58,237 bases of DNA from Actinomycetes bacterium (GTDB taxonomy: Bacteria > Actinomycetota > Acidimicrobiia > Acidimicrobiales > SZUA-35), in NCBI GenBank assembly GCA_024280015.1, contig JAJRQY010000013.1, forward strand, positions 1 to 58,237. The letters run 5' to 3'. The notes under the pieces are model-generated. The model saw nothing but the letters and a program-made list of their open reading frames with translations. It did not search any database and was not told the DNA's origin. Position 1 is the first letter of the stretch, and every line of letters begins with the position of its first letter. Of the stretch, positions 1 through 58,237 are shown in pieces. The translations under genes and the position numbers were made by a program.

Positions 1-2415
1 GCTGGTGCTGTCTGGGCCATTGACGAACCGGCGGAGTTTGATCTCGGTCAGTACGACGAGCGCACCAGCACCGATCTTGTTGACCAGGACGGCATTGCCT
101 TTGATCAGCTGACCCTCAAGCCAATCGGCCCCGACGGAATCGGTGTGCCCAAAACCGATGATTTGGCCTGGTGGAGCACCGACTGGAACATTCGCCATTG
201 TTTGGTTATCGACCACACCGACCCAGCGGCCACATCGGTGGACCAGTACCAGATCCGGGTCGAACTCGATGTGGAGGGCTTGATCACCGACGGGTATCTC
301 CAGGCCGACACCCAAGACTTTCGGGCTGTGGCCAGTGATGGTACGACCCAACTCCCCTTGTGGGTTGATCCGCAAATGGACGCGGTCTGGATCCAGGTCG
401 ATGCCATTGCCGCGGGCACCAGCCAGACCATCTGCCTCTACTACGACCACCTCCTTGGCGATCGGACGGCCTTGGCTAACCACAGCGAAGAGGCGGTGTT
501 CACCTATGCCACCCCAAAGCCTGTGTACTACGGCGTTCACGAACGCTACGCCGGCGGTATTCCGCTGGAAATTGCTGGCTATGTCAATGGAACCCAGTTC
601 AGCTTGGACGGCGGCCCAGTCTCAGATCTGGGGTCGGGTCAGCTGCTCACCGTCAACGGGGTCGAGCCCGGCAGCATCATCTCGACCACCGGACCCTTGT
701 CTTCTCGAGCTCTCGGCGATGGCTATGACTCACTCGTCCCTATCTCGTGGGCTGCACGATCCTTCATCGTGCCGTCGGAGCGTTCCGCTATTCAGCGGCT
801 CTCCATCTTCGCCCCCTTCGGCGACACGACGGTCACGGTCTTTGAGGGGGCCAATCCTGGCCCGCTGACCACCCTCACAGTTCCTGCCAACACCGCGGTC
901 TGGTTAGAGCCGCCCGGCGACACCATCAACAACGAGTCCATCCTCATCGAGTCCGATCTTCCCATCTTGTTGTTCCACGACTGGACCGATGGACGAGACA
1001 GCTTTCCCGTCGCTCCTTTCTTGGATGATGAGTGGTTCGGTATTGCCTCCACCCGAGCCCACATCGGAGCCAATACCACTGGCACTCATATTGATGAGTA
1101 CCGCTCGGACTCCTTGGACGAATTGGATCGGGCATTGAATCGAGGGGCCCACGTTGTCACCGACAATGGTGGTCCTCAAGGCGGAGGCGCCAACGCCGGC
1201 GTGCGGCTGGTGTTGGATTCCTCGGCTGACCCAGACCCCGAGATCAGCCCAGTTGGAGCCGAGTTTGCCGCCATTAGTCAGGCCGATAGTGATGGTTGGG
1301 AGTCCGTTACTTTCTTTCCCGCCCAGGAGCTGAATAGTCGCTATGTGATCCCAACCTCATCCCAGTACATCGTTGTCTCTTGTCCGGTGCCGGGCACCTT
1401 GATCGAGGTTGCTCCGCCGACAGGACCAGCAACCACCATGACGTGTGCTGGTCTCGACTCAGTCGGTTGGGCCAAGGAGACCGTGAGCATCCCGGTCACT
1501 CCAAGCACATTCACCATCAATGGCCCGGTCCTTGGGGTGGCAACTGTGATCCGTTCATTGGATGGCGCGCCGTTCTACCTGCATTATGAGAACGAGGCCA
1601 GCAACGACGAGACCAATGTTTTGGGCATGAAGCAGGCCCGACAATACACCTGGCCCGAGCCGGTGGTTAGCGAACGAATCGAGGGGCTGTTCCCCGAAGA
1701 AGGCTTGTGGGTCAGTCCCGAGCTTGCCGTGCCCGCCGGCACCCGGGTCTTTGGAAATATTGATGTTACCGCCATCACCCCGAACGATACCAATGTGGAG
1801 ATCCAGGTCGCCAGCGATACGGCTCCAGCCCCGACCAGTTTCGCTGGGCCCGACGGTACGAGTTCCACCTTCTTCACACCAGACGAGCTTCCCGCTGTGT
1901 TGGACTTCGCCCACGATGGTGATCAATTTGTTCGGCTGCGGGTTCGGTTGACCGCGGTTGACCGCACCAAGACTCCCCGCTTATCCAAGGTCGGTGTTCG
2001 CTACAACCTGCCCCTAGTTGATCGTGATCTCGGTGTTCCAACACCCTTGACTGTTCAAGTTGGCGTTGATCCCGAACGGTCGGTCGTTCATCTTCTGCGG
2101 GTTCGAACCCAACGTGCCGACCTGACCGGAAGCACCCTCGGTCTTGAGGTTCGGTCCAGCGGCCAAGGGTTCGGTGTCGTACGCCTCCAGCTGGAAAACG
2201 TTGCCGCCGGAATCGCCTCGATCCAATATGGAGGGGTCCCCGTCAACGGTGGCCCTCAACCGTTCGATTCGGCGTCGCCGGTTTCGGTGGTCGCTGACCT
2301 GTCTCTGCTCACTCCCTCGTCTCAAGACACCTTTGATGGCTTCATTCGGGTGCACATCCAGGGCGACGCCACTGTCGCCGAAACAGACTTCACTGTGGAG
2401 GTTTCCAGCCAATGA
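1..2415 (+). CDS. DUF2341-containing surface protein, 5' end missing
   Basis: The frame is open from the first base, so the gene begins upstream; 804 residues are visible. Near visible residues 55-170 there is a DUF2341-type stretch: a Trp-rich opening (LAWWSTDWNIRHCLVIDHT), a strand-rich section with a DFRAV motif, and a closing TICLYYDH that matches the usual 'yYG' end of this domain. The rest is acidic, low in Lys and Cys, and beta-strand-like, as in large extracellular adhesin or carbohydrate-binding-like proteins. No membrane anchor is seen at the C-terminus. It ends in an ATGA overlap with the next gene, so the three genes up to 3619 look co-transcribed. The exact role is unknown; export is inferred because the signal peptide would lie outside the window. 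Confidence 0.75.
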   Translation, partial: AGAVWAIDEPAEFDLGQYDERTSTDLVDQDGIAFDQLTLKPIGPDGIGVPKTDDLAWWSTDWNIRHCLVIDHTDPAATSVDQYQIRVELDVEGLITDGYLQADTQDFRAVASDGTTQLPLWVDPQMDAVWIQVDAIAAGTSQTICLYYDHLLGDRTALANHSEEAVFTYATPKPVYYGVHERYAGGIPLEIAGYVNGTQFSLDGGPVSDLGSGQLLTVNGVEPGSIISTTGPLSSRALGDGYDSLVPISWAARSFIVPSERSAIQRLSIFAPFGDTTVTVFEGANPGPLTTLTVPANTAVWLEPPGDTINNESILIESDLPILLFHDWTDGRDSFPVAPFLDDEWFGIASTRAHIGANTTGTHIDEYRSDSLDELDRALNRGAHVVTDNGGPQGGGANAGVRLVLDSSADPDPEISPVGAEFAAISQADSDGWESVTFFPAQELNSRYVIPTSSQYIVVSCPVPGTLIEVAPPTGPATTMTCAGLDSVGWAKETVSIPVTPSTFTINGPVLGVATVIRSLDGAPFYLHYENEASNDETNVLGMKQARQYTWPEPVVSERIEGLFPEEGLWVSPELAVPAGTRVFGNIDVTAITPNDTNVEIQVASDTAPAPTSFAGPDGTSSTFFTPDELPAVLDFAHDGDQFVRLRVRLTAVDRTKTPRLSKVGVRYNLPLVDRDLGVPTPLTVQVGVDPERSVVHLLRVRTQRADLTGSTLGLEVRSSGQGFGVVRLQLENVAAGIASIQYGGVPVNGGPQPFDSASPVSVVADLSLLTPSSQDTFDGFIRVHIQGDATVAETDFTVEVSSQ

Positions 2416-2981
2416 CCGCAATTTCTTCCAATACTTCGGAGTCACCCCGATCAACACCCAGCAAGTTCCAAGACGAAATCAACTATGACGAACTGGTGAT
2501 CAGCGCGGCCAAGGCTGCCTTGCTGGTCCTTGGGGTCAAGGTCTTGTCTGTGCTTGTTCTGGCCCAGTTCTTTGAGGCCCCAATCCGGTTCGAGTTGTGG
2601 CGAGGGATTCTGCCCCACTTCGCCTTTTCCACCACCCCAGAGACCTTCGCTTCGATCGTGACCTGGTCGACGATCGCCATGGCAAGTGCCGCCTTGGTGC
2701 TGGCAGCAGCCACCGTGGCCCGCACTACTGATCGTGACCGGCAGAGACTTTGGGGCCGCTTGATTGCTGGGGTTGTTGTCTTGGAAACCCTCGCCTTGCA
2801 AGTCTTTCGCCAGCCTCAGGGCGGACCGAGCGTGCAGTGGCAATGGTCCTGGCTAGTCGTTGTGACTGGTGTTGCCGGAATCATTCTGCTTGCGGTTCCC
2901 TTGTGGACCGAGCGAAATGAGACAATCCGTTCCGCACAGATCAAAGCGGATGCCGAAGCCAATACTGGAGAGCAGTCATGA
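2412..2981 (+). CDS. Four-TM membrane protein of the surface-protein operon
   Basis: The 189-residue protein has a hydrophilic N-terminal tail of about 25 residues. Four hydrophobic segments follow at roughly 31-52, 83-104, 114-131 and 145-165, and then a short charged C-terminus. I recognise no catalytic motif. Its ATG overlaps the stop of the DUF2341 gene (ATGA), and its own stop overlaps the next start the same way, so translation of the three genes is probably coupled. Sitting between a large secreted protein and a small signal-peptide protein, it may help export or anchor them, but that is only inference from context. Confidence 0.7.
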   Translation: MTAISSNTSESPRSTPSKFQDEINYDELVISAAKAALLVLGVKVLSVLVLAQFFEAPIRFELWRGILPHFAFSTTPETFASIVTWSTIAMASAALVLAAATVARTTDRDRQRLWGRLIAGVVVLETLALQVFRQPQGGPSVQWQWSWLVVVTGVAGIILLAVPLWTERNETIRSAQIKADAEANTGEQS

Positions 2982-3619
2982 GCATTCGTTTGAGAGCCAA
3001 TGGATCCTTCACCAAGGTCGGGGCTATTGCCACGATCCTGCTGATCCTGTTTGCCATTCCCGTTGCCGCCGATGTTGCCGTGCAGAACTTCATGGCGGCC
3101 GAAGTGGTGACCGTTGACGCCTGCTTCACCAAGACTCCGGGTGCTGATGCCACCTCGGTCACCGGCTTCTTCTCCTTTGATGACACCACGACCGTGACCG
3201 ACGATGGGGTTGACCTCTTGCAGGAGACCAGCACCATTCGTGCCTTTGCCGGGGACCGGCTGCTCTATAGCGAGGCCGTCGACTTCAACAATGCCTGCGG
3301 CAATGATCTGACTCTGACATTCCTGAGTACAGATGACCCGGCTGGCGGCCTGGCTCTTGAACCGGCAACCGGTGGGATCTGGGATGACGTCAATGTCTCC
3401 TTCTACTTGGCAGACCCCGCCGGAGTTGTCGTCCCTGGCCTTCCCGGTACCTGGGTCGAGATGATGAATGTGTCAGGGGGTGTTGTCACTACCCCGGGTT
3501 CCGTTGTCATTGCCGATGGGACAACGTCAACCATGGCCGTCGTTGTTGATACCGATGATGCCGTCACCATTGGAGCAACCGGGACCCTCCGCTGGATCGC
3601 CGCCGCTGACCATGGCTAG
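2978..3619 (+). CDS. Small secreted protein, function unknown
   Basis: The 213-residue protein has a positively charged start, a hydrophobic core near residues 13-30 (IATILLILFAIPVAA) and a small-residue cleavage region, so a Sec signal peptide is likely. The mature part is acidic and rich in Thr, Val, Asp and Gly, consistent with a beta-sandwich. It carries two Cys (in VDACFTK and NNACGND) that could form a disulfide outside the cell. Its start overlaps the upstream stop (ATGA). The short hydrophobic export signal and beta-rich body recall small fibre-forming subunits, but no family is recognised and that idea is untested. Confidence 0.65.
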   Translation: MSIRLRANGSFTKVGAIATILLILFAIPVAADVAVQNFMAAEVVTVDACFTKTPGADATSVTGFFSFDDTTTVTDDGVDLLQETSTIRAFAGDRLLYSEAVDFNNACGNDLTLTFLSTDDPAGGLALEPATGGIWDDVNVSFYLADPAGVVVPGLPGTWVEMMNVSGGVVTTPGSVVIADGTTSTMAVVVDTDDAVTIGATGTLRWIAAADHG

Positions 3620-3691
3620 CACCTACGGGTCTACAGCGAATTGGCACCGGTAGCGATCCATATACGACATCAGTTCGGTGCCAGTTCAAAA

Positions 3692-4540
3692 TCAGGGGCG
3701 AACGACAGCACCAAGCGTGTCGACTTCGAGTTGGAGGATGTCGGCATCGCCAGGCAAGGCAGCCACAACAGTTTCAACCTTGGTGGCTTCGGCGATGATG
3801 GCGATTGTTGGGCCCGAGCCGCTGAGCCAGGCCGCTGCTGCTCCCGCTTCAAGAGCGGACTGCAGAGCCAGCTTGGAGGCAGGTGCCGCGTCCAACCGCT
3901 CAGGTTGATGGAGCCGGTCCTGTGTCGCCTTGGCCAGCTCCGATAGGTCCCCCTCATAGAGGGCCGAGATGAGTAGGCCGATTCGACCGAGGTTGAAGAT
4001 GGCGTCGGCGCGGTCAATCTTGGTCGGCATTACGGCCCGGGACGCGTCCGTTGGTGTGCTGGCGTTGATGGGAACCCACGCCAACAACTTTCCGGGCATC
4101 ACCAGGTTGAGTCGGTGGTTCTTGTTGTCAACAAGCACATGAAGGCCACCAAAGACGGCGGGAGCAGCATTGTCGCCGTGGCCTTCAAGATCACAAACAA
4201 CGGGGTAGGCGGCTAGCTGAGCCTGCTCTACTGACAGACCTTCCTGCACCTTGGCCAAGACAGCACCCGCAGCGCGGGCAGCGGCAGAGAAACCAAGGCC
4301 ACGGCTGGGGGCGAACCCAAACCCAAACCAGATTGGCACCGAACCGCCAGCGGCCTCATAGGCAATGCGGGCAATATGTTCGGGGCCACAAACCTCTGCT
4401 TCGAGCTTCACGTGCTTGGCATAGCCCCTGTCGTCGGGGGGAGTGTCGCTGACCCAGCAATGTCGGTCTAGAGCTAGCCCAAGTACGTCGAAACCTGGTC
4501 CGAGGTTGGCGGTTGATGCGGGGGCGAAGACGGCGGTCAC
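3692..4540 (-). CDS. thrB: Homoserine kinase-like GHMP kinase
   Basis: GHMP-family small-molecule kinase of 282 residues. It has the N-terminal motif PASTANLGPGFD (7-18), an ATP loop SRGLGFSAAA (79-88), EGHGDNAAPAVFGG (119-132), and a C-terminal SGSGPT motif. These match homoserine kinase, which phosphorylates homoserine for threonine synthesis. The ATP loop is atypical: the usual PxxxGLGSSA reads APSRGLGFSA, so the first Ser of the pair is Phe. The start is GTG, 10 nt after the stop of the upstream SDR, so it is probably the third gene of the 7377-to-3692 operon. No hom or thrC lies nearby, so a different alcohol substrate is possible. Confidence 0.75.
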   Translation of the reverse strand: MTAVFAPASTANLGPGFDVLGLALDRHCWVSDTPPDDRGYAKHVKLEAEVCGPEHIARIAYEAAGGSVPIWFGFGFAPSRGLGFSAAARAAGAVLAKVQEGLSVEQAQLAAYPVVCDLEGHGDNAAPAVFGGLHVLVDNKNHRLNLVMPGKLLAWVPINASTPTDASRAVMPTKIDRADAIFNLGRIGLLISALYEGDLSELAKATQDRLHQPERLDAAPASKLALQSALEAGAAAAWLSGSGPTIAIIAEATKVETVVAALPGDADILQLEVDTLGAVVRP

Positions 4541-4550
4541 GACCGGCAGG

Positions 4551-5714
4551 TTAGTTCAGAGCGTGCTCGAAACTGACCTTGGTTGGAAAGCAGTCGCCAT
4601 AGGTGTCGGCGTAGCGGGCCAACCGGTCCGATCCTTCGAAGTAGGCCTCTTGGCACCGCCGAACTGATTCCAGGGTGGCGTCGGCGAATTGGGTTCCGAT
4701 GGCGACCAACGAGTCGATACTGCTGGTGTCAAAATTCCAATGTCGGCTGGAGATTTCGATATTGATCGCCGCCAGATTCAAGAATGCTCGCTGGCGTGGA
4801 GGAACCTTGGTTCGGGGGACGTCAGCCAGGGTGTCGTAGTAGCGAATGGACGTTGGCCGGATATAGCGGTTCACCAGCTCATCGGACAGCTCTCGCACGG
4901 TCGGGCCGCCGCGAGAAGTGAGATGACAGATGGAGTTCTCGGGTAGCTGCTTCATTGCCGCCAGCAGACCGGTTTGGAAGGCATCTTGGTGGAGAAGAGG
5001 AATGATTTCTTGCGGGGCGACATAGTGCAGCTCTTCGTGCCAACGGTCCAACAAGAACCGCTCGACTCCAGACCAGAGCTGATAGAGGCCATAGCGCGGC
5101 CCGGCATAGTGGCCGTCACGACTGTCGCCAATAACAATGGACGGGCGAAGAATGAGAAAGGGCAAGCCGCTCTCGGCCACGATTCGCTCACCGCGGCGCT
5201 TACTTTCGGTGTAGAACGTTGGATCACCGCTGGGCTCACTATGGAGCCGTTCCGGGATCGGTCCGTCAACAAAGCCACTGGCAAAAGCGGTGGAGATATG
5301 GATGAAGCGGTCGACCTTCCAACGCTTGGCTGCTTCGACCAGCCGTCGGGTCATCTCCACATTGACAGCCAGCAAGGCAGCTTCGTCAAAATAGTTCAGG
5401 CAGCCAGCAGTGTGGATGACTTCGGTAACTTCGAACTCTTTGACAGCCGCGTCCAGCTGGCCTGTCGGATCTTGCATTGTCGGGTCATCGATGCCATCGG
5501 GCAACGACACCTGATGCAGTCGACTTGGCCAGTTCGGGTCCTTTGGTTGGCCAACAATCTCGAACTCGGCCGCCACCAGCTGGTGGACTGCATCAGCTGG
5601 GTGGTGAGCCCGAACCGGGGCGACAACATCGACGTTACCGTGGCGAAGCAGTGCGGTGGCGGCAAGACTGCCCAGAGTTCCAGTTCCCCCCGTCAACAAG
5701 ATGGCTTTCATCAC
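4551..5714 (-). CDS. Extended SDR resembling fatty acyl-CoA/thioester reductase
   Basis: 387 residues. The N-terminus has the Rossmann motif TGGTGTLG (8-15). IHTAGCLNYFD (100-110) matches the fatty-acyl-reductase signature region. The catalytic set is ST (141-142) with Y168 and K172 in YTESK, followed by LILRPSIVIGDSRDG. This pattern is typical of the NAD_binding_4 family (male-sterility type acyl-CoA reductases and thioester reductase domains), which reduce acyl thioesters to aldehydes or alcohols. It starts 1 nt after the stop of the ArsM/di-iron fusion, so the two are almost certainly co-translated. A generic nucleoside-sugar epimerase is the main alternative, but the motif region fits an acyl reductase better. 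Confidence 0.75.
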   Translation of the reverse strand: MMKAILLTGGTGTLGSLAATALLRHGNVDVVAPVRAHHPADAVHQLVAAEFEIVGQPKDPNWPSRLHQVSLPDGIDDPTMQDPTGQLDAAVKEFEVTEVIHTAGCLNYFDEAALLAVNVEMTRRLVEAAKRWKVDRFIHISTAFASGFVDGPIPERLHSEPSGDPTFYTESKRRGERIVAESGLPFLILRPSIVIGDSRDGHYAGPRYGLYQLWSGVERFLLDRWHEELHYVAPQEIIPLLHQDAFQTGLLAAMKQLPENSICHLTSRGGPTVRELSDELVNRYIRPTSIRYYDTLADVPRTKVPPRQRAFLNLAAINIEISSRHWNFDTSSIDSLVAIGTQFADATLESVRRCQEAYFEGSDRLARYADTYGDCFPTKVSFEHALN

Positions 5715-5715
5715 T

Positions 5716-7377
5716 TCAACAGCACTTCAGCGGTCCCCGGACCACCCGGATTTTCCGATCGTCTTGTTCCAATGAGGCCAGCTGGGCCATGAGGGGAGCC
5801 GTGACTTCAGATGGGAAGCCGACGGCATCGAGTGCGGTCAGATACTGGGTGGCGGCCCGCGCTCGGATCAGGTCAAGGTCTGCTCCAATACTGAATGGGT
5901 CCAGGTCTCCACAGTTAACCGACAGCTCATCACACAAGGTCGCGCAGTCGGTGCTCACCGAGGAGAAGAGCTGGGACATGACCAGCGGGTGGGCCCATTT
6001 CAGGGCCTGGTCGACGGAGTATGGGTCAACGAATCGGAGCTGGCGAAGTCGATCGATCCCAAGGGAGAGGTGTCGTAGCTCATCGGCCAGGATGGCCCCG
6101 GTAACGGTGGCGGTCAGCTCATCAGTCTCGACTTCTTCGTCACCGGAGAGGGTTTGATAGAGGACGATGGCCATGGACTCAGTCATCAGGTCTTGGATGA
6201 TGAGACAGGCTGGCAGGTCCTGGTTGGCAACAGCTTGGCGAAAGACCGAGCGAATGGCTTTCCACTCCGGCTCGATGATGGTTTGCTTCACCTCGAAGTT
6301 CAGCCTTTTGCCCAGGGCAGTCAGTTGGCGGATGTGCCGTCCTTCGTCTCTTGCTTGTTCGACCGCTTCGAGCTTCTCGTCGACGGTTTCGAATAGGGAA
6401 ACCATGTCGCTGTAGTTCTCAACGGCCATGATTTCACCAGCAACCGCGTTGGACATGACATAGGAAAGCAACTCGGTGTAGCTGTCGGGCCGGCGTTCTA
6501 CGGAGGCTTGTTCGCCGCAACATCCCTCAGCATCCTGATTTGGAACGGCACCAATCTGGGCGCTGACCGAAAGGCTTTTGATACTGGTCAACGCGTCAAC
6601 GATTTCTTCTTCGGGGTACGTAGCGCCAGCATCAGCCAAGACTTCCAAGACCCGAGGGTCATCGGCAGCAACAATGTCGCTGAGAGTGAAGGCAACCTCG
6701 ACATCAACCTGACCAAATCCGGCCCCTCGAATCAGGTCCATGTATTCTTCCTTGGTGGTCGCCCCACCGACACAGCCGACATAGGCCTCGACGCTTTGTT
6801 GCACCTCGACCGGCAATTCCTTTTCAACCACCAGGTCCGATATCCGAATTCGACCGCCCGGCCGCAGTACCCGGGCTGCTTCAGCAAAGACACGGTCCTT
6901 TTCTGGTGAGAGGTTGATGGCACAGTTCGAGACAATGACGTCGATGCACGAATCTTCGATGGGCAGGGCTTCCATCGTGCCGAGACGAAACTCGACATTC
7001 TCATATCCTTCTCTTGTTGCCGTTGCCTGGGCTTGCTCCAGCAGTGCTTCGGTCATGTCAACACCGATGACGCGACCGGTCGGGCCTACGGCCTTGCTGG
7101 CAATGAACACATCAAAGCCAGCTCCACAGCCAAGGTCTAGGACGATGTCACCGGCCTTGAGGGTTGCTCCCCCGGTTGGATCACCGCAGCCAAGTCCAAG
7201 GTTGGCGGCGTCTGGCGCTTCGGACAAGGTTGCAGGGTCATAGCCAAAGGCCAACGCTTGAGCATCCGCATCCTTGATAGCCAACGCTCCGTTGCCTTGG
7301 GCAACAGCGGTATAGCCAGCCCGAACCTTCTGTCTCACTTGCTCGGCTTCGACAAGATCAACCGGGGAAACAGACAT
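5716..7377 (-). CDS. ArsM-like methyltransferase fused to an aldehyde-deformylating-oxygenase-like di-iron domain
   Basis: 553 residues in two parts. Residues 1-280 are an arsenite S-adenosylmethionine methyltransferase: GLGCGDP (C64), SAM loop VLDLGCGAGFD (79-89), VIGVDMT, NCAINLSPEK, and YVGCVGG (C202), with a CC pair at 286-287. These correspond to the conserved As-binding Cys positions of ArsM. Residues 295-470 resemble cyanobacterial aldehyde-deformylating oxygenase, with di-iron ligands E315, E345-x2-H348, E400 and E433-x2-H436, and a CLIIQDLMTESMAI helix aligning with the CLVIQALIIEAFAI type helix of that enzyme. The C-terminus ends in Cys-Cys (552-553). The start ATG has AGGAG 4 nt upstream. 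It leads an operon with an acyl reductase and a GHMP kinase. Substrate and product are unknown. Confidence 0.85.
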   Translation of the reverse strand: MSVSPVDLVEAEQVRQKVRAGYTAVAQGNGALAIKDADAQALAFGYDPATLSEAPDAANLGLGCGDPTGGATLKAGDIVLDLGCGAGFDVFIASKAVGPTGRVIGVDMTEALLEQAQATATREGYENVEFRLGTMEALPIEDSCIDVIVSNCAINLSPEKDRVFAEAARVLRPGGRIRISDLVVEKELPVEVQQSVEAYVGCVGGATTKEEYMDLIRGAGFGQVDVEVAFTLSDIVAADDPRVLEVLADAGATYPEEEIVDALTSIKSLSVSAQIGAVPNQDAEGCCGEQASVERRPDSYTELLSYVMSNAVAGEIMAVENYSDMVSLFETVDEKLEAVEQARDEGRHIRQLTALGKRLNFEVKQTIIEPEWKAIRSVFRQAVANQDLPACLIIQDLMTESMAIVLYQTLSGDEEVETDELTATVTGAILADELRHLSLGIDRLRQLRFVDPYSVDQALKWAHPLVMSQLFSSVSTDCATLCDELSVNCGDLDPFSIGADLDLIRARAATQYLTALDAVGFPSEVTAPLMAQLASLEQDDRKIRVVRGPLKCC

Positions 7378-7509
7378 TGGGCTCCTGACGCGGGGAAGTC
7401 GATACTGGTAGCCAGCCGACCAGAAAGTAACCGGACTCCACCACTGACTATTCCGTGGTCAGCTCGATATTCACTGCCAATCCCACGCGTTAGCAGGCAG
7501 ACTGGAAGC

Positions 7510-7872
7510 ATGATTCAGATCGATGCGCTTCTGGCCCTCGAAACTGCCGTTTGGGTCGCGTTGTAAGCTGGTGACGCCGAAGCCGACCAGCAGTCACTGT
7601 CGGAGGACTTTCTTGGTGTCTACCCCAGTGGGTTCGCTGACCGTTCTGACCATGTTGCTCAGCTGGCAGGTGGGCCAACCATTAGCGAGTTCATCATCCG
7701 TGATGAACGAATGATGGTGGTTTCTGAACGTGATGTCATCTTGTCGTGTCGGGCTGATTTCTGGCGGAACACCCCGGGCGCCGTGCCGGAGTCCATGTTC
7801 GTCTCGTCACTGTGGTCCAAGCGCGATGGATGCTGGGTCAACACGTTCAGTCAGGACACGCCAGTCAGCTAG
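7510..7872 (+). pseudogene. DUF4440/NTF2-like gene interrupted by an in-frame TAA
   Basis: A single frame runs from ATG 7510 to TAG 7870-7872 (121 codons) but has one in-frame TAA at 7564-7566. The joined translation reads as a normal small NTF2-like protein: METAVWVAL-type start, stop, then AGDAEADQQSLSEDFLGVYP, a GP-containing strand, and a conserved C-terminal SSLWSKRDGCWVNTFSQDT. That end is typical of DUF4440-family proteins. CAA (Gln) to TAA would explain the stop. No good internal restart exists before the paired ATGs at 7711, so the product is probably lost. It is divergent from the arsM-like gene and its stop overlaps the end of the convergent membrane-protein gene. Confidence 0.75.
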
Positions 7873-8411
7873 ATGGCGCGTCCAAGAAGGAACATCAAGA
7901 GCCCGACGACAAAGGAACCGGCGGCGAACATCGTCATGGTTCCGCCCGCCAACAAGGCCGCTGGATTGAGTATGACAATGCCGCCTAGAAGCTTTCCGTA
8001 ATGGCTGTCGTTGAACAGATCCACGACCTCCTTGGTTCCCAACGCTGACTTGATGAAGGCCCGAGGCGACTTTGGCTTCTCAACCATTCCGTCAAGCACA
8101 GCCAACATCGGGGTCAGGTCCTCTTTCACTTCTTCACCGCTGGTTGGCATGGCCCGAAGTTGAGCGGGAACCAGTACCGCTGCTTCCAACGCGATACGGA
8201 AGCGCCACAAAACAAGGGCTGGCCAGCACATGCCAATGCCGATGATCAAGCCCAGCCACCACCACCAGCCGGCCAGGGTGAATCCGACAAACATTAGTAG
8301 CCCGCCAAGGATAGCCAGTCCCATAAAGAGCCCGGCGATGGCCCGTAGTCCCTTGACAATGATCGTCAGTCGTTCAAGGATCCCGACCAGTCGCTCCAGA
8401 TAGCTATGCAC
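7869..8411 (-). CDS. Membrane protein of unknown function
   Basis: 180 residues. Two adjacent hydrophobic segments lie near 25-48 and 50-72, including a WWWW run, and a third lies at the C-terminus (about 145-178). A soluble charged stretch (80-140) sits between them, with GEEVKEDLTPMLAVLDG and a lysine-rich segment. I recognise no family. The start is GTG; a TAGAGT box at 8418-8423 lies 6 nt upstream on this strand with no ribosome-binding site, consistent with a leaderless message. It is divergent from the SDR at 8480 with only 68 bp between, so the two promoters nearly touch. Confidence 0.65.
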   Translation of the reverse strand: MHSYLERLVGILERLTIIVKGLRAIAGLFMGLAILGGLLMFVGFTLAGWWWWLGLIIGIGMCWPALVLWRFRIALEAAVLVPAQLRAMPTSGEEVKEDLTPMLAVLDGMVEKPKSPRAFIKSALGTKEVVDLFNDSHYGKLLGGIVILNPAALLAGGTMTMFAAGSFVVGLLMFLLGRAI

Positions 8412-8479
8412 ACCGGAACTCTAGTTGGCATCGGGCCGAGTCTCTGGCTTGATTCAGATGGACCGTCTAGCGTGCGACT

Positions 8480-9283
8480 ATGGAACTCTCCAATGCCCAT
8501 GTTGTCATTACTGGTGGTTCTCGAGGAATCGGCGCTGCCATGGCTCGCTCGTTCGTCAAGGCGGGGGCCAAGGTTTCGCTGGTGGCCCGAAGTGTTGACG
8601 CCTTGGCAACGTTGGCCAGCGAACTCGGCGGCCGTTCTTTCCCCGCCGACTTGCTGGATCCTCGCGAGGTAGACAACCTCATCCCCCAAATTAGAGAGGA
8701 GGCAGGACCCATCGACGTCTTGGTCAACAATGCGGGAATCGAGACCAATGCCTTCTTCCATACCGTCACCGCCAAGCAGATCCGTGACATCACCACCCTC
8801 AACTTGGAGGTGCCCATGGTGCTTACCCGAGCCGTATTGGACGGAATGTTGGAGCGCAATCATGGCCATCTGGTGTTCACCAGCTCGCTGGCTGGATCGG
8901 GCGGGTTCCCGGGCCTGACAGCCTATGGAGCCACAAAAGCCGGGTTGAGTAATTTCGTTGCCGGCCTACGTATGGAACTCAAGGACACAAATATTCACAC
9001 CACCGTGGTCGCTCCTGGCCCGGTAGACACCCAGATGTGGGACAAGCTTGAGGTGGTTGACGAGCTCGCTCCCATGCTGAAGCGCCTTCGTCTTCTTCAA
9101 GTCATCCCGATGAAGACACCCGAGTTCATCGCCGAGCAAACCGTTGCCGCGGTCGAAGCGAATCGTCGGCATTTCCGCACTCCGCGGCGTTTGGCTGCCA
9201 CCGGCATGATGCGGGAAGTTCCTTCTCGGATCACCGCGTCATTGTTGGCCGGAGTCCCGCTTGGTCCTCAGCTCAATAAGTAG
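8480..9283 (+). CDS. Short-chain dehydrogenase/reductase
   Basis: Classical SDR of 267 residues with cofactor loop TGGSRGIG (11-18), NNAG (83-86), catalytic Ser near 135-136 and Y149-x3-K153 in TAYGATKAG. The sequence PGPVDTQMW follows in the usual position. The acidic residue that selects NAD is not obvious; VARS after beta2 suggests NADP. The substrate is unknown; this branch often acts on 3-oxoacyl or secondary-alcohol groups. A TAGCGT box ends 6 nt before the ATG and there is no Shine-Dalgarno, so the start is probably leaderless. The TetR gene that follows could regulate it, but the TetR operator lies downstream of this gene. Confidence 0.85.
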   Translation: MELSNAHVVITGGSRGIGAAMARSFVKAGAKVSLVARSVDALATLASELGGRSFPADLLDPREVDNLIPQIREEAGPIDVLVNNAGIETNAFFHTVTAKQIRDITTLNLEVPMVLTRAVLDGMLERNHGHLVFTSSLAGSGGFPGLTAYGATKAGLSNFVAGLRMELKDTNIHTTVVAPGPVDTQMWDKLEVVDELAPMLKRLRLLQVIPMKTPEFIAEQTVAAVEANRRHFRTPRRLAATGMMREVPSRITASLLAGVPLGPQLNK

Positions 9284-9304
9284 TCACCAGCTTTGACGAT
9301 CCAC

Positions 9305-9328
9305 GTTTTAGAGAGTAGTCTCTAAAAC
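9305..9328 (+). promoter_or_regulatory. TetR-type operator covering the -10 of the tetR gene
   Basis: A perfect inverted repeat has 10-bp arms GTTTTAGAGA (9305-9314) and TCTCTAAAAC (9319-9328) around the spacer GTAG. The second arm touches the ATG at 9329. A TAGTCT hexamer at 9316-9321 lies inside it, 7 nt before the start, so repressor bound here would cover the -10 box and the initiation site. The size and symmetry fit a TetR dimer site; autorepression is inferred. Confidence 0.8.
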
Positions 9329-9955
9329 ATGTCTAGGCCTTCCAAATTCAGCAACGAACAAGTTCTGGATCACTGCCTACGTCTCAGTAATCAGGAAGGG
9401 ATTCAGGCACTAACGGTCAGCGCTGTCGCCCGATCGATGGGCGCACCCAGCGGGTCCATCTACCACCGCTTCGCCAGCCGCGATGTCCTGGTGGCGTCGC
9501 TATGGCTGCGGACGGTTGATCGATTCCAGCAGGGATTCCTTGCTGCACTGGACAATACTGACCCCATGACCGCAGCAGTCGAAGCGGCCCGCCACACCCT
9601 GACCTGGAGTCGCGCCAATATGGATGATGCTCAGTTCCTCCTGGTGCACCGTCGCCAAGACTTGCTGGCTAGCGGTTGGCCCGAGGAGATCCGAGAAGAG
9701 TCAACCAGGCAGGATGACCGAGGCCGCCAAGCCATGGAGCAACTGTGTGGAGCATTCGGTGTGGTCGACGCCGACGTCGAACGGGTCCATTTCGCCGTTG
9801 TCACCATCCCAATGGGTGCGGTTCGCCCTGCCCTCAGTCGGGGTATCGAACCGAGCGAAGCCACCGAAGGCCTCACCCTTGAGGCCGTTCGAGCGGTCCT
9901 CGCTCCCCTGGCCCCAAACCTACATTCTCATGGCGCCTCTGGAGAACCAACATGA
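9329..9955 (+). CDS. TetR-family transcriptional regulator
   Basis: 208 residues. An N-terminal helix-turn-helix lies at about 8-54: a helix with VLDHCLRLSNQEGIQ, then LTVSAVARSMGAPSGSIYHRFASRDVL, the classical TetR recognition pattern. The C-terminal ligand/dimer domain is variable and gives no ligand clue. The start is set by the operator and -10 box immediately upstream, leaving no room for a leader. It overlaps the next gene by ATGA, so regulator and flavin-oxidase-like protein are co-expressed and probably both autorepressed from the 9305-9328 site. Confidence 0.88.
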   Translation: MSRPSKFSNEQVLDHCLRLSNQEGIQALTVSAVARSMGAPSGSIYHRFASRDVLVASLWLRTVDRFQQGFLAALDNTDPMTAAVEAARHTLTWSRANMDDAQFLLVHRRQDLLASGWPEEIREESTRQDDRGRQAMEQLCGAFGVVDADVERVHFAVVTIPMGAVRPALSRGIEPSEATEGLTLEAVRAVLAPLAPNLHSHGASGEPT

Positions 9956-10506
9956 ACCAGGCATTTCCAACCAAGTCCCCGGACATCCCCCTCGAAGGAA
10001 TCAGCCATGAGAAGTGGCTGGGCATCTGCCAGACCGTCAATCGTGGCTTGGGTTCCAGCCTGCACTGCTCGCTCGCCACCATCAACCAGGACGGCTCGCC
10101 TCACCTGGCACCCATTGGTTCAGTCCGCTTGTTCGAGTCGGGCCCGCAACACCATGGGCTCTTCTTCGAGCTCTTCGCCACCACTCAAGCCAAGAACCTG
10201 GAACGTGACCCTCGTTTCGCCCTGTTGGCCGTCGACAATTCCCTGGAGTTCTGGATTGATTCGATGACGGAGGGCAGCTTCGGACAGCCTCCGGGAATCC
10301 GGCTGGCGGGAGCAGCTGGCGTTCGTCGTTTGGCAACCAAAGAAGAGATCAAGCACTTCCAACGATTCACCAAACCGCTCAGCCACCTCAAGGGGCATGA
10401 CATGCTTTGGGGCAACACGAAGTGGGTCCGTGAACTGCATTTTGACCAGGTTGACCCTCTGCGCGTCGGCCCGATGACGAGATCAACTGGCTCGATGGCC
10501 TCCTAG
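9952..10506 (+). CDS. Pyridoxamine 5'-phosphate oxidase-like FMN-binding protein
   Basis: 184 residues with a split-barrel flavin-binding pattern: SLATINQDGSPHLAPIGSV near residues 40-60, then a strand leading to AKNLERDPRFALLAVD. This is the usual order in PNPOx-like/general stress FMN proteins, which are mostly uncharacterised oxidoreductases or haem/F420/FMN binders. The ATG overlaps the tetR stop, so it is the likely regulated partner of that repressor. It converges with the SDR at 10503 and their ends overlap by 4 nt. True pyridoxine oxidase activity is unlikely; redox detoxification is more plausible but unproven. Confidence 0.75.
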   Translation: MNQAFPTKSPDIPLEGISHEKWLGICQTVNRGLGSSLHCSLATINQDGSPHLAPIGSVRLFESGPQHHGLFFELFATTQAKNLERDPRFALLAVDNSLEFWIDSMTEGSFGQPPGIRLAGAAGVRRLATKEEIKHFQRFTKPLSHLKGHDMLWGNTKWVRELHFDQVDPLRVGPMTRSTGSMAS

Positions 10507-11261
10507 GCCATGGTCATGCCGCCACTAACCGACAAGGTCTGGCCAGTGATGTAGCCTGCCTCGTCCGAAGCGAAAAATACGATTGCGGGGGCGACGTCGG
10601 ATGGCTTGCCAATACGCCCCGCCGGGATAGCGCGCCCCAGGGAGGAGACCAGCTTGTCTCCTCCATCCGACATTGTCTGTCCTAGATCACTGAGCAGCTG
10701 GGTGTCGGTCGGTCCGGGGCAAACAACATTGACCGTCACACCCTTCTTCGCCAGCTCACGGGCCAGGGTTTTGGAGAAGGAGATCACACCACCCTTGGCT
10801 CCGGAATAGACACCTTCTAGCGATGAGCCAACTCGTCCAGCGTCAGAGGCAATATTGATGATCCGGCCGTGTCCTCGTTCGACCATGCCGGTACCGACGG
10901 CCTTGTTGCAGCGAAGCATGCCGACATAGTTGATTTCAATGACCTGTTCCCAGAACTCTTCGTCAGTATCAAGGAAGGGATAGAGCCGATCCCAACCAAC
11001 GGAATGAACAAGGATGTCGATTGGTCCAAGCTCATTCTCAACTGTCAGCACAGCAGCTTCGACCGATGCCATGTCGGTGACGTCAATCTCGACTGCTAGG
11101 GCTAGCCCTCCATGGGAGCGGATGGCTTTTGCCACCTCTTCGGCCGCGTCAAGAGACAGGTCGGCGATAGCTACCGCTCGACCGGCTGTCGCCAGCCAGC
11201 GGGCTGCCTCGCTTCCGATTCCGCCCGCTCCACCCGTGATCATGGCAATTCGATGCGTCAT
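10503..11261 (-). CDS. SDR similar to 2-hydroxycyclohexanecarboxyl-CoA dehydrogenase/3-oxoacyl reductase
   Basis: 252 residues with TGGAGGIG (9-16), an NAD-selecting Asp in IADLS (32-36), catalytic S139, Y152 and K156, and a C-terminal GQTLSVSGG. GWDRLYPFLDT and CPGPTDTQLL resemble BadH-type dehydrogenases, which oxidise 2-hydroxycyclohexanecarboxyl-CoA in alicyclic/benzoate-type beta-oxidation. The usual NNAG motif is replaced by HSVG (86-89), so an Asn that normally supports the active-site water chain is absent. It is divergent from the LLM enzyme at 11396. A ring-CoA or beta-oxidation substrate is the best guess. Confidence 0.82.
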   Translation of the reverse strand: MTHRIAMITGGAGGIGSEAARWLATAGRAVAIADLSLDAAEEVAKAIRSHGGLALAVEIDVTDMASVEAAVLTVENELGPIDILVHSVGWDRLYPFLDTDEEFWEQVIEINYVGMLRCNKAVGTGMVERGHGRIINIASDAGRVGSSLEGVYSGAKGGVISFSKTLARELAKKGVTVNVVCPGPTDTQLLSDLGQTMSDGGDKLVSSLGRAIPAGRIGKPSDVAPAIVFFASDEAGYITGQTLSVSGGMTMA

Positions 11262-11395
11262 GTCTTCCTACGTTAGTCTCACCATTGTTGTCGGCAGGTG
11301 TCATCAATCACTTGAACGCGATTCATTCCGACATGGATCATCGCAATACACCTGTTTCCTACTGCTCGTCCACCAACTGAAATGGAACTGTTCTG

Positions 11396-12427
11396 ATGGA
11401 ACTCGATCTCATGGTGAGTCCAAGTCGATGGGACGAGGCAGCAGACTTTGCTCGCTCGGCCCAGGCGGCTGGCATCTCCGGCTTGGTATTTGTCGAGACT
11501 GCTCACACGCCCTGGATGAGCATTGCCGCGGCTTCAATGGCTGCACCCGAGCTCTCTTTCGCCACCGGTATTGCTGTCGCCTTTCCTCGCTCACCAATGA
11601 TGGCCGCATCCATGGCGTGGGAGTTGGCCGACAACACCAATGGTAAGTTCCGACTTGGCCTTGGTAGCCAGGTCAAGGCCCACATCGAGCGCCGCTATTC
11701 TGCTGAATTTGATTCGCCAGGGCCCCGGCTCAGAGAATACGTCGAAGCAGTGCAAGCCTGCTTCCGAGCCTTTCGGGGCGAAGAGCGACTGTCTTATGAG
11801 GGCAAGTTTTACAACCTGAGTTTGCTCCCAGCCCAGTGGACTCCCGCCAAGCATGCCCATGGCGACATCAAGGTCGATGTGTCAGCGGTTGGTCCGTGGA
11901 TGTCGCGCATGGCTGGCGAGGTGGCGGACGGCGTGCACGTGCATCCGTTGCATTCAATCCGTTCTCTCCAGGAGGTTTTGATCCCTCGCTTGGAGGAAGG
12001 GGCAGCCAAGGTTGGCCGTGACGCCTCAGAGATTGATCTGATCGTGCCTGTGTTTTCTGTTGTTGGCGACAGCGCCGATGAACAGGCCGCTTCTTTGGAT
12101 TTTGCCAAGCAACAGATCGGCTTCTACGGCTCGACCCGCAATTACGCCTTCCAGTTCGAGATGCTCGGTTTTGATGGCTTGTCGGCCCAGTTGAACGAGA
12201 AGCTCAAGGCTGGCGATGTCGAGGGAATGATGGATCTGATCACCCCCGAAGTGATGCAACACTTCTCGGTGACCGCAAGCTGGTCGGATCTGGCCGACAA
12301 ACTGGTTGACCGCTATGCCGGTATCGCCAGTCGCCTGGTCATGTACTCCGCCCAACCCGACATCAAGGCCAACCCTCAGAACATGTCCAAGTGGGGCGCC
12401 ACCGCCAAACAAGTCCGGGAAGGTTGA
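11396..12427 (+). CDS. LLM-class (F420-dependent type) oxidoreductase
   Basis: 343-residue luciferase-like TIM-barrel protein. The motifs are GISGLVFVETAHTPWM, TGIAVAFPRSPMMAA, a GKFRLGLGSQVKAH segment near residue 83, and later DVSAVGPWMSRMAGEVADGVHVHP. This is the pattern of the actinobacterial F420-dependent LLM subgroup, which uses reduced F420 or FMN for hydride transfer. The substrate is not predictable. It is divergent from the BadH-like SDR across a 134-bp gap in which I see no strong box; a shared acyl or ring-compound pathway is possible. The next gene follows after about 106 bp. Confidence 0.85.
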   Translation: MELDLMVSPSRWDEAADFARSAQAAGISGLVFVETAHTPWMSIAAASMAAPELSFATGIAVAFPRSPMMAASMAWELADNTNGKFRLGLGSQVKAHIERRYSAEFDSPGPRLREYVEAVQACFRAFRGEERLSYEGKFYNLSLLPAQWTPAKHAHGDIKVDVSAVGPWMSRMAGEVADGVHVHPLHSIRSLQEVLIPRLEEGAAKVGRDASEIDLIVPVFSVVGDSADEQAASLDFAKQQIGFYGSTRNYAFQFEMLGFDGLSAQLNEKLKAGDVEGMMDLITPEVMQHFSVTASWSDLADKLVDRYAGIASRLVMYSAQPDIKANPQNMSKWGATAKQVREG

Positions 12428-12533
12428 GCGGCTGAGGGCGGTTCTTCTTGTGCCCACATATTGTTCGCATCAGCGAGCAATACCGACTGTGCCTCGGGCG
12501 GCACGAACGCAATTCCTGCTATAGGTTGGCGCG

Positions 12534-14066
12534 ATGTCCATCTGGTTGATCATCCCACTCATTGTCCTCGGTCTCTTGTTGATCGTCGCCCTTTGGGATG
12601 TGACCCAGAAGAAACACGCCATCCTGCGAGCTTTCCCGGTGGTCGGCCACATTCGTTATTGGTTGGAATCGATCGGACCTGAGCTACGTCAATACGTTGT
12701 GGCCGACAATAGCGAGGAACGTCCTTTCAGCCGGGATCAGCGCCGCTGGGTCTACGCCTCGGCCAAGTCACAGAATCCGTACTTCGGCTTCGGAACCGAA
12801 TCCAAGCTCGATTCGACCCAGCATCTGATCATCCGCCACAGCCCGTTTCCCTTCCAAGCCGAAGAGCCAAACCCTCAGAGCATCGTGCCCGCGGCCAAGG
12901 TGATCGGCGAATGGAACAACCGGCCCGGTGCCTTCCGGCCCCAGTCCATTGTCAATATCAGCGCCATGAGTTTCGGCTCCCTGTCCGGACCAGCGGTCGA
13001 GGCCATCAATCGTGGTGTCAAGATTGCCGGCTGCATGCAGAACACCGGCGAGGGCGGCATTAGCAAACACCACCGCCACGGTGGTGACCTGATCTACCAG
13101 CTCGGCACCGGCTATTTTGGGGCTCGCGGCTCGGACGGCCGATTCTCCATGGAAACACTGATGGAGACGGTCACCTCGGCTCCGGTGAAGATGATCGAGA
13201 TCAAGCTTTCTCAAGGGGCCAAACCCGGTTTAGGTGGGGTGCTGCCCGGAGCCAAGGTGACCCAAGAGGTAGCAGAGGCCCGAGGCGTCCCCGTTGGCAT
13301 CACCGTGGCCAGTCCAAGCTCCCATCGAGAATTCGAATCAATCCCAACCATGATCGACTTCATCGAACGAATTGCTGATGCCACCGGCTTGCCCGTTGGC
13401 ATCAAGTCCGCGGTTGGCAACGAGGCGTTCTGGCCCGAACTTGCCCTCCAGATGAAGGCCCGCGGTGCTGGCCCCGACTTCATCACCATCGACGGAGGCG
13501 AAGGCGGAACCGGCGCCGCTCCCCTGGTCTTCAGTGACCATGTCGCCCTCCCCTTCAGAGCTGGTTTCGCCCAGGTCTTTCGAGCCTTTGCCCAAGCAGA
13601 GATGGACAAGAATGTGACCTTCATCGGGGCAGGCAAGGTCGGCTTCCCCGGAGAAGCCCTGCTGGCCCTTGGACTGGGAGCAGACATGGTCTATGTCGCT
13701 CGAGAAGCCATGATGGCCATTGGCTGCATCCAGGCTCAACGCTGTCACACCGGCCACTGCCCGACGGGAATCGCCACCCACAACAAGTGGTTTGTTCGCA
13801 GCCTGGACCCGACAGATAAGTCAGCCCGGCTCGCCAACTATGTGATCTCGCTTCGCCACGGCCTGCTGGATCTGGCCCACGCCTGCGGTGAATCACACCC
13901 ATGCCTGGTGACCGGCTCGGCCATTGCCCTACTCGGCACTGGCCACCTCACCGATCCCCTGTGGGAGCGCTACAACTATGACCCAAGCTGGATGAGTGTC
14001 AGTGACGGATTCCGTAAGGATGTTGGCGAGTTCATGGTCAAGGCGGCAACCAATGAAGCTGCCTGA
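12534..14066 (+). CDS. Membrane-anchored FMN-binding glutamate synthase-like protein
   Basis: 510 residues. An N-terminal TM helix (about 3-21) is followed by the glutamate-synthase central/FMN domain: NISAMSFGSLSGPAV, GEGGISKHHRHGGDLIYQLGTGYFG, IEIKLSQGAKPGLGG, and DGGEGGTGAAP. Cys 398, 404 and 409 have the C-x5-C-x4-C spacing that binds [3Fe-4S] in GltB. There is no glutaminase domain, so it is not a full glutamate synthase. Family members are widespread and mostly uncharacterised ammonia-dependent GltS-like or other FMN oxidoreductases. A TAGGTT hexamer (about 12522-12527) 6 nt before the ATG suggests leaderless initiation. Its end overlaps the CoA-transferase start by 14 nt. Confidence 0.85.
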   Translation: MSIWLIIPLIVLGLLLIVALWDVTQKKHAILRAFPVVGHIRYWLESIGPELRQYVVADNSEERPFSRDQRRWVYASAKSQNPYFGFGTESKLDSTQHLIIRHSPFPFQAEEPNPQSIVPAAKVIGEWNNRPGAFRPQSIVNISAMSFGSLSGPAVEAINRGVKIAGCMQNTGEGGISKHHRHGGDLIYQLGTGYFGARGSDGRFSMETLMETVTSAPVKMIEIKLSQGAKPGLGGVLPGAKVTQEVAEARGVPVGITVASPSSHREFESIPTMIDFIERIADATGLPVGIKSAVGNEAFWPELALQMKARGAGPDFITIDGGEGGTGAAPLVFSDHVALPFRAGFAQVFRAFAQAEMDKNVTFIGAGKVGFPGEALLALGLGADMVYVAREAMMAIGCIQAQRCHTGHCPTGIATHNKWFVRSLDPTDKSARLANYVISLRHGLLDLAHACGESHPCLVTGSAIALLGTGHLTDPLWERYNYDPSWMSVSDGFRKDVGEFMVKAATNEAA

Positions 14067-15411
14067 GGTATGGAACCTGGCACCGGGCAACAGTTCGGCT
14101 CTGAACCGGCTGGTCCAGGACGGACAGCCCGACCTGCAATCGGCCTTCGAGGTCGACGAGGTGACCCTGACCTCGGTGTCCGCCGCGGCCTTAGCCATTG
14201 CCGAACTCGGACATCAGCGGGGATTGTCTGCCAACGAAGTCCGTGTCAATGGCGATGACGCCAGGGCGGGCTTTGCCAATCATCTTCTGGTCAACGACGA
14301 AAGGCCACCGATCTGGTCAGACTTGTCGGGCTACTACCGATGCCAAGACGACCGGTTTGTGCAGTTCCATTGCAACTGTCCCCATCATGCGGCCGGTGTG
14401 GTTGCCCTCTTGGGCGGCGATCCCGACCGGGCCTCGGTCGAAACAGCAGCGGCAACGTGGGATTCTGAGGATCTCGAAGCAGCGCTCATCGAACGGGACA
14501 TGATCGCAGCCAAGCTCCGGACTCTGGAGGAATGGGATGCTCATCCTCACGCCATCGCCACACGGGACCTGCCGCTTCTCACCTTCGAAAAGATCGGTGA
14601 GGCCGACCCACGGCCACTGCCCCCGCTCACCGAAGGTCCGGGAGGTACGAGCCAGGCCATGAGCGGGGTTCGAATTATTGACTGCTCGCGAGTACTGGCC
14701 GGACCAGTGGTTGGCCACATGATGGCCGCTCATGGAGCTGACGTTCTACGGCTGAGCTCACCCCACCTACCAGCGGTGGAAATCTGTGTGCAGATGACTG
14801 GCGCAGGAAAACGGAATGCCTTCGTCGACCTCGATACCGCTGAGGGCAAGTCCACCATGGAATCTCTTTTGGCTGACGCCCATGTCTGGGTTGATGCCTA
14901 CCGACCAGGTGGATTGGAAGGCAAGGGTTTCACCGCAGAGTCAGCAGCGGAGTTGAATCCAGGAATTGTGGTGGTCCAGCTGTCGGCTTTTGACTGGGTT
15001 GGCCCGTGGGCGGGTCGCCGTGGTTTTGACTCCATCGTGCAATCGACAACGGGCATTGTTGACGCCGGTTCCAAGGCTGCGGGTCGCGAGGCTCCAACTC
15101 CCCTACCGGTTCAAGCCTTGGACTATGCCACCGGTCAACTTGGTGCGTTCGCCGCCGCTCGCGCCTTGCAGCATCAGAGCGTGCACGGTGGGTCGTGGCG
15201 GGTCAGGTTGTCGCTGTTGCGAACCCGTAACTGGCTGGTTGGATTGGGCGGACCAACACCATTTGAGCCGGCTCCCGCCGTGGCTGCCCCCCAATCGGCG
15301 TATGAGGTCGATTCAGCGTGGGGGCGGTTGAACCTGGCGAAGCCTCCGACCGGGTCCTTCACCAGCCCGCCAATGAAGCTGGGAACGGCGGACGCGGTTT
15401 GGCTGAACTGA
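14053..15411 (+). CDS. CoA-transferase family III (CaiB/BaiF-like)
   Basis: About 452 residues from ATG 14053; earlier in-frame starts lie well inside the upstream gene. The second half carries the family III signature: MSGVRIIDCSRVLAGPVVGHMMAAHGADV, NPGIVVVQLSAFDW, RGFDSIVQ, and a candidate catalytic Asp in QALDYATGQLGAFAAARA. The first 200 residues look like a diverged, partly duplicated lobe. Family III enzymes move CoA between acyl groups. A gene overlap of 14 nt with the glutamate-synthase-like gene suggests a two-gene operon; how the two activities connect is unknown. The substrate cannot be inferred. Confidence 0.83.
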   Translation: MKLPEVWNLAPGNSSALNRLVQDGQPDLQSAFEVDEVTLTSVSAAALAIAELGHQRGLSANEVRVNGDDARAGFANHLLVNDERPPIWSDLSGYYRCQDDRFVQFHCNCPHHAAGVVALLGGDPDRASVETAAATWDSEDLEAALIERDMIAAKLRTLEEWDAHPHAIATRDLPLLTFEKIGEADPRPLPPLTEGPGGTSQAMSGVRIIDCSRVLAGPVVGHMMAAHGADVLRLSSPHLPAVEICVQMTGAGKRNAFVDLDTAEGKSTMESLLADAHVWVDAYRPGGLEGKGFTAESAAELNPGIVVVQLSAFDWVGPWAGRRGFDSIVQSTTGIVDAGSKAAGREAPTPLPVQALDYATGQLGAFAAARALQHQSVHGGSWRVRLSLLRTRNWLVGLGGPTPFEPAPAVAAPQSAYEVDSAWGRLNLAKPPTGSFTSPPMKLGTADAVWLN

Positions 15412-15489
15412 CCGTCAACCGGCTGACCAGCTGACCAGCGACAGGCTGACGTTCGGGACTGGGCCGAATGATCCTTCAAGCGTGACCGG

Positions 15490-16371
15490 TTAGGGAAGAC
15501 TGTCGCGAACCTCAATGTCATCGATCCACAGGTCAACGGCCTCGGCATTGGAATACAGGGTGAAGGGCATCCACCGGTCGAAGTCTTCCGCGCCGCGATT
15601 GGGTCCCATCCTGTCCGCCACCGTCTCGCCATTGACCCGCCACCAGAAACGGCCATCGTCACCGTCACTGCGATGCAAGAAGACTTCGACCTGGAACCAT
15701 TCACCAATGGGGACAGCAAGGTCACGATTCTCCTCCTGCCAATACTCCTCATAGACGGGCGCATCATCGGTCTCGTTATCCCCGTGGGCGTACCAGTAGA
15801 GGTTCTGATCGGGGTCGCTATAGACATAGACGGCGATGCGGTAGCCGTTGCAGCAGGTCTTCCATTCCAAGAAGGCGAACCAGCCATCAGGGCCAAGAGC
15901 ACTCGGCAGATCGTCGGGAAAACGCATCCAGTATGAGACATACAGGTCGCTGTCTTCGGTCTTGGTTTCGATCAGGTAGGGATCTTGAGTCCAGTCTTCC
16001 GCCTTTTGGAACTGGCGTAGGTGCAGTGCCCGGGTTGTCGTCCCATCGTGGCCGATTGTTTCTTCCAGCTCATTGCTCAGATAGTCCCCGACCGGCAGGC
16101 TGCTGTCCACCAAGACTTGGAGCGCCCCGTCGCTACCCCAAATGTTCATGGGCCACGCGTAGCCACTGGCGTCCTCACCCTCGATTGGCTGCCACCAGGT
16201 GCCACCTTCGTCGTGAAAGGGATCAGCGAGGAAGACACCGTCTTCGAACCCAGAGCGGAATAAGACGGAGGAGTCGGACTTGCTCTCCTCGTTCCCCTTG
16301 TTGACTTCGTTGGTTGCTCCGCCACACGCGGTCAACAGGGCGGCAGCGAAGGCCGCCATTGCTAGCCGCAT
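15490..16371 (-). CDS. Lipoprotein with lectin/polysaccharide-lyase-like domain
   Basis: 293 residues. The N-terminus has a short signal peptide and lipobox LLTACGG, so Cys16 should be lipidated. A Ser/Lys/Glu linker is followed by a Trp- and Tyr-rich beta-sandwich: FRSGFEDGVF, LYVSYWMRFPDDL, WFAFLEWKTCCNGYRIAVYV, WFQVEVFLHRSDG, WWRVNGE and a C-terminal WIDDIEVRD. This arrangement is typical of concanavalin-like, heparinase/alginate-lyase-type extracellular domains that bind or cleave polysaccharides. The ATG lies 2 nt after the stop of the AhpD-like gene, so they are co-transcribed. No catalytic residues can be assigned with confidence. Confidence 0.7.
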   Translation of the reverse strand: MRLAMAAFAAALLTACGGATNEVNKGNEESKSDSSVLFRSGFEDGVFLADPFHDEGGTWWQPIEGEDASGYAWPMNIWGSDGALQVLVDSSLPVGDYLSNELEETIGHDGTTTRALHLRQFQKAEDWTQDPYLIETKTEDSDLYVSYWMRFPDDLPSALGPDGWFAFLEWKTCCNGYRIAVYVYSDPDQNLYWYAHGDNETDDAPVYEEYWQEENRDLAVPIGEWFQVEVFLHRSDGDDGRFWWRVNGETVADRMGPNRGAEDFDRWMPFTLYSNAEAVDLWIDDIEVRDSLP

Positions 16372-16373
16372 GT

Positions 16374-17381
16374 CTAGCGAGCCCAGTTCGAGGCGAGGCC
16401 AAGCTGGGTTTCGATCGAGCGATCTGTCGGCTTGGGAACCCCCGTGGCGTCCAGCAAACGATTCATCATCTGGAAATTGCCAGCTGCTCCGGCGGCGGCC
16501 GCTACTGCCCCTGATCCGAGAGTTTTCGCCAGGTCTGATCGGGTGGTCGCCAGGTTCTTGTCGTCGCGGGCAACAAGGGCAGTGGTGAAGGCCAGTAACT
16601 CTGCGCCACCAGGGAGAAGCGGATCAAGAGACAGGTCGGGAATGGCCCTGAGGTTGAGGGTGGTGTTGGTGGCTTCGGCGCTCGCACGGAGCATCCTGGC
16701 GTGAGCAATCAGTCAGTAGACGCATTGGTTGATGAGCGAGGTTCGAGAGGCAACCAGCTCGAGTTGAGCCCGAGTGAGACCCTTCACAATCTCCATGTCG
16801 CCCATCTCCTCGTAGCTCAAATAGAGAGCTCCGTGCAGGTCGCGTTGGGCCTCGTCCTCCGCTGCTACACCCGACAAGGCGGTGACGGCGCCAGCGGCCC
16901 CGACCATGGGGACCCATGCCGACCGCTTCTTTGCCTTGGCCGGCACGATCTGAGAGGGTTCTCCCGACGACGGGGTTGGGAGAGGTTCTTCGTTTCCTCC
17001 GGTGCCACGAACTGCGGTGTCGATCGCCACCATACGGGCGACAACACCGACGATTTCGGTGTAGGCGGAAGCGGAGAGGCCATCGGCTTCAAATTGGTTC
17101 AGCATGTCCGAGCTGATTGAGACTGGATTGGCCGCCACGGCGGCCGCGGCCTGGGTTGCTGCCAGTGGAAGCATGAAGTTGGTGGTGTCAGCACCAGCCA
17201 GAGCCTTGCGGGCTACCTCGGCGATGGCAACACGTTCGGCTCCCGTCCACCAGGTTCCTGCCTGGCCAAGCCGTTGCCACTCTCGCCGGATCCCATCCAG
17301 CATCGCTGGTGACATGACGTGGTGCTCGCCTTGGTTCGCTCCGGCTCCATACTGATCGAGGGAGGCGAACGAAGTAGTCAT
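16374..17381 (-). CDS. AhpD/CMD-like protein with in-frame UGA at the CxxC site (candidate selenoprotein)
   Basis: One frame runs from ATG 17381 to TAG 16374-16376, interrupted only by TGA at 16713-16715. Around it the translation is SLINQCVY-(UGA)-LIAHARMLRA. The alkylhydroperoxidase AhpD/carboxymuconolactone-decarboxylase site is normally C-x-x-C-x3-H, so the UGA falls exactly on the second redox Cys. AhpD-like selenoproteins with Sec here are an established class. The sequence after UGA stays coding (about 112 residues). A hairpin with GG in its loop lies 10-36 nt after the UGA start. The start at 17381 follows a TACTAT box by 6 nt. If not Sec, this is a nonsense-mutated gene. The C-terminal lipoprotein gene follows directly. 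Confidence 0.7.
16680..16706 (-). promoter_or_regulatory. Possible bacterial SECIS hairpin
   Basis: Read on the minus strand, bases 10-36 after the UGA can fold as GCU/AGC plus CACG/CGUG with a two-base 3' bulge and an 11-nt loop containing AGGAU. Bacterial SECIS elements sit just after the UGA and need a G in the apical loop. Here the loop begins about 13 nt after the codon, slightly closer than the usual 16-37 nt. The stem is short, so support is modest. Confidence 0.35.
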
Positions 17382-17387
17382 GACTAC
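17374..17387 (-). promoter_or_regulatory. 14-bp perfect palindrome over the AhpD-like start
   Basis: GTAGTCATGACTAC is perfectly self-complementary and contains the ATG at its centre. A TACTAT -10-like box (17388-17393, minus strand) abuts it. A dimeric repressor here would block both transcription start and initiation. No regulator gene is adjacent. Confidence 0.5.
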
Positions 17388-17476
17388 ATAGTAGACCGAT
17401 GCCACACTAGGGGGAAGTCAAGATCACGCGAGAATGAGATCCTCGATGTGGCCGAGACGTGGTCCATACTTGGGCG

Positions 17477-18364
17477 ATGACCACCGCCACCGCTCATAGC
17501 TATTTCGATTCTGCTTCTGACGTTTTGCTCGATTCGTGGTTTCCTCCCGAGGGCATCGAGCCCAAGCGGTTCTGCTTGGGCGAGCGGGTTGGTTTGATCG
17601 TCGGCCGGGTGCAAGAGGTTGAGCTTGCCGGCTTGGATGAGGCTCCAGCATCGGCGGGCGACGTGTACTACCGGCTTCATCTATTGTCTCGTTGCGAGGT
17701 GGCACCAAACGAAGTCAACCTCGAAGGGATCTTCGGCCTGCTACCAACGATTGCTTGGACCTCGGCTGGCCCGGTTCTTCCCGAACACGTCGATCAACTC
17801 CGTTCATTGGTGGCTGGGCATGAACATCACTTGCAGGTGACCTCAATCGACAAGTTTCCCCGCATGACCGACTATGTCATCCCGGTCGGGGTTCGCCTTG
17901 GTGATGCCGATCGGGTGCGTCTGGGTGCTCACCTTGCACCGGGCACAACGGTCATGCACGAAGGGTTTGTGAACTTCAATGCTGGATCACTGGGTCCGGT
18001 GATGATTGAGGGCCGGGTGACACCTGGGGTGACCGTTGGCGGAGGTTCAGATATTGGTGCTGGCTCCTCCATTCAGGGGACCTTGTCTGGCGGCGGCAAG
18101 CAGGTGAATTCCATTGGTCAGAACACCTTGCTTGGAGCCAATGCTGGAATCGGGATCTCCTTGGGTGATCGCTGCATTGTTGAAGCTGGGCTCTATGTCA
18201 CCGCTGGCACCAAGGTCCTATTGGCGGACGGGACAGTGGTGAAGGCTCGAGAGCTGTCTGGCCAGTCCGATCTCCTGTTCTGGCGTAATAGTCAGAGCGG
18301 TGCCATCGAGGCTGTGCCCGCAGCCAGCTCAAACTGGGGCGGGCTAAACAGCGATCTGCACTAG
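17477..18364 (+). CDS. dapD: 2,3,4,5-tetrahydropyridine-2,6-dicarboxylate N-succinyltransferase
   Basis: 295 residues from ATG 17477, chosen because a CATACT box lies 6 nt upstream; an earlier start at 17459 would include the promoter. The protein has an N-terminal domain (about 1-120) and a left-handed beta-helix of hexapeptide repeats: VRLGAHLAPGTTVMHEGFVNFNAGSLG, GRVTPGVTVGGGSDIGAGSSIQGTLSGGGK, and LLGANAGIGISLGDRCIVEAGLYVTAG. This is the actinobacterial DapD type. It transfers succinyl from succinyl-CoA to tetrahydrodipicolinate in lysine/diaminopimelate synthesis, in the cytosol. It is divergent from the AhpD-like gene (about 95 bp between starts) and its stop overlaps the broken hydrolase gene's end. 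Confidence 0.93.
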   Translation: MTTATAHSYFDSASDVLLDSWFPPEGIEPKRFCLGERVGLIVGRVQEVELAGLDEAPASAGDVYYRLHLLSRCEVAPNEVNLEGIFGLLPTIAWTSAGPVLPEHVDQLRSLVAGHEHHLQVTSIDKFPRMTDYVIPVGVRLGDADRVRLGAHLAPGTTVMHEGFVNFNAGSLGPVMIEGRVTPGVTVGGGSDIGAGSSIQGTLSGGGKQVNSIGQNTLLGANAGIGISLGDRCIVEAGLYVTAGTKVLLADGTVVKARELSGQSDLLFWRNSQSGAIEAVPAASSNWGGLNSDLH

Positions 18365-19190
18365 GCGCTGTCTGCAGACCGCGCCTGTCTGAGTTCGAGG
18401 ATCTGATCACAAATCTGCATGGCGTGGGTCCAGATCAGCAGGTGCCCGGCCCCACTAATCTCCGTGCTGAGCGTGCCCTCGATAGCTTCCCCAATTCGGC
18501 GTTCTCAAACAATGGAGTGACCGTGTCCCGACTACCAAAAACGAGTCGAGTCGGAACCTTGATGCCGCCTAACTGACCGCTGACATCAAAGGACCCCAGA
18601 GCACGAACGCACTCCTTGATGGCCGAGAGATCTACTTCGCCAGCCGATGAGCGGGCAGCCTCGATGAGTTGCGTCGACCCGAATCGCCCAAACATCGATT
18701 GGGAAGCAATGGGCCGAAAGAGCGGCATGTCGTGACCGGCGATCCCCAGCAGTGGGCCGAGCAAGCCGAGCCCGAAACGCTGGTAGGCCATCGAGGCTCG
18801 GGCTGCGGTCGCGACCAAGACCAGTCCCGTTACACGCTGGTCAAAAGACGAGTCTTTCTCAACGGCGTAGCTCATGGCCGCCATTCCACCCATGGAGTGG
18901 CCAACCAGTAAGACATTGTTGAGGTTCAAGTGTTCGAGTACTCGATGAATGTCAAGCCCCAACCGGCTGGTCTCGCATCCAGGGGTGCCGTTGCCCGTCA
19001 CTTCGACCGCAATGGAGCCGCCGTCCGTGGTCTCTATTTGGTGCACCGTGCCCGCTGGAAAGCGAAGCTGGGGTACGGGATTCTCGATGCCGGCCTTGTC
19101 AAGCGCGTTCAGTGATCGACGGGTTGCCGCAGCGGCTGCACCGGCCAGAGCGACAGCAGCAGATCCGACCCAGAGACTAGAAGCACGCAT
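18361..19190 (-). pseudogene. Alpha/beta hydrolase remnant with internal deletion and frameshift
   Basis: The frame from 19190 reads as an alpha/beta hydrolase (RFPAGTVHQIETTDGG, then nucleophile elbow LLVGHSMGGMAAMSYAVE). Between GNGTPG and CETSRLGLDIHRVLEHL the expected segment holding the oxyanion HG motif, beta4 and the D-x-RGHG-x-S loop (about 40-50 residues) is absent. Near 18489-18492 (a run of four C on the plus strand) the frame breaks. The annotated frame ends at 18435, while the next frame continues EAIEGTLSTEISGAGHLLIW, including the catalytic His, to a stop at 18361. So two independent lesions hit one gene. The best reading is a decayed hydrolase; a homopolymer error could explain only the frameshift. 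Confidence 0.8.
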
Positions 19191-19306
19191 GATGAGTAAG
19201 GATCCGTCTCGACATCAAGCCAGGATGCCTTCTGGCCCTCCTCAGAGACGCCCGTTCTGGTGGTGTGCGGTCGTGACAGAGTTGGCTGGGTGTACTGGCT
19301 CCTTTC

Positions 19307-19615
19307 TCAACACCCAAGCGCGTAGCTGAGTGCCGAGCAGACCCGACCCATCGTCTCGTGGTCAATGTCGCCGACATATGCCGCGAGCGTCATCTGGTTG
19401 ATGGTGTGGAGGCCGTCGCAGTTCACCACCGATTCTCGATCGAGACCGATCGAGGTGTGGTCGAGGATGACTTCGGCTGCAAGGCCGCGAGCCGATGTAC
19501 TGATTTCTGCCACGGTGACGAGAGCGCGGACGTCCAGCACCTCGGGGCGGGTGAGCACTAACACAGGCCGTCGCTTTGTGCCGACGGTGGCCAGCCACAC
19601 CTCGCCTCGATTCAC
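19307..19615 (-). CDS. MazF/PemK-family toxin
   Basis: 102 residues from GTG 19615, chosen because that GTG overlaps the antitoxin stop (GTGA). A TTG at 19627 would lengthen it. The N-terminus MNRGEVWLATVG and the strand KRRPVLVLTRPEV are typical of PemK/MazF endoribonucleases, with a conserved basic RRP near the active site. The later DHTSIGLDRESVVNCDGLHTI matches the usual region before the C-terminal helix. Such toxins cut mRNA or rRNA at specific sequences and are held inactive by the cognate antitoxin. The gene follows a CcdA-like antitoxin in the same operon with a palindromic promoter. Confidence 0.85.
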   Translation of the reverse strand: MNRGEVWLATVGTKRRPVLVLTRPEVLDVRALVTVAEISTSARGLAAEVILDHTSIGLDRESVVNCDGLHTINQMTLAAYVGDIDHETMGRVCSALSYALGC

Positions 19616-19821
19616 TCCGTTCCCCAAGCTTCGGTTTCGACCCAGAATCCATCAACGGCCTCCGGCGTCTTGGTGTATGCGCGTCGGTCAGCTTCAGCAA
19701 GCGCTGACCGAACCGCTGCAGCTACACCGTCGCGCGCTGCAGCCGAGACGTTGATGCCAAGACTGCGGGCCTGGTCAGCGAGGGACTCGTCAAGACTAAA
19801 CGTTGTTCGAGTCGTAGTCAT
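19612..19821 (-). CDS. CcdA-like type II antitoxin
   Basis: 69 residues from ATG 19821. An earlier GTG (19839) lies inside the operator and is unlikely. The N-terminal half (TTFSLDESLADQARSLGINVSAAARDGV) matches the ribbon-helix-helix DNA-binding part of CcdA-family antitoxins. The C-terminal part (DRRAYTKTPEAVDGFWVETEAWG) is the flexible toxin-binding tail. It overlaps the MazF-like toxin gene, giving a classical antitoxin-first, co-translated TA pair. A TAGCAT box lies 8 nt upstream, within the palindromic operator, so the antitoxin or complex probably represses its own transcription. Confidence 0.85.
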   Translation of the reverse strand: MTTTRTTFSLDESLADQARSLGINVSAAARDGVAAAVRSALAEADRRAYTKTPEAVDGFWVETEAWGTE

Positions 19822-19851
19822 AGCATGTGATGCTAGCACGTATTGCTAGCA
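19821..19851 (-). promoter_or_regulatory. Toxin-antitoxin operator/promoter with three half-site pairs
   Basis: Two copies of the self-complementary octamer TGCTAGCA (19831-19838 and 19844-19851) are separated by 5 bp. The inner copy overlaps a further inverted repeat, TAGCAT/ATGCTA, at 19821-19826 and 19830-19835. The cluster covers the -10 region and abuts the antitoxin start, the usual layout for cooperative ribbon-helix-helix autorepression. Confidence 0.75.
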
Positions 19852-19954
19852 ATTTCGATGAAAATCTATGCAGTCGGCACCTGATTCCAGGTTCTGAAGG
19901 TGCCCTCCTGCCGTTGTCAGCTATCCGCCTAGGTTTTCGCGCTTTTCGTAAGGC

Positions 19955-20866
19955 TCACGACAACCGAGACCATTCGGAGTGCGATGTCATCGACTTCGGG
20001 TTGAGTAACGGATAGAGCCGACTGCCAGCAGAGCCCGCTGGTTCCGAGCTGATGAAGCTCATTGTGCCCCCAAGCCGACGCTGCTCGGCAAAGCATCTCA
20101 GTACAACGGCCTGACCCAGGCCACGTCGTTGGTAGTCAGGCCGAGTGGCGACAGGGTCGATGGCGGCCACCCCGGTGATGGGGTCGACCTCACCCTTACA
20201 GTAGGCCGCGATGTCACCGTTGCTTGCCCGGGCTACCACCGACAACTCGCTTCGGTACATCGGGTTGGTGGCGAGGCTCATCAGAACCGGAATCCGGTCC
20301 CTCGTACCTCCAAAGGCGCCCTCGAGACAGCGGTCGATACCGGCGTAATCCTCGGGCCCACGGATGGAGTCGACCACAAAGCTCTCCGGTTCCAAGGGTT
20401 CGGGAACGTTTCCGAGGTCATAGCCCCACTCAAGACCGGCGACGTCTCCTTTCACGAACCCATGGCGCCCCAGCACCTCGTGTACCCAAGTCGCTTCGTC
20501 GGACGGGCACAGCACGACCTGTGTCCCCTGCCGTCGTTCAAGCAGCTCCTGTAACGCCCAATCAAGTGTGTGCGTGTCCTCGCTAGCGGTCAGGATGCAG
20601 TAGTCATCGCCGCCCTCCTCGGCAACGACAAGGGCGACAATGTCGCCACCCCGTCGCACCACCGTGCCATGCCGCTGGAAGAACCCCGGCTCGGCTGAAT
20701 CGTTCAGAACGTTGACACCCCAACGGAAGTCGATGAACCGGCCCGTGTTCCACCCCCAAGTGTACTGAGAGAACGGATTGGCTGACTTCAAGAATGCGAT
20801 CGACTCGTCGAGGACGTCGTCGGTGAGCGGTGCGGTGCCAAAGCCGCCGGGTCGTTTCACAGTCAT
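19955..20866 (-). CDS. GNAT-family N-acetyltransferase
   Basis: 303 residues. The C-terminal half has a GNAT fold with the acetyl-CoA loop DPVATRPDYQRRGLGQAVVLRCF, where QRRGLG is motif A, followed by a strand SFISSEPAGSAGSRLYPLL. The N-terminal half looks like a diverged partner domain (HGTVVRRGGDIVALVVAEEGG), giving the two-domain layout of many actinobacterial GNATs. It transfers acetyl from acetyl-CoA to an unknown amine. A CATACT box is 6 nt before the ATG on this strand. Its gene end is 133 bp from the TA operon, with no other gene between. Confidence 0.8.
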   Translation of the reverse strand: MTVKRPGGFGTAPLTDDVLDESIAFLKSANPFSQYTWGWNTGRFIDFRWGVNVLNDSAEPGFFQRHGTVVRRGGDIVALVVAEEGGDDYCILTASEDTHTLDWALQELLERRQGTQVVLCPSDEATWVHEVLGRHGFVKGDVAGLEWGYDLGNVPEPLEPESFVVDSIRGPEDYAGIDRCLEGAFGGTRDRIPVLMSLATNPMYRSELSVVARASNGDIAAYCKGEVDPITGVAAIDPVATRPDYQRRGLGQAVVLRCFAEQRRLGGTMSFISSEPAGSAGSRLYPLLNPKSMTSHSEWSRLS

Positions 20867-21092
20867 TCCACAAGTATGCCCGTGGCCCTCGGGCGAAGGG
20901 GCTTCGCAGATGGGCGTTCGACTGTTTTCATCGAGTGTTCTTGACTGAGAGCCCGAGCCTTAGTGGCGCCAGTCCGAACCAGGCGACGAGGGGCATCTGA
21001 GCAGAATCGTGGCTCGAATCGATTCGCCTTGTGCAGGTTCGATAAGCAGCCTTATCGGCAGCCAGCCCCGCCATGATGTAGCGTCCCCGGGC
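20867..21092. other. Intergenic region with two small inverted repeats
   Basis: This gap separates the divergent GNAT and DoxX-like genes. It holds a 12-bp palindrome CGAATCGATTCG (21015-21026) and a hairpin CGATAAG-CAGC-CTTATCG (21040-21057). A TAGCGT box near 21079-21084 fits the leaderless promoter of the DoxX-like gene. I see no gene here. Confidence 0.4.
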
Positions 21093-21458
21093 ATGGGGAC
21101 TATTGCATGGATTGTTGGAATCATCTTGATCTTGATGTTTGCCATGGCCGGGATGGTCAAGGTCACAGATCACAAGATGGCAGTTGAAGTTCGAACCAGA
21201 CTCGGTCTGGGCAAGAGCATGTACCAGGCCATCGGAGCGGCCGAGCTGCTTGGCGTCCTAGGCCTCCTGGTTGGACTCATCCGAGATGGCAAGTCGTTGG
21301 AGTGGGCTGGCCCATTGACTGCGATCGGTCTCTTCCTTACCATGGTCGGAGCCATCTTCTATCACTTCAAGGCCAAGGACGAACCGAAGGAATCCATTCC
21401 CGCCGCCATGATGGCCATGCTGTCGGTGATCTATTTCGTCACCATCATCGCTCGGTAG
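21093..21458 (+). CDS. DoxX-like small membrane protein
   Basis: 121 residues from ATG 21093. Four hydrophobic stretches are spread as in DoxX proteins: IAWIVGIILILMFAMAGMVKV at the start, then YQAIGAAELLGVLGLLVGLI, AGPLTAIGLFLTMVGAIFYHF, and AAMMAMLSVIYFVTII. The conserved first-helix AGMVK and the GAAELLG motif are typical of this family, which is poorly understood (quinol/thiosulfate oxidoreductase subunits and redox stress roles). A longer frame from 21009 is unlikely because its N-terminus is not hydrophobic. A TAGCGT box lies 8 nt before the start. The next gene follows after 10 nt. Confidence 0.8.
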   Translation: MGTIAWIVGIILILMFAMAGMVKVTDHKMAVEVRTRLGLGKSMYQAIGAAELLGVLGLLVGLIRDGKSLEWAGPLTAIGLFLTMVGAIFYHFKAKDEPKESIPAAMMAMLSVIYFVTIIAR

Positions 21459-21468
21459 CGTCATCCAG

Positions 21469-21960
21469 ATGGAGACGGTCGATAGCGCATTGGAATCATT
21501 GGCTGCATCAGGTCAGGAGTTCGAGCTCATGGCTTGTGATCCGGACCTGGCCGACACCGCCGAGTTCTGCGAGGCCTATGGATTCGCCGCCGAGGATTCC
21601 GCTAATACCATCCTGGTGGTTGGCAAGTCTGACCCGCGGGTCTATGCCGCATGTGTCGTGCTGGCCAACACCCGACTGGATGTGAACAAGACGGTGCGGA
21701 AACGCTTTGGTACCAGGAAGGCTTCTTTCGCCCCCGGCGAAGAGACTGAGGCGATCACGGGGATGACCATTGGCGGGGTCACACCCTTCGGTCTGCCTGA
21801 CGACTTGCCAATCTGGGTCGACGCCGCGGTCATGACTCGCGAACGAATTGTGCTCGGTGGAGGCAGTCGTGACCGCAAGGTCGTTGGCGCTCCTTCGATC
21901 TTGACCGCCCTACCTCATGTCGAGATCGTCGAAGGCCTGGCAAAGCCGATCCCTTCCTAA
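21469..21960 (+). CDS. YbaK/prolyl-tRNA-deacylase domain protein
   Basis: 163 residues with the editing-domain pattern: ANTILVVGKSDPRVYAACVVLA, then DVNKTVRKRFGTRKASFA, TEAITGMTIGGVTPFGLPDDLPIWVD and a closing IVLGGGSRDRKVVGAPS. YbaK-like proteins hydrolyse mischarged aminoacyl-tRNA (such as Cys-tRNAPro) in the cytosol. The catalytic Lys is probably the one in DVNKTV. A TAGCGT box 7 nt upstream overlaps the stop codon of the DoxX-like gene, so it may have its own leaderless promoter as well as read-through. Confidence 0.85.
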   Translation: METVDSALESLAASGQEFELMACDPDLADTAEFCEAYGFAAEDSANTILVVGKSDPRVYAACVVLANTRLDVNKTVRKRFGTRKASFAPGEETEAITGMTIGGVTPFGLPDDLPIWVDAAVMTRERIVLGGGSRDRKVVGAPSILTALPHVEIVEGLAKPIPS

Positions 21961-22118
21961 ACCAGCAACCTCGTAGCCGCCTCCGGGGACGATTCGGCTA
22001 GGTCCGTCGATGTCTAGAGAATGCTGCCTCCAGCATCCCTCAAACCAATGGGGGGTGAAATACGAGTAGGTGAGCACATGCTATTTTTCTTGTTGAATTC
22101 CTCTAATTCGATACATTC

Positions 22119-22150
22119 CAGTTGTAAATCGAACAACTGTTCGCTACAGT
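22119..22150 (+). promoter_or_regulatory. SOS (LexA) box inside a -35/-10 promoter for the HNH gene
   Basis: TCGAACAACTGTTCGC at 22129-22144 is an almost exact actinobacterial LexA box (CGAAC-N4-GTTCG is perfect). It fills the 17-bp spacer between a TTGTAA -35-like box (22122-22127) and a TACAGT -10 box (22145-22150), and the start codon is 7 nt further on. A second overlapping repeat, CAGTTGT/ACAACTG, spans 22119-22139. LexA bound here would block polymerase. The -10 to ATG distance implies a leaderless transcript. Confidence 0.8.
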
Positions 22151-22157
22151 AACGCAC

Positions 22158-23543
22158 ATGGAACTCGGAGAGCTGACGGCGAAACTCCATAATCTTTACA
22201 ACTTCGACCCCGAAGCGCTTTCCGATAGGGACCTCTTCCGGGTGACGGTGCAGATCGAAGAACTATCAGCTGCGGTGCTCGCCCACGGCATGCCGTTCCA
22301 GGCTGCGGCCCACAAGCGCAAGTCCTATCGGGCTCGCCGGTACCGCTCCTCGGCGACTGGTATCTCCAATGAGTCCCGTCTCTCCAGAACCACCTGTGGG
22401 CATCATACCAATCAAGCTGACACCATCGTCAACCGGCTTCCACGTGTACATACCGCCTACCTTGCTGGCATCATGAACCCCGATCAAATCCAACTCATCT
22501 GCCGCTACGCCGACCTCTCTCACCTGTTGGAATACGCCGTTCGAGATCAGACATCATTTGTCGACTGGTCTTGTGATCCATGGCCCCTGTTCAAAATCCA
22601 GATGCAAGCTTGGGCTGAAGCTGTCGACCCGCGTGATCCCACCGACCAAGACGAGAAAGACTTTCTTGATCGCCGGCTCGTCTGGGCCCAAGGTTTGGAC
22701 AAAACAATCCTGATGGAGCTGTCGATGCCAAACCAGGTGTTTGAGGTGTTCCTCAATGCCGTCGGCCCGACGTATGATCAGCTCCTACGCGAAGAGATAC
22801 GCGAGGCACGCCTTGCTGCCGGACTCAATCCTGATGAGCAGGATGATGGTGAACGGTTCCTCGACCTTGGGCGAACAGATCGACAACGCTGGTTAGATGC
22901 TCACTCCATCGTCCTTCGAGCCGGTGGCGCCGCCATCAAGAACATGCACTCGCAAGCTGCCACCAGCGGAGACGAACTCGACTCAGACGACATCGACCCA
23001 GGATCACGAACCTAGGTCATCGTCATCCTCGACCAGAAAACGGCCGAACGCGAGATCGCCCGCCGTCAGGGCCTTACCCTCCCCCCGCTCACCGCCCAAG
23101 ACGCAAAGGACTACCGTTGTGAGACCCTGAGTGGGTTACCAATCTCCCCCGCCATCGCTGTCGACTTCCTCGAACTTGGCGATTTTCGTCGGATGATCCT
23201 CAAGCCGAACGATCTCGACTTCCACCTGTCTCGAAAGACTCGATTCTTCACCGGCGCCCGACGAACTGCTCTGATTGCCCGAGATCGGTATTGCCAAGAT
23301 CCAGGATGTGGAACCCCCGCCAACAAATGCGAAGCCGACCACATCAAAGAATGGTCCAAGGGCGGAGAAACCGTCCCCGACAACGGGAAGATGCGATGCG
23401 GCCCATGCCACCGGCACAAGAGCTGGCTTCAAGCGCATGGGCTCTGGGTTGATCCTGACAAACCGAAAAAACCGACTCGACCCACAGCCTCGAATGATCC
23501 AGACCTAGCCGACCTGTTCACCGAACCGTTCGCTGCCGCATGA
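22158..23543 (+). pseudogene. DUF222/HNH endonuclease (13E12-type), interrupted by in-frame TAG
   Basis: A single frame spans 22158-23543 with one TAG at 23013-23015; without it the protein would be 461 residues. The N-terminal part (about 1-280) is a DUF222-like helical region. After the stop, GLTLPPLTAQDAKDYRC leads into the HNH nuclease: CQDPGCGTPANKCEADHIKEW, SKGGETVPDNGKMRCGPCHRHKS, with zinc-binding Cys pairs and catalytic His. The stop replaces a codon in SRT-x-VIVILDQK, explained by CAG to TAG. Members of this family are SOS-induced in mycobacteria, and a LexA box precedes this gene. If real, the stop severs the nuclease domain from the DUF222 part. Confidence 0.85.
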
Positions 23544-23628
23544 AAGCGGCATCCACCGCTCGAACCCAATAGTAAGATTGGGACCTTCGGTCCCATCCAG
23601 CGGCGCCGCGACCCAATAGCATTGCGCC

Positions 23629-24762
23629 GTGCGTATTTCGGTTGTTAAGGAAGTGCTCCTACTCGAGAAGCGGGTGGCCCTATCGCCCGACACCACGGCC
23701 AAGCTGGTGTCAGATGGCCACGACGTGTCAGTCGAAACGGGAGCTGGCCTACAAGCCGGGTACCCAGACTCGCTCTACGTCGATGCTGGGGCGACCATGG
23801 TCGATGCCGCCACCGCCAGTGGCACCCCGGGCCTCGTCCTAGCCATCAACCGACCGGCGGGCCCATTCTCGGCGGGGCAGACAGTACTCGCACTACTCGA
23901 TCCCTTGTGGCGACCAGAAGAGTCGCAGGCCCTTGGCCAAGGCGGTGCCACCCTCATCTCGCTCGAGCTCATGCCTCGCATCACCCGGGCCCAAAGCATG
24001 GACGTACTCTCCTCCATGTCAACGGTGTCCGGTACCGAAGCTGTCCTCCTCGCCGCCCGCCGCCTCCCCAAACTCTTCCCCCTCATGATGACGGCCGCCG
24101 GAACTATCCCGGCCGCCAAGGCCCTCATCCTCGGAGCTGGTGTCGCTGGCCTGCAAGCCATCGCTACCGCCAAGCGGCTGGGTGCAATCGTCGAAGGCTA
24201 CGACGTTCGGCCCGCCGCCGCCGAGCAAATTCGCTCGCTTGGGGCCAAAGCCGTTGAACTCGAACTCGAAACCTCTGATTCCGAAGACGCAGGCGGCTAC
24301 GCCAAAGCCCAGTCCGAAGATGTCGCTGCCCGACAGCTTGAGCTTTTGGCCCACCACGTATCCGAAGCTGACGTGGTCATCACCACCGCCGCCATCCCCG
24401 GCATGGCCAGCCCTCGACTCATCACCACCGACATGGTTGAAGCTATGCGCCCCGGTTCCGTCATCGTCGATCTTGCCGCCGAGCGTGGCGGCAACTGCGA
24501 CCTGACCAAGCTGGACGAAGAGGTCATTCACAACGACGTCCTCATCCTCGGCCCCTCCGACATGGCCAGCTGGTCAGCCCAAAGTGCCAGCCAGATGTTC
24601 GGCAACAACCTGGTCACCCTCATCCGCCACCTCAGCGATGACGGTGAACTCGTGATCGACCTTGACGACGAGATCACCGCTGGCATCGTTGTGGCCAAGG
24701 ACGGCGAGATTCTCCATCCCCGAGTCCGAGGTGCCCTCGGCCTAGAAAGCCCCAGTTCATGA
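23629..24762 (+). CDS. pntAA: NAD(P) transhydrogenase alpha subunit, soluble part
   Basis: 377 residues from GTG 23629, with a TAGCAT box (23617-23622) 6 nt upstream. The N-terminus RISVVKEVLLLEKRVALSPDT matches the alanine-dehydrogenase/PntA N-terminal domain. The NAD-binding loop is LILGAGVAGLQAIATAKRLGAIVEGYDVR. This subunit binds NAD(H) and passes hydride to NADP in PntB, driven by the proton gradient across the membrane. The membrane part is encoded separately by the next two genes, the split three-gene form common in actinobacteria and alphaproteobacteria. It overlaps pntAB by ATGA. Confidence 0.93.
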   Translation: MRISVVKEVLLLEKRVALSPDTTAKLVSDGHDVSVETGAGLQAGYPDSLYVDAGATMVDAATASGTPGLVLAINRPAGPFSAGQTVLALLDPLWRPEESQALGQGGATLISLELMPRITRAQSMDVLSSMSTVSGTEAVLLAARRLPKLFPLMMTAAGTIPAAKALILGAGVAGLQAIATAKRLGAIVEGYDVRPAAAEQIRSLGAKAVELELETSDSEDAGGYAKAQSEDVAARQLELLAHHVSEADVVITTAAIPGMASPRLITTDMVEAMRPGSVIVDLAAERGGNCDLTKLDEEVIHNDVLILGPSDMASWSAQSASQMFGNNLVTLIRHLSDDGELVIDLDDEITAGIVVAKDGEILHPRVRGALGLESPSS

Positions 24763-25058
24763 ACTTCCTCATCCTTCTAACCCTGTTCACCCTGGCCGTC
24801 TTCCTCGGCATCGAACTCATCTCCAAGGTCCCGCCAACCCTGCACACCCCACTCATGTCTGGCTCCAACGCCATCTCGGGCATCACCCTGCTCGGCGCCC
24901 TTGTCTCCGCCGGCAATGACTACTCCACCCTGGCAACCTGGCTCGGCTTCGGGGCCGTGACCCTGGCCACCATCAATGCCGTTGGCGGCTTCCTGGTAAC
25001 CCACCGCATGCTGGCCATGTTCTCAACAAAGAAGACAACGAAGAAGACGGCCAAGTGA
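24759..25058 (+). CDS. pntAB: NAD(P) transhydrogenase alpha subunit, membrane part
   Basis: 99 residues with three hydrophobic segments near 3-20, 33-52 and 60-80. They include LGIELISKVPPTLHTPLMSGSNAISGITLLGA, the hallmark of the PntAB/C-terminal alpha membrane domain that forms part of the proton channel. A Lys/Thr-rich tail follows. Both ends overlap neighbours by ATGA/GTGA, so the three transhydrogenase subunits are translationally coupled. Confidence 0.92.
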   Translation: MNFLILLTLFTLAVFLGIELISKVPPTLHTPLMSGSNAISGITLLGALVSAGNDYSTLATWLGFGAVTLATINAVGGFLVTHRMLAMFSTKKTTKKTAK

Positions 25059-26428
25059 GCAACCTGATCCAAGCCGGTTACCTGGTCTCCGCCATCCTCT
25101 TCATCCTCGGCCTCAAAGGCCTCGGACGTCCCCGCACCGCCGTTCGTGGCAACCAACTCGGCGCCCTAGGAATGCTCCTCGCCGTCGTAGTCACCCTTAC
25201 CAACGAACAAATCGTTGCCTGGCCAATCATGATCGCAGGCATCATCGTCGGCACCGTGCTCGGCGCCCTCTTGGCTCTCCGAGTCCAGATGACCGGAATG
25301 CCCGAATTGGTGGCCCTCTACAACGGTTTTGGTGGCATTGCCTCCGTCCTTGTCGTCCTGGCCAGCTACGACCAGGTCATCCATACCGGAACCGAAGACC
25401 TCACCTACCTCATCGCCGCTGCCGCCTCCGCCGTCATCGGTGCCATCACCTTTACCGGCAGCATCATTGCTTTCGGCAAGCTCAATGAATCGATCAGCTC
25501 TGTTAATTCCAGCCTCATCCGACCGGCCAACGCCATCATGCTGGTTGGTGCACTGGCTGCTGGCATTGCCTTTGTTGCCAGCCCCCAGGGCTGGACCTGG
25601 CTACTGATCCTCACCGTGCTCGGCCTCATCCTTGGCCTCACGGTCGTCCTGCCAATTGGCGGGGCCGATATGCCCGTCATCATCGCCCTACTCAACTCCC
25701 TGTCGGGACTAGCTGCTGCGGCCACCGGCTTCGCCATCGGCAACACCCTGCTCATCATCGCCGGTTCCCTGGTCGGCGCCAGTGGCCTGATCCTCACCCA
25801 GGTCATGTGCAAGGCTATGAACCGGACCCTGACCAACGTGCTGTTCTCCTCTATGGGAGCGGGCGGCGCCACCGTAGACCCCAACGATGTGTATGAGGGC
25901 AAGGTCCGTACCACTTCAGCTGATGACGTCGCCATGATCCTTGACACCGCCGAGCGGGTCGTGATTGTGCCCGGCTACGGACTGGCCGTCGCCCAGGCCC
26001 AACACGCCGTCCGCGACCTGACTCGCACCCTGGAGGAAAACGGAACCGAAGTAGTTTTTGCCATCCATCCCGTAGCCGGACGCATGCCCGGCCATATGAA
26101 TGTGCTCCTGGCTGAGGCCGAGATCGACTACGAAAAGCTCATCGAGATGGATGTGGTCAATCCCACCTTTGCCCAAACCGATGTTGCCATCGTCCTCGGA
26201 GCCAACGATGTGGTCAACCCCGTGGCCCGAGAGGCCGACAGTGCAATCTCTGGCATGCCCATCCTTGACGTTGATCAGGCTCGAACCGTGATCGTGATCA
26301 AGCGGTCACTCTCTCCAGGGTTCGCCGGCATCCCCAACCCTCTCTTTGCTGCGGACAACACCCTGATGCTGTTCGGCGACGGCAAGGCGGCAGCGGTGGA
26401 CATCAACGCTGCCATGGCCGCCCTATAA
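25055..26428 (+). CDS. pntB: NAD(P) transhydrogenase beta subunit
   Basis: 457 residues from GTG 25055 (overlapping the pntAB stop). The N-terminal 270 residues hold about eight TM helices, with a typical NSSLIRPANAIMLVGA loop. The C-terminal 180 residues are the NADP-binding domain: VVIVPGYGLAVAQAQHAVRDL (the GYGLAVAQAQ loop), VFAIHPVAGRMPGHMNVLLAEA, GANDVVNPVAR, and VIKRSLSPGFAGIPNPLF. The operon makes NADPH from NADH using the proton motive force. It converges on the acetoacetyl-CoA synthetase gene, 33 bp away. Confidence 0.94.
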   Translation: MSNLIQAGYLVSAILFILGLKGLGRPRTAVRGNQLGALGMLLAVVVTLTNEQIVAWPIMIAGIIVGTVLGALLALRVQMTGMPELVALYNGFGGIASVLVVLASYDQVIHTGTEDLTYLIAAAASAVIGAITFTGSIIAFGKLNESISSVNSSLIRPANAIMLVGALAAGIAFVASPQGWTWLLILTVLGLILGLTVVLPIGGADMPVIIALLNSLSGLAAAATGFAIGNTLLIIAGSLVGASGLILTQVMCKAMNRTLTNVLFSSMGAGGATVDPNDVYEGKVRTTSADDVAMILDTAERVVIVPGYGLAVAQAQHAVRDLTRTLEENGTEVVFAIHPVAGRMPGHMNVLLAEAEIDYEKLIEMDVVNPTFAQTDVAIVLGANDVVNPVAREADSAISGMPILDVDQARTVIVIKRSLSPGFAGIPNPLFAADNTLMLFGDGKAAAVDINAAMAAL

Positions 26429-26461
26429 CCCGATCCTCCAGACCCCTATCCCGAAGGACCA

Positions 26462-28417
26462 CTAGTCGGGTAGCCGATCAACGAACTGGTCCAGGGCTTC
26501 GGGGTTTGCCAGGGCTTCGAGGTTCTTGACCGGACGGCCATGCACCACATTGGTGACAGCCATTTCCACGATCTTGCCCGACCGCGTTCGGGGGATCTCA
26601 CTGACGGTGCGTATCACCGCAGGAACATGGCGAGGAGAGCACTTGGTCCGCAGATCGCCACGGATACGTCGCTCCAGTTCTTCGTCCAGCCGCTGACCCT
26701 CCACCAGATGAACAAAGAGCACCACTCGGGTGTCATTGTCGTACTCCTGGCCAATGGCAATTGCCTCAACGACCTCGGGCAACTGCTCAACCACCCGGTA
26801 GATCTCTGCCGTTCCAATCCGCACGCCAAAACTGTTCAGCGTGGCATCGGAACGACCGTGGATGATCATGCCCCCGGTTTCTGTCCACGACGCGAAGTCT
26901 CCGTGAGCCCAGACCCCGTCAAACCGATCAAAATAGGCGCCGTGATAGCGGCTGCCATCCTCATCACCCCAGAACTCCAACGGCATCGAAGGAAAGGGAG
27001 TTGTGCACACCAGCTCGCCCTTGATCCCAGCCTCCTCGGCCCTGGCGTCGTCACTAAAGACCTCGATTCCCATGCCCAAGCCCTTGGCCTGGATTTCGCC
27101 GGCAAAAACCGGGCGCGTCGGATCCCCGGCAACCAGGCAGCCACACAAGTCCGTCCCACCCGACATCGAAGCCAGGTGCACGTCGGCCTTCACCGAGTCA
27201 TAGACCCAAGCAAACCCTTCATGGCTCAGTGGTGAGCCGGTCGAACAGATCGTCCGCAGATTCGACAGGTCATGAGTCTGTCCCGGCCGAAGGCCACCCT
27301 TCATTGCCCCATCAATAAATTTGGCTGACACACCCAAGAAGGAGAGCTTCTGGTCCTGGGCAAGGTCAAACAGCCGCTCCGGATTCGGGTAGGTCGGATT
27401 GCCGTCGAAGAGCACGATGGTGGCCCCGGTGGCCAACACCGATGTGAGCCAGTTCCACATCATCCAGCCACAGGTGGTGAAGAAGAAGACTTCATCCCCC
27501 GGCCTCATGTCCGAATGCAGCCGTTGCTCACTCAAATGCTTGAGCAGAACCCCCAACGAACGATGCACGATGCACTTGGGTTTTCCTGTGGTTCCACTGG
27601 AATAGAGGATGTAGATCGGGTGATCACCAGGCAGTTGGGTGTAGCTGGGCTGTGCTCGCCTGTGTTGGGCCATTGCCGAGGTCCAGGCTGTTGCCTTGGG
27701 GATGAGTTCCACCTCAACATGACTGGTGAGGTTGGCTACGACCAGGACCTGCTCAACCGACGGCAAACGTTCAGCGATCTCGGCCAAGCGACTCAGGCAA
27801 TCAAAGGACTTCCCGGCGTACTGGTATCCGTCGGCGGCCACCAGAATCTTGGGTTCGGTCTGGCCAAACCGGTCGACGACACCATCAACGCCAAAGTCCG
27901 CTGAGGTCGAGGTGAAGACTGCTCCAATGGATGCCGCAGCCAGAAAGGCAACAATGGTTTCGGGCACATGAGGCATCCAGGCCGCCACCCGGTCTCCGGG
28001 TTCAACGCCAACCGACACGAAGTAGGCAGCCATGGCCGCAACCTCCGCTCGCAGTACGTCCCAACTGACCTCCCGCTGGGTTCCATCCTCGGCTACGGAA
28101 ACGATGGCCGTTGCATTGGCCCCTTCTCGCTTGGCCAGAAGATTCTCAGCAAAATTCATGGTGGCATCGGGCATGAAACGCCACTGATGGAAGGCCTCAC
28201 CGACCTCAACAAGTCGCTCGCCGGGGTTCCCGACGACCCCACACCATTCCCAGATCGCTCGCCAGAACTCCCCTGGCTCATCCACCGACCATTGCCATAG
28301 CTCACCACTATCACTGGCTTGGGGCCGAATGTCTCGACGGAAGGCCTCCAGCTGGGTGGCCTCGATCCAGTCGTCACTCGGTGTCCACAGAGGGTTTGAT
28401 TCGGCTAACTCGTTCAT
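26462..28417 (-). CDS. Acetoacetyl-CoA synthetase
   Basis: 651 residues, the usual length for acetoacetate-CoA ligases. The N-terminus LWTPSDDWIEATQLEAF and W-rich FWRAIWEWCGV are family marks. The AMP-binding P-loop is ILYSSGTTGKPKCIVH. Later motifs include CSTGSPLSHEGFAWVYD and a C-terminal GKIVEMAV with the adenylate-forming Lys. It activates acetoacetate (and perhaps related 3-oxoacids) with ATP for ketone or PHB-type carbon use. A TAGTCT box (28425-28430) 7 nt before the ATG indicates a leaderless start. It shares a 47-bp divergent promoter region with the LLM gene at 28465. Confidence 0.9.
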   Translation of the reverse strand: MNELAESNPLWTPSDDWIEATQLEAFRRDIRPQASDSGELWQWSVDEPGEFWRAIWEWCGVVGNPGERLVEVGEAFHQWRFMPDATMNFAENLLAKREGANATAIVSVAEDGTQREVSWDVLRAEVAAMAAYFVSVGVEPGDRVAAWMPHVPETIVAFLAAASIGAVFTSTSADFGVDGVVDRFGQTEPKILVAADGYQYAGKSFDCLSRLAEIAERLPSVEQVLVVANLTSHVEVELIPKATAWTSAMAQHRRAQPSYTQLPGDHPIYILYSSGTTGKPKCIVHRSLGVLLKHLSEQRLHSDMRPGDEVFFFTTCGWMMWNWLTSVLATGATIVLFDGNPTYPNPERLFDLAQDQKLSFLGVSAKFIDGAMKGGLRPGQTHDLSNLRTICSTGSPLSHEGFAWVYDSVKADVHLASMSGGTDLCGCLVAGDPTRPVFAGEIQAKGLGMGIEVFSDDARAEEAGIKGELVCTTPFPSMPLEFWGDEDGSRYHGAYFDRFDGVWAHGDFASWTETGGMIIHGRSDATLNSFGVRIGTAEIYRVVEQLPEVVEAIAIGQEYDNDTRVVLFVHLVEGQRLDEELERRIRGDLRTKCSPRHVPAVIRTVSEIPRTRSGKIVEMAVTNVVHGRPVKNLEALANPEALDQFVDRLPD

Positions 28418-28464
28418 GGGGCTGAGACTAGGCGCTCGGGTTGCAGCCGGGCTAGCTTCGGTTC
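28418..28464. promoter_or_regulatory. Compact divergent promoter region
   Basis: Only 47 bp separate two start codons. The minus-strand box TAGTCT (28425-28430) and the plus-strand box TAGCTT (28453-28458) each lie 6-7 nt from their ATG, so both transcripts are probably leaderless, with -35 regions overlapping the opposing promoter. Confidence 0.6.
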
Positions 28465-29319
28465 ATGGATTTTGGCGTCATGATGTTTCCAACCGATGAG
28501 ACCATCGGTCCAGTCGATATTGGCCAAGCGGCGGAGGAACGGGGTTTCGAATCAGTCTGGTTCCCCGAGCATTCCCATATCCCCACCAGTCGAGCCACCC
28601 CCTGGGGCGGCCGAGAAGGCGCACCACCCCTGCCCCGAGAGTATTGGCGCAGCTATGACCAGATGACCGCGCTCGCCGCGGTGGCGGCAACCACGACGAC
28701 CATCAAGGTGGCGACCGGTATCTGCTTGGTGGCCCAACGCGACCCAATCTGGACGGCCAAGGAAGTAGCCAGCATCGACGCCATCAGCGGCGGACGCATG
28801 ATGTTCGGCATTGGCTATGGCTGGAACAAGGAAGAGCTGGCCCATCACGGTGTCGCCTACAACCAGCGTCGTGCCCGCCTGCGCGAGTGTGTCCTGGCCA
28901 TGAAGGCCATCTGGACCGAGGATGAGGCCAGCTTCGAAGGCGAACACATCAACTTCTCGCCCATCTGGTCCTGGCCAAAGCCCGTCTCCTCACCCCACCC
29001 TCCCGTCATCCTGGGCGGTAGCGCCGGACCAAAAACTGCGGCCCATATCGCCGAGTTCTGTGATGGCTTCATGCCAATCGACACCCGCGACTTCGGGCCG
29101 GCCTTGGAAGAAATCAAGAAGGCTTGTGACAAGATTGGGCGTGATCCCAAGACCATCGAACTCGGGGTCTTCGCCGCCAAGCCGACACCCGAAGCCATTG
29201 AGAGCCTCATGGAGCAGGGAGTCAGTCGGGCAGTCTTTGGGCTACCGCAAGGCCAGGCCGACGAGGTGCTGCCAGCGATGGACAAGCTGGCCGAACTGGC
29301 CAACAGCTTCGCTGGCTAA
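28465..29319 (+). CDS. LLM-class F420-dependent-type oxidoreductase
   Basis: 284 residues of the luciferase-like TIM-barrel family: ERGFESVWFPEHSHIP, TTIKVATGICLVAQRDPIWTAKEVASID, GGRMMFGIGYGWNKEELAHHG, RRARLRECVLAMKAIW and PHPPVILGGSAGPKTA. This matches the F420-dependent LLM subgroup abundant in actinobacteria. The His residue in EHSHIP is near the expected substrate pocket. The substrate is not known. A 16-bp imperfect duplication covers its stop codon and the stop of the convergent dsbA-like gene. Confidence 0.88.
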   Translation: MDFGVMMFPTDETIGPVDIGQAAEERGFESVWFPEHSHIPTSRATPWGGREGAPPLPREYWRSYDQMTALAAVAATTTTIKVATGICLVAQRDPIWTAKEVASIDAISGGRMMFGIGYGWNKEELAHHGVAYNQRRARLRECVLAMKAIWTEDEASFEGEHINFSPIWSWPKPVSSPHPPVILGGSAGPKTAAHIAEFCDGFMPIDTRDFGPALEEIKKACDKIGRDPKTIELGVFAAKPTPEAIESLMEQGVSRAVFGLPQGQADEVLPAMDKLAELANSFAG

Positions 29320-29337
29320 CGGCTTCACTGGCTAACC
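29306..29337. repeat. 16-bp imperfect tandem duplication at convergent gene ends
   Basis: Unit 1 (29306-29321) and unit 2 (29322-29337) differ at two positions and share the core CTGGCTAAC. The first carries the stop of the LLM gene; the second contains the reverse-strand stop of the DsbA-like gene. It looks like a short slippage duplication. Confidence 0.6.
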
Positions 29338-30042
29338 GGCTGTGTTCTCCGTCGTGTTTTCTGCCATCTTTTCTGCCATTTTTTCGAGGATCCGGACGAA
29401 GTAGTCCGGCGACTGAGCGCCCGGGATGCCAAATGCTCGATTGATGACAAAGGTTGGGACGGAGCTGATGCCCATCTCCGCTGCTGCTTCCAGCTGTTGG
29501 GCGACATCGCGTAAGCCTTGGCCCGAATCCAGCCACCCCTGGGTTGTCTCCGGCTCGATGCCAACCTCACTGGCCAATCGGATCAACACATCAGGATCAC
29601 CAATGGCCTCACCTTCACAGAAGTAGGCCCGCATGAGCCGTTCCTTGAGCTCCAGCTGCTTGTTCTCACCCTTGCTGCTATCAACCTCACCCTGCGCCAT
29701 AGCTAGAAGCTGGTGGGCCACCAGGGTGTTCGCTCGCTGAGCATTTTTCATGTCGAAGGCAATGCCGACCGCAGCAGCTTCCTTGGTGACATGGTCCAGG
29801 ATCTCTTGAGCCTTTTCTGGCCCACCAAACTTCTTGGCATAGACCTCAAACACCTTCTGGGATACGCCGGGAGGGGCCGTTGGATCCAGTTGGAAGGCCC
29901 GGTAGCTAACAGAGACTTCAACCTCGGGATGTTTCTGGCGAAACTGGGTCAACCCGTCCTCAAACTTGCGTTTGCCGATATAGCACCAAGGGCAGACCAC
30001 ATCTGACCAGATCTCAACCTCAAGCACCGGTGCTTTGCTCAT
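29332..30042 (-). CDS. DsbA-family (FrnE-like) oxidoreductase
   Basis: 236 residues with a thioredoxin fold. The active site CPWC (17-20) sits in [19 protein letters not shown], and a C-terminal cis-Pro loop reads [20 protein letters not shown]. The helical insert between them is typical of the FrnE-like subgroup, which is cytosolic and linked to disulfide exchange or oxidant tolerance. There is no signal peptide, so it should act inside the cell. It ends with a Lys/Glu/Thr-rich tail containing repeated AEN units. The start overlaps the stop of the upstream acyl-CoA synthetase, giving an operon. Confidence 0.88.
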
Positions 30043-31688
30043 GCGGTTTCTGTCACTTCGCCGGCCAGGTCCAGCTGCTCGATGGCAGTGTCACGCAGGA
30101 TGAATTTCTGAATCTTTCCGGTCACCGTCATGGGGAACTCATCAATGACTGACACATAGCGTGGAATCTTGTAGTGAGCGATCTTTCCCTGACAGAACGC
30201 TCGAACTTCTTCCTGATCAAAATCGGTACCGGGTTCGACCTGGACCCACGCCATGATCTCTTCGCCGTACTTACGGTCCGGAACACCGACCACTTGCACA
30301 TCGCGAATGCTGGGATGACTGAACAAGAACTCTTCTACTTCTCGGGGATAGACGTTCTCGCCACCCCGGATGATCATGTCCTTGATCCGGCCCACAATAT
30401 TGAGATAACCCTCGTCATCCATGACGGCCAGGTCGCCGGTATGCATCCAGCCATCTGAGTCAATGGCTTCGTCCGTTCGCTCCTTGTCGTTCCAATAGCC
30501 GATCATGACCGAATAGCCGCGGGTACAGAATTCGCCCGATACTCCCCGCTCAACGGTGTCCCCGGTTTCGGGGTCGATGACCTTGACTTCGACGTGGGGA
30601 TGGACCCGCCCAACAGTGCCGACCCGCTTGTTGATTGGGTCATCAGTAGCGGTTTGGGTCGAGACTGGCGAGGTTTCGGTCATGCCGTAGGCAATGGTCA
30701 CCTGATCCATGTTCATCTTGGCCATGACCTGCTTCATGGTCTCAATCGGACAGGGACTGCCAGCCATGATTCCGGTTCGCAAGGCCGAGAAGTCATAGCC
30801 GTCGAAATCTTGATCAGCCAGCTCGGCAATAAACATGGTTGGCACGCCATAGAGGCTGGTGCAGCGCTCATTGGCTGTTGCTGCCAGGGTTTCCACCGGA
30901 TCAAAAGCGGCAGCAGGGACCACAATCGTGGCCCCATGGGTGGTACATCCAAGCACCCCCATCACCATGCCGAAGCAGTGATAGAACGGCACCGGGACAC
31001 AAACCCGATCCTCGTGGCTGTAGCGGCAGCCCTCGGCCACGAAGTAGGCATTGTTCAGGATGTTCTTGTGGCTGAGGGTGGCGCCCTTTGGAAACCCAGT
31101 TGTGCCCGAGGTGTATTGGATATTGATTTGTTCTTCTGGTTCAAGGGTTGCTTCGATGGCGGCCACATCGGCCGAACTCACCGCCGAGGCTCCCGCGATC
31201 AGATCCGTCCAGCCATCAGTCCCGATGAAGATGACCTCGGTCAGGTCTGGTAGCTCTGCTCGAACCTCGGTCACCATGGCTACATAGTCGCTGGTCTTGA
31301 AGTCGGTGGCAGCTATCAGTCCCTTGCAGCCGGAATGGTTGAGGGCGTAGCTGACCTCATGAGTCCGGTAGGCCGGATTGATATTGACCAGGATCACGCC
31401 GATTCGGGCCGTAGCAAACTGGGTGAGAATCCACTCGGCACAGTTTGGTGACCAGATCCCGATGCGGTCTCCCTTGGCGAAACCCTTGGCCAACAGGGCG
31501 CGGGCTAAGCCATCCACCTCGTCCCACAACTGCTGGTAGGTCCAGCGAATGTCTTGGTGGCAGACCACCAGGGCTTCACGTTCGGGGTACATGGCCACGG
31601 TGGCCGCCAGATTCGCACCGATGGTTTCATGGAGAAGAGGAACGTCGGTTGGTCCCGCAGAGATACTCAGGGTTGTGCTGCTGGTCAT
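30039..31688 (-). CDS. Acyl-CoA synthetase (AMP-binding, FadD-like)
   Basis: About 549 residues from ATG 31688; a TTG six codons earlier is possible. Adenylate-forming motifs are clear: [63 protein letters not shown], and the C-terminal catalytic Lys in [13 protein letters not shown]. It is a fatty-acid/medium-chain type acyl-CoA ligase of the FadD family, activating a carboxylic acid to its acyl-CoA in the cytosol. It is co-transcribed with the DsbA-like gene (4-nt overlap). Confidence 0.9.
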
Positions 31689-31822
31689 TGGACCATGGTG
31701 ACACAAGACAGGCGTCGGACCACACTCAGTGGGAAGGAGCTTGAGAGTCGCTCTGGAATACCTCTGGATAGATTTGGTTAAAGATTGAAGTACCTGTTCA
31801 TTTCAGACCTGTGAGGATCAGC

Positions 31823-32862
31823 ATGTCGAACATCATTCTTGAGACCTTTCAACTTGGTTCCCAATGGCCAACCTTTGACCCCTTCTTGTTCTGCGCCCAT
31901 CACCGCGACGACTACCCGCCCGGCAATGCGTCACTTGGTCCTGATGCCCCACTCACTGGTCATTCCATCGGTCAAGATTTCGAGCATCCCGACGGCTGGA
32001 ATATGTATCACGGCACCACCGTCCCCGGCTTCCCCCAGCATCCTCATCGCGGTTTTGAGACCGTCAGCTATCTGCGTACCGGAACCATGGATCATGCCGA
32101 CTCCCTCGGGGCCACTGCCCGGTTCGGTGCAGGCGATGTGCAGTGGATGACCACCGGTAAGGGCATCCAGCATTCCGAGATGTTCCCCCTCACCAGTCAG
32201 GATTCACCCAACCCCCTCGAATTGTTTCAGATCTGGCTAAACCTGCCCGCGGCCGACAAGATGGTTGATCCCTACTTCACCATGTTCTGGAACGAGGATC
32301 TACCCCAGATCTCCGAGTTGGACAATGCTGGCCGCAACTCAACAGTGTTGGTGTTGGCCGGAAGATTGGGGCAAACCGAAGCGATGCCCCCTCCGGTCAA
32401 CTCCTGGGCTGCCCGATCCGAATCAGACCTGGCAATCTGGCATATCAAGCTGGATCCCAACGCCAGCTGGGTCTTGCCAGTGGCAAGACCCGAGACCGTC
32501 CGAGCCCTCTATCTGTTTGACGGCGGCGGCCTGAACCTGGGCGAAGAGCACTTGACCGCGGGCACGGTGCCCGGATCAATGCCAGTGACCAGATCGAAGT
32601 TCAGGCCGATGAGGATGGCTCCGAGTTTCTGATCATGCAAGGTCGACCGATTGGCGAGCCAGTAGCCCGCTACGGACCCTTTGTCATGAACACTGATGAG
32701 CAGATTCGTCAAGCGTTCGCCGACTACCAACAGACCCAGTTTGGCCACTGGCCTTGGCCAGACAGCGCGCCAAACCATGGGGCGACAAAGGATCGTTTCG
32801 CGGTTCACAGTGATGGCCGGGCCGAACAACCGACGGGCCAGTGGACGGCGTCAGCACAATGA
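31823..32862 (+). pseudogene. Pirin family gene with 1-nt frameshift near 32570
   Basis: The start ATG 31823 has GAGGA about 7 nt upstream, which excludes the earlier GTG at 31811. The N-terminal cupin carries iron ligands H73, H75, H117 and E119 in GFPQHPHRGFE and GIQHSE, as in pirin. After HLTAGTV the frame runs into a stop at 32630-32632. The next frame continues without a gap as RINASDQIEVQADEDG, then LIMQGRPIGEPVARYGPFVMNT and FADYQQTQFGHWPW, the normal pirin C-terminus, to TGA at 32860-32862. Restoring one base (probably a G in the ...GTG-GCC... run) makes one open frame. Pirins are iron-binding quercetinase/cofactor-like proteins. Confidence 0.85.
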
Positions 32863-32865
32863 GCA

Positions 32866-33600
32866 TTAGGTCCGGTTGAGTTCCAGTGCGGTATCCTGAG
32901 CCTGTTGGAGTCGGGTCTGCAGCAGGGTTGTGAACTCTGCCATCTGGGCTCGGTTGGCACGTTTGCCATCTGTGCCCTGAGGTGCATCCAATGCGTCGCC
33001 AATAACAACGGCCACCCGACTTCGGCGGATTAGCTTCGATCCTTCGCCCATGGCCTGGCCAGTCCCGGCTACGCCAACTGGAATCACTCTCGCCCCGGTG
33101 CGGGCGGCCAACCAGGCTGTGCCGTCAAAGAGTTCGCCGATCAGATCTTGCCCATCACGACTGGCTTGCCTGGTCCCTTCTGGGAACACGATCATGGCCA
33201 CCCCCGTGTCCAGTAAGCGCTTGGCCGACTTCATCGCGGCCAGATCGGCTTCTCCTCGTCGAACCGGAATCGCGCCCATGATGGCGCACAAGCGACCGAG
33301 TGCCGGTGTTGTGAACAGAGACTCCTTGGCCAATGCCCGTACCCGTCGCTTGCTCAGGGCGGCTACTACCACACTGTCCAGATGGGACCGATGGACCGGG
33401 GCATAGATGACCGGACCCGTGATGTTGAGAGTTTCTTGCCCCTGAACTTGTACTTGCAAGTAAGGCATGAGGCTCAGCTGGACGCTCCGTCGGATGGCGT
33501 CGTAAACCCGCAAGGACGACTTCTTGTTGCCGGTTTCCAGCGCCCACTGGCCAAGGTCATCGGTCTTGCTAGCGGTAGTCAAGACTGCTGAGTAAACCAC
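32866..33600 (-). CDS. 1-acyl-glycerol-3-phosphate acyltransferase (PlsC-like)
   Basis: 244 residues from GTG 33600. The catalytic motif HRSHLD (H70 to D75, H-x4-D) and the substrate motif FPEGTR (139-144) are intact, along with a VRRG motif near 113-116. These enzymes acylate lysophosphatidate at the membrane to make phosphatidate. The N-terminus is only weakly hydrophobic, so attachment is probably peripheral. It converges on the pirin gene (3 bp) and is divergent from the MFS gene. Confidence 0.88.
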   Translation of the reverse strand: MVYSAVLTTASKTDDLGQWALETGNKKSSLRVYDAIRRSVQLSLMPYLQVQVQGQETLNITGPVIYAPVHRSHLDSVVVAALSKRRVRALAKESLFTTPALGRLCAIMGAIPVRRGEADLAAMKSAKRLLDTGVAMIVFPEGTRQASRDGQDLIGELFDGTAWLAARTGARVIPVGVAGTGQAMGEGSKLIRRSRVAVVIGDALDAPQGTDGKRANRAQMAEFTTLLQTRLQQAQDTALELNRT

Positions 33601-33645
33601 ATGATCTGCTCAACGACACGGGCTTGAGCCCAATAGTCTGCTGCT

Positions 33646-34878
33646 ATTCGCCTCCCGCTTCGTCGTCTCACCCCTCAACTCTACGCCCCCGTCTTCCTGA
33701 TCCAGATCGGGGCGGGCATGCTATTGCCGGTTCTCCCCCTCGCTCTGCTAGCCAATGGACTGGCCTACCAGAGCTTGACGGCAATCTTGGCTGCGACCGG
33801 CTTTGGCGCCCTTCTCTCACAAATTCCCGTTGGTCGGCTCCTCAACCGATATAGCGAGAACCAGGTGATGACCGCCTGCGTCGCACTGACCGCAGTATCA
33901 GTCGTTCTCCTGGGTTTCGTCGGAACCGCAGCTGGCTTGATGGCCTTGCGGTTCGCTTCCGGGATTGGCAGCACCGGTTGGCTGCTCTCACGCCAGACAT
34001 TCATCACCCGAACGATTGAGTCCGAAGTTCGAGGTCGGGCCATGTCGCTGTTCGGTGGCTTGAATCGGGTGGCCTTCCTCGTCGGACCGCTGCTCGGAGG
34101 TTTTGTCGCCGAACAGTTCGGCTTTCGTCATGCCTTCATCATTGCTGGGATGTTCACTGCATCAGGTGCCGCTCCGCTACTGCTGGTTGCCCGATCGGCA
34201 GCCCCGGACGACGGCGAACCGACTCAGCCAGAGCGGCGACGGGTGGAAACCGCCCATCCCCTTGCCGTGTTTGCCACCCACCGGCGAACCTTGCTACCCG
34301 CCGGCGCGGCCCAGATCTGCATCATCGCCGTGCGCTATGGCCGCTTCATCATCCTGCCCTTGATTGGAGAATCCATCGGGCTCGACATCGCCCAGATCGG
34401 AATCCTGGTAGCCATTGGCTCAGCATCGGACATTGTCCTGTTTCCCGCCGCCGGCTACCTGATGGATCGATACGGGCGATTGGCCGCCATTGTCCCCTCA
34501 TTCAGCCTCTTGGGGGTTGGGTTGCTCCTTTTAGCTGGTGCCTCCAGCCATGGAGCCATCATGATCGCCGCCGCGGTTATTGGGATCGGAAACGGTCTCG
34601 GCTCGGGGACGATGATGACCCTGTCGTCAGATCTAGCTCCACGAGACTCACCGGGTGAGTTTCTGGCTGCGCTGGGCACCATCCGAGAGGTTGGCCGGAT
34701 CCTTGGGCCACTCGGCGTTGGCTTCCTGGCTGATCGGGCTGGGTTGGGGACCGCATCCTTTGCCATGGCGCTGGTGGCCTTTCTTGGAGTGACCATCATG
34801 ATTTTCGGGGTTGGTGAAACGAAAAGAACCGACATCTCCAAGGGGGCAGGAGAGTCGGTTCAAATCAGTCGGCCTTGA
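33646..34878 (+). CDS. MFS transporter; start codon uncertain
   Basis: The first ATG (33718) lies inside TM1 (after LYAPVFLIQIGAG). The open frame extends back to a stop at 33634-33636 without any ATG, GTG or TTG; only ATT (33646) or a CTG mid-helix is available. The protein has about 12 TM helices, a conserved loop GFVAEQFGFRHAF, and cytosolic loops such as RGRAMSLFGGLNRVAF. It belongs to the major facilitator drug-efflux-like group. Substrate unknown. Either a rare ATT start is used or the true start codon has been mutated. It ends in a Lys/Thr-rich tail. Confidence 0.75.
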   Translation: MRLPLRRLTPQLYAPVFLIQIGAGMLLPVLPLALLANGLAYQSLTAILAATGFGALLSQIPVGRLLNRYSENQVMTACVALTAVSVVLLGFVGTAAGLMALRFASGIGSTGWLLSRQTFITRTIESEVRGRAMSLFGGLNRVAFLVGPLLGGFVAEQFGFRHAFIIAGMFTASGAAPLLLVARSAAPDDGEPTQPERRRVETAHPLAVFATHRRTLLPAGAAQICIIAVRYGRFIILPLIGESIGLDIAQIGILVAIGSASDIVLFPAAGYLMDRYGRLAAIVPSFSLLGVGLLLLAGASSHGAIMIAAAVIGIGNGLGSGTMMTLSSDLAPRDSPGEFLAALGTIREVGRILGPLGVGFLADRAGLGTASFAMALVAFLGVTIMIFGVGETKRTDISKGAGESVQISRP

Positions 34879-34898
34879 TCGGCTCGAGGTGTGAAGAT

Positions 34899-35159
34899 CT
34901 ATCCAAGGATTTTCCAGCGGCGGTCCAACTCCTTAGCAATAGCGTCCAGGCGATGCTGGCCAGCGGCGGTCAATCCCTCAATTGATGCCCGATAGGCCAA
35001 TTGCTCTTCCTCCTTGATCAGCCGTGCTAGGCCGATCAGATTCAGGTTGTAGTGGGCGATTCGTGGTCGTGGCGTGAATGGTGCCGGGCCTCGCTGTTGG
35101 GTGAGGGGCGCATGGGTTGCTGGGATGCTGTTGGCGATTGGCGCTTCGAGAAGGCTCAT
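34899..35159 (-). CDS. Small helical protein, unknown function
   Basis: 86 residues. The C-terminal half (LARLIKEEEQLAYRASIEGL, then HRLDAIAKELDRRWKILG) is charged and helical, resembling small regulatory proteins with an EEE-x-L and LD-x-W-x-L pattern. The N-terminus is proline-rich and disordered. Its ATG overlaps the upstream stop by one base (TGATG), so the two small proteins are translationally coupled. No family is assigned with confidence. Confidence 0.6.
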   Translation of the reverse strand: MSLLEAPIANSIPATHAPLTQQRGPAPFTPRPRIAHYNLNLIGLARLIKEEEQLAYRASIEGLTAAGQHRLDAIAKELDRRWKILG

Positions 35160-35479
35160 CAGGCGGCCATCTTGATCTCGAATGCAACTTCAACTGAAGC
35201 CAAGGCGCCGAGCACGATGTCTTCGAACTCGCCTTCCACTGGGCCAAGTGCCCGAAGGTCATCAAGGACCTCGGTGATCAGGCCACGGAGCTGAACATCT
35301 TGAGTCGTTTGGTAGAGATCCAGGAGCCAGTCGGTGCAGCGGTCAAAGCTAATGGTGGTGTGCTCGTCGCTGGCGGCGGCCCAGAAGGCTTCGCTGGTGC
35401 TGGTGAAACGACCTGCTGTTTGGACTGCTGATGTGCTGGACTTGCTGGTGCTTGTCGTGTTGATGGTGATGTTGCTCAT
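35159..35479 (-). CDS. Small protein, unknown function
   Basis: 106 residues. The first 30 are Ser/Thr-rich and low-complexity; the rest is acidic and helical (CTDWLLDLYQTTQDVQLRGLITEVLDDL). A GGGGAAG purine run 5-8 nt before the ATG is a usable Shine-Dalgarno, in contrast to the leaderless genes nearby. It is the first gene of a two-gene operon with the 86-residue protein. No motif is recognised. Confidence 0.6.
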   Translation of the reverse strand: MSNITINTTSTSKSSTSAVQTAGRFTSTSEAFWAAASDEHTTISFDRCTDWLLDLYQTTQDVQLRGLITEVLDDLRALGPVEGEFEDIVLGALASVEVAFEIKMAA

Positions 35480-35519
35480 GTCTTCTTCCCCTTGTTTGTT
35501 GTTAGGGATGAAGATAAAT

Positions 35520-35575
35520 CACGACTCGGAATCGTGGATCGGGGAAACCCCTAGGGTTTCGGGGATCCCTAGGGG
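35520..35575. terminator. Stacked GC-rich inverted repeats downstream of the carboxylase
   Basis: Overlapping, mutually exclusive hairpins are present: GAAACCC-CTA-GGGTTTC (35544-35560) and CCCCTAGGG (35548-35556) with CCCTAGGGG (35567-35575). On the minus strand a further small hairpin (CACGA/TCGTG, 35520-35536) is followed by ATTTATCTT. Together they probably terminate carboxylase transcription before the small-protein operon. Confidence 0.5.
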
Positions 35576-35581
35576 GACGAG

Positions 35582-38500
35582 CTACCAGGGGTCGACAAAG
35601 GGCCGACGAGACTCCCCCGGCTTTGCTGCCCTCAGCACAGTCATGATCCAACGACGGGACTCCATCGGGTCAATCACGTCATCAATCTCAAAATGATCAG
35701 CCATCGAGGTGCCTTTCCCGATCTCATACATCTTGGCCACCATGGAGTCATAGGCCTCCTGCCGCTCTTGTGGATCCTCAATGGCCGCCAGTTCATTGCG
35801 ATATCCAAGCTTGACGGCGCCCTCCAAACCCATTCCGCCAAACTCACTGGTCGGCCATCCAATGGTGAAGATCGGGGCCTTGAAGCTCCCCCCGGCCATG
35901 GCCTGAGCGCCGAGGCCGTAGCCCTTGCGCAGGACAATGGTGCAGAAGGGGACAGTCAAACTGGCTGAGGTGACGAACAGTCGCGCTGCGTGGCGAACCA
36001 GCGCCGTCCGCTCGACCTCGGGGCCGACCATGAAGCCTGGCGTGTCACACAAGAACACCAGGGGAATCCCATAGGCCTCACATAACTGCATGAAGCGGCA
36101 TGACTTGTCGGCGCCATCACTGTCAATGGCGCCAGCCAGGTGAACCGGGTTGTTGGCGATCACCCCAACCGAGCGTCCCTCAACTCGGGCGAATGCGGTG
36201 ATCATGCCAACCCCAAACTCTTGGCGCAGCTCCAAGACTGAGTCATCATCGAACATGATCTCAATCACCTGGCGAACATCATAAATTCGTAGCCGGTTCT
36301 CGGGAATGACGTGACGGAGTTTGCGCTGATCAGCTACTGACCACGCAACCTTGGGCCCTTGGAAGTAACTCAGGTACTGCTTGGCTACCCGAACCGCCTC
36401 GGCTTCATCGTCCACCAGCACATCAATGACGCCGTTCGCTGACTGCTCATTGGCTGGACCAATTTCTTTTGGATGGAAGACCCCAAGGCCTCCGCCCTCG
36501 ATCATGGCCGGGCCGCCCATGCCAACGTTGGAGTCCCTGGTGGCAATGACAACATCACAACAGCCCAACAGCGCGGCATTGCCAGCGAAGCAATAGCCGG
36601 CATTGATGCCAATCAGTGGAACCTCGCCGCTCAGCTTGGCAAACAAGGCAAAGGCCATGCAGTCCAATCCGGCAACCGTGACCCCGTCAGTGTCGCCGGG
36701 TCGGCCACCACCACCTTCGGCGAAGAGCACAACCGGCAGTTTCAGGTCGTCGGCAATCTCAAACAGGCGGTCCTTCTTGCGATGATTTTGAAACCCCTGA
36801 GTACCGGCCATGACCATGTAGTCATAGGTGACGACAACACACTGACTGTCATCTTCACCAAACTCGTCCCCGTTGACCGACCCGATGCCACCAACCATCC
36901 CATCACCGGGGGTTTTCTCGATCAATTCTTCAATCGAGCGCCGCTTGCGCTGGGCAGCCACCACCAACGGACCCCATTCAGTGAAGGTGTCGGAGTCGAC
37001 CAGGTCCGTGACATTCTCTCGGGCCGTTCGCTTGCCAGTGCTATGTCGCTTGGCCACTGCCTCGGTCCGGTTCTCATCCAGGCCAAAGCCGTGTCTGGCA
37101 TCGACCTCGGCCAGATCGGGACGTACCCGGTCCAGGTCAATCTCAAGATTGTCATCGACGGTGGATCGACTCACATCAGCAGGGTCCATTTCCAGCAGCC
37201 CGTGTCCTTCGAACACGGCCTCTCCGACAGTGACCGGGATGGCCGTGACGATGCCGCTCTCTTCGGCGGAGATGAGGTGTTCCATTTTCATGGCTTCCAT
37301 AATCATCACCGTTTCTCCGGCAGCAACTTCGTCACCGACAGCAATGTCGATCGAGATGATCGTGCCCTGCATGGGAGATCGGACACTTCGGGAGTCGGTA
37401 GCGGTGTCCTGGGCGCCGAGATGTTCGGTTGATGGGGCATCTTCTTCGATCATCCGAAGAAGATCGGATGCATGGTCGGCCACAAATTGGGTCGTGACTC
37501 GGTTGTCGAGGACCGCTGGGTGGTTAAGAAGCTCCCGCAGGAAGGCCCTATTGGTCGCCACTCCTTCGATCCGAAAACTGTCGAGTGCTCGACGTCCTCG
37601 GGCTAGAGCTGCAGCCAGCTCACCAGATTGGGAATGGACAATGACCTTGGCCAGAAGTGAGTCGAAGGCTGGCGAGGTGATGTAGCCGGAGTAGCCATGG
37701 GTCTCGATGCGAACACCCAACCCGGAGGGGGTTTCGAAACGGCTGATCTGGCCGCCAGCAGGGCGGGCAGTTCCGTCTGTCTGCATGACCTCAGTATTGA
37801 TGCGGAGCTGTACTGCTTGGCCGGTTGCCGATGGCGGCTTGGCCAAACCAAGATCGACCAGGGACGCTCCTGCTGCGATGGCGAGCTGGGTCTGCACCAG
37901 GTCAGTGCCGGTGATTTCTTCGGTAATGGTGTGTTCGACCTGAAGTCTGGCGTTGGCCTCAATGAAGTAGGCCAGGCCTGTTGCTGAGTCGACCAGGAAT
38001 TCAAAGGTGCCCAGACTGCGATAGTCCAAGGCCGCTGCCATCTTGGTCGCAGCGTCGAGCAAGGTCGCTCGCAATGCTGGGTCCAGTCCTGGAGCGGGAG
38101 CGAGCTCAACGATTTTCTGGTTCTGACGCTGCAGGGTGCACTCGCGCTCCCACAAGTGTGTGACGGCGCCGGTTCCGTCTCCCACGATCTGAACCTCGAT
38201 ATGTCGAGCCTCAGAGATGAGCTGCTCGGCATAGACCTGGTCATCCCCAAAAGCAGATTGTGCTTCGGAGCGGCAACGTTCCAGGGCCTCAGCTACGGCT
38301 CCCGACGAGATGTCATCAGCTCCGACCGGACGCATACCTCGGCCACCTCCACCAGCGACGGCCTTGAGCATCGCTCCTCCATGCTCGCTCACAAAGGCTT
38401 CAGCCGCCGCGGCGTCGGGCAGAACCCCCGTACTGGCCAAGACCGGCACACCGAGACTCACAGCGAGGGCAAGGGCTTCGGTCTTGTTGCCAAGCTTGGC

Positions 38501-38872
38501 CAGGGATGCTGGTGTTGGGCCGACGAAGGTCAGTCCAGCTTCTATCATTGCAGAAGCAAAATCTGCGTTCTCGCTCAAGAAGCCGTAACCCGGATGCACC
38601 GCGTCGCATCCGTGGCTAATGGCCACTGCCACCAGCTGCTGGATGTCCAGGTAGGCGGCTGCTCCTGTGCCCTCAAGCATGACCGCGGAGTCGGCTTGGG
38701 TGACGTGGGCGCACGATTCGTCGTCAGCGGGATAGGCGGCGACGGTTTCGATCCCCAGCTCGGCCGCCGCTCGCAGGATCCGACAGGCGATTTCACCCCG
38801 GTTGGCCACCAGCAGTTTGCGGGGATAGGGGATCAGCGGGGTGATCGAGGAGGTAGCAAAAGAGTCGGACAT
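35582..38872 (-). CDS. Single-chain acyl-CoA carboxylase (BC-BCCP-CT)
   Basis: About 1096 residues from ATG 38872 (an in-frame ATG at 38905 is possible). Domains in order: biotin carboxylase ATP-grasp (to about 455; LLVANRGEIACRILRAA, GGGGRGM, EANARLQVEHTITEE), biotin carrier (about 510-570; biotin Lys in EAMKMEH), and a carboxyltransferase (about 600-1095; GGIGSVNG, AGYCFAGNAALLGCCD, NNPVHLAGAIDSDGADK, GSFKAP). It fixes bicarbonate onto an acyl-CoA (acetyl-, propionyl- or long-chain). Actinobacteria usually split these into AccA and AccD subunits; here all are on one chain, as in long-chain acyl-CoA carboxylases. Substrate range is not determined. Confidence 0.9.
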   Translation of the reverse strand: MSDSFATSSITPLIPYPRKLLVANRGEIACRILRAAAELGIETVAAYPADDESCAHVTQADSAVMLEGTGAAAYLDIQQLVAVAISHGCDAVHPGYGFLSENADFASAMIEAGLTFVGPTPASLAKLGNKTEALALAVSLGVPVLASTGVLPDAAAAEAFVSEHGGAMLKAVAGGGGRGMRPVGADDISSGAVAEALERCRSEAQSAFGDDQVYAEQLISEARHIEVQIVGDGTGAVTHLWERECTLQRQNQKIVELAPAPGLDPALRATLLDAATKMAAALDYRSLGTFEFLVDSATGLAYFIEANARLQVEHTITEEITGTDLVQTQLAIAAGASLVDLGLAKPPSATGQAVQLRINTEVMQTDGTARPAGGQISRFETPSGLGVRIETHGYSGYITSPAFDSLLAKVIVHSQSGELAAALARGRRALDSFRIEGVATNRAFLRELLNHPAVLDNRVTTQFVADHASDLLRMIEEDAPSTEHLGAQDTATDSRSVRSPMQGTIISIDIAVGDEVAAGETVMIMEAMKMEHLISAEESGIVTAIPVTVGEAVFEGHGLLEMDPADVSRSTVDDNLEIDLDRVRPDLAEVDARHGFGLDENRTEAVAKRHSTGKRTARENVTDLVDSDTFTEWGPLVVAAQRKRRSIEELIEKTPGDGMVGGIGSVNGDEFGEDDSQCVVVTYDYMVMAGTQGFQNHRKKDRLFEIADDLKLPVVLFAEGGGGRPGDTDGVTVAGLDCMAFALFAKLSGEVPLIGINAGYCFAGNAALLGCCDVVIATRDSNVGMGGPAMIEGGGLGVFHPKEIGPANEQSANGVIDVLVDDEAEAVRVAKQYLSYFQGPKVAWSVADQRKLRHVIPENRLRIYDVRQVIEIMFDDDSVLELRQEFGVGMITAFARVEGRSVGVIANNPVHLAGAIDSDGADKSCRFMQLCEAYGIPLVFLCDTPGFMVGPEVERTALVRHAARLFVTSASLTVPFCTIVLRKGYGLGAQAMAGGSFKAPIFTIGWPTSEFGGMGLEGAVKLGYRNELAAIEDPQERQEAYDSMVAKMYEIGKGTSMADHFEIDDVIDPMESRRWIMTVLRAAKPGESRRPFVDPW

Positions 38873-38918
38873 CAAAGCAGTTTGCTCGGTCTGGCACGAC
38901 ACCATCTAATCTGGACTC

Positions 38919-39197
38919 ATGCTCTTCGTCATCCACGCATCCGACAAGCCCGACTCAGCCGAACTACGCCAAGCAACCAGGCCTGATCATCTGGCCTACA
39001 TGTCCGACTTCGACATTCTTGTCGGCGGGCCAATGCTGGATGAGCACAGTGAGTCGTGTGGCTCGATCATCATTGTTGAGATGGAAGATCTTGCCGCCAC
39101 CGAGGCCTTTGCCGCCAATGACCCCTACCGCAAGGTCGGTCTCTTCGACACCGTCTTGATCCGGGCCATGAAGAAGGTGATCTGGCCCGGTGAGTAG
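38919..39197 (+). CDS. YciI-like protein
   Basis: 92 residues: an N-terminal strand LFVIHASDKPDS, a helix HLAYMSDFDILVGGPMLD, and a C-terminal DPYRKVGLFDTVLIRAMKKV. This matches the YciI dimeric alpha-beta family, whose members bind small ligands and often pair with oxidases. The active-site-like His (in RPDHLAYM) and an Asp are present. TAATCT ends 6 nt before the ATG, so the mRNA is leaderless. Its end overlaps the flavin monooxygenase gene by 8 nt. Confidence 0.8.
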   Translation: MLFVIHASDKPDSAELRQATRPDHLAYMSDFDILVGGPMLDEHSESCGSIIIVEMEDLAATEAFAANDPYRKVGLFDTVLIRAMKKVIWPGE

Positions 39198-40482
39198 TAG
39201 CCCGGCGAACGCTCGACCAGCTCACAATCACAAGATCCTGATCGCCGGTGGAGGCATCACTGGCCTGACCGCCGCCCTGGCCCTTCACCAGCAAGGCCAG
39301 GACGTCACAGTCTTCGAATCAGTGGAGCGGCCGCGGGAGTTGGGCGTAGGCATCAATCTGTTGCCCCATTCGGTGCGGGTACTCCACGACCTCGGTCTGC
39401 AGGACGCCCTGGAGGAGATTTCCATACTGACCCGCCGTTTGAGTTTCTATTCTGAGGATGGGGTCAAGATCTGGGAAGAAGATCGGGGCTTGCACGCGGG
39501 CAACCCGTGGCCCCAATACTCCCTACATCGGGGCCGACTACAGATGTTGCTGTGGCGGGTCGCGGTGAAAGAGCTTGGTCAAGACCGACTCCTGACCGGC
39601 CACCATCTGGCTAGCTTCGAACAAGACGAAAATGAGGTTCGGGCCACCTTTGTCAACCGGGCATCAGGCCAGACGGTTGGCACCTATGGCGGAGACGTGT
39701 TGATTGCTGCCGATGGCCTGCACTCGGCCGCCCGCAAGTTTTTCAATCCCGATGAGGGGCCCCCGGTGTATTCCGGGCTGATGCTGTGGCGGGGAGCGAT
39801 CGAGACCGAACCGTTCTTGGATGGCGAATCCATGTTCATGGCTGGACACGATGAAGCCAAGGCCGTGGTGTATCCCATTGGCGGGCCCGAACACCAGAAG
39901 GGCCGCAGCCTGGTCAACTGGATCGCCGAACGCCCCGTTGACTTTGATGTCAGCACAGCGGACTGGAACCGAGAGGCGAGCCCCGAAGCCTTCTCGGAAT
40001 ACTTCGAGGACTGGCGATGGGACTGGATCAATCTGCCCGAACTGTTCGCCAAGACACCGGTGTGTTATGAGTTTCCCATGAGTGACCGGGACCCGCTTGA
40101 TCGCTGGTCCTACGGTCGGGTGACCCTGCTTGGTGACGCCGCTCACGCCATGCGGCCCAACGGTTCCAATGGAGCCAGCCAAGGAATCCTTGATTGTGAG
40201 GCCATCACCCAGGCCTTGAGCACCGAGTCCGACGTGACCGTTGCCCTGGAGCGCTACCAGGAAGAGCGGTTGGAGAAGACCGCCGTACTCACCCTTGCCA
40301 ATCGGCAGTCTGGGCCAGAGCGAGTCTTGCAATGGGTTAAGGACCGCTGTGACCGAAGCTGTGTCGAGCAGCACCAGTGCGTTCCCCAAGATGAACTAGC
40401 CGAGGCTGCCAACGCCTACAAGCAACTGGCTGGCTTCGATCGTGCCAAACTGACATCACTGGCATCGGCAACATCTGACTAG
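39190..40482 (+). CDS. FAD-dependent aromatic monooxygenase
   Basis: 430 residues from GTG 39190. The N-terminal FAD loop IAGGGITGLTAALALHQQGQDVTVFE (about 17-42), the DG motif AADGLHSAARK and the GDAAHAMRPNGSNGASQ segment place it in the PHBH/salicylate-hydroxylase class A flavoprotein family (close to PhzS-like enzymes). It would use NADPH and O2 to hydroxylate or oxidatively decarboxylate an aromatic acid. It is co-translated with a YciI-like protein, which may handle its product. Aromatic substrate is inferred, not shown. Confidence 0.85.
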   Translation: MSSSPANARPAHNHKILIAGGGITGLTAALALHQQGQDVTVFESVERPRELGVGINLLPHSVRVLHDLGLQDALEEISILTRRLSFYSEDGVKIWEEDRGLHAGNPWPQYSLHRGRLQMLLWRVAVKELGQDRLLTGHHLASFEQDENEVRATFVNRASGQTVGTYGGDVLIAADGLHSAARKFFNPDEGPPVYSGLMLWRGAIETEPFLDGESMFMAGHDEAKAVVYPIGGPEHQKGRSLVNWIAERPVDFDVSTADWNREASPEAFSEYFEDWRWDWINLPELFAKTPVCYEFPMSDRDPLDRWSYGRVTLLGDAAHAMRPNGSNGASQGILDCEAITQALSTESDVTVALERYQEERLEKTAVLTLANRQSGPERVLQWVKDRCDRSCVEQHQCVPQDELAEAANAYKQLAGFDRAKLTSLASATSD

Positions 40483-40512
40483 GTATAGCCCCAACAAAAG
40501 GACGAGCAAACC

Positions 40513-41133
40513 ATGGTTGATCTCACCCAAACCCTGCACTGGAAGGACAACGATGTTGAGGTACACAAGGTTGTTGTTGGGCCCTATGAGAACAATGTCT
40601 TCGTGATCCGCTGTCGTGACACTGGCGACGCGGTCATGTTGGACGCGGCCAACGAGCACGAGCTCTTACTGGAGCTCTGCCAAGGCCTCGGCGTCCAGAC
40701 CGTGCTGGAGACTCACGGCCATTGGGACCACATTCAAGCCATTCCCCAGGTGCGAGATGCGGGCTTTGCCGTTGGTGTCACCGCCGCCGATGCAGCGATG
40801 CTGCCAAGTTATGACTACATCTTGGAGGACGACAAGATGATCGAGGTTGGCAAGCTCCGACTTCACACCGTTACCACGCCGGGACACACACCAGGGTCCA
40901 TCTGCTTCAAGCTGGTGGACAAGCCACTCTTGTTCACCGGCGACACCCTGTTTCCTGGCGGACCGGGAGCAACCAATTCCGAAGGCTCCAGCTTCCCAGA
41001 AATCTTGGCCTCCATCGACGATCGCTTACTCACCTATGGAACTGAAACCATGGTTCTGCCTGGCCACGGCGACGACACGACAATCGGGGCGGAGCGTCCA
41101 TCGTTCCAGTCCTGGGTCGATCGCGGCTGGTAG
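40513..41133 (+). CDS. MBL-fold metallohydrolase
   Basis: 206 residues with zinc-ligand motif THGHWDH (H68, H70, D72, H73), then TPGHTPG, TGDTLFPGG and a C-terminal LPGHGDD. This is the glyoxalase II/hydroxyacyl-glutathione-hydrolase-like family. The start has AAGGAC about 9 nt upstream, a normal Shine-Dalgarno. It follows the flavin monooxygenase by 30 bp and may be in the same operon; it could hydrolyse a lactone or thioester product. Confidence 0.85.
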   Translation: MVDLTQTLHWKDNDVEVHKVVVGPYENNVFVIRCRDTGDAVMLDAANEHELLLELCQGLGVQTVLETHGHWDHIQAIPQVRDAGFAVGVTAADAAMLPSYDYILEDDKMIEVGKLRLHTVTTPGHTPGSICFKLVDKPLLFTGDTLFPGGPGATNSEGSSFPEILASIDDRLLTYGTETMVLPGHGDDTTIGAERPSFQSWVDRGW

Positions 41134-41196
41134 CAGGCACCGCGGCACCAACCGATTGCTTGCTTCGGGACAAAAGCCCCTGTACGGTGAAAGTCG

Positions 41197-41208
41197 TTAA
41201 GGCCTTAA
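41197..41208 (+). promoter_or_regulatory. 12-bp palindrome upstream of the di-iron oxygenase
   Basis: TTAAGGCCTTAA is self-complementary and lies about 64 bp before the start codon, just upstream of a TTGACA-like -35 (about 41212). It is a candidate operator for the oxygenase-reductase operon; no regulator is adjacent. Confidence 0.4.
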
Positions 41209-41271
41209 TGATTGACATCCGTCACATGATGGCAGAAGCCGCACCAACACCAACTCGACAAGGGACATCAC

Positions 41272-42297
41272 ATGAGCAAGAGAGCCAAACTCGCCCAAGA
41301 CATGGAGTTTCCTCCAGAGATTGAACAACCGAACGTCTACCCACTCTCGTGGCACCGGGGAACTGAGAAGATGGAAGAAATCTACGAAGCGTCGCTTCGA
41401 GAGTTCTGGGACCCAATGGCCCTGCCCTGGGACACCTTCGACGTGTCCAAGTACAGCTGGGAAGAGCGCGAAGCTATCGCTTACTGGTGGACCATCCTTT
41501 CGGTCTTCGACGCCTCGGCTCCCCCGGTATTCGCCGGAGCCTTCATCAAGACCTATGAGGATCACGAGGAGGACGCGGTGCGCCGTTGCTTCTTCTCCGT
41601 CACCAAGGATGAACAGAACCATGAGCAGGTTTGTGGCCTGGCCATCACCAAGCTTTTGGAGCATCCAGACCCCATTACCTATGAGCCAAAGACCGACCTC
41701 GGCAAGCGTCTTCAGAAGAACGCCAAATGGCTCTACTACAACGGTGCCCGCTACTGGGACGGCTACAAGGCCGCCGTTCCCAAGTACAGCCTGGCCGTCC
41801 TGTTCAGTTCCTTCCTGATGGGCGAGATGGGTGCGGCCACCATCTTCCATCAGATGGCTGCCGGAGCCAAGGAGCCAGTATTTGAGGCTGCCTTCCGCAA
41901 TATTGGTCGTGACGAAGGTCGCCATATGGCCATCTGTCTCACCCTGATGCAACGCGACTACCCCAAGATCAGCGATGAGGACAAGGCCACCGTCACCAAG
42001 CAGATTCGTGCTGGCTACCTGTTCTTGTCTGCTGTTCTGTTTGAGCCGCCAGAAGAGTTCTGGGACATCCCCTCTGACTTCATCGAGAACCAGCGAGCTG
42101 GCGAGGCCGTTGCCCGTGAAGCGGGATTCTTCGTGCCGGAGTATGAGGCCAAGAAGGAAAACTGGCGCAAGGCCATGCTCAACTTGAAGTCGGTGTTGGA
42201 CAAGTACGACATCCCCTTCCCGGCCATTCCCGAGGTTGGGATTGACGGCCAGGAAATCACCGATATTGACATGGAAGACATCATTCCTGTCTTCTAG
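41272..42297 (+). CDS. Ferritin-like di-iron oxygenase (RNR R2-like fold)
   Basis: 341 residues with two E-x2-H di-iron motifs: E114-x2-H117 (KDEQNHE) and E215-x2-H218 (RDEGRHM), plus E185 (FLMGEMGA) and a candidate first ligand D80 (SVFDASAPP). The spacing resembles R2-like/ferritin-like oxygenases, but the gene sits upstream of a [2Fe-2S]/FAD reductase rather than a ribonucleotide reductase large subunit, so an O2-activating oxygenase is more likely. An AAGGGA Shine-Dalgarno precedes the ATG. The C-terminal EDIIPVF is repeated as a 30-bp duplication just past the stop. The substrate is unknown; aromatic amine or acyl oxidation are options. Confidence 0.82.
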   Translation: MSKRAKLAQDMEFPPEIEQPNVYPLSWHRGTEKMEEIYEASLREFWDPMALPWDTFDVSKYSWEEREAIAYWWTILSVFDASAPPVFAGAFIKTYEDHEEDAVRRCFFSVTKDEQNHEQVCGLAITKLLEHPDPITYEPKTDLGKRLQKNAKWLYYNGARYWDGYKAAVPKYSLAVLFSSFLMGEMGAATIFHQMAAGAKEPVFEAAFRNIGRDEGRHMAICLTLMQRDYPKISDEDKATVTKQIRAGYLFLSAVLFEPPEEFWDIPSDFIENQRAGEAVAREAGFFVPEYEAKKENWRKAMLNLKSVLDKYDIPFPAIPEVGIDGQEITDIDMEDIIPVF

Positions 42298-42324
42298 GTG
42301 ACAGAAGACGTCATTCCCGTCTTC
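42274..42324 (+). repeat. Tandem 30-bp duplication forming two hairpins at the gene end
   Basis: The last 30 bp of the oxygenase gene are copied immediately downstream. Copy 1 forms GAAGAC (42274-42279)/GTCTTC (42289-42294); copy 2 forms GAAGACG (42304-42310)/CGTCTTC (42318-42324). The second lies in the gap before the reductase start and could set the mRNA ratio of the two subunits. Confidence 0.55.
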
Positions 42325-42362
42325 CAACGTTGGCCGTTCATTACAACCGAGGATCCTCCCCC

Positions 42363-43442
42363 ATGCCTCCCACTGACAGTGATAATTCAGCAAGCTCAAG
42401 AGTGATCCGTCTTCAACCTTCAGGTAAGGATGTTCCGGTCCAAGCAGGTGACAGTGTGCTTTCTGCGCTTGAACGTCAGGGTTACGCCCTGCCCAACAAC
42501 TGTCGAGCCGGAGCATGCGGGGAGTGTCGGGCCAAGGTCATCAGCGGCGACTATGACCAGGGAATGATCTTCACCATGGCCCTCTCCGATGAGGAGATCG
42601 AAGAGGGGTATGGCCTGATGTGCATGGCCATGCCAACGTCGGATGTACTGGAGTTGGAATACGGCACCATTGATGCACAGCCCAAGCTATTCCCACCACG
42701 CACCGACGTGCCCTTCGTCGTGGTGGACAAGATTCCACGTACCGGGAGGATCGTGGAACTACGCCTCCGACCGATGGGCGAGCCGTTGCGATATTGGCCC
42801 GGCCAGTATCTGCAATTGGGACAAACATCGGCCGGGGCGTCACCCCGCTGCTACTCCATTGCCAATGCTCCCAAACCTGACGGCGAGATTAGCCTGCTAA
42901 TCAGCAGAGTCGAGGACGGCAAGACCAGTAGCTGGGTTCATGACATCCTGCAGCCGGGAGATCGGATCTTCGCTTCGGGTCCATTCGGAACCTTCGTTGG
43001 CGATGCCGCCATCGACACCCCCGTCGTCTGCTTGGCCGCTGGGTCAGGACTCGCTCCAATTCTGGCCCTAACCGATGCTGCTCTGCGGCGAGGATTCCCT
43101 CACCCGGTAACCCTGGTGTTTTCTGCGCCAACCGAGGACGCTGAGCTGTTGACTGGTCTGACCTCCTGGTGGGAGGCAACCCACTCCAACTTCAAGGCCA
43201 TCACCACCTTCACTCGAGAAGCGCCCGATAGTGCCGAACACACCGGCCGGATTCCCACCATTCTGGAAGAACTCTTCGGTGACTTGTCCAATACCAGCGT
43301 TTTCATTGCTGGCTCCCCGGCCTTCGTGGACGATTGCACTGCTGCGGCTCAATCTCTTGGTGCCGAGGAAAACCTGGTCCACACCGAGGGGTACGTCAGC
43401 CAGTTCATTCCTGAGTCACCCCCGAAAGAACGGCTGCTCTAG
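42363..43442 (+). CDS. [2Fe-2S]/FAD oxidoreductase, partner of the di-iron oxygenase
   Basis: About 359 residues from ATG 42363, which has GAGGAT upstream; the earlier frame start at 42330 lacks one. The N-terminal plant-type ferredoxin has Cys 47, 52, 55 and 87 in CRAGACGEC and MCMAM. The C-terminal half has the FAD motif RCYSIANAP and NAD-binding AAGSGLAPILAL. It passes electrons from NAD(P)H to the di-iron centre of the oxygenase encoded just upstream, like phenol hydroxylase/BoxA-type reductases. The pair forms a two-component oxygenase. Confidence 0.87.
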   Translation: MPPTDSDNSASSRVIRLQPSGKDVPVQAGDSVLSALERQGYALPNNCRAGACGECRAKVISGDYDQGMIFTMALSDEEIEEGYGLMCMAMPTSDVLELEYGTIDAQPKLFPPRTDVPFVVVDKIPRTGRIVELRLRPMGEPLRYWPGQYLQLGQTSAGASPRCYSIANAPKPDGEISLLISRVEDGKTSSWVHDILQPGDRIFASGPFGTFVGDAAIDTPVVCLAAGSGLAPILALTDAALRRGFPHPVTLVFSAPTEDAELLTGLTSWWEATHSNFKAITTFTREAPDSAEHTGRIPTILEELFGDLSNTSVFIAGSPAFVDDCTAAAQSLGAEENLVHTEGYVSQFIPESPPKERLL

Positions 43443-43492
43443 CAAGGTTGGCTGCCGGCCAACTTGACTAGATTCACACCTAGTCAAGTTGG
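43443..43492 (+). promoter_or_regulatory. Two mutually exclusive hairpins after the reductase gene
   Basis: A perfect 13-bp inverted repeat CCAACTTGACTAG (43459-43471)/CTAGTCAAGTTGG (43480-43492) has an 8-nt loop. Its left arm can instead pair with CAAGGTTGGC at 43443-43452 (9 pairs, one bulge). This could be a terminator, an attenuator or a MarR/TetR-type operator for the MFS gene at 43526. Confidence 0.5.
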
Positions 43493-43525
43493 TGTTGAGA
43501 GGTTGAGCAGACGAGACTGCCCTCA

Positions 43526-44875
43526 ATGACGTCTACTGAGCCGACAAAGGCCAAGCCAACACTGTCTAAGTCAACACTGTCTAAGCCAACACAGGCCGAC
43601 CCTTCAGATAGCCAGACCGCAATGCCGGGCACTGCGGCCGACGTTCTACGCATCACGGCCTTTCGCCGAATCTTCCTCGCCTCATTCGCTTCGGCCATTG
43701 GCCGCTGGATGCAGAACGTTGCCCTTGGAGTCTTTGCCTTCAAGCTCAGCGGAAACGCAACCTTCACCACCCTGGTTGTCTTCGCCCAGCTCGTACCAAT
43801 GCTCATGCTCAGCCTGGTTGGAGGATCCCTGGCCGACACCGTTGACCGACGAATGCTCCTCCTCGTGACTCAGGGCTGGCAAACCTTTTGGACACTAATC
43901 CTTGCTTGGCAGGTCATTGATGGCCAGATCAGCCGCGAACTCCTACTGGCTATCGTGTTCTTGATCGGGCTCGGTCAAGCCATCTTCGCTCCCACGTTTG
44001 GCGCGGTGATCCCAGGATTAGTTGGCCGCGAGAATCTTGGCGCCGCTATCTCCCTCAACTCGGCCTCGATGAACGGCGCCAGGGTAATCGGTCCAGCCAT
44101 TGGTGGACTGCTGGTGCCATGGGCTGGCGTAGCGACCGTTTTCTTCATCAATGCCGCCACCTACATCATCATCATTGCCGTGCTGTTCATATCGAAGATC
44201 CCCAACGCCAAGCGGCAAGGAACCCTCTCTGCCTCTGATCGTTTTCTTGGAGGATTCCGACTCGCTCGCTTAGCGCCACAGATCGGACGACCGTTGCTGA
44301 TCATGGTCATCTTCGTTCTGTTCTGTCTGCCCTTCATCGGCCTGATGCCGGTGATCGCCGACATCAACTGGGGTATCGACACTGAGAGTTCGACCTATGG
44401 CTGGATCTATGCGGCCTTCGGCATGGGTGCGCTCATCGGGGCAGCCAGTACAGGAACCGTTCTGCTGCATGCCTCCAAGCCACTCCTCGTCCGCTTGTCG
44501 CTGGCCGGATTTGGGCTGAGTCTGGCATCGTTGTCACTGGTGCGAGGGCCTCTTCTTGCCAGCCTCGGGCTGTTCTTTGTTGGCTTGTTCTACTTCATCT
44601 TGCCGGTAACACTCAGCACCTTCATCCAGCAGCATCTGCATGACGAGGTACGCGGCCGAGTGATGGCGCTTTGGACCTTGTCTTTCGGTGGAGTTGTTTC
44701 ATTGACCAACCTCTGGTCCGGCTGGTTCACCGATCAAACATCACCAACAACCACAATGCTGTTGAGCGCAAGTGTTGCTGTTGTGCTTGCATTGATAGGC
44801 AGGATCCGAGCCGGCGACATTGTTGGCGAACGTCTGCTGGATGCTGACAAAGCGGCCAGGAAGATCAGCGGCTAG
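43526..44875 (+). CDS. MFS transporter (MFS_3/enterobactin-exporter-like)
   Basis: 449 residues with about 12 TM helices. The N-terminal 35 residues are a soluble Ser/Thr/Pro tail with a TLSK repeat. TM1 begins near FRRIFLASFASAIGRWMQNVALG, typical of the EntS/MFS_3 exporter group. A conserved loop reads GGSLADTVDRRMLLLV. It probably exports a small molecule; the substrate is unknown. The paired hairpins upstream separate it from the oxygenase operon. It converges on the beta-lactamase-like gene. Confidence 0.82.
   Translation: MTSTEPTKAKPTLSKSTLSKPTQADPSDSQTAMPGTAADVLRITAFRRIFLASFASAIGRWMQNVALGVFAFKLSGNATFTTLVVFAQLVPMLMLSLVGGSLADTVDRRMLLLVTQGWQTFWTLILAWQVIDGQISRELLLAIVFLIGLGQAIFAPTFGAVIPGLVGRENLGAAISLNSASMNGARVIGPAIGGLLVPWAGVATVFFINAATYIIIIAVLFISKIPNAKRQGTLSASDRFLGGFRLARLAPQIGRPLLIMVIFVLFCLPFIGLMPVIADINWGIDTESSTYGWIYAAFGMGALIGAASTGTVLLHASKPLLVRLSLAGFGLSLASLSLVRGPLLASLGLFFVGLFYFILPVTLSTFIQQHLHDEVRGRVMALWTLSFGGVVSLTNLWSGWFTDQTSPTTTMLLSASVAVVLALIGRIRAGDIVGERLLDADKAARKISG
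43553..43597 (+). repeat. 15-bp tandem repeat in the MFS N-terminus
   Basis: Three 15-nt units (43553-43567, 43568-43582 and 43583-43597); the first two differ at one base, AAGCCAACACTGTCT versus AAGTCAACACTGTCT, and the third is degenerate. They encode the TLSK repeats. In-frame unit loss or gain would not disrupt the gene. Confidence 0.6.
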
Positions 44876-44906
44876 CACTGAGGTTTACCAGCCATCCCCT
44901 GCCTCC

Positions 44907-46073
44907 TCAGGACATGACAACGCCGTAGGCAGCCATGAGCACGCCGGCAGAGCGCATGTCACCATCCAGGGTTGGGTACATCCGGTTCATGACGTAGGAA
45001 ACAGACATCTTCTGATCAAGGTCGACAACGGCGAGCGAGCCACCCCAACCACCCCAATAAAAGGCACGCTCGCTTGGCAAGGGAGTTGAGGGACTGGTTA
45101 GCCCAAATCCGATGCCAAGCCTGATGTCTTCACCCAAGATCCGGTCAACGCCCGACGCTTGAACCTCAAAGATCGGGTCCAGTCCGGACTCGCTCATCAA
45201 GGTGACACCATCAACTGACCCACCGCAGGCCAAGGCCGAATGGATTCGTGCCACCGAACGCGCATTACCGTGACCACCAGCGGCTGGAATCTCAGCCCGT
45301 CGCCACTCAGATTGACGAGGTTCAGATCCATCCATTAGCGGGTTTCCCAAAACCTGGGCAGTGAACTCGCTCACTCCGGCTTGTCCAAGCTCGAGATCGG
45401 GGATGCGCAGAGTTCCAACTCGATGATCTTCGGACTCGGCCAATCCAATGTGGAAGTCAGCTCCGAGAGGTCCGGCAACATTGTCAGCGAAATAGGAGGC
45501 GATGGACTGGCCAGTGATGCGGCGGAAGACCTCGCCCTCCAAGTATCCCTGGGTGATGGCGTGATAGCCCGAGCCATCGCCTGGCTCCCAAAGTGGAGCC
45601 TGTGCAGCCAGGAGGCCGACGGTTTTGTCCCAGTCATAGAGATCCTCGACGGTCATGGGTTCGGTCCAGCCAGCAAGTCCAGCAGTGTGACCCATCACAT
45701 GGCGGACGAGCACTCCTTCCTTGCCGTTAGCGGCAAACTCTGGCCAGTACTGGGCCACGGGTGCGTTGAAATCAAGTTTTCCCTGGTCAGCCAGCATCAG
45801 CATGCAGGTTGCAGCCATGGTCTTTGTGGTTGACCAGACATTGACAATGGTGTCGTGCTCCCACTCTGGGCTATCAACCCCGTCGTTGTGACCATCCTTC
45901 TTGCCGGCCCACAAGTCGACAACCATCTCACCATCGACGGTGACAGCAACACTGGCACCAATCTCTTCGCCGTCACTGAAGTTGGCAGCAAAGGCGTCGC
46001 GCACCGAGCTGAATCGCTCGTCGCAGTCGCCGTGGATTATCGTCTGGGCATCAGCCTGGGTCTCGGTCGTCAT
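44907..46073 (-). CDS. Serine beta-lactamase-like/esterase family protein
   Basis: 388 residues of the beta-lactamase/transpeptidase-like (class C, EstB-type) family. The nucleophile motif is S81-x2-K84 (VWSTTKTMA). A YHAITQG segment is in the Y-x-N position. A late GGWGGSLAVVD replaces the KTG box. No signal peptide is visible, so it is probably a cytosolic esterase rather than a resistance enzyme. Its stop lies 31 bp from the end of the MFS gene (convergent). Confidence 0.82.
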   Translation of the reverse strand: MTTETQADAQTIIHGDCDERFSSVRDAFAANFSDGEEIGASVAVTVDGEMVVDLWAGKKDGHNDGVDSPEWEHDTIVNVWSTTKTMAATCMLMLADQGKLDFNAPVAQYWPEFAANGKEGVLVRHVMGHTAGLAGWTEPMTVEDLYDWDKTVGLLAAQAPLWEPGDGSGYHAITQGYLEGEVFRRITGQSIASYFADNVAGPLGADFHIGLAESEDHRVGTLRIPDLELGQAGVSEFTAQVLGNPLMDGSEPRQSEWRRAEIPAAGGHGNARSVARIHSALACGGSVDGVTLMSESGLDPIFEVQASGVDRILGEDIRLGIGFGLTSPSTPLPSERAFYWGGWGGSLAVVDLDQKMSVSYVMNRMYPTLDGDMRSAGVLMAAYGVVMS

Positions 46074-46110
46074 CGGCGCAACCTAGCAAATAGGACGCCG
46101 GAGCAAGGAA

Positions 46111-46683
46111 TCAGCGCGATAACTCATCCTTTATTGCGGTGAGATCTGCGACCAGTTGGTCGGCCTTGCCTGCAACAACTGTCCGATACACCAGCTGGCC
46201 CCTGCTCTCAAATATGGAGTCTTCAGGAAGAACCACTGTTTGCGGGCTGACCAGACCGGCAAACGCCAGCTTGGAGCTTTTCAGAACCACGCTGACTCCC
46301 CGCTCAGCGAATCGTTCGGGTTTTGCACACGATGTGGCTGCGAATCGATCCTGATCAGACTGGAGCATGATACAAATCGATCGCTCCTGGTTCTTTGGCA
46401 GAAGAATAATCCAGTACCGGGCGGCTCCGTTGTCCAGCAGCAGCCGACTATCGAGCGGATCGATGTCATCAGCACTGTCAGACCGGAAAGCGGTTCCGGC
46501 TGGCAGCATGTCTTCGGGCCTTGCCGCTCGGTTAAATGCGAGCGGCCGATTCCCCGCCCCGGGCTCTGGACTCGGCACCGCAATGACTTTGAATAGCATC
46601 ACAGCCAGAACAATCGCTCCTATGGCGGTCAGAGCCAAAACAACCGTCGCGGCCACGTTTCTGACCCCGAGTTTGGTCCCCAT
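46111..46683 (-). CDS. Single-pass membrane protein, unknown function
   Basis: About 190 residues from ATG 46683 (MGTKLGVRN); a longer frame from 46782 adds a Cys/Arg-rich leader with no signal character. One TM helix (about 8-33, AATVVLALTAIGAIVLAVMLFKV) is followed by an extracellular domain with two Cys (SICIMLQ and ATSCAKP) and a DNGAARYWIILL segment. No family recognised. It is divergent from sufC with 191 bp between. Confidence 0.55.
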   Translation of the reverse strand: MGTKLGVRNVAATVVLALTAIGAIVLAVMLFKVIAVPSPEPGAGNRPLAFNRAARPEDMLPAGTAFRSDSADDIDPLDSRLLLDNGAARYWIILLPKNQERSICIMLQSDQDRFAATSCAKPERFAERGVSVVLKSSKLAFAGLVSPQTVVLPEDSIFESRGQLVYRTVVAGKADQLVADLTAIKDELSR

Positions 46684-46874
46684 GGTTTGCCGCCTTTGCT
46701 GTCGTGGTTGAGCAGGCACCCTGTCAAGGGAACATCCTGTGAGACACCCTACATTCTTGATGGGTCGCCGATCAGACGCCAACCTGACAGTGAAACGAGG
46801 TTTCTCCTACGCAGACAGTGTTAATTCGTTCACAGGCGTTTCACCGGTGGGCGCCGCAAATACACTGGAGCACT

Positions 46875-47663
46875 ATGTCGGAATCGTCATCCCCAACCGA
46901 GCCAACCACTCCTCTCTTTGAGATTCGTGACCTCCACGTGCAAACCGTGTCCGATGGTCATCAGCCCTCGGTAGAGATCCTCAAAGGAGTCTCCCTCACC
47001 ATTGGACAAGGCGAGGTCCATGCGTTGATGGGACCCAACGGTTGTGGAAAGTCAACCCTGGCCTCCACCCTTATGGGCGCCCCCGAGTATGAGGTGACAT
47101 CGGGCCAGATCATCTTCCAAGGTGATGACATCACTGACTGGGACACCGATGTTCGAGGCAAAGCCGGGCTCTTCCTGGCCTTCCAGTATCCCCAAGAAAT
47201 TGCTGGGGTCAGCATCCTCAACTTCCTACGCCAATCCCTCAGCGCCCGCAAGGGCATGGACATGAGCGTGCTGGAGCTTCGGCTTGAACTCATGGATTGG
47301 ATGGAACGCCTGGACATGGACGAGTCCTTCATGGAGCGCTACGTCAACGAAGGATTCTCCGGTGGCGAGAAGAAGCGCAACGAGATCCTGCAAATGGCCA
47401 TCCTCGAGCCAGAGATGGCCATCCTGGATGAGACCGATTCGGGTTTGGACATCGATGCCCTGCGCATCGTGGCAACCGGTGTTCAGGAGATTCGCAAGGA
47501 TCGGCCTCAGCTCGGAGCCCTCGTCATCACCCACTACCAGCGACTACTGGATCACCTGCAACCCGATCATGTGCATGTCATGATTGACGGAAAGATCGTG
47601 AAGTCTGGTGGCTCAGAGATCTCCCAAGAACTGGAAGACAATGGATACGAGATGTTCTTATGA
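46875..47663 (+). CDS. sufC: Fe-S assembly ATPase SufC
   Basis: 262 residues from ATG 46875; the frame open from 46818 lacks a start with support. A TACACT box lies 8 nt upstream. Walker A is GPNGCGKST (53-61), the signature is EGFSGGEKKRNEILQM, and Walker B is MAILDETDSGLD. SufC powers the SufBCD scaffold that builds Fe-S clusters in the cytosol. It overlaps sufS by ATGA. A second SufC is encoded at 51426-52241 on the other strand. Confidence 0.92.
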   Translation: MSESSSPTEPTTPLFEIRDLHVQTVSDGHQPSVEILKGVSLTIGQGEVHALMGPNGCGKSTLASTLMGAPEYEVTSGQIIFQGDDITDWDTDVRGKAGLFLAFQYPQEIAGVSILNFLRQSLSARKGMDMSVLELRLELMDWMERLDMDESFMERYVNEGFSGGEKKRNEILQMAILEPEMAILDETDSGLDIDALRIVATGVQEIRKDRPQLGALVITHYQRLLDHLQPDHVHVMIDGKIVKSGGSEISQELEDNGYEMFL

Positions 47664-48937
47664 CAGATCTCCCAACGACCGATCTCCCCAAGACACTGGA
47701 CGTCGCCAAGATTCGGGCTGACTTCCCCATCCTTCAGCCGCTGCAAACAGCAAGTGACGGGATCGAACGACGTCTGGTATTCCTCGATTCCGCCGCATCA
47801 TCGCAGCATCCAACCCAGGTCTTGGATGCCATGAACAAGGTGTATGAAACTGGCTACGCCAACGTGCACCGGGGTGTGTATCAACTGGCCGAGCGGGCAA
47901 CCAATGCCTATGAGAGTGGCCGTACCAAGATCGCCAACTTCATTGGCGCACCCGAAGCAGCCGAGGTCATCTTCACCAAGAACGCAACCGAGGCCATCAA
48001 CCTGGTCGCCGGGTCGTGGGGCCGGGCCAACCTCGGGCCAGGCGACGCCGTGTTGATCACCATGCTTGAGCACCACGCCAATATTGTTCCCTGGCAGATG
48101 CTGGCCGAAGAAAAGGGGTTTGAGATCCGCTGGGTTCCGGTGAATGAGTCGGGCGAGCTGATCCTCACCGATCTTGATCGATTGCTTGATGGGGTCAAGC
48201 TGTTCTCCTTCACCGCAATGTCAAATGTGACCGGAACACTCACCCCCGTTCGCCAGCTCGTCGATGCCGCCCACGCAAAAGGGGCCCTGGCTTGTGTTGA
48301 TGCTTGCCAGGCCGTCCCCCACCTCCCCGTCAATGTGACCGAATGGGATGCCGACTTCGTTGCCTTCAGTGGCCACAAGATGCTTGGCCCAACAGGAATT
48401 GGCGTGCTCTGGGCTCGACGAGAACTGTTGGAAGCAATGCCTCCCTTCCTGGGCGGCGGCGGCATGATCCTTAATGTCACCACCGATGGCTTCATTCCTG
48501 ATGGCATTCCCGGCAAGTTCGAAGCTGGCACGCCGCCAATCGCCGAAGCTGCGGGGCTTGGCGCCGCCGTTGACTACCTGAGCGCGCTGGGAATGGATGC
48601 CATTCGCCAGCACGAGATCGAGCTAACGGCCTATGCCATGCGCTCGCTCACCGAAGCCTTAGGTGAGGGCCTTACCATTCATGGCCCGTCGGAGCCAGCG
48701 GCGCGGGGCGGAGTACTCTCGTTGACGTTGGATGACGTGCATGCCCACGACATCAGCCAGGTCTTGGACGAGAAGGCCGTCTGTATCCGGCCTGGTCACC
48801 ATTGCGCTAAGCCACTCATGCGACAATTTGGCGTCTCGGCAACGGCCCGAGCCAGCCTCTATATCTACAACGACCGCGATGACGTCGACGCACTAACCGA
48901 AGCCTTGGTTTCTGCTCGCGACTTCTTCGCCCTCTAG
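47660..48937 (+). CDS. sufS: Cysteine desulfurase SufS
   Basis: 425 residues, class V PLP aminotransferase fold. The cofactor Lys is K240 (SGHKMLGPTG), the substrate loop includes ATEAINLVAGSWG, and the catalytic Cys is C382 in RPGHHCAKPLM. It releases sulfur from cysteine as a persulfide and passes it to SufU. The start overlaps sufC and sufU follows after 15 bp, so the three genes are an operon. Confidence 0.94.
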   Translation: MTDLPTTDLPKTLDVAKIRADFPILQPLQTASDGIERRLVFLDSAASSQHPTQVLDAMNKVYETGYANVHRGVYQLAERATNAYESGRTKIANFIGAPEAAEVIFTKNATEAINLVAGSWGRANLGPGDAVLITMLEHHANIVPWQMLAEEKGFEIRWVPVNESGELILTDLDRLLDGVKLFSFTAMSNVTGTLTPVRQLVDAAHAKGALACVDACQAVPHLPVNVTEWDADFVAFSGHKMLGPTGIGVLWARRELLEAMPPFLGGGGMILNVTTDGFIPDGIPGKFEAGTPPIAEAAGLGAAVDYLSALGMDAIRQHEIELTAYAMRSLTEALGEGLTIHGPSEPAARGGVLSLTLDDVHAHDISQVLDEKAVCIRPGHHCAKPLMRQFGVSATARASLYIYNDRDDVDALTEALVSARDFFAL

Positions 48938-48952
48938 ACGGGAGAGCCAGCC

Positions 48953-49462
48953 ATGGCCGGACTCGAAGATCTGTACCGCGAAATCATCCTCGATCACTAT
49001 CGCTCACCTCGCAACAAGGGCGAGCTGGAAACACCTCCTGCCCACAAGGTTGAGGGGTTCAATCCGCTTTGCGGCGACGAGATTGTGGTCTATGTGCAAA
49101 CCGACGACGACGAGCGAATCGTCGACATAAAGATCGGTGGGCAGGGCTGTTCGATTAGCCAATCGTCCGCTTCGATGATGTCTGGTGCGGTCAAGGGAAA
49201 GACCATCGCCGAGGCCCGCGAAGTAATGTTTGCTTTCAAGGGGATGATGAACCTGCATGAGACGAGCATCGGCGGAGATGGATCAGAATCTGACCAGAGC
49301 GAGTCTTCAGAACCCGCCGAGACCATTGCCACCGCCAAGTTAAAACTGGGTGACCTTGAGGCCCTCAAGGGCGTGGTGAAGTTCCCAGTTCGAATCAAGT
49401 GTGCCACCTTGAGCTGGAACACCCTGGACCAGGTTTTCGACGAGATCCAGGCCGCGGACTAG
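48953..49462 (+). CDS. sufU: Zinc-dependent sulfurtransferase SufU
   Basis: 169 residues. The metal ligands C40, D42, C66 and C150 lie in NPLCGDE, GGQGCSIS and RIKCATLSW, as in SufU. A Ser/Glu/Asp-rich insertion at about 105-126 makes it roughly 20 residues longer than typical members. SufU takes persulfide from SufS and feeds the SufBCD scaffold. It ends the sufC-sufS-sufU operon. Confidence 0.93.
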   Translation: MAGLEDLYREIILDHYRSPRNKGELETPPAHKVEGFNPLCGDEIVVYVQTDDDERIVDIKIGGQGCSISQSSASMMSGAVKGKTIAEAREVMFAFKGMMNLHETSIGGDGSESDQSESSEPAETIATAKLKLGDLEALKGVVKFPVRIKCATLSWNTLDQVFDEIQAAD

Positions 49463-49486
49463 CCAAAGCCTGCTCACGAGCAGCGG

Positions 49487-51100
49487 CTAGGGACCAGTAA
49501 GTAGGTCCCAGTCGGGATTGCACAACGCCCCGTCACGCAGTTCTGGCGGAGCGACATCGACCTCGAAACACAGGATTCTGGCACCTACGCCATCAATCAT
49601 CCAGGTCGAGGGGATACCGGCCAACGAGTCGATCTGATAGGAGACGTCCTTGCCGTCTGCCTTGGCCTGATCCAGCAGATGGTGGATGGCGAACGGGTTG
49701 AGGATGCCACCGAACTTGCCTCCGGTTTGCTCGTTCAGACTTGGTGAGAAGTCGTGTCCGAACTCCCCACCGGGAGCGAGTTGGATTTGGAACGGGGTCG
49801 AGCTGCAACCATCGCACAAGGCAACCACCGTCATGTACCCGTAGGGGCCGACCGCCGCGGAGTGGAAAAGCGCGGCGGCTACACCTAGATCGCCGCCTAG
49901 CTGTTCGACCGTCGTCGGGCCTGCACCCAAGCCACTGATTCCCGCGCTGCCACAGCCAAGCGTGATCGGATCCATGCCTTGACCGCCAATGACTAGCTGA
50001 TACTCGCGCTGGCGGGTGTTGGGAGCCAAGACATCGCCGAAGTGTTGATCCACCGGAACAGGATCGATAGCAAACCCATAGCCCGCTCGCCGCTCGTCAT
50101 ATGCGGCAGCCGTCAAGGCTGACTCCTCAAAGCGCAAGGGAGCCGCCCGAAAAAGGGTGTCGCCCTCACTGACTACGGTGGCGGAGAGGCCAGCAGGCAG
50201 GGTCGACCAGGTCACGGCGACTTCACTATCGCCGTCTATGGCCCGACAACTCAGCTCTTCGACCAGGGGAACAGAAAGATCCGTGACTGTGCTGCCAAAT
50301 CCCAGCAACTGGAAAGTCAGTGGGTCAGGCGGCTGAAATGGATAGGTCAAGCCGGACAACACGTCGTCGCCAACTTCGACCTGGCCCAGTTCGAGACTGA
50401 CAGCGCCATTAACGGCGCATTGCGTTGGCTCGGCTCCCGGTTCGGTGTCGTCATAGGGACCGAACAACGTCAGGACATCGCGGCCATTGATCTGGCGCAG
50501 GTCGACAATGACGTCGGCCGGGTCAACACAGGCCTCAATGGTGACTCGCCCATCGTCAGCCAACTCCCAGGCCACCGGCCGGGTCTCGAAGAACCCGGCG
50601 CGACGAAAGGCACAGGCGATATTGGTGCCATCGGGGGAAACAACAGAGAACGAAGTTGGAGTTGAGGTGAGGGGATCACGGTCGATGATCCAACCGGTTG
50701 GAAGTTGCGCAAAGGACGAGGCGTCGCCAACAAAGACGAAGTCTGCCTCGGAGTCTTGTTGCTGGCTCAACCTGTTGTCCAGCTCAATCTCGGTCAGGGG
50801 CGCGGCTTCTAAGGCAGCATCCAGTTGCTCGGCCGACGCAATCATGCCGTTGCAGGCAAAGACCAGGTCGTGCTCAACCGGGTCAGTGATGAGTGACGTG
50901 TCGATCAGGGGCTCAAATGTTGAGACCAGCTCAGAGTCCGAGCTGTCATCTGCTTGTCCTGGTTCAGTGGTTGACGAACCATCTGGCGAGGATCCAGCTG
51001 AGCCGTCAGAGGAGTCCTCGGAGCCAGAGGTGCACGCCGCACCCAAGAGGATGAGGACCAGAACGAGGAGTCCGTATTGCCGTTTTTGATAGTTCCACAT
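49487..51100 (-). CDS. Lipoprotein, unknown function
   Basis: About 537 residues from ATG 51100. The N-terminal hydrophobic stretch YGLLVLVLILLGAAC ends in a lipobox Cys, so it is a membrane-anchored lipoprotein. A Ser/Asp/Gly-rich linker follows (about 25-60), then a large beta-rich, Cys-containing domain with several Cys pairs. No family recognised. It lies between the two suf segments, oriented like sufD, and may be unrelated. Confidence 0.65.
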   Translation of the reverse strand: MWNYQKRQYGLLVLVLILLGAACTSGSEDSSDGSAGSSPDGSSTTEPGQADDSSDSELVSTFEPLIDTSLITDPVEHDLVFACNGMIASAEQLDAALEAAPLTEIELDNRLSQQQDSEADFVFVGDASSFAQLPTGWIIDRDPLTSTPTSFSVVSPDGTNIACAFRRAGFFETRPVAWELADDGRVTIEACVDPADVIVDLRQINGRDVLTLFGPYDDTEPGAEPTQCAVNGAVSLELGQVEVGDDVLSGLTYPFQPPDPLTFQLLGFGSTVTDLSVPLVEELSCRAIDGDSEVAVTWSTLPAGLSATVVSEGDTLFRAAPLRFEESALTAAAYDERRAGYGFAIDPVPVDQHFGDVLAPNTRQREYQLVIGGQGMDPITLGCGSAGISGLGAGPTTVEQLGGDLGVAAALFHSAAVGPYGYMTVVALCDGCSSTPFQIQLAPGGEFGHDFSPSLNEQTGGKFGGILNPFAIHHLLDQAKADGKDVSYQIDSLAGIPSTWMIDGVGARILCFEVDVAPPELRDGALCNPDWDLLTGP

Positions 51101-51425
51101 GGGATCCCTAGTCTCCCACAACCTGCACCAGCAGTGGCATCATCGGGGAAGAGACTAGGTCCGGTTGATCGGACTCGTGTCGTCTTTCTCACATCCCAGT
51201 TCTTCAGTCTTCCACCTGAGGGCGACCCATCGGGGAGAGGTCAGAGCCGCTCTCAGGTGAAGACTCTATGAGCACCAAGCCAGAAGGCAAGGAGCCAGCA
51301 GCGGTGCTCGGTCGGGACGGTGATGACATCCCTGTACCCACCTATCGACAACAGCACCCTCATGTTGAGGATTCGCTGAGATGCTTCTCAAAACAATTCG
51401 AGATGTGGCCAACATCGTTGCTGAT
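51101..51425. other. 325-bp gap between lipoprotein and second sufC
   Basis: It contains an 8-bp inverted repeat CACCTGAG/CTCAGGTG (51213-51220 and 51252-51259) with a long loop, and a possible 53-codon ORF at 51268-51429. I see no other gene, promoter or RNA. Confidence 0.4.
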
Positions 51426-51429
51426 CTAG
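51268..51429 (+). CDS. Possible 53-residue ORF, weak
   Basis: ATG 51268 to TAG 51427-51429 gives a charged peptide (STKPEGKEPAAVLGRDGDD, then a Cys near residue 39). There is only a weak AGGTGA 13 nt upstream. It overlaps the end of the second sufC by 4 nt on the opposite strand. Codon use is unremarkable; it may be spurious. Confidence 0.25.
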   Translation: MSTKPEGKEPAAVLGRDGDDIPVPTYRQQHPHVEDSLRCFSKQFEMWPTSLLI

Positions 51430-52241
51430 GCCAATGGATCGGCGAACATGTCAGCGAAGGTCTCACCGTCGGCCAGGTTTCGCTTACCCGCATCATCATC
51501 GTCGTCATCACTCACGAATTCGCCATAGCCAGTTTCCTCAAGCTCATCGGCCAATCCGGCTCCCCCACTCTTCACAATCTGGCCCTTGGCCAAGACATGA
51601 ACCTGATCGGGGCGAAGCTCTTCCAACAACCGGCTGTAGTGAGTGATGACAAGCACACCAAGCTGGTCTTCCTCGGTCGCTGCCTCGACCCGTTGAGAAA
51701 CCATACGGAGCGCATCGACGTCCAGCCCCGAGTCCAGCTCATCCAGGATCGCGATCCTGGGTTTCAAGACACCCAGTTGCAGGGTTTCGTTGCGCTTCTT
51801 CTCACCACCACTTAGGTCAACGTTGAGGGGGCGGTCAAGGAACTTGTGGTCAAAGCCAATGCGATCGGCTTCAGTCCGTATCAGGGAGTCAAGGTCCTCA
51901 CTGTCGCGATCGCTAGCGGCAAAGGACGCGGCCAGCATGTCGTTCAAGGAAACGCCTGGCACTTCCGTCGGGTATTGCATCCCCAGGAATAGGCCGGCTT
52001 GGGCCCTCTGCCAGGTCTCCATTCCCAGAATGTCAACCCCGTCAAGCTCGACGGTTCCGCCAGTCACTTCGTAGCCGGGCTTGCCAAGCAGCACATGGGA
52101 CAAGGTTGACTTGCCCGCACCGTTTGGCCCCATGATGGCATGCACTTCGCCGGAGCGGATAGTCAGATCAATACCACGGAGAATCTCGTTGTCGGTGTTG
52201 GCAATGACGGCACGAAGGCCACGAATTACGAGCTCACTCAT
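51426..52241 (-). CDS. sufC: Second Fe-S assembly ATPase SufC
   Basis: 271 residues. Walker A is GPNGAGKST (38-46), the signature is DLSGGEKKRNETLQL, and Walker B is IAILDELDSGLD. It differs from the first SufC (LQLGVLKPR, ITHYSRLLEELRPDQ) and has an extra C-terminal tail with six Asp in a row. The ATG overlaps the Rieske gene stop. It sits in the classical actinobacterial order sufD-Rieske-sufC. Confidence 0.92.
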   Translation of the reverse strand: MSELVIRGLRAVIANTDNEILRGIDLTIRSGEVHAIMGPNGAGKSTLSHVLLGKPGYEVTGGTVELDGVDILGMETWQRAQAGLFLGMQYPTEVPGVSLNDMLAASFAASDRDSEDLDSLIRTEADRIGFDHKFLDRPLNVDLSGGEKKRNETLQLGVLKPRIAILDELDSGLDVDALRMVSQRVEAATEEDQLGVLVITHYSRLLEELRPDQVHVLAKGQIVKSGGAGLADELEETGYGEFVSDDDDDDAGKRNLADGETFADMFADPLA

Positions 52242-52588
52242 GCGGAGTCTCCTGAGGTTTGGCCTGATGCTAGTTCGGCTTGGCTGATGTAGATGGTTCC
52301 TTCACGAACCTCAACGTCATAGACGGGAACAGGTTTGGTCGCAGGCAAACACTGGGGTTCACCATTCTCCAGAGAGAATGCTGCCCCATGCTTGGTGCAC
52401 TCCAACGTCTTGTCTTGGACATCGACCTCGCCCTCCGAAAGAGAGAAGTTGGCGTGACTGCAAGTGTCGCCAATGACGAAGACATCTTCTTCGATTCGGA
52501 CAACGGAGAGTTTGAGGCCATTGACAACAACAAGCTTGGCGCTATCTGGTGCCAGGTCAGCCAGTTCGCATACTCGAAGCACACTCAT
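52238..52588 (-). CDS. Rieske-type ferredoxin of the suf operon
   Basis: 116 residues with the Rieske pattern C43-x-H45 (CSHANFS) and C64-x2-H67 (CTKHGAAF). Actinobacterial suf operons commonly carry such a ferredoxin between sufD and sufC; its role in assembly is not settled, perhaps electron supply. Overlaps both neighbours by 4 nt, so sufD-Rieske-sufC are coupled. Confidence 0.9.
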   Translation of the reverse strand: MSVLRVCELADLAPDSAKLVVVNGLKLSVVRIEEDVFVIGDTCSHANFSLSEGEVDVQDKTLECTKHGAAFSLENGEPQCLPATKPVPVYDVEVREGTIYISQAELASGQTSGDSA

Positions 52589-53844
52589 GAAGCGGCCACT
52601 CCGTTGAGGGCCAGAGCGACCTTCTTCTCCAGCTTGGCCACAACATGGCCGCTGATCTCGGCTCGCAGTTCTTCGGGGAACCGTTGGATCACTTCGTCGA
52701 AGAAGCCAGCGGTGATGAGCTTGTCGGCTTCGACGGGAGGTACTCCGCGAGCATGCAGGTAGAAACGCTGATCGGCATCAACTGGACTGACCGTTGATGC
52801 GTGGCTACAGCGGACGTCACTGTTTTCGATTTCCAGATTGGGCACTGACCAGGCCCATGCATCGTCGCTCAGCTTGATGTTCCGGTTGGTTTGATTGGCA
52901 TTGGAACCCGCGCCATTTGGATGGATACGAACCATGCCGGTGTAGATGGAGCCGGACTTGTCATCCAGGGTTCCCTTGAACACCAGATCGCTCTGGGTGT
53001 CCTTGGCCGAGTGGTGTTGGAAGGTGCGGAAGTCATGTATCTGCTCCTTGTCACCAAAATAGACGGCCAGCAACTCGCCGGTTGCGCCTCGACCGGCAAG
53101 ATCAGCGTCAGTTCGAAGCCGAGCATATGCCCCACCGAAGGCAGCAATTCCGCTGGTCAAGGATGCCTGGTCACCTACTGAGCTCACATTGCGAGCAAGG
53201 TGCCAGTGTTCGTCGGCAACTGCCTGCATGGTCCAGTGATTCAGGCGACCAGCCGAAGCAACTGATAGCTCAACCAGCGACACCGTCAGCCCTAGACCCT
53301 CGGCACTGGTCTGGCGTTCAACAACGGACAGTTCGGCGTTGTCGCCAACTTCAATGCGCATATGAGGGAAGGCGGCGATGCCTTCCCCACCATGATTAGT
53401 GGCGATCAGAACTGGGCCGCTGATTTGTGCACCACCTGCGGCGGAGATCACAAGACAGCCCGGGGTGTAGGCCGCATGGAGCAGATCGAGGCTGTTGCTA
53501 TCAGCAAGGTCGCCGGAACGATCTGACCAATCTTGTACCTCGATGCGTAACCCAGCCGACTCGGCATCGGGAGCGATCTCGATCCTGGTCACCCAGCCGT
53601 TCTCGATCTCGACAACCGCACTCGCACCGCCATCCAGACTCGATCCAGGCTCGGTTGAACGATCGGGTGAGACCAGTTGTGGCGAGTAGTCCCCCAAGGT
53701 CAGGTCGCCAATTGGACTGTAGCGCCATTCTTCGGTCTCAGCAGATGGCAGCTCTGCTTGGAGGGCCTTGGTGGCCAGGTCAAAACGACCGTCGCCCCCG
53801 GGCAGGGTTTGCAAAGCCTTGGCTGATTCAGGAGTGAAACTCAC
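52585..53844 (-). CDS. sufD: Fe-S scaffold protein SufD
   Basis: About 419 residues from GTG 53844, which has a TAGTGT box 8 nt upstream; GTG 53856 is an alternative inside that box. The core beta-helix ends in DVRCSHASTVSPVDADQRFYLHARGV, the conserved SufB/SufD C-terminal motif with the Cys-Ser-His pair. SufD forms part of the SufBCD scaffold. No sufB is in this window, so it must be elsewhere. Confidence 0.9.
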   Translation of the reverse strand: MSFTPESAKALQTLPGGDGRFDLATKALQAELPSAETEEWRYSPIGDLTLGDYSPQLVSPDRSTEPGSSLDGGASAVVEIENGWVTRIEIAPDAESAGLRIEVQDWSDRSGDLADSNSLDLLHAAYTPGCLVISAAGGAQISGPVLIATNHGGEGIAAFPHMRIEVGDNAELSVVERQTSAEGLGLTVSLVELSVASAGRLNHWTMQAVADEHWHLARNVSSVGDQASLTSGIAAFGGAYARLRTDADLAGRGATGELLAVYFGDKEQIHDFRTFQHHSAKDTQSDLVFKGTLDDKSGSIYTGMVRIHPNGAGSNANQTNRNIKLSDDAWAWSVPNLEIENSDVRCSHASTVSPVDADQRFYLHARGVPPVEADKLITAGFFDEVIQRFPEELRAEISGHVVAKLEKKVALALNGVAAS

Positions 53845-53899
53845 GGTGATTAACACTATCGGCTTAGGACTAATTATCGGCCCTGATCTTGGGTGTTAC

Positions 53900-54271
53900 T
53901 CAGCGTTTCCGACGGCGGAAGAAACGACCTATCCGGCTCTCTTTTTGGCTGGCGGCCCGACGTGCAGCATCTTCTTGATTGATCTGTTCGCGAATTTCCG
54001 GACCGGCCGAATTGATGATGTCTTCTGCTGCATCAAGAAGTTCCCCAACTGAGGGATCATTGCCGACGCTACTTGGACCTTCGGGTGTGGCTGGGGTGAC
54101 GAGGCTGCCGTGATGCCAGGCAACATCAGCCAGGCGGCGCTCGTACCGCGGACAGTCCTGGGGGCAACTCCAGGGTGCTTCGGGGGCCAGATCGAGCGCG
54201 CATTTACGCATGGCGTCACCCGTTGCGTAGGTCCGGCTCTGAAAGTGCTTGCAGTCTTGGCGCATTGCCAT
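53900..54271 (-). CDS. Cys4 small protein, unknown function
   Basis: 123 residues. Four Cys (C7, C24, C36, C40 in [26 protein letters not shown]) form a compact metal- or Fe-S-binding pattern, next to the suf genes. The C-terminus is helical and basic ([10 protein letters not shown]). A small metal/Fe-S protein is plausible; the link to suf is only positional. Start could also be Met3. Confidence 0.6.
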
Positions 54272-54296
54272 GTCAATAGTGTGCCATCCTCAAGGG

Positions 54297-55010
54297 ATGT
54301 CTACCCCTCACCTTCGAGCCGAAGCTGGCCAATTCGCAGAAACCGTCCTCATGCCAGGAGACCCCCTTCGGGCCAAATTTATCGCCGAGACCTATTTCGA
54401 AGACCCTGTCTTGGTGACCGATATCCGCAATATGTTGGGTTACACCGGGACCTACAAGGGCAAGCCAGTCTCTATTCAGGGCTCGGGCATGGGGGTTCCG
54501 TCAATCTCCATTTATGCCACCGAGCTGATTCGCTTCTACGGGGTCAAGAACATCATCCGGATTGGATCTTGTGGCGCCCTCACCGAAGAACTGTCTCTGG
54601 GAGACATCGTCATTGGCGTTGGTGCCGGCACCGACTCGTTGGTGAATCGAACCAGGCTGAATGGCTGGGATTTCTCCGCCACTGCAGACTTTGGGCTCAC
54701 TCGCTCGGCGGTGGAAGCATCCGAAGCCCGAGAGTTGAACTATCGGGTCGGCAACATCTTCACCTCGGACCTGTTCTATGACCCCAACGAGGGCTCCTTC
54801 GACATCCTTGAGCGATATGGCTTCTTGGCCGTTGAGATGGAAGCGGCCGGCCTGTACGGGCTTGCCGCCGAACACGGCATTGCTGCGCTGGCCATTTGTA
54901 CCGTGAGCGACCACATCAAGACCAAGGAAGTGATGTCTGCCGAAGATCGCCAGACCAGCTTCAATGACATGATGTTGGTCGCTCTCGATACTGTTCTTGC
55001 TATTGACTAG
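54297..55010 (+). CDS. deoD: Purine nucleoside phosphorylase DeoD
   Basis: 237 residues from ATG 54297 ([22 protein letters not shown]). Motifs are [47 protein letters not shown] and the catalytic Asp in TVSDHIKT. It splits purine nucleosides with phosphate. AAGGG upstream is a usable ribosome-binding site, one of the few here. It is divergent from the Cys4 gene. Confidence 0.93.
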
Positions 55011-55040
55011 CTCTTGCTAGTAGCTAGCTTTTCCATTGAC

Positions 55041-56807
55041 CTAGTTCCGGAGCCGGTCGGCTTGCTCGATCAGCTCCACCAGCTCCCGAATTTCTGACGA
55101 GTTGTCCGCGAGCACAGCGGCTTCTGCTGCCACATTGCTGAGGGTGATCTCCTCGGCGTACTGGCTTTGACGAAGGATTTCGGCGTAGGCAGCAACGGTC
55201 ACTGCCAGCCGGAAATCATCGGCGGTGTTGTTCCATGAGTCTTGGAGAATCGAGCCAGAAAGTTCCAGTCGAGTTTCTCGGACATCACGAGTCTCGGGGT
55301 CTTCCCATCGCAGGGCGACTGTTCCCAAGTGGTCGCGGCCGCTGACACCTCGAGCTAGTTCTAGCTCATAGAGCGCCGTGACCTGATGGCCAGAGCCAAG
55401 TTCACCCGCATCGACGCTGTCATTGCGGAAATCGTCATCATGCACGGCCCGGTTCTCAAAACCAAGCAGCCGGTAAGCAATGACATTGTCGGAGTCGAAC
55501 TCGACCTGAATTTTGGAGTCAATGGCAACGGTGATGAGGTTGGACAAGAGATCATCGGTGAAGATCTTCTGAGCCTGTTCCTCATCATTGACATAGGCGT
55601 AGAAGCCGTCACCGTCATCGGCCAGGGTCTCCATGACCACATCACTGAAGTTGCCCATGCCAACCCCGACGGTGACCAGCTGGATGCCACGATCTGCATC
55701 GCCCCGAATCAAGCGAACAAGGCCGTCCGGGTCGGTGAGTCCGACGTTTGCTACTCCGTCTGATGCCAGGATCACCCGGTTGATTCCGCCTCGTTGAAAG
55801 GACTCATCGGCCAGGTCATAGCCAAGTTGCAGGCCCGCTTCGAGGTTGGTTGAGCCTCCGGGTCGAAGGTCGTCGATGGCATCAAGGATTACATCGCTGT
55901 CTCGAACCGAGGTTGGCGGCAAGATCACGTCGCCAGAGTTACTGTAGGTCACGATGGCAACGGTGTCGCCACCATCCAACTCTCGCACCAGGTTCTTGAG
56001 GGCAATCTTGACCAGTCCAAGCCGGTCATCCCGGTCCATCGACCCAGAGGTATCAACCACAAACGTCAGGCTGGCGTCTTCCCGATCGGCGTAGCGGACT
56101 TCTTCGGCTTGCACACCGAGACGAACGATCACATTTCCTTCGTTGAAGGGTGACGGTCCGGCATCAGCAACAACGCTTAGCCCGTCGCGAGGTGCTGGGT
56201 AGTCGTAGTCAAAGGTGTTGACGTATTCCTCCACCCGCACCGAAGCCGTTGGTGGCAGTACCCCATCGTTGAGGAACTGGCGTCCAATGAAATAGCTGGC
56301 GGTGTCGACATCTAGGGCGAAGGTTGAAAGAGGATCCCGGTCAGTTTCAACGAAGGAGCGAACGCCGTAGTCCTTGAAGGTGTTGCTGGCTTCAGGCTCG
56401 CGAGGTTCTGGAGCTTCGGCGTCAAAGAATCCTTCGCCGCCTTCAACCGCTGCCGCTCGTGATGCTGGCGTAGCCGTCTCTTCTTCCATAGCATCTCCCT
56501 CGTCGCCTGAGTCAGCACGGTCGACATAGGTAGCTGATGGTGCTTCGGCGTCGTCTGAGTCGAGCGAGAAGCCATCGTCGGCATCGGCGCTGGCATTGGT
56601 CGTGGCCGTTGAGGAGTCGCTCTGGCCCGAGCCACCATCAAAGAGGCCCCCTTCGGCGTCGCTGCCGCCATCACTGCCGCCACAAGCGCTGGCGACAAGG
56701 CTGGCTGCGATCAGAGTGGCCAGCAGTTTTGAGCCTGCCCGGGCCTTGCCTGGTTGTGTGTTTCCCACGGTTATTCGTTGACTTCGTCTTGCCTGAGTTT
56801 TCCGCAT
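55041..56807 (-). CDS. Lipoprotein with von Willebrand factor A domain
   Basis: 588 residues. A signal peptide with lipobox (LVASACGG, about residue 43) is followed by a long acidic low-complexity linker (45-140) and a conserved YfbK-like region (DPLSTFALDVDTASYFIGRQFLNDG). A VWA domain then carries the MIDAS motif DTSGSMD, and a DUF3520-like C-terminal domain follows. Such proteins bind partner proteins through a divalent metal at the cell surface. A CATAGT box is 5 nt before the ATG. Confidence 0.85.
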   Translation of the reverse strand: MRKTQARRSQRITVGNTQPGKARAGSKLLATLIAASLVASACGGSDGGSDAEGGLFDGGSGQSDSSTATTNASADADDGFSLDSDDAEAPSATYVDRADSGDEGDAMEEETATPASRAAAVEGGEGFFDAEAPEPREPEASNTFKDYGVRSFVETDRDPLSTFALDVDTASYFIGRQFLNDGVLPPTASVRVEEYVNTFDYDYPAPRDGLSVVADAGPSPFNEGNVIVRLGVQAEEVRYADREDASLTFVVDTSGSMDRDDRLGLVKIALKNLVRELDGGDTVAIVTYSNSGDVILPPTSVRDSDVILDAIDDLRPGGSTNLEAGLQLGYDLADESFQRGGINRVILASDGVANVGLTDPDGLVRLIRGDADRGIQLVTVGVGMGNFSDVVMETLADDGDGFYAYVNDEEQAQKIFTDDLLSNLITVAIDSKIQVEFDSDNVIAYRLLGFENRAVHDDDFRNDSVDAGELGSGHQVTALYELELARGVSGRDHLGTVALRWEDPETRDVRETRLELSGSILQDSWNNTADDFRLAVTVAAYAEILRQSQYAEEITLSNVAAEAAVLADNSSEIRELVELIEQADRLRN

Positions 56808-57087
56808 GCCGGACTATGGCGGTTCCCGGCAGGCTGTGGTTCCCCAATTCATTGGTTCGTTATGTTCCCGACATCTGGTGACTCGTTTGTGACCTTCTGG
56901 CGTCGCCCAATGGTGAAGCGAGTGACTAGGCCATCGGGCCCTGTAACTGGCCGCTACGTCAGCATTTTGGTGACGTTGGTCCCCGCCAGCCAGCGACTAG
57001 GGTGAAAGAAGTTGTCATGATGACAAACTGTTGAATACCAGCAGCTGGGCGAATGCCGACTGCTGAACAAACTAAAGGAGTTCCCTC
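56808..57087. other. Intergenic region with a 15-bp palindrome
   Basis: 280 bp between divergent genes. It contains the VWA gene promoter (CATAGT, minus strand) and, near the other end, the palindrome TTGTCAT-G-ATGACAA (57012-57026) upstream of the MT0933-like gene. I see no gene. Confidence 0.5.
57012..57026 (+). promoter_or_regulatory. Perfect palindrome upstream of the MT0933-like gene
   Basis: TTGTCAT and ATGACAA are separated by one G, a typical dimeric repressor site. It overlaps a TTGTCA -35-like element, about 60 bp before the start codon, so binding could control this small gene. No regulator gene is adjacent. Confidence 0.5.
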
Positions 57088-57267
57088 ATGGGCTTATTGG
57101 ACAAGGCAAAAGACATGGCTGGCGACGGCGGTCTTGACGACATGGTCGACAAGGCTAAGGACGCAGTCGAGGAGCACGGCGACAAGATCCCCGGCGGCAT
57201 GGGAGACAAGGCAGCAGACGCCCTTGACAAGGCCTCTGACCTCGCCGACAAGATCCCCGGCCAGTAA
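57088..57267 (+). CDS. MT0933-like (Rv0909-type) small protein
   Basis: 59 residues, ATG 57088 to TAA 57265-57267, with a strong AAAGGAG 7 nt upstream. The sequence is charged and repetitive: MGLLDKAKDMAGDGG, then two DKIPG blocks (DKAKDAVEEHGDKIPGG and DKASDLADKIPGQ). This matches the MT0933 antitoxin family of short Lys/Asp/Gly-rich proteins. No toxin gene is adjacent, so an antitoxin role is doubtful; a stress-related or structural role is possible. Confidence 0.75.
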   Translation: MGLLDKAKDMAGDGGLDDMVDKAKDAVEEHGDKIPGGMGDKAADALDKASDLADKIPGQ

Positions 57268-57275
57268 AATCTTCG

Positions 57276-57305
57276 GCAGTGTGATCTCGATCGGGATCAC
57301 ACTGC
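57276..57305. terminator. 11-bp hairpin between convergent genes
   Basis: GCAGTGTGATC (57276-57286) and GATCACACTGC (57295-57305) pair perfectly with an 8-nt loop. There is no U-run, but the position between a short gene and a convergent gene end fits a bidirectional terminator. Confidence 0.6.
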
Positions 57306-57334
57306 TCAGGCCGGTCTACATCAGGCCGAAATGT

Positions 57335-58237
57335 CTAATGTGGGCGGTAGGGGAACCGGTCCTCAAATTCTGTACCAGCCGCCACCCATCGAACGACCAG
57401 GTGACGATCGAGCCCGTCCTGCATCAGCCCATACCAGTAGTTGAATCCTTCAGCTTCTGGCTCTCTCCCCAGGACGTTGAGATAGACAATCTCAAGGAAC
57501 TTCCTGTCATCAACTCCTCCATAGGTTTGAGTAAATTCAGCCGAATTGGCAAAGCCCCACGCCATCGAGTCATAGTCGATGCCCCTCTTACTAAGATCCA
57601 GCCAGTACTTCACTCCATCGAGGTCCGGATCCCGGTCGAAGAAAGCCCGGTAGAGGCGCAAAGTGTCGGAATCTTCGGCCGAGTAATCTTCGGCAGCGAG
57701 AACATCATTGAGGCTCTCCGCCTCGTCGATGGAGCCCTCATAGGGAGCGCAGACAACATCGATTGTCACCGTGACGGCCAGCGAGGACAACAGAGCGTCG
57801 CTGGCCCGGTAGGCAAATCTGTCGCCTCCGCAAACTCCAGCATTTGGTATATAGCGGAAGGCTCCGTCCGCCTCGAGCGTGATAGTCCCTCTCAGAGGAG
57901 CAAACACAAGTACGGCGTTGAGTGACGCCGAATCAATGTCTTGATCGTTGGAGAGTACTCCGGGAGAACTCACATTCAGCACTCCGTTCTCAACCGATGT
58001 GTAGACGTCCCCGACCGCTACTGGATGGTCATTGACCGGCTCAATCTGAACCTGGACCGTGGCTGTCTCGCAGGTACCGCTGGCCCCACAAACCTGATAG
58101 GAGAAGGAATCACTACCATTGGCATTGGTGTCAGGGGTGAATTGGATTTTGCCGTCGTCACGAACAGCCTGGCCCCTTGATGGGCCGTCCACAATGGACA
58201 AGGTACCAGCCTCAAAGAACCGATCATTGACCAAGAC
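57335..58237 (-). CDS. Cadherin-like/DUF4214 secreted protein, 5' end missing
   Basis: The frame is open through the window edge (the track start at 58234 is internal). Visible are two tandem Ig/cadherin-like repeats (TNANGSDSFSYQVCG and AGVCGGDRFAYRASD, each closing in a V-x-V-x-I strand) and a C-terminal DUF4214-like block with RLYRAFFDRDPDLDGVKYW and EIVYLNVLGREPEAEGFNYW. Such proteins are large extracellular adhesins or matrix proteins. Export is inferred; the signal peptide is outside the window. Confidence 0.8.
   Translation of the reverse strand, partial: VLVNDRFFEAGTLSIVDGPSRGQAVRDDGKIQFTPDTNANGSDSFSYQVCGASGTCETATVQVQIEPVNDHPVAVGDVYTSVENGVLNVSSPGVLSNDQDIDSASLNAVLVFAPLRGTITLEADGAFRYIPNAGVCGGDRFAYRASDALLSSLAVTVTIDVVCAPYEGSIDEAESLNDVLAAEDYSAEDSDTLRLYRAFFDRDPDLDGVKYWLDLSKRGIDYDSMAWGFANSAEFTQTYGGVDDRKFLEIVYLNVLGREPEAEGFNYWYGLMQDGLDRHLVVRWVAAGTEFEDRFPYRPH

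Follow-up and report, generated by a model that had tools for sequence, protein, structure and literature searches.

A probable selenoprotein gene of family NF041238 with a Sestrin-like layout in its predicted structure

Within the window, by which we mean the whole stretch of 58,237 nucleotides that was analysed, the minus strand carries a frame that opens with an ATG at 17381 and continues in sense codons down to 16377, with one TGA inside. This TGA is residue 223 of 335 and lies in the motif C220-V-Y-U223-L-I-A-H227; another 112 residues come after it before the frame ends in a TAG. The original prediction had placed an in-frame UGA on the second Cys of a C-x-x-C-x3-H motif, with coding sequence for about 112 residues past it, and both statements agree with the frame as read here (UGA at 16713-16715, residue 223). 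It had also argued that a Cys codon reaches UGA only by transversion, which holds for TGC as well as for TGT. The gene and the features discussed below are as follows.

16374..17381, minus strand: probable selenoprotein gene, 335 residues including Sec223, stop TAG at 16374-16376
16713..16715, minus strand: in-frame UGA, probable Sec223, the U of C-x-x-U-x3-H
16758..16760, minus strand: Glu208, present in 48 of 48 aligned sequences, 12 residues before the Cys; by spacing it corresponds to Glu118 of AhpD and Glu36 of PA0269
16722..16724, minus strand: Cys220, first residue of CxxU, 48 of 48
16701..16703, minus strand: His227, 48 of 48; by spacing it corresponds to His137 of AhpD and His55 of PA0269
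16932..17381, minus strand: N-terminal half, about residues 1-150, predicted AhpD-like helical fold without Cys
16404..16925, minus strand: C-terminal half, about residues 153-326, predicted AhpD/CMD fold with Cys220 and Sec223
16677..16695, minus strand: candidate bSECIS-like hairpin, an imperfect helix with its core at 16680-16692, proposed from conservation across relatives

The ATG at 17381 is the likeliest start codon; other in-frame starts are GTG 17405, ATG 17315 and ATG 17303, and inspection by eye revealed no clear ribosome-binding site upstream of ATG 17381. On the same strand, a lipoprotein-like ORF (15490-16371) begins 2 bp past the selenoprotein stop and may for this reason be co-transcribed with the gene. 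It showed a weak polysaccharide-lyase match to PF14099 (22.9 bits, not reaching the cut-off of 29.9), and no relatives of it were found in the flanks of other family members. Further minus-strand genes encode an alpha/beta hydrolase (18435-19190), whose matches start well inside the profiles (for example at position 58 of 245) and whose front part may be missing, and a PemK/MazF-like type II toxin-antitoxin protein (19307-19627; PF02452, 50.2 bits), and an ORF on the plus strand (13996-15411) matches CoA-transferase III over profile positions 1-202 of 366 only, by residues 222-414 of 471. When 11 other window genes (10503-23015) were compared with the loci of relatives, most of whose flanks reach about 1.5 kb beyond the gene and those of L078-L096 mostly 4-5 kb, the sole gene with matches was a short-chain dehydrogenase (10503-11261), found in two loci (L096 and L087); such enzymes are common. 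Given this near-absence of conserved neighbours, no operon-based function can be assigned.

The read-through protein matched the NCBIfam family NF041238, "alkylhydroperoxidase-related (seleno)protein", with 234.5 bits (cut-off 175), and PF02627 (CMD) with 31.4 bits (gathering cut-off 23). Scored separately, the pieces before and after the UGA gave 137.6 and 71.5 bits to NF041238, in order along the profile and each below 175. Because the full match spans the UGA and both pieces match the same profile, the frame through the UGA is more than chance. The protein thus shares with NF041238 (AhpD_rel_CFYUT) a score above the curated cut-off and the CxxU motif, but it carries CVYUL in place of CFYUT and its match stops at profile position 338 of 357. 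In a tree of 48 sequences, built without support values, it fell within a group of 12 in which Leu always follows Sec, and away from the CFYUT paralogue that the same genome holds at C78. The window gene adds one more member to a selenoprotein family that had been catalogued before: the Sargasso Sea selenoproteome, in print in 2005, includes a CXXU protein under the name "hypothetical protein 1" (PMC1088965), and a 2026 review lists NF041238 as an AhpD-related Sec family with CxxU and traces it to that work (PMC13188914), in keeping with the earlier remark that AhpD-like selenoproteins are known.

The original prediction had proposed a search for selA, selB, selC and selD, and we found selA, selB, tRNA-Sec and selD all in the same assembly (4.8 Mb, 175 contigs, 96.6% complete). 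The selA (419.5 bits) and selB (290.3 bits) genes both exceed their cut-offs and overlap by 4 bp on contig C15, the tRNA-Sec scores 66.4 bits (gathering score 47) and has the anticodon TCA, and selD (375.5 bits; G000:C58:4240-5163) carries its own in-frame UGA in HGAGUGCK. Past the selD UGA, a hairpin similar to the one in the window gene could be seen by eye; it reads GCTC-CGGGG-GAGC, and 16 nt separate the UGA from its loop. A second "SelB" match, at G000:C39, was recognised by eye from its sequence as EF-Tu. The genome also holds a second NF041238 gene of the CFYUT type (G000:C78:19679-20692; 310.5 bits, one TGA), as well as a peroxidase-related fragment at a contig end (G000:C137:3-206) with an in-frame TGA (ECHYU), which scores 38.8 bits, below the family cut-off of 81.8, and is perhaps part of another AhpD-type selenoprotein.

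These genes bear on whether the UGA might instead be reassigned throughout the genome, or read as Cys or Trp without selenium. The in-frame UGA itself would fit such decoding, and we found nothing further in its favour. Set against it are the tRNA-Sec, SelA and SelB of the genome and the use of TGA as an ordinary stop in the window, where it closes 14 of a hand-picked set of 29 ORFs. Together with the codon bias described below, which marks a hairpin just past the UGA, this makes genome-wide reassignment or selenium-free read-through extremely improbable.

We collected relatives from 395 genomes of the same class, the window genome included, taking E <= 1e-20 as a family match. Matches were present in 75 of these genomes, with scores above the cut-off in 74, and six of the 75 carry two or three family copies. 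A draw of 396 genomes from the phylum yielded 86 with any match at E <= 0.001 and four above the cut-off; the six matches in these four genomes each have one TGA. In the class sample, 81 of the 82 family matches (window gene included) contain exactly one in-frame TGA and one contains none. The prediction had suggested looking for Cys or UGA at the site in homologues, and both occur: the motif codon, read in 48 genes with the window gene among them, is TGA in 47 and TGC in one (L092), and six further relatives (L098-L103) have Cys there, their record names indicating Acidimicrobiia, Acidimicrobiales, Microbulbifer (two), Pseudomonadales and Bermanella. Since the query pattern for that search wrote Sec as Cys, Cys forms were found by construction, and the codon was read in 6 of 80 loci. 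selA was detected in 67 of the 75 family-bearing genomes versus 192 of the 320 others (Fisher P 4e-7, with relatedness ignored), and the eight family-bearing genomes without selA are 56-90% complete.

A simpler account would be an ordinary Cys gene that acquired a single change to TGA, either by decay into a pseudogene or through a base-call error. The assembly is fragmented, and Cys forms do occur among relatives. Against this, the TGA recurs in nearly every family match across 75 genomes and in the second family gene of the same genome, and the protein is conserved about equally on the two sides of the UGA, with a mean identity to 47 relatives of 38% before it and 35% after it. Taken with the synonymous bias that peaks directly past the UGA, these observations leave a pseudogene or sequencing error very improbable.

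The candidate hairpin comprises an upper stem of 4 bp (GCUC/GAGC) and a 5-nt loop (CGUGC) at 16680-16692, below which lie a U.G pair, an A x C mismatch and a G-C pair (16677-16695). The rules given for bSECIS elements in PMC13188914 specify a loop of 3-9 nt, an upper stem of 4-16 bp, a G in the first two loop positions and a loop lying 16-37 nt after the UGA. The window hairpin agrees with these rules, with G second and U third in its loop and 24 nt between UGA and loop. Across 114 codon columns with sufficient data in 47 UGA genes, synonymous bias ranked highest at +11, +9 and +8 after the UGA, with P values, in which relatedness is ignored, of 7e-25, 1e-20 and 2e-17, as compared to 1e-6 for the fourth column. 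At +8 Leu is CTC in 47 of 47 genes, at +9 Arg is CGT in 26 of the 30 genes that have Arg, and at +11 Ser is AGC or AGT in all 46 genes that have Ser, whereas elsewhere in these genes TCG is the commonest Ser codon.

Across relatives, 86.3% of cells in the 7-pair helix pair, compared to 81.8% in shuffles (0 of 500 reached the observed value), and only 28-49% pair when the partner is slid. Compensating changes were few: two pairs are altered on both sides, a number that 303 of 500 shuffles reach, and the RNAalifold covariation term for the hairpin is 0. The covariation score of 0.152 exceeds all 500 shuffles (against 0.106), which ignore relatedness, but sliding the partner by +3 gives 0.145. 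Covariation is thin because the upper stem is almost invariant, and the hairpin is supported by its conservation rather than by compensating changes. Folded alone, the window sequence preferred another structure (z 0.02, with 93 of 200 shuffles as good); a stable single-sequence fold is not a rule for every bSECIS element, yet the result counts against the hairpin. The SECIS-like hairpin of the original prediction is thus backed by the bSECIS rules and by its conservation in relatives, but not by the folding of the window sequence.

A search of the assembly for the UGA and hairpin pattern gave four matches, as compared to two in a backwards control; the four were the window gene, its C78 paralogue and two others that by eye lack a convincing gene. 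Among the Cys forms, L098 (JAOTZB010000168.1), 48% identical to the window protein, retains the stem GCTC/GAGC with the loop CGGGC and looks like a recent Sec-to-Cys change. The stem GCTC/GAGC with such a loop is absent from the TGC form L092, while by eye L099 keeps CTC and GAG with no G in the first two loop places and L100-L103 keep less.

Given the position of the UGA at a redox Cys, the Sec machinery, the conserved hairpin and the conservation of the protein on both sides, we are confident that this is in all likelihood a genuine selenoprotein gene of family NF041238, with its UGA decoded as Sec. SelB and the Sec-tRNA (Sec, UCA) would use the hairpin to insert selenocysteine, giving the 335-residue protein. 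The selenoprotein part of the original proposal of a candidate AhpD-like selenoprotein is thereby very probable, but the product is not a plain AhpD, as it has an extra N-terminal half.

Seven columns are invariant in the alignment of 48 sequences, namely E109, Y187, E208, C220, U/C223, H227 and L231, and Tyr222 is replaced by Phe in some relatives. The relay residues described for M. tuberculosis AhpD are Glu118-Cys130-His132-Cys133-His137 and those for PA0269 are Glu36-Cys48-Tyr50-Cys51-His55 (PMC3141380). The window protein resembles AhpD and the peroxidase-related CMD enzymes (M. tuberculosis AhpD, PA0269, 2prr and 6k40) in its Glu-Cys-x-Tyr/His-Cys-x3-His spacing and in the fold of its C-half, and differs from them by Sec at the second redox position and by the additional N-terminal half. 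At the position of the AhpD proton relay, only the C-half is predicted to hold a corresponding set, formed by Glu208, Cys220, Tyr222, Sec223 and His227.

The AlphaFold model of the whole protein (mean pLDDT 94.8, pTM 0.94) resembles two AhpD folds joined in one chain, an N-half without Cys and a C-half that would be catalytic, with the only Cys and the only Sec of the protein both in the C-half. AhpD/CMD-family chains aligned to the model in VIA-align with Z 8.7-11.9, mostly over residues 152-326, a 4-carboxymuconolactone decarboxylase reached 7.0, and sequence matches of the C-half to family members in the PDB go down to E 3e-15. When the N-half was modelled alone (pLDDT 87.7), 11 AhpD/CMD entries came first, from Z 8.2 (3c1l) to 5.4; next was a protein of Methanobacterium at 3.7, and unrelated entries began at 3.3. 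For mostly helical models, the best Z in VIA-align can lie near 14 even where no clear match exists, and a Z below about 13 may mean only a common helical-bundle arrangement. On that scale the N-half, with a Z near 8, scores modestly for a helical domain, so that the case for its AhpD-like fold, which draws on the 11 AhpD/CMD entries at the top and on the start of unrelated ones at 3.3, is good but not certain. Profile comparison of the N-half with the C-half gave a probability of 7% (P 0.0048, 38 columns), and Foldseek alone returned no match at E <= 0.001 for either the whole model or the N-half model.

The best structural match of the whole model was Sestrin2 (5t0n), with Z 16.6, rmsd 3.2 and 11% identity over 236 aligned residues in the range 1-315. 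Five Sestrin2 entries scored Z 14.8-16.6, and the first entry that is neither Sestrin nor AhpD/CMD scored 3.3. The Z of 16.6 exceeds the levels at which VIA-align advises caution for helical models, but the 8.2 of the N-half does not. Foldseek alone ranked a Sestrin2 chain 24th (E 1.1). Sequence searches with HMMER, whose filters drop weak matches, were run up to E 10; the Pfam families that they listed for 48 members did not include Sestrin, and none of the 20 PDB matches was a Sestrin chain.

In the description of Sestrin2 in PMC4674687, each half is like an AhpD-like monomer, with Cys125, Tyr127 and His132 in Sesn-A and no catalytic Cys in Sesn-C. The window protein is similar in having two AhpD-like halves in one chain, here in predicted models only, and in a Cys-x-Tyr-x4-His arrangement that corresponds to Cys125, Tyr127 and His132 (PMC4674687). 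In contrast to Sestrin2, in which the N-half (Sesn-A) is catalytic by that account (PMC4674687), the active half of the window protein would by sequence order be the C-half, because its sole Cys and Sec are located there; this opposite placement is taken from the aligned ranges, not from a residue-level alignment. Such an arrangement is described for fused AhpD proteins of Corynebacterium ureicelerivorans and Comamonas aquatica, which likewise have a Cys-free AhpD-like N-half and a redox C-half (PMC11429811). By the published description, those proteins have two Cys where the window protein has Cys and Sec, and the same paper describes them as possible steps towards Sestrin and reports an electronegative DDYDY hinge for GATOR2 in Sestrin (PMC11429811). 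Among the papers that our literature searches listed, none was evidently on a Sec version of the Sestrin-like layout, though sestrin and AhpD occur together with selenocysteine in PMC7066401, on p53, and with selenoprotein in PMC4349611 and PMC12295726. This layout is the one unexpected element of the locus.

The likeliest function is the reduction of organic hydroperoxides, for which Sec223 and Cys220 would serve as the redox pair. The Sec/Cys pair would reduce an alkyl hydroperoxide by way of a selenenylsulfide between Sec223 and Cys220 and would be re-reduced by a cellular thiol system, while the N-half may act as a scaffold that replaces a second subunit. We infer the substrate, the reductant and the order in which the two redox residues act. 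In AhpD, the second Cys (Cys133) is favoured as the residue that attacks the peroxide. For Sestrin2, it is the first Cys of the motif that is described as attacking (PMC4674687).

The selenoprotein might also serve mainly as a thiol-disulfide adaptor, a sensor or another CMD-type enzyme, a proposal that concerns function only and is compatible with Sec decoding. In its favour, AhpD of M. tuberculosis acts as an adaptor for AhpC (PMC3141380), one of the structural matches is the debrominase Bmp8 (Z 11.9), and the neighbouring genes examined indicate no pathway. On the other side, the protein has the relay residues known from AhpD-type peroxidases, and Sestrin2 is reported to reduce cumene hydroperoxide (PMC4674687), although an adaptor or sensor could accommodate both observations. 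We therefore regard such a role as a considerable possibility, though not the one we favour, and retain hydroperoxide reduction as the likeliest function.

Gene callers that take UGA only as a stop split such genes, so that the annotation would show a 222-residue fragment and an orphan ORF in place of one 335-residue redox protein; the correct reading alters the annotation of a common family, which exceeds the cut-off in 74 of the 395 genomes from this class. The predicted fold links NF041238, which has no assigned function, to the Sestrin architecture, and this link suggests bulky hydroperoxides as candidate substrates, as for Sestrin2 (PMC4674687). A tentative and rather unlikely extension, based on the predicted models, is that NF041238 is the Sec-using prokaryotic counterpart of the Sestrin architecture, an AhpD pseudo-dimer with a Cys-free scaffold half and a Sec half, with the opposite half remaining active in the Sestrins of eukaryotes. 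If true, NF041238 would represent a branch of Sestrin history, provided that there was one fused ancestor and not two fusions, and the same reading would make it a Sec peroxidase able to act as a monomer.
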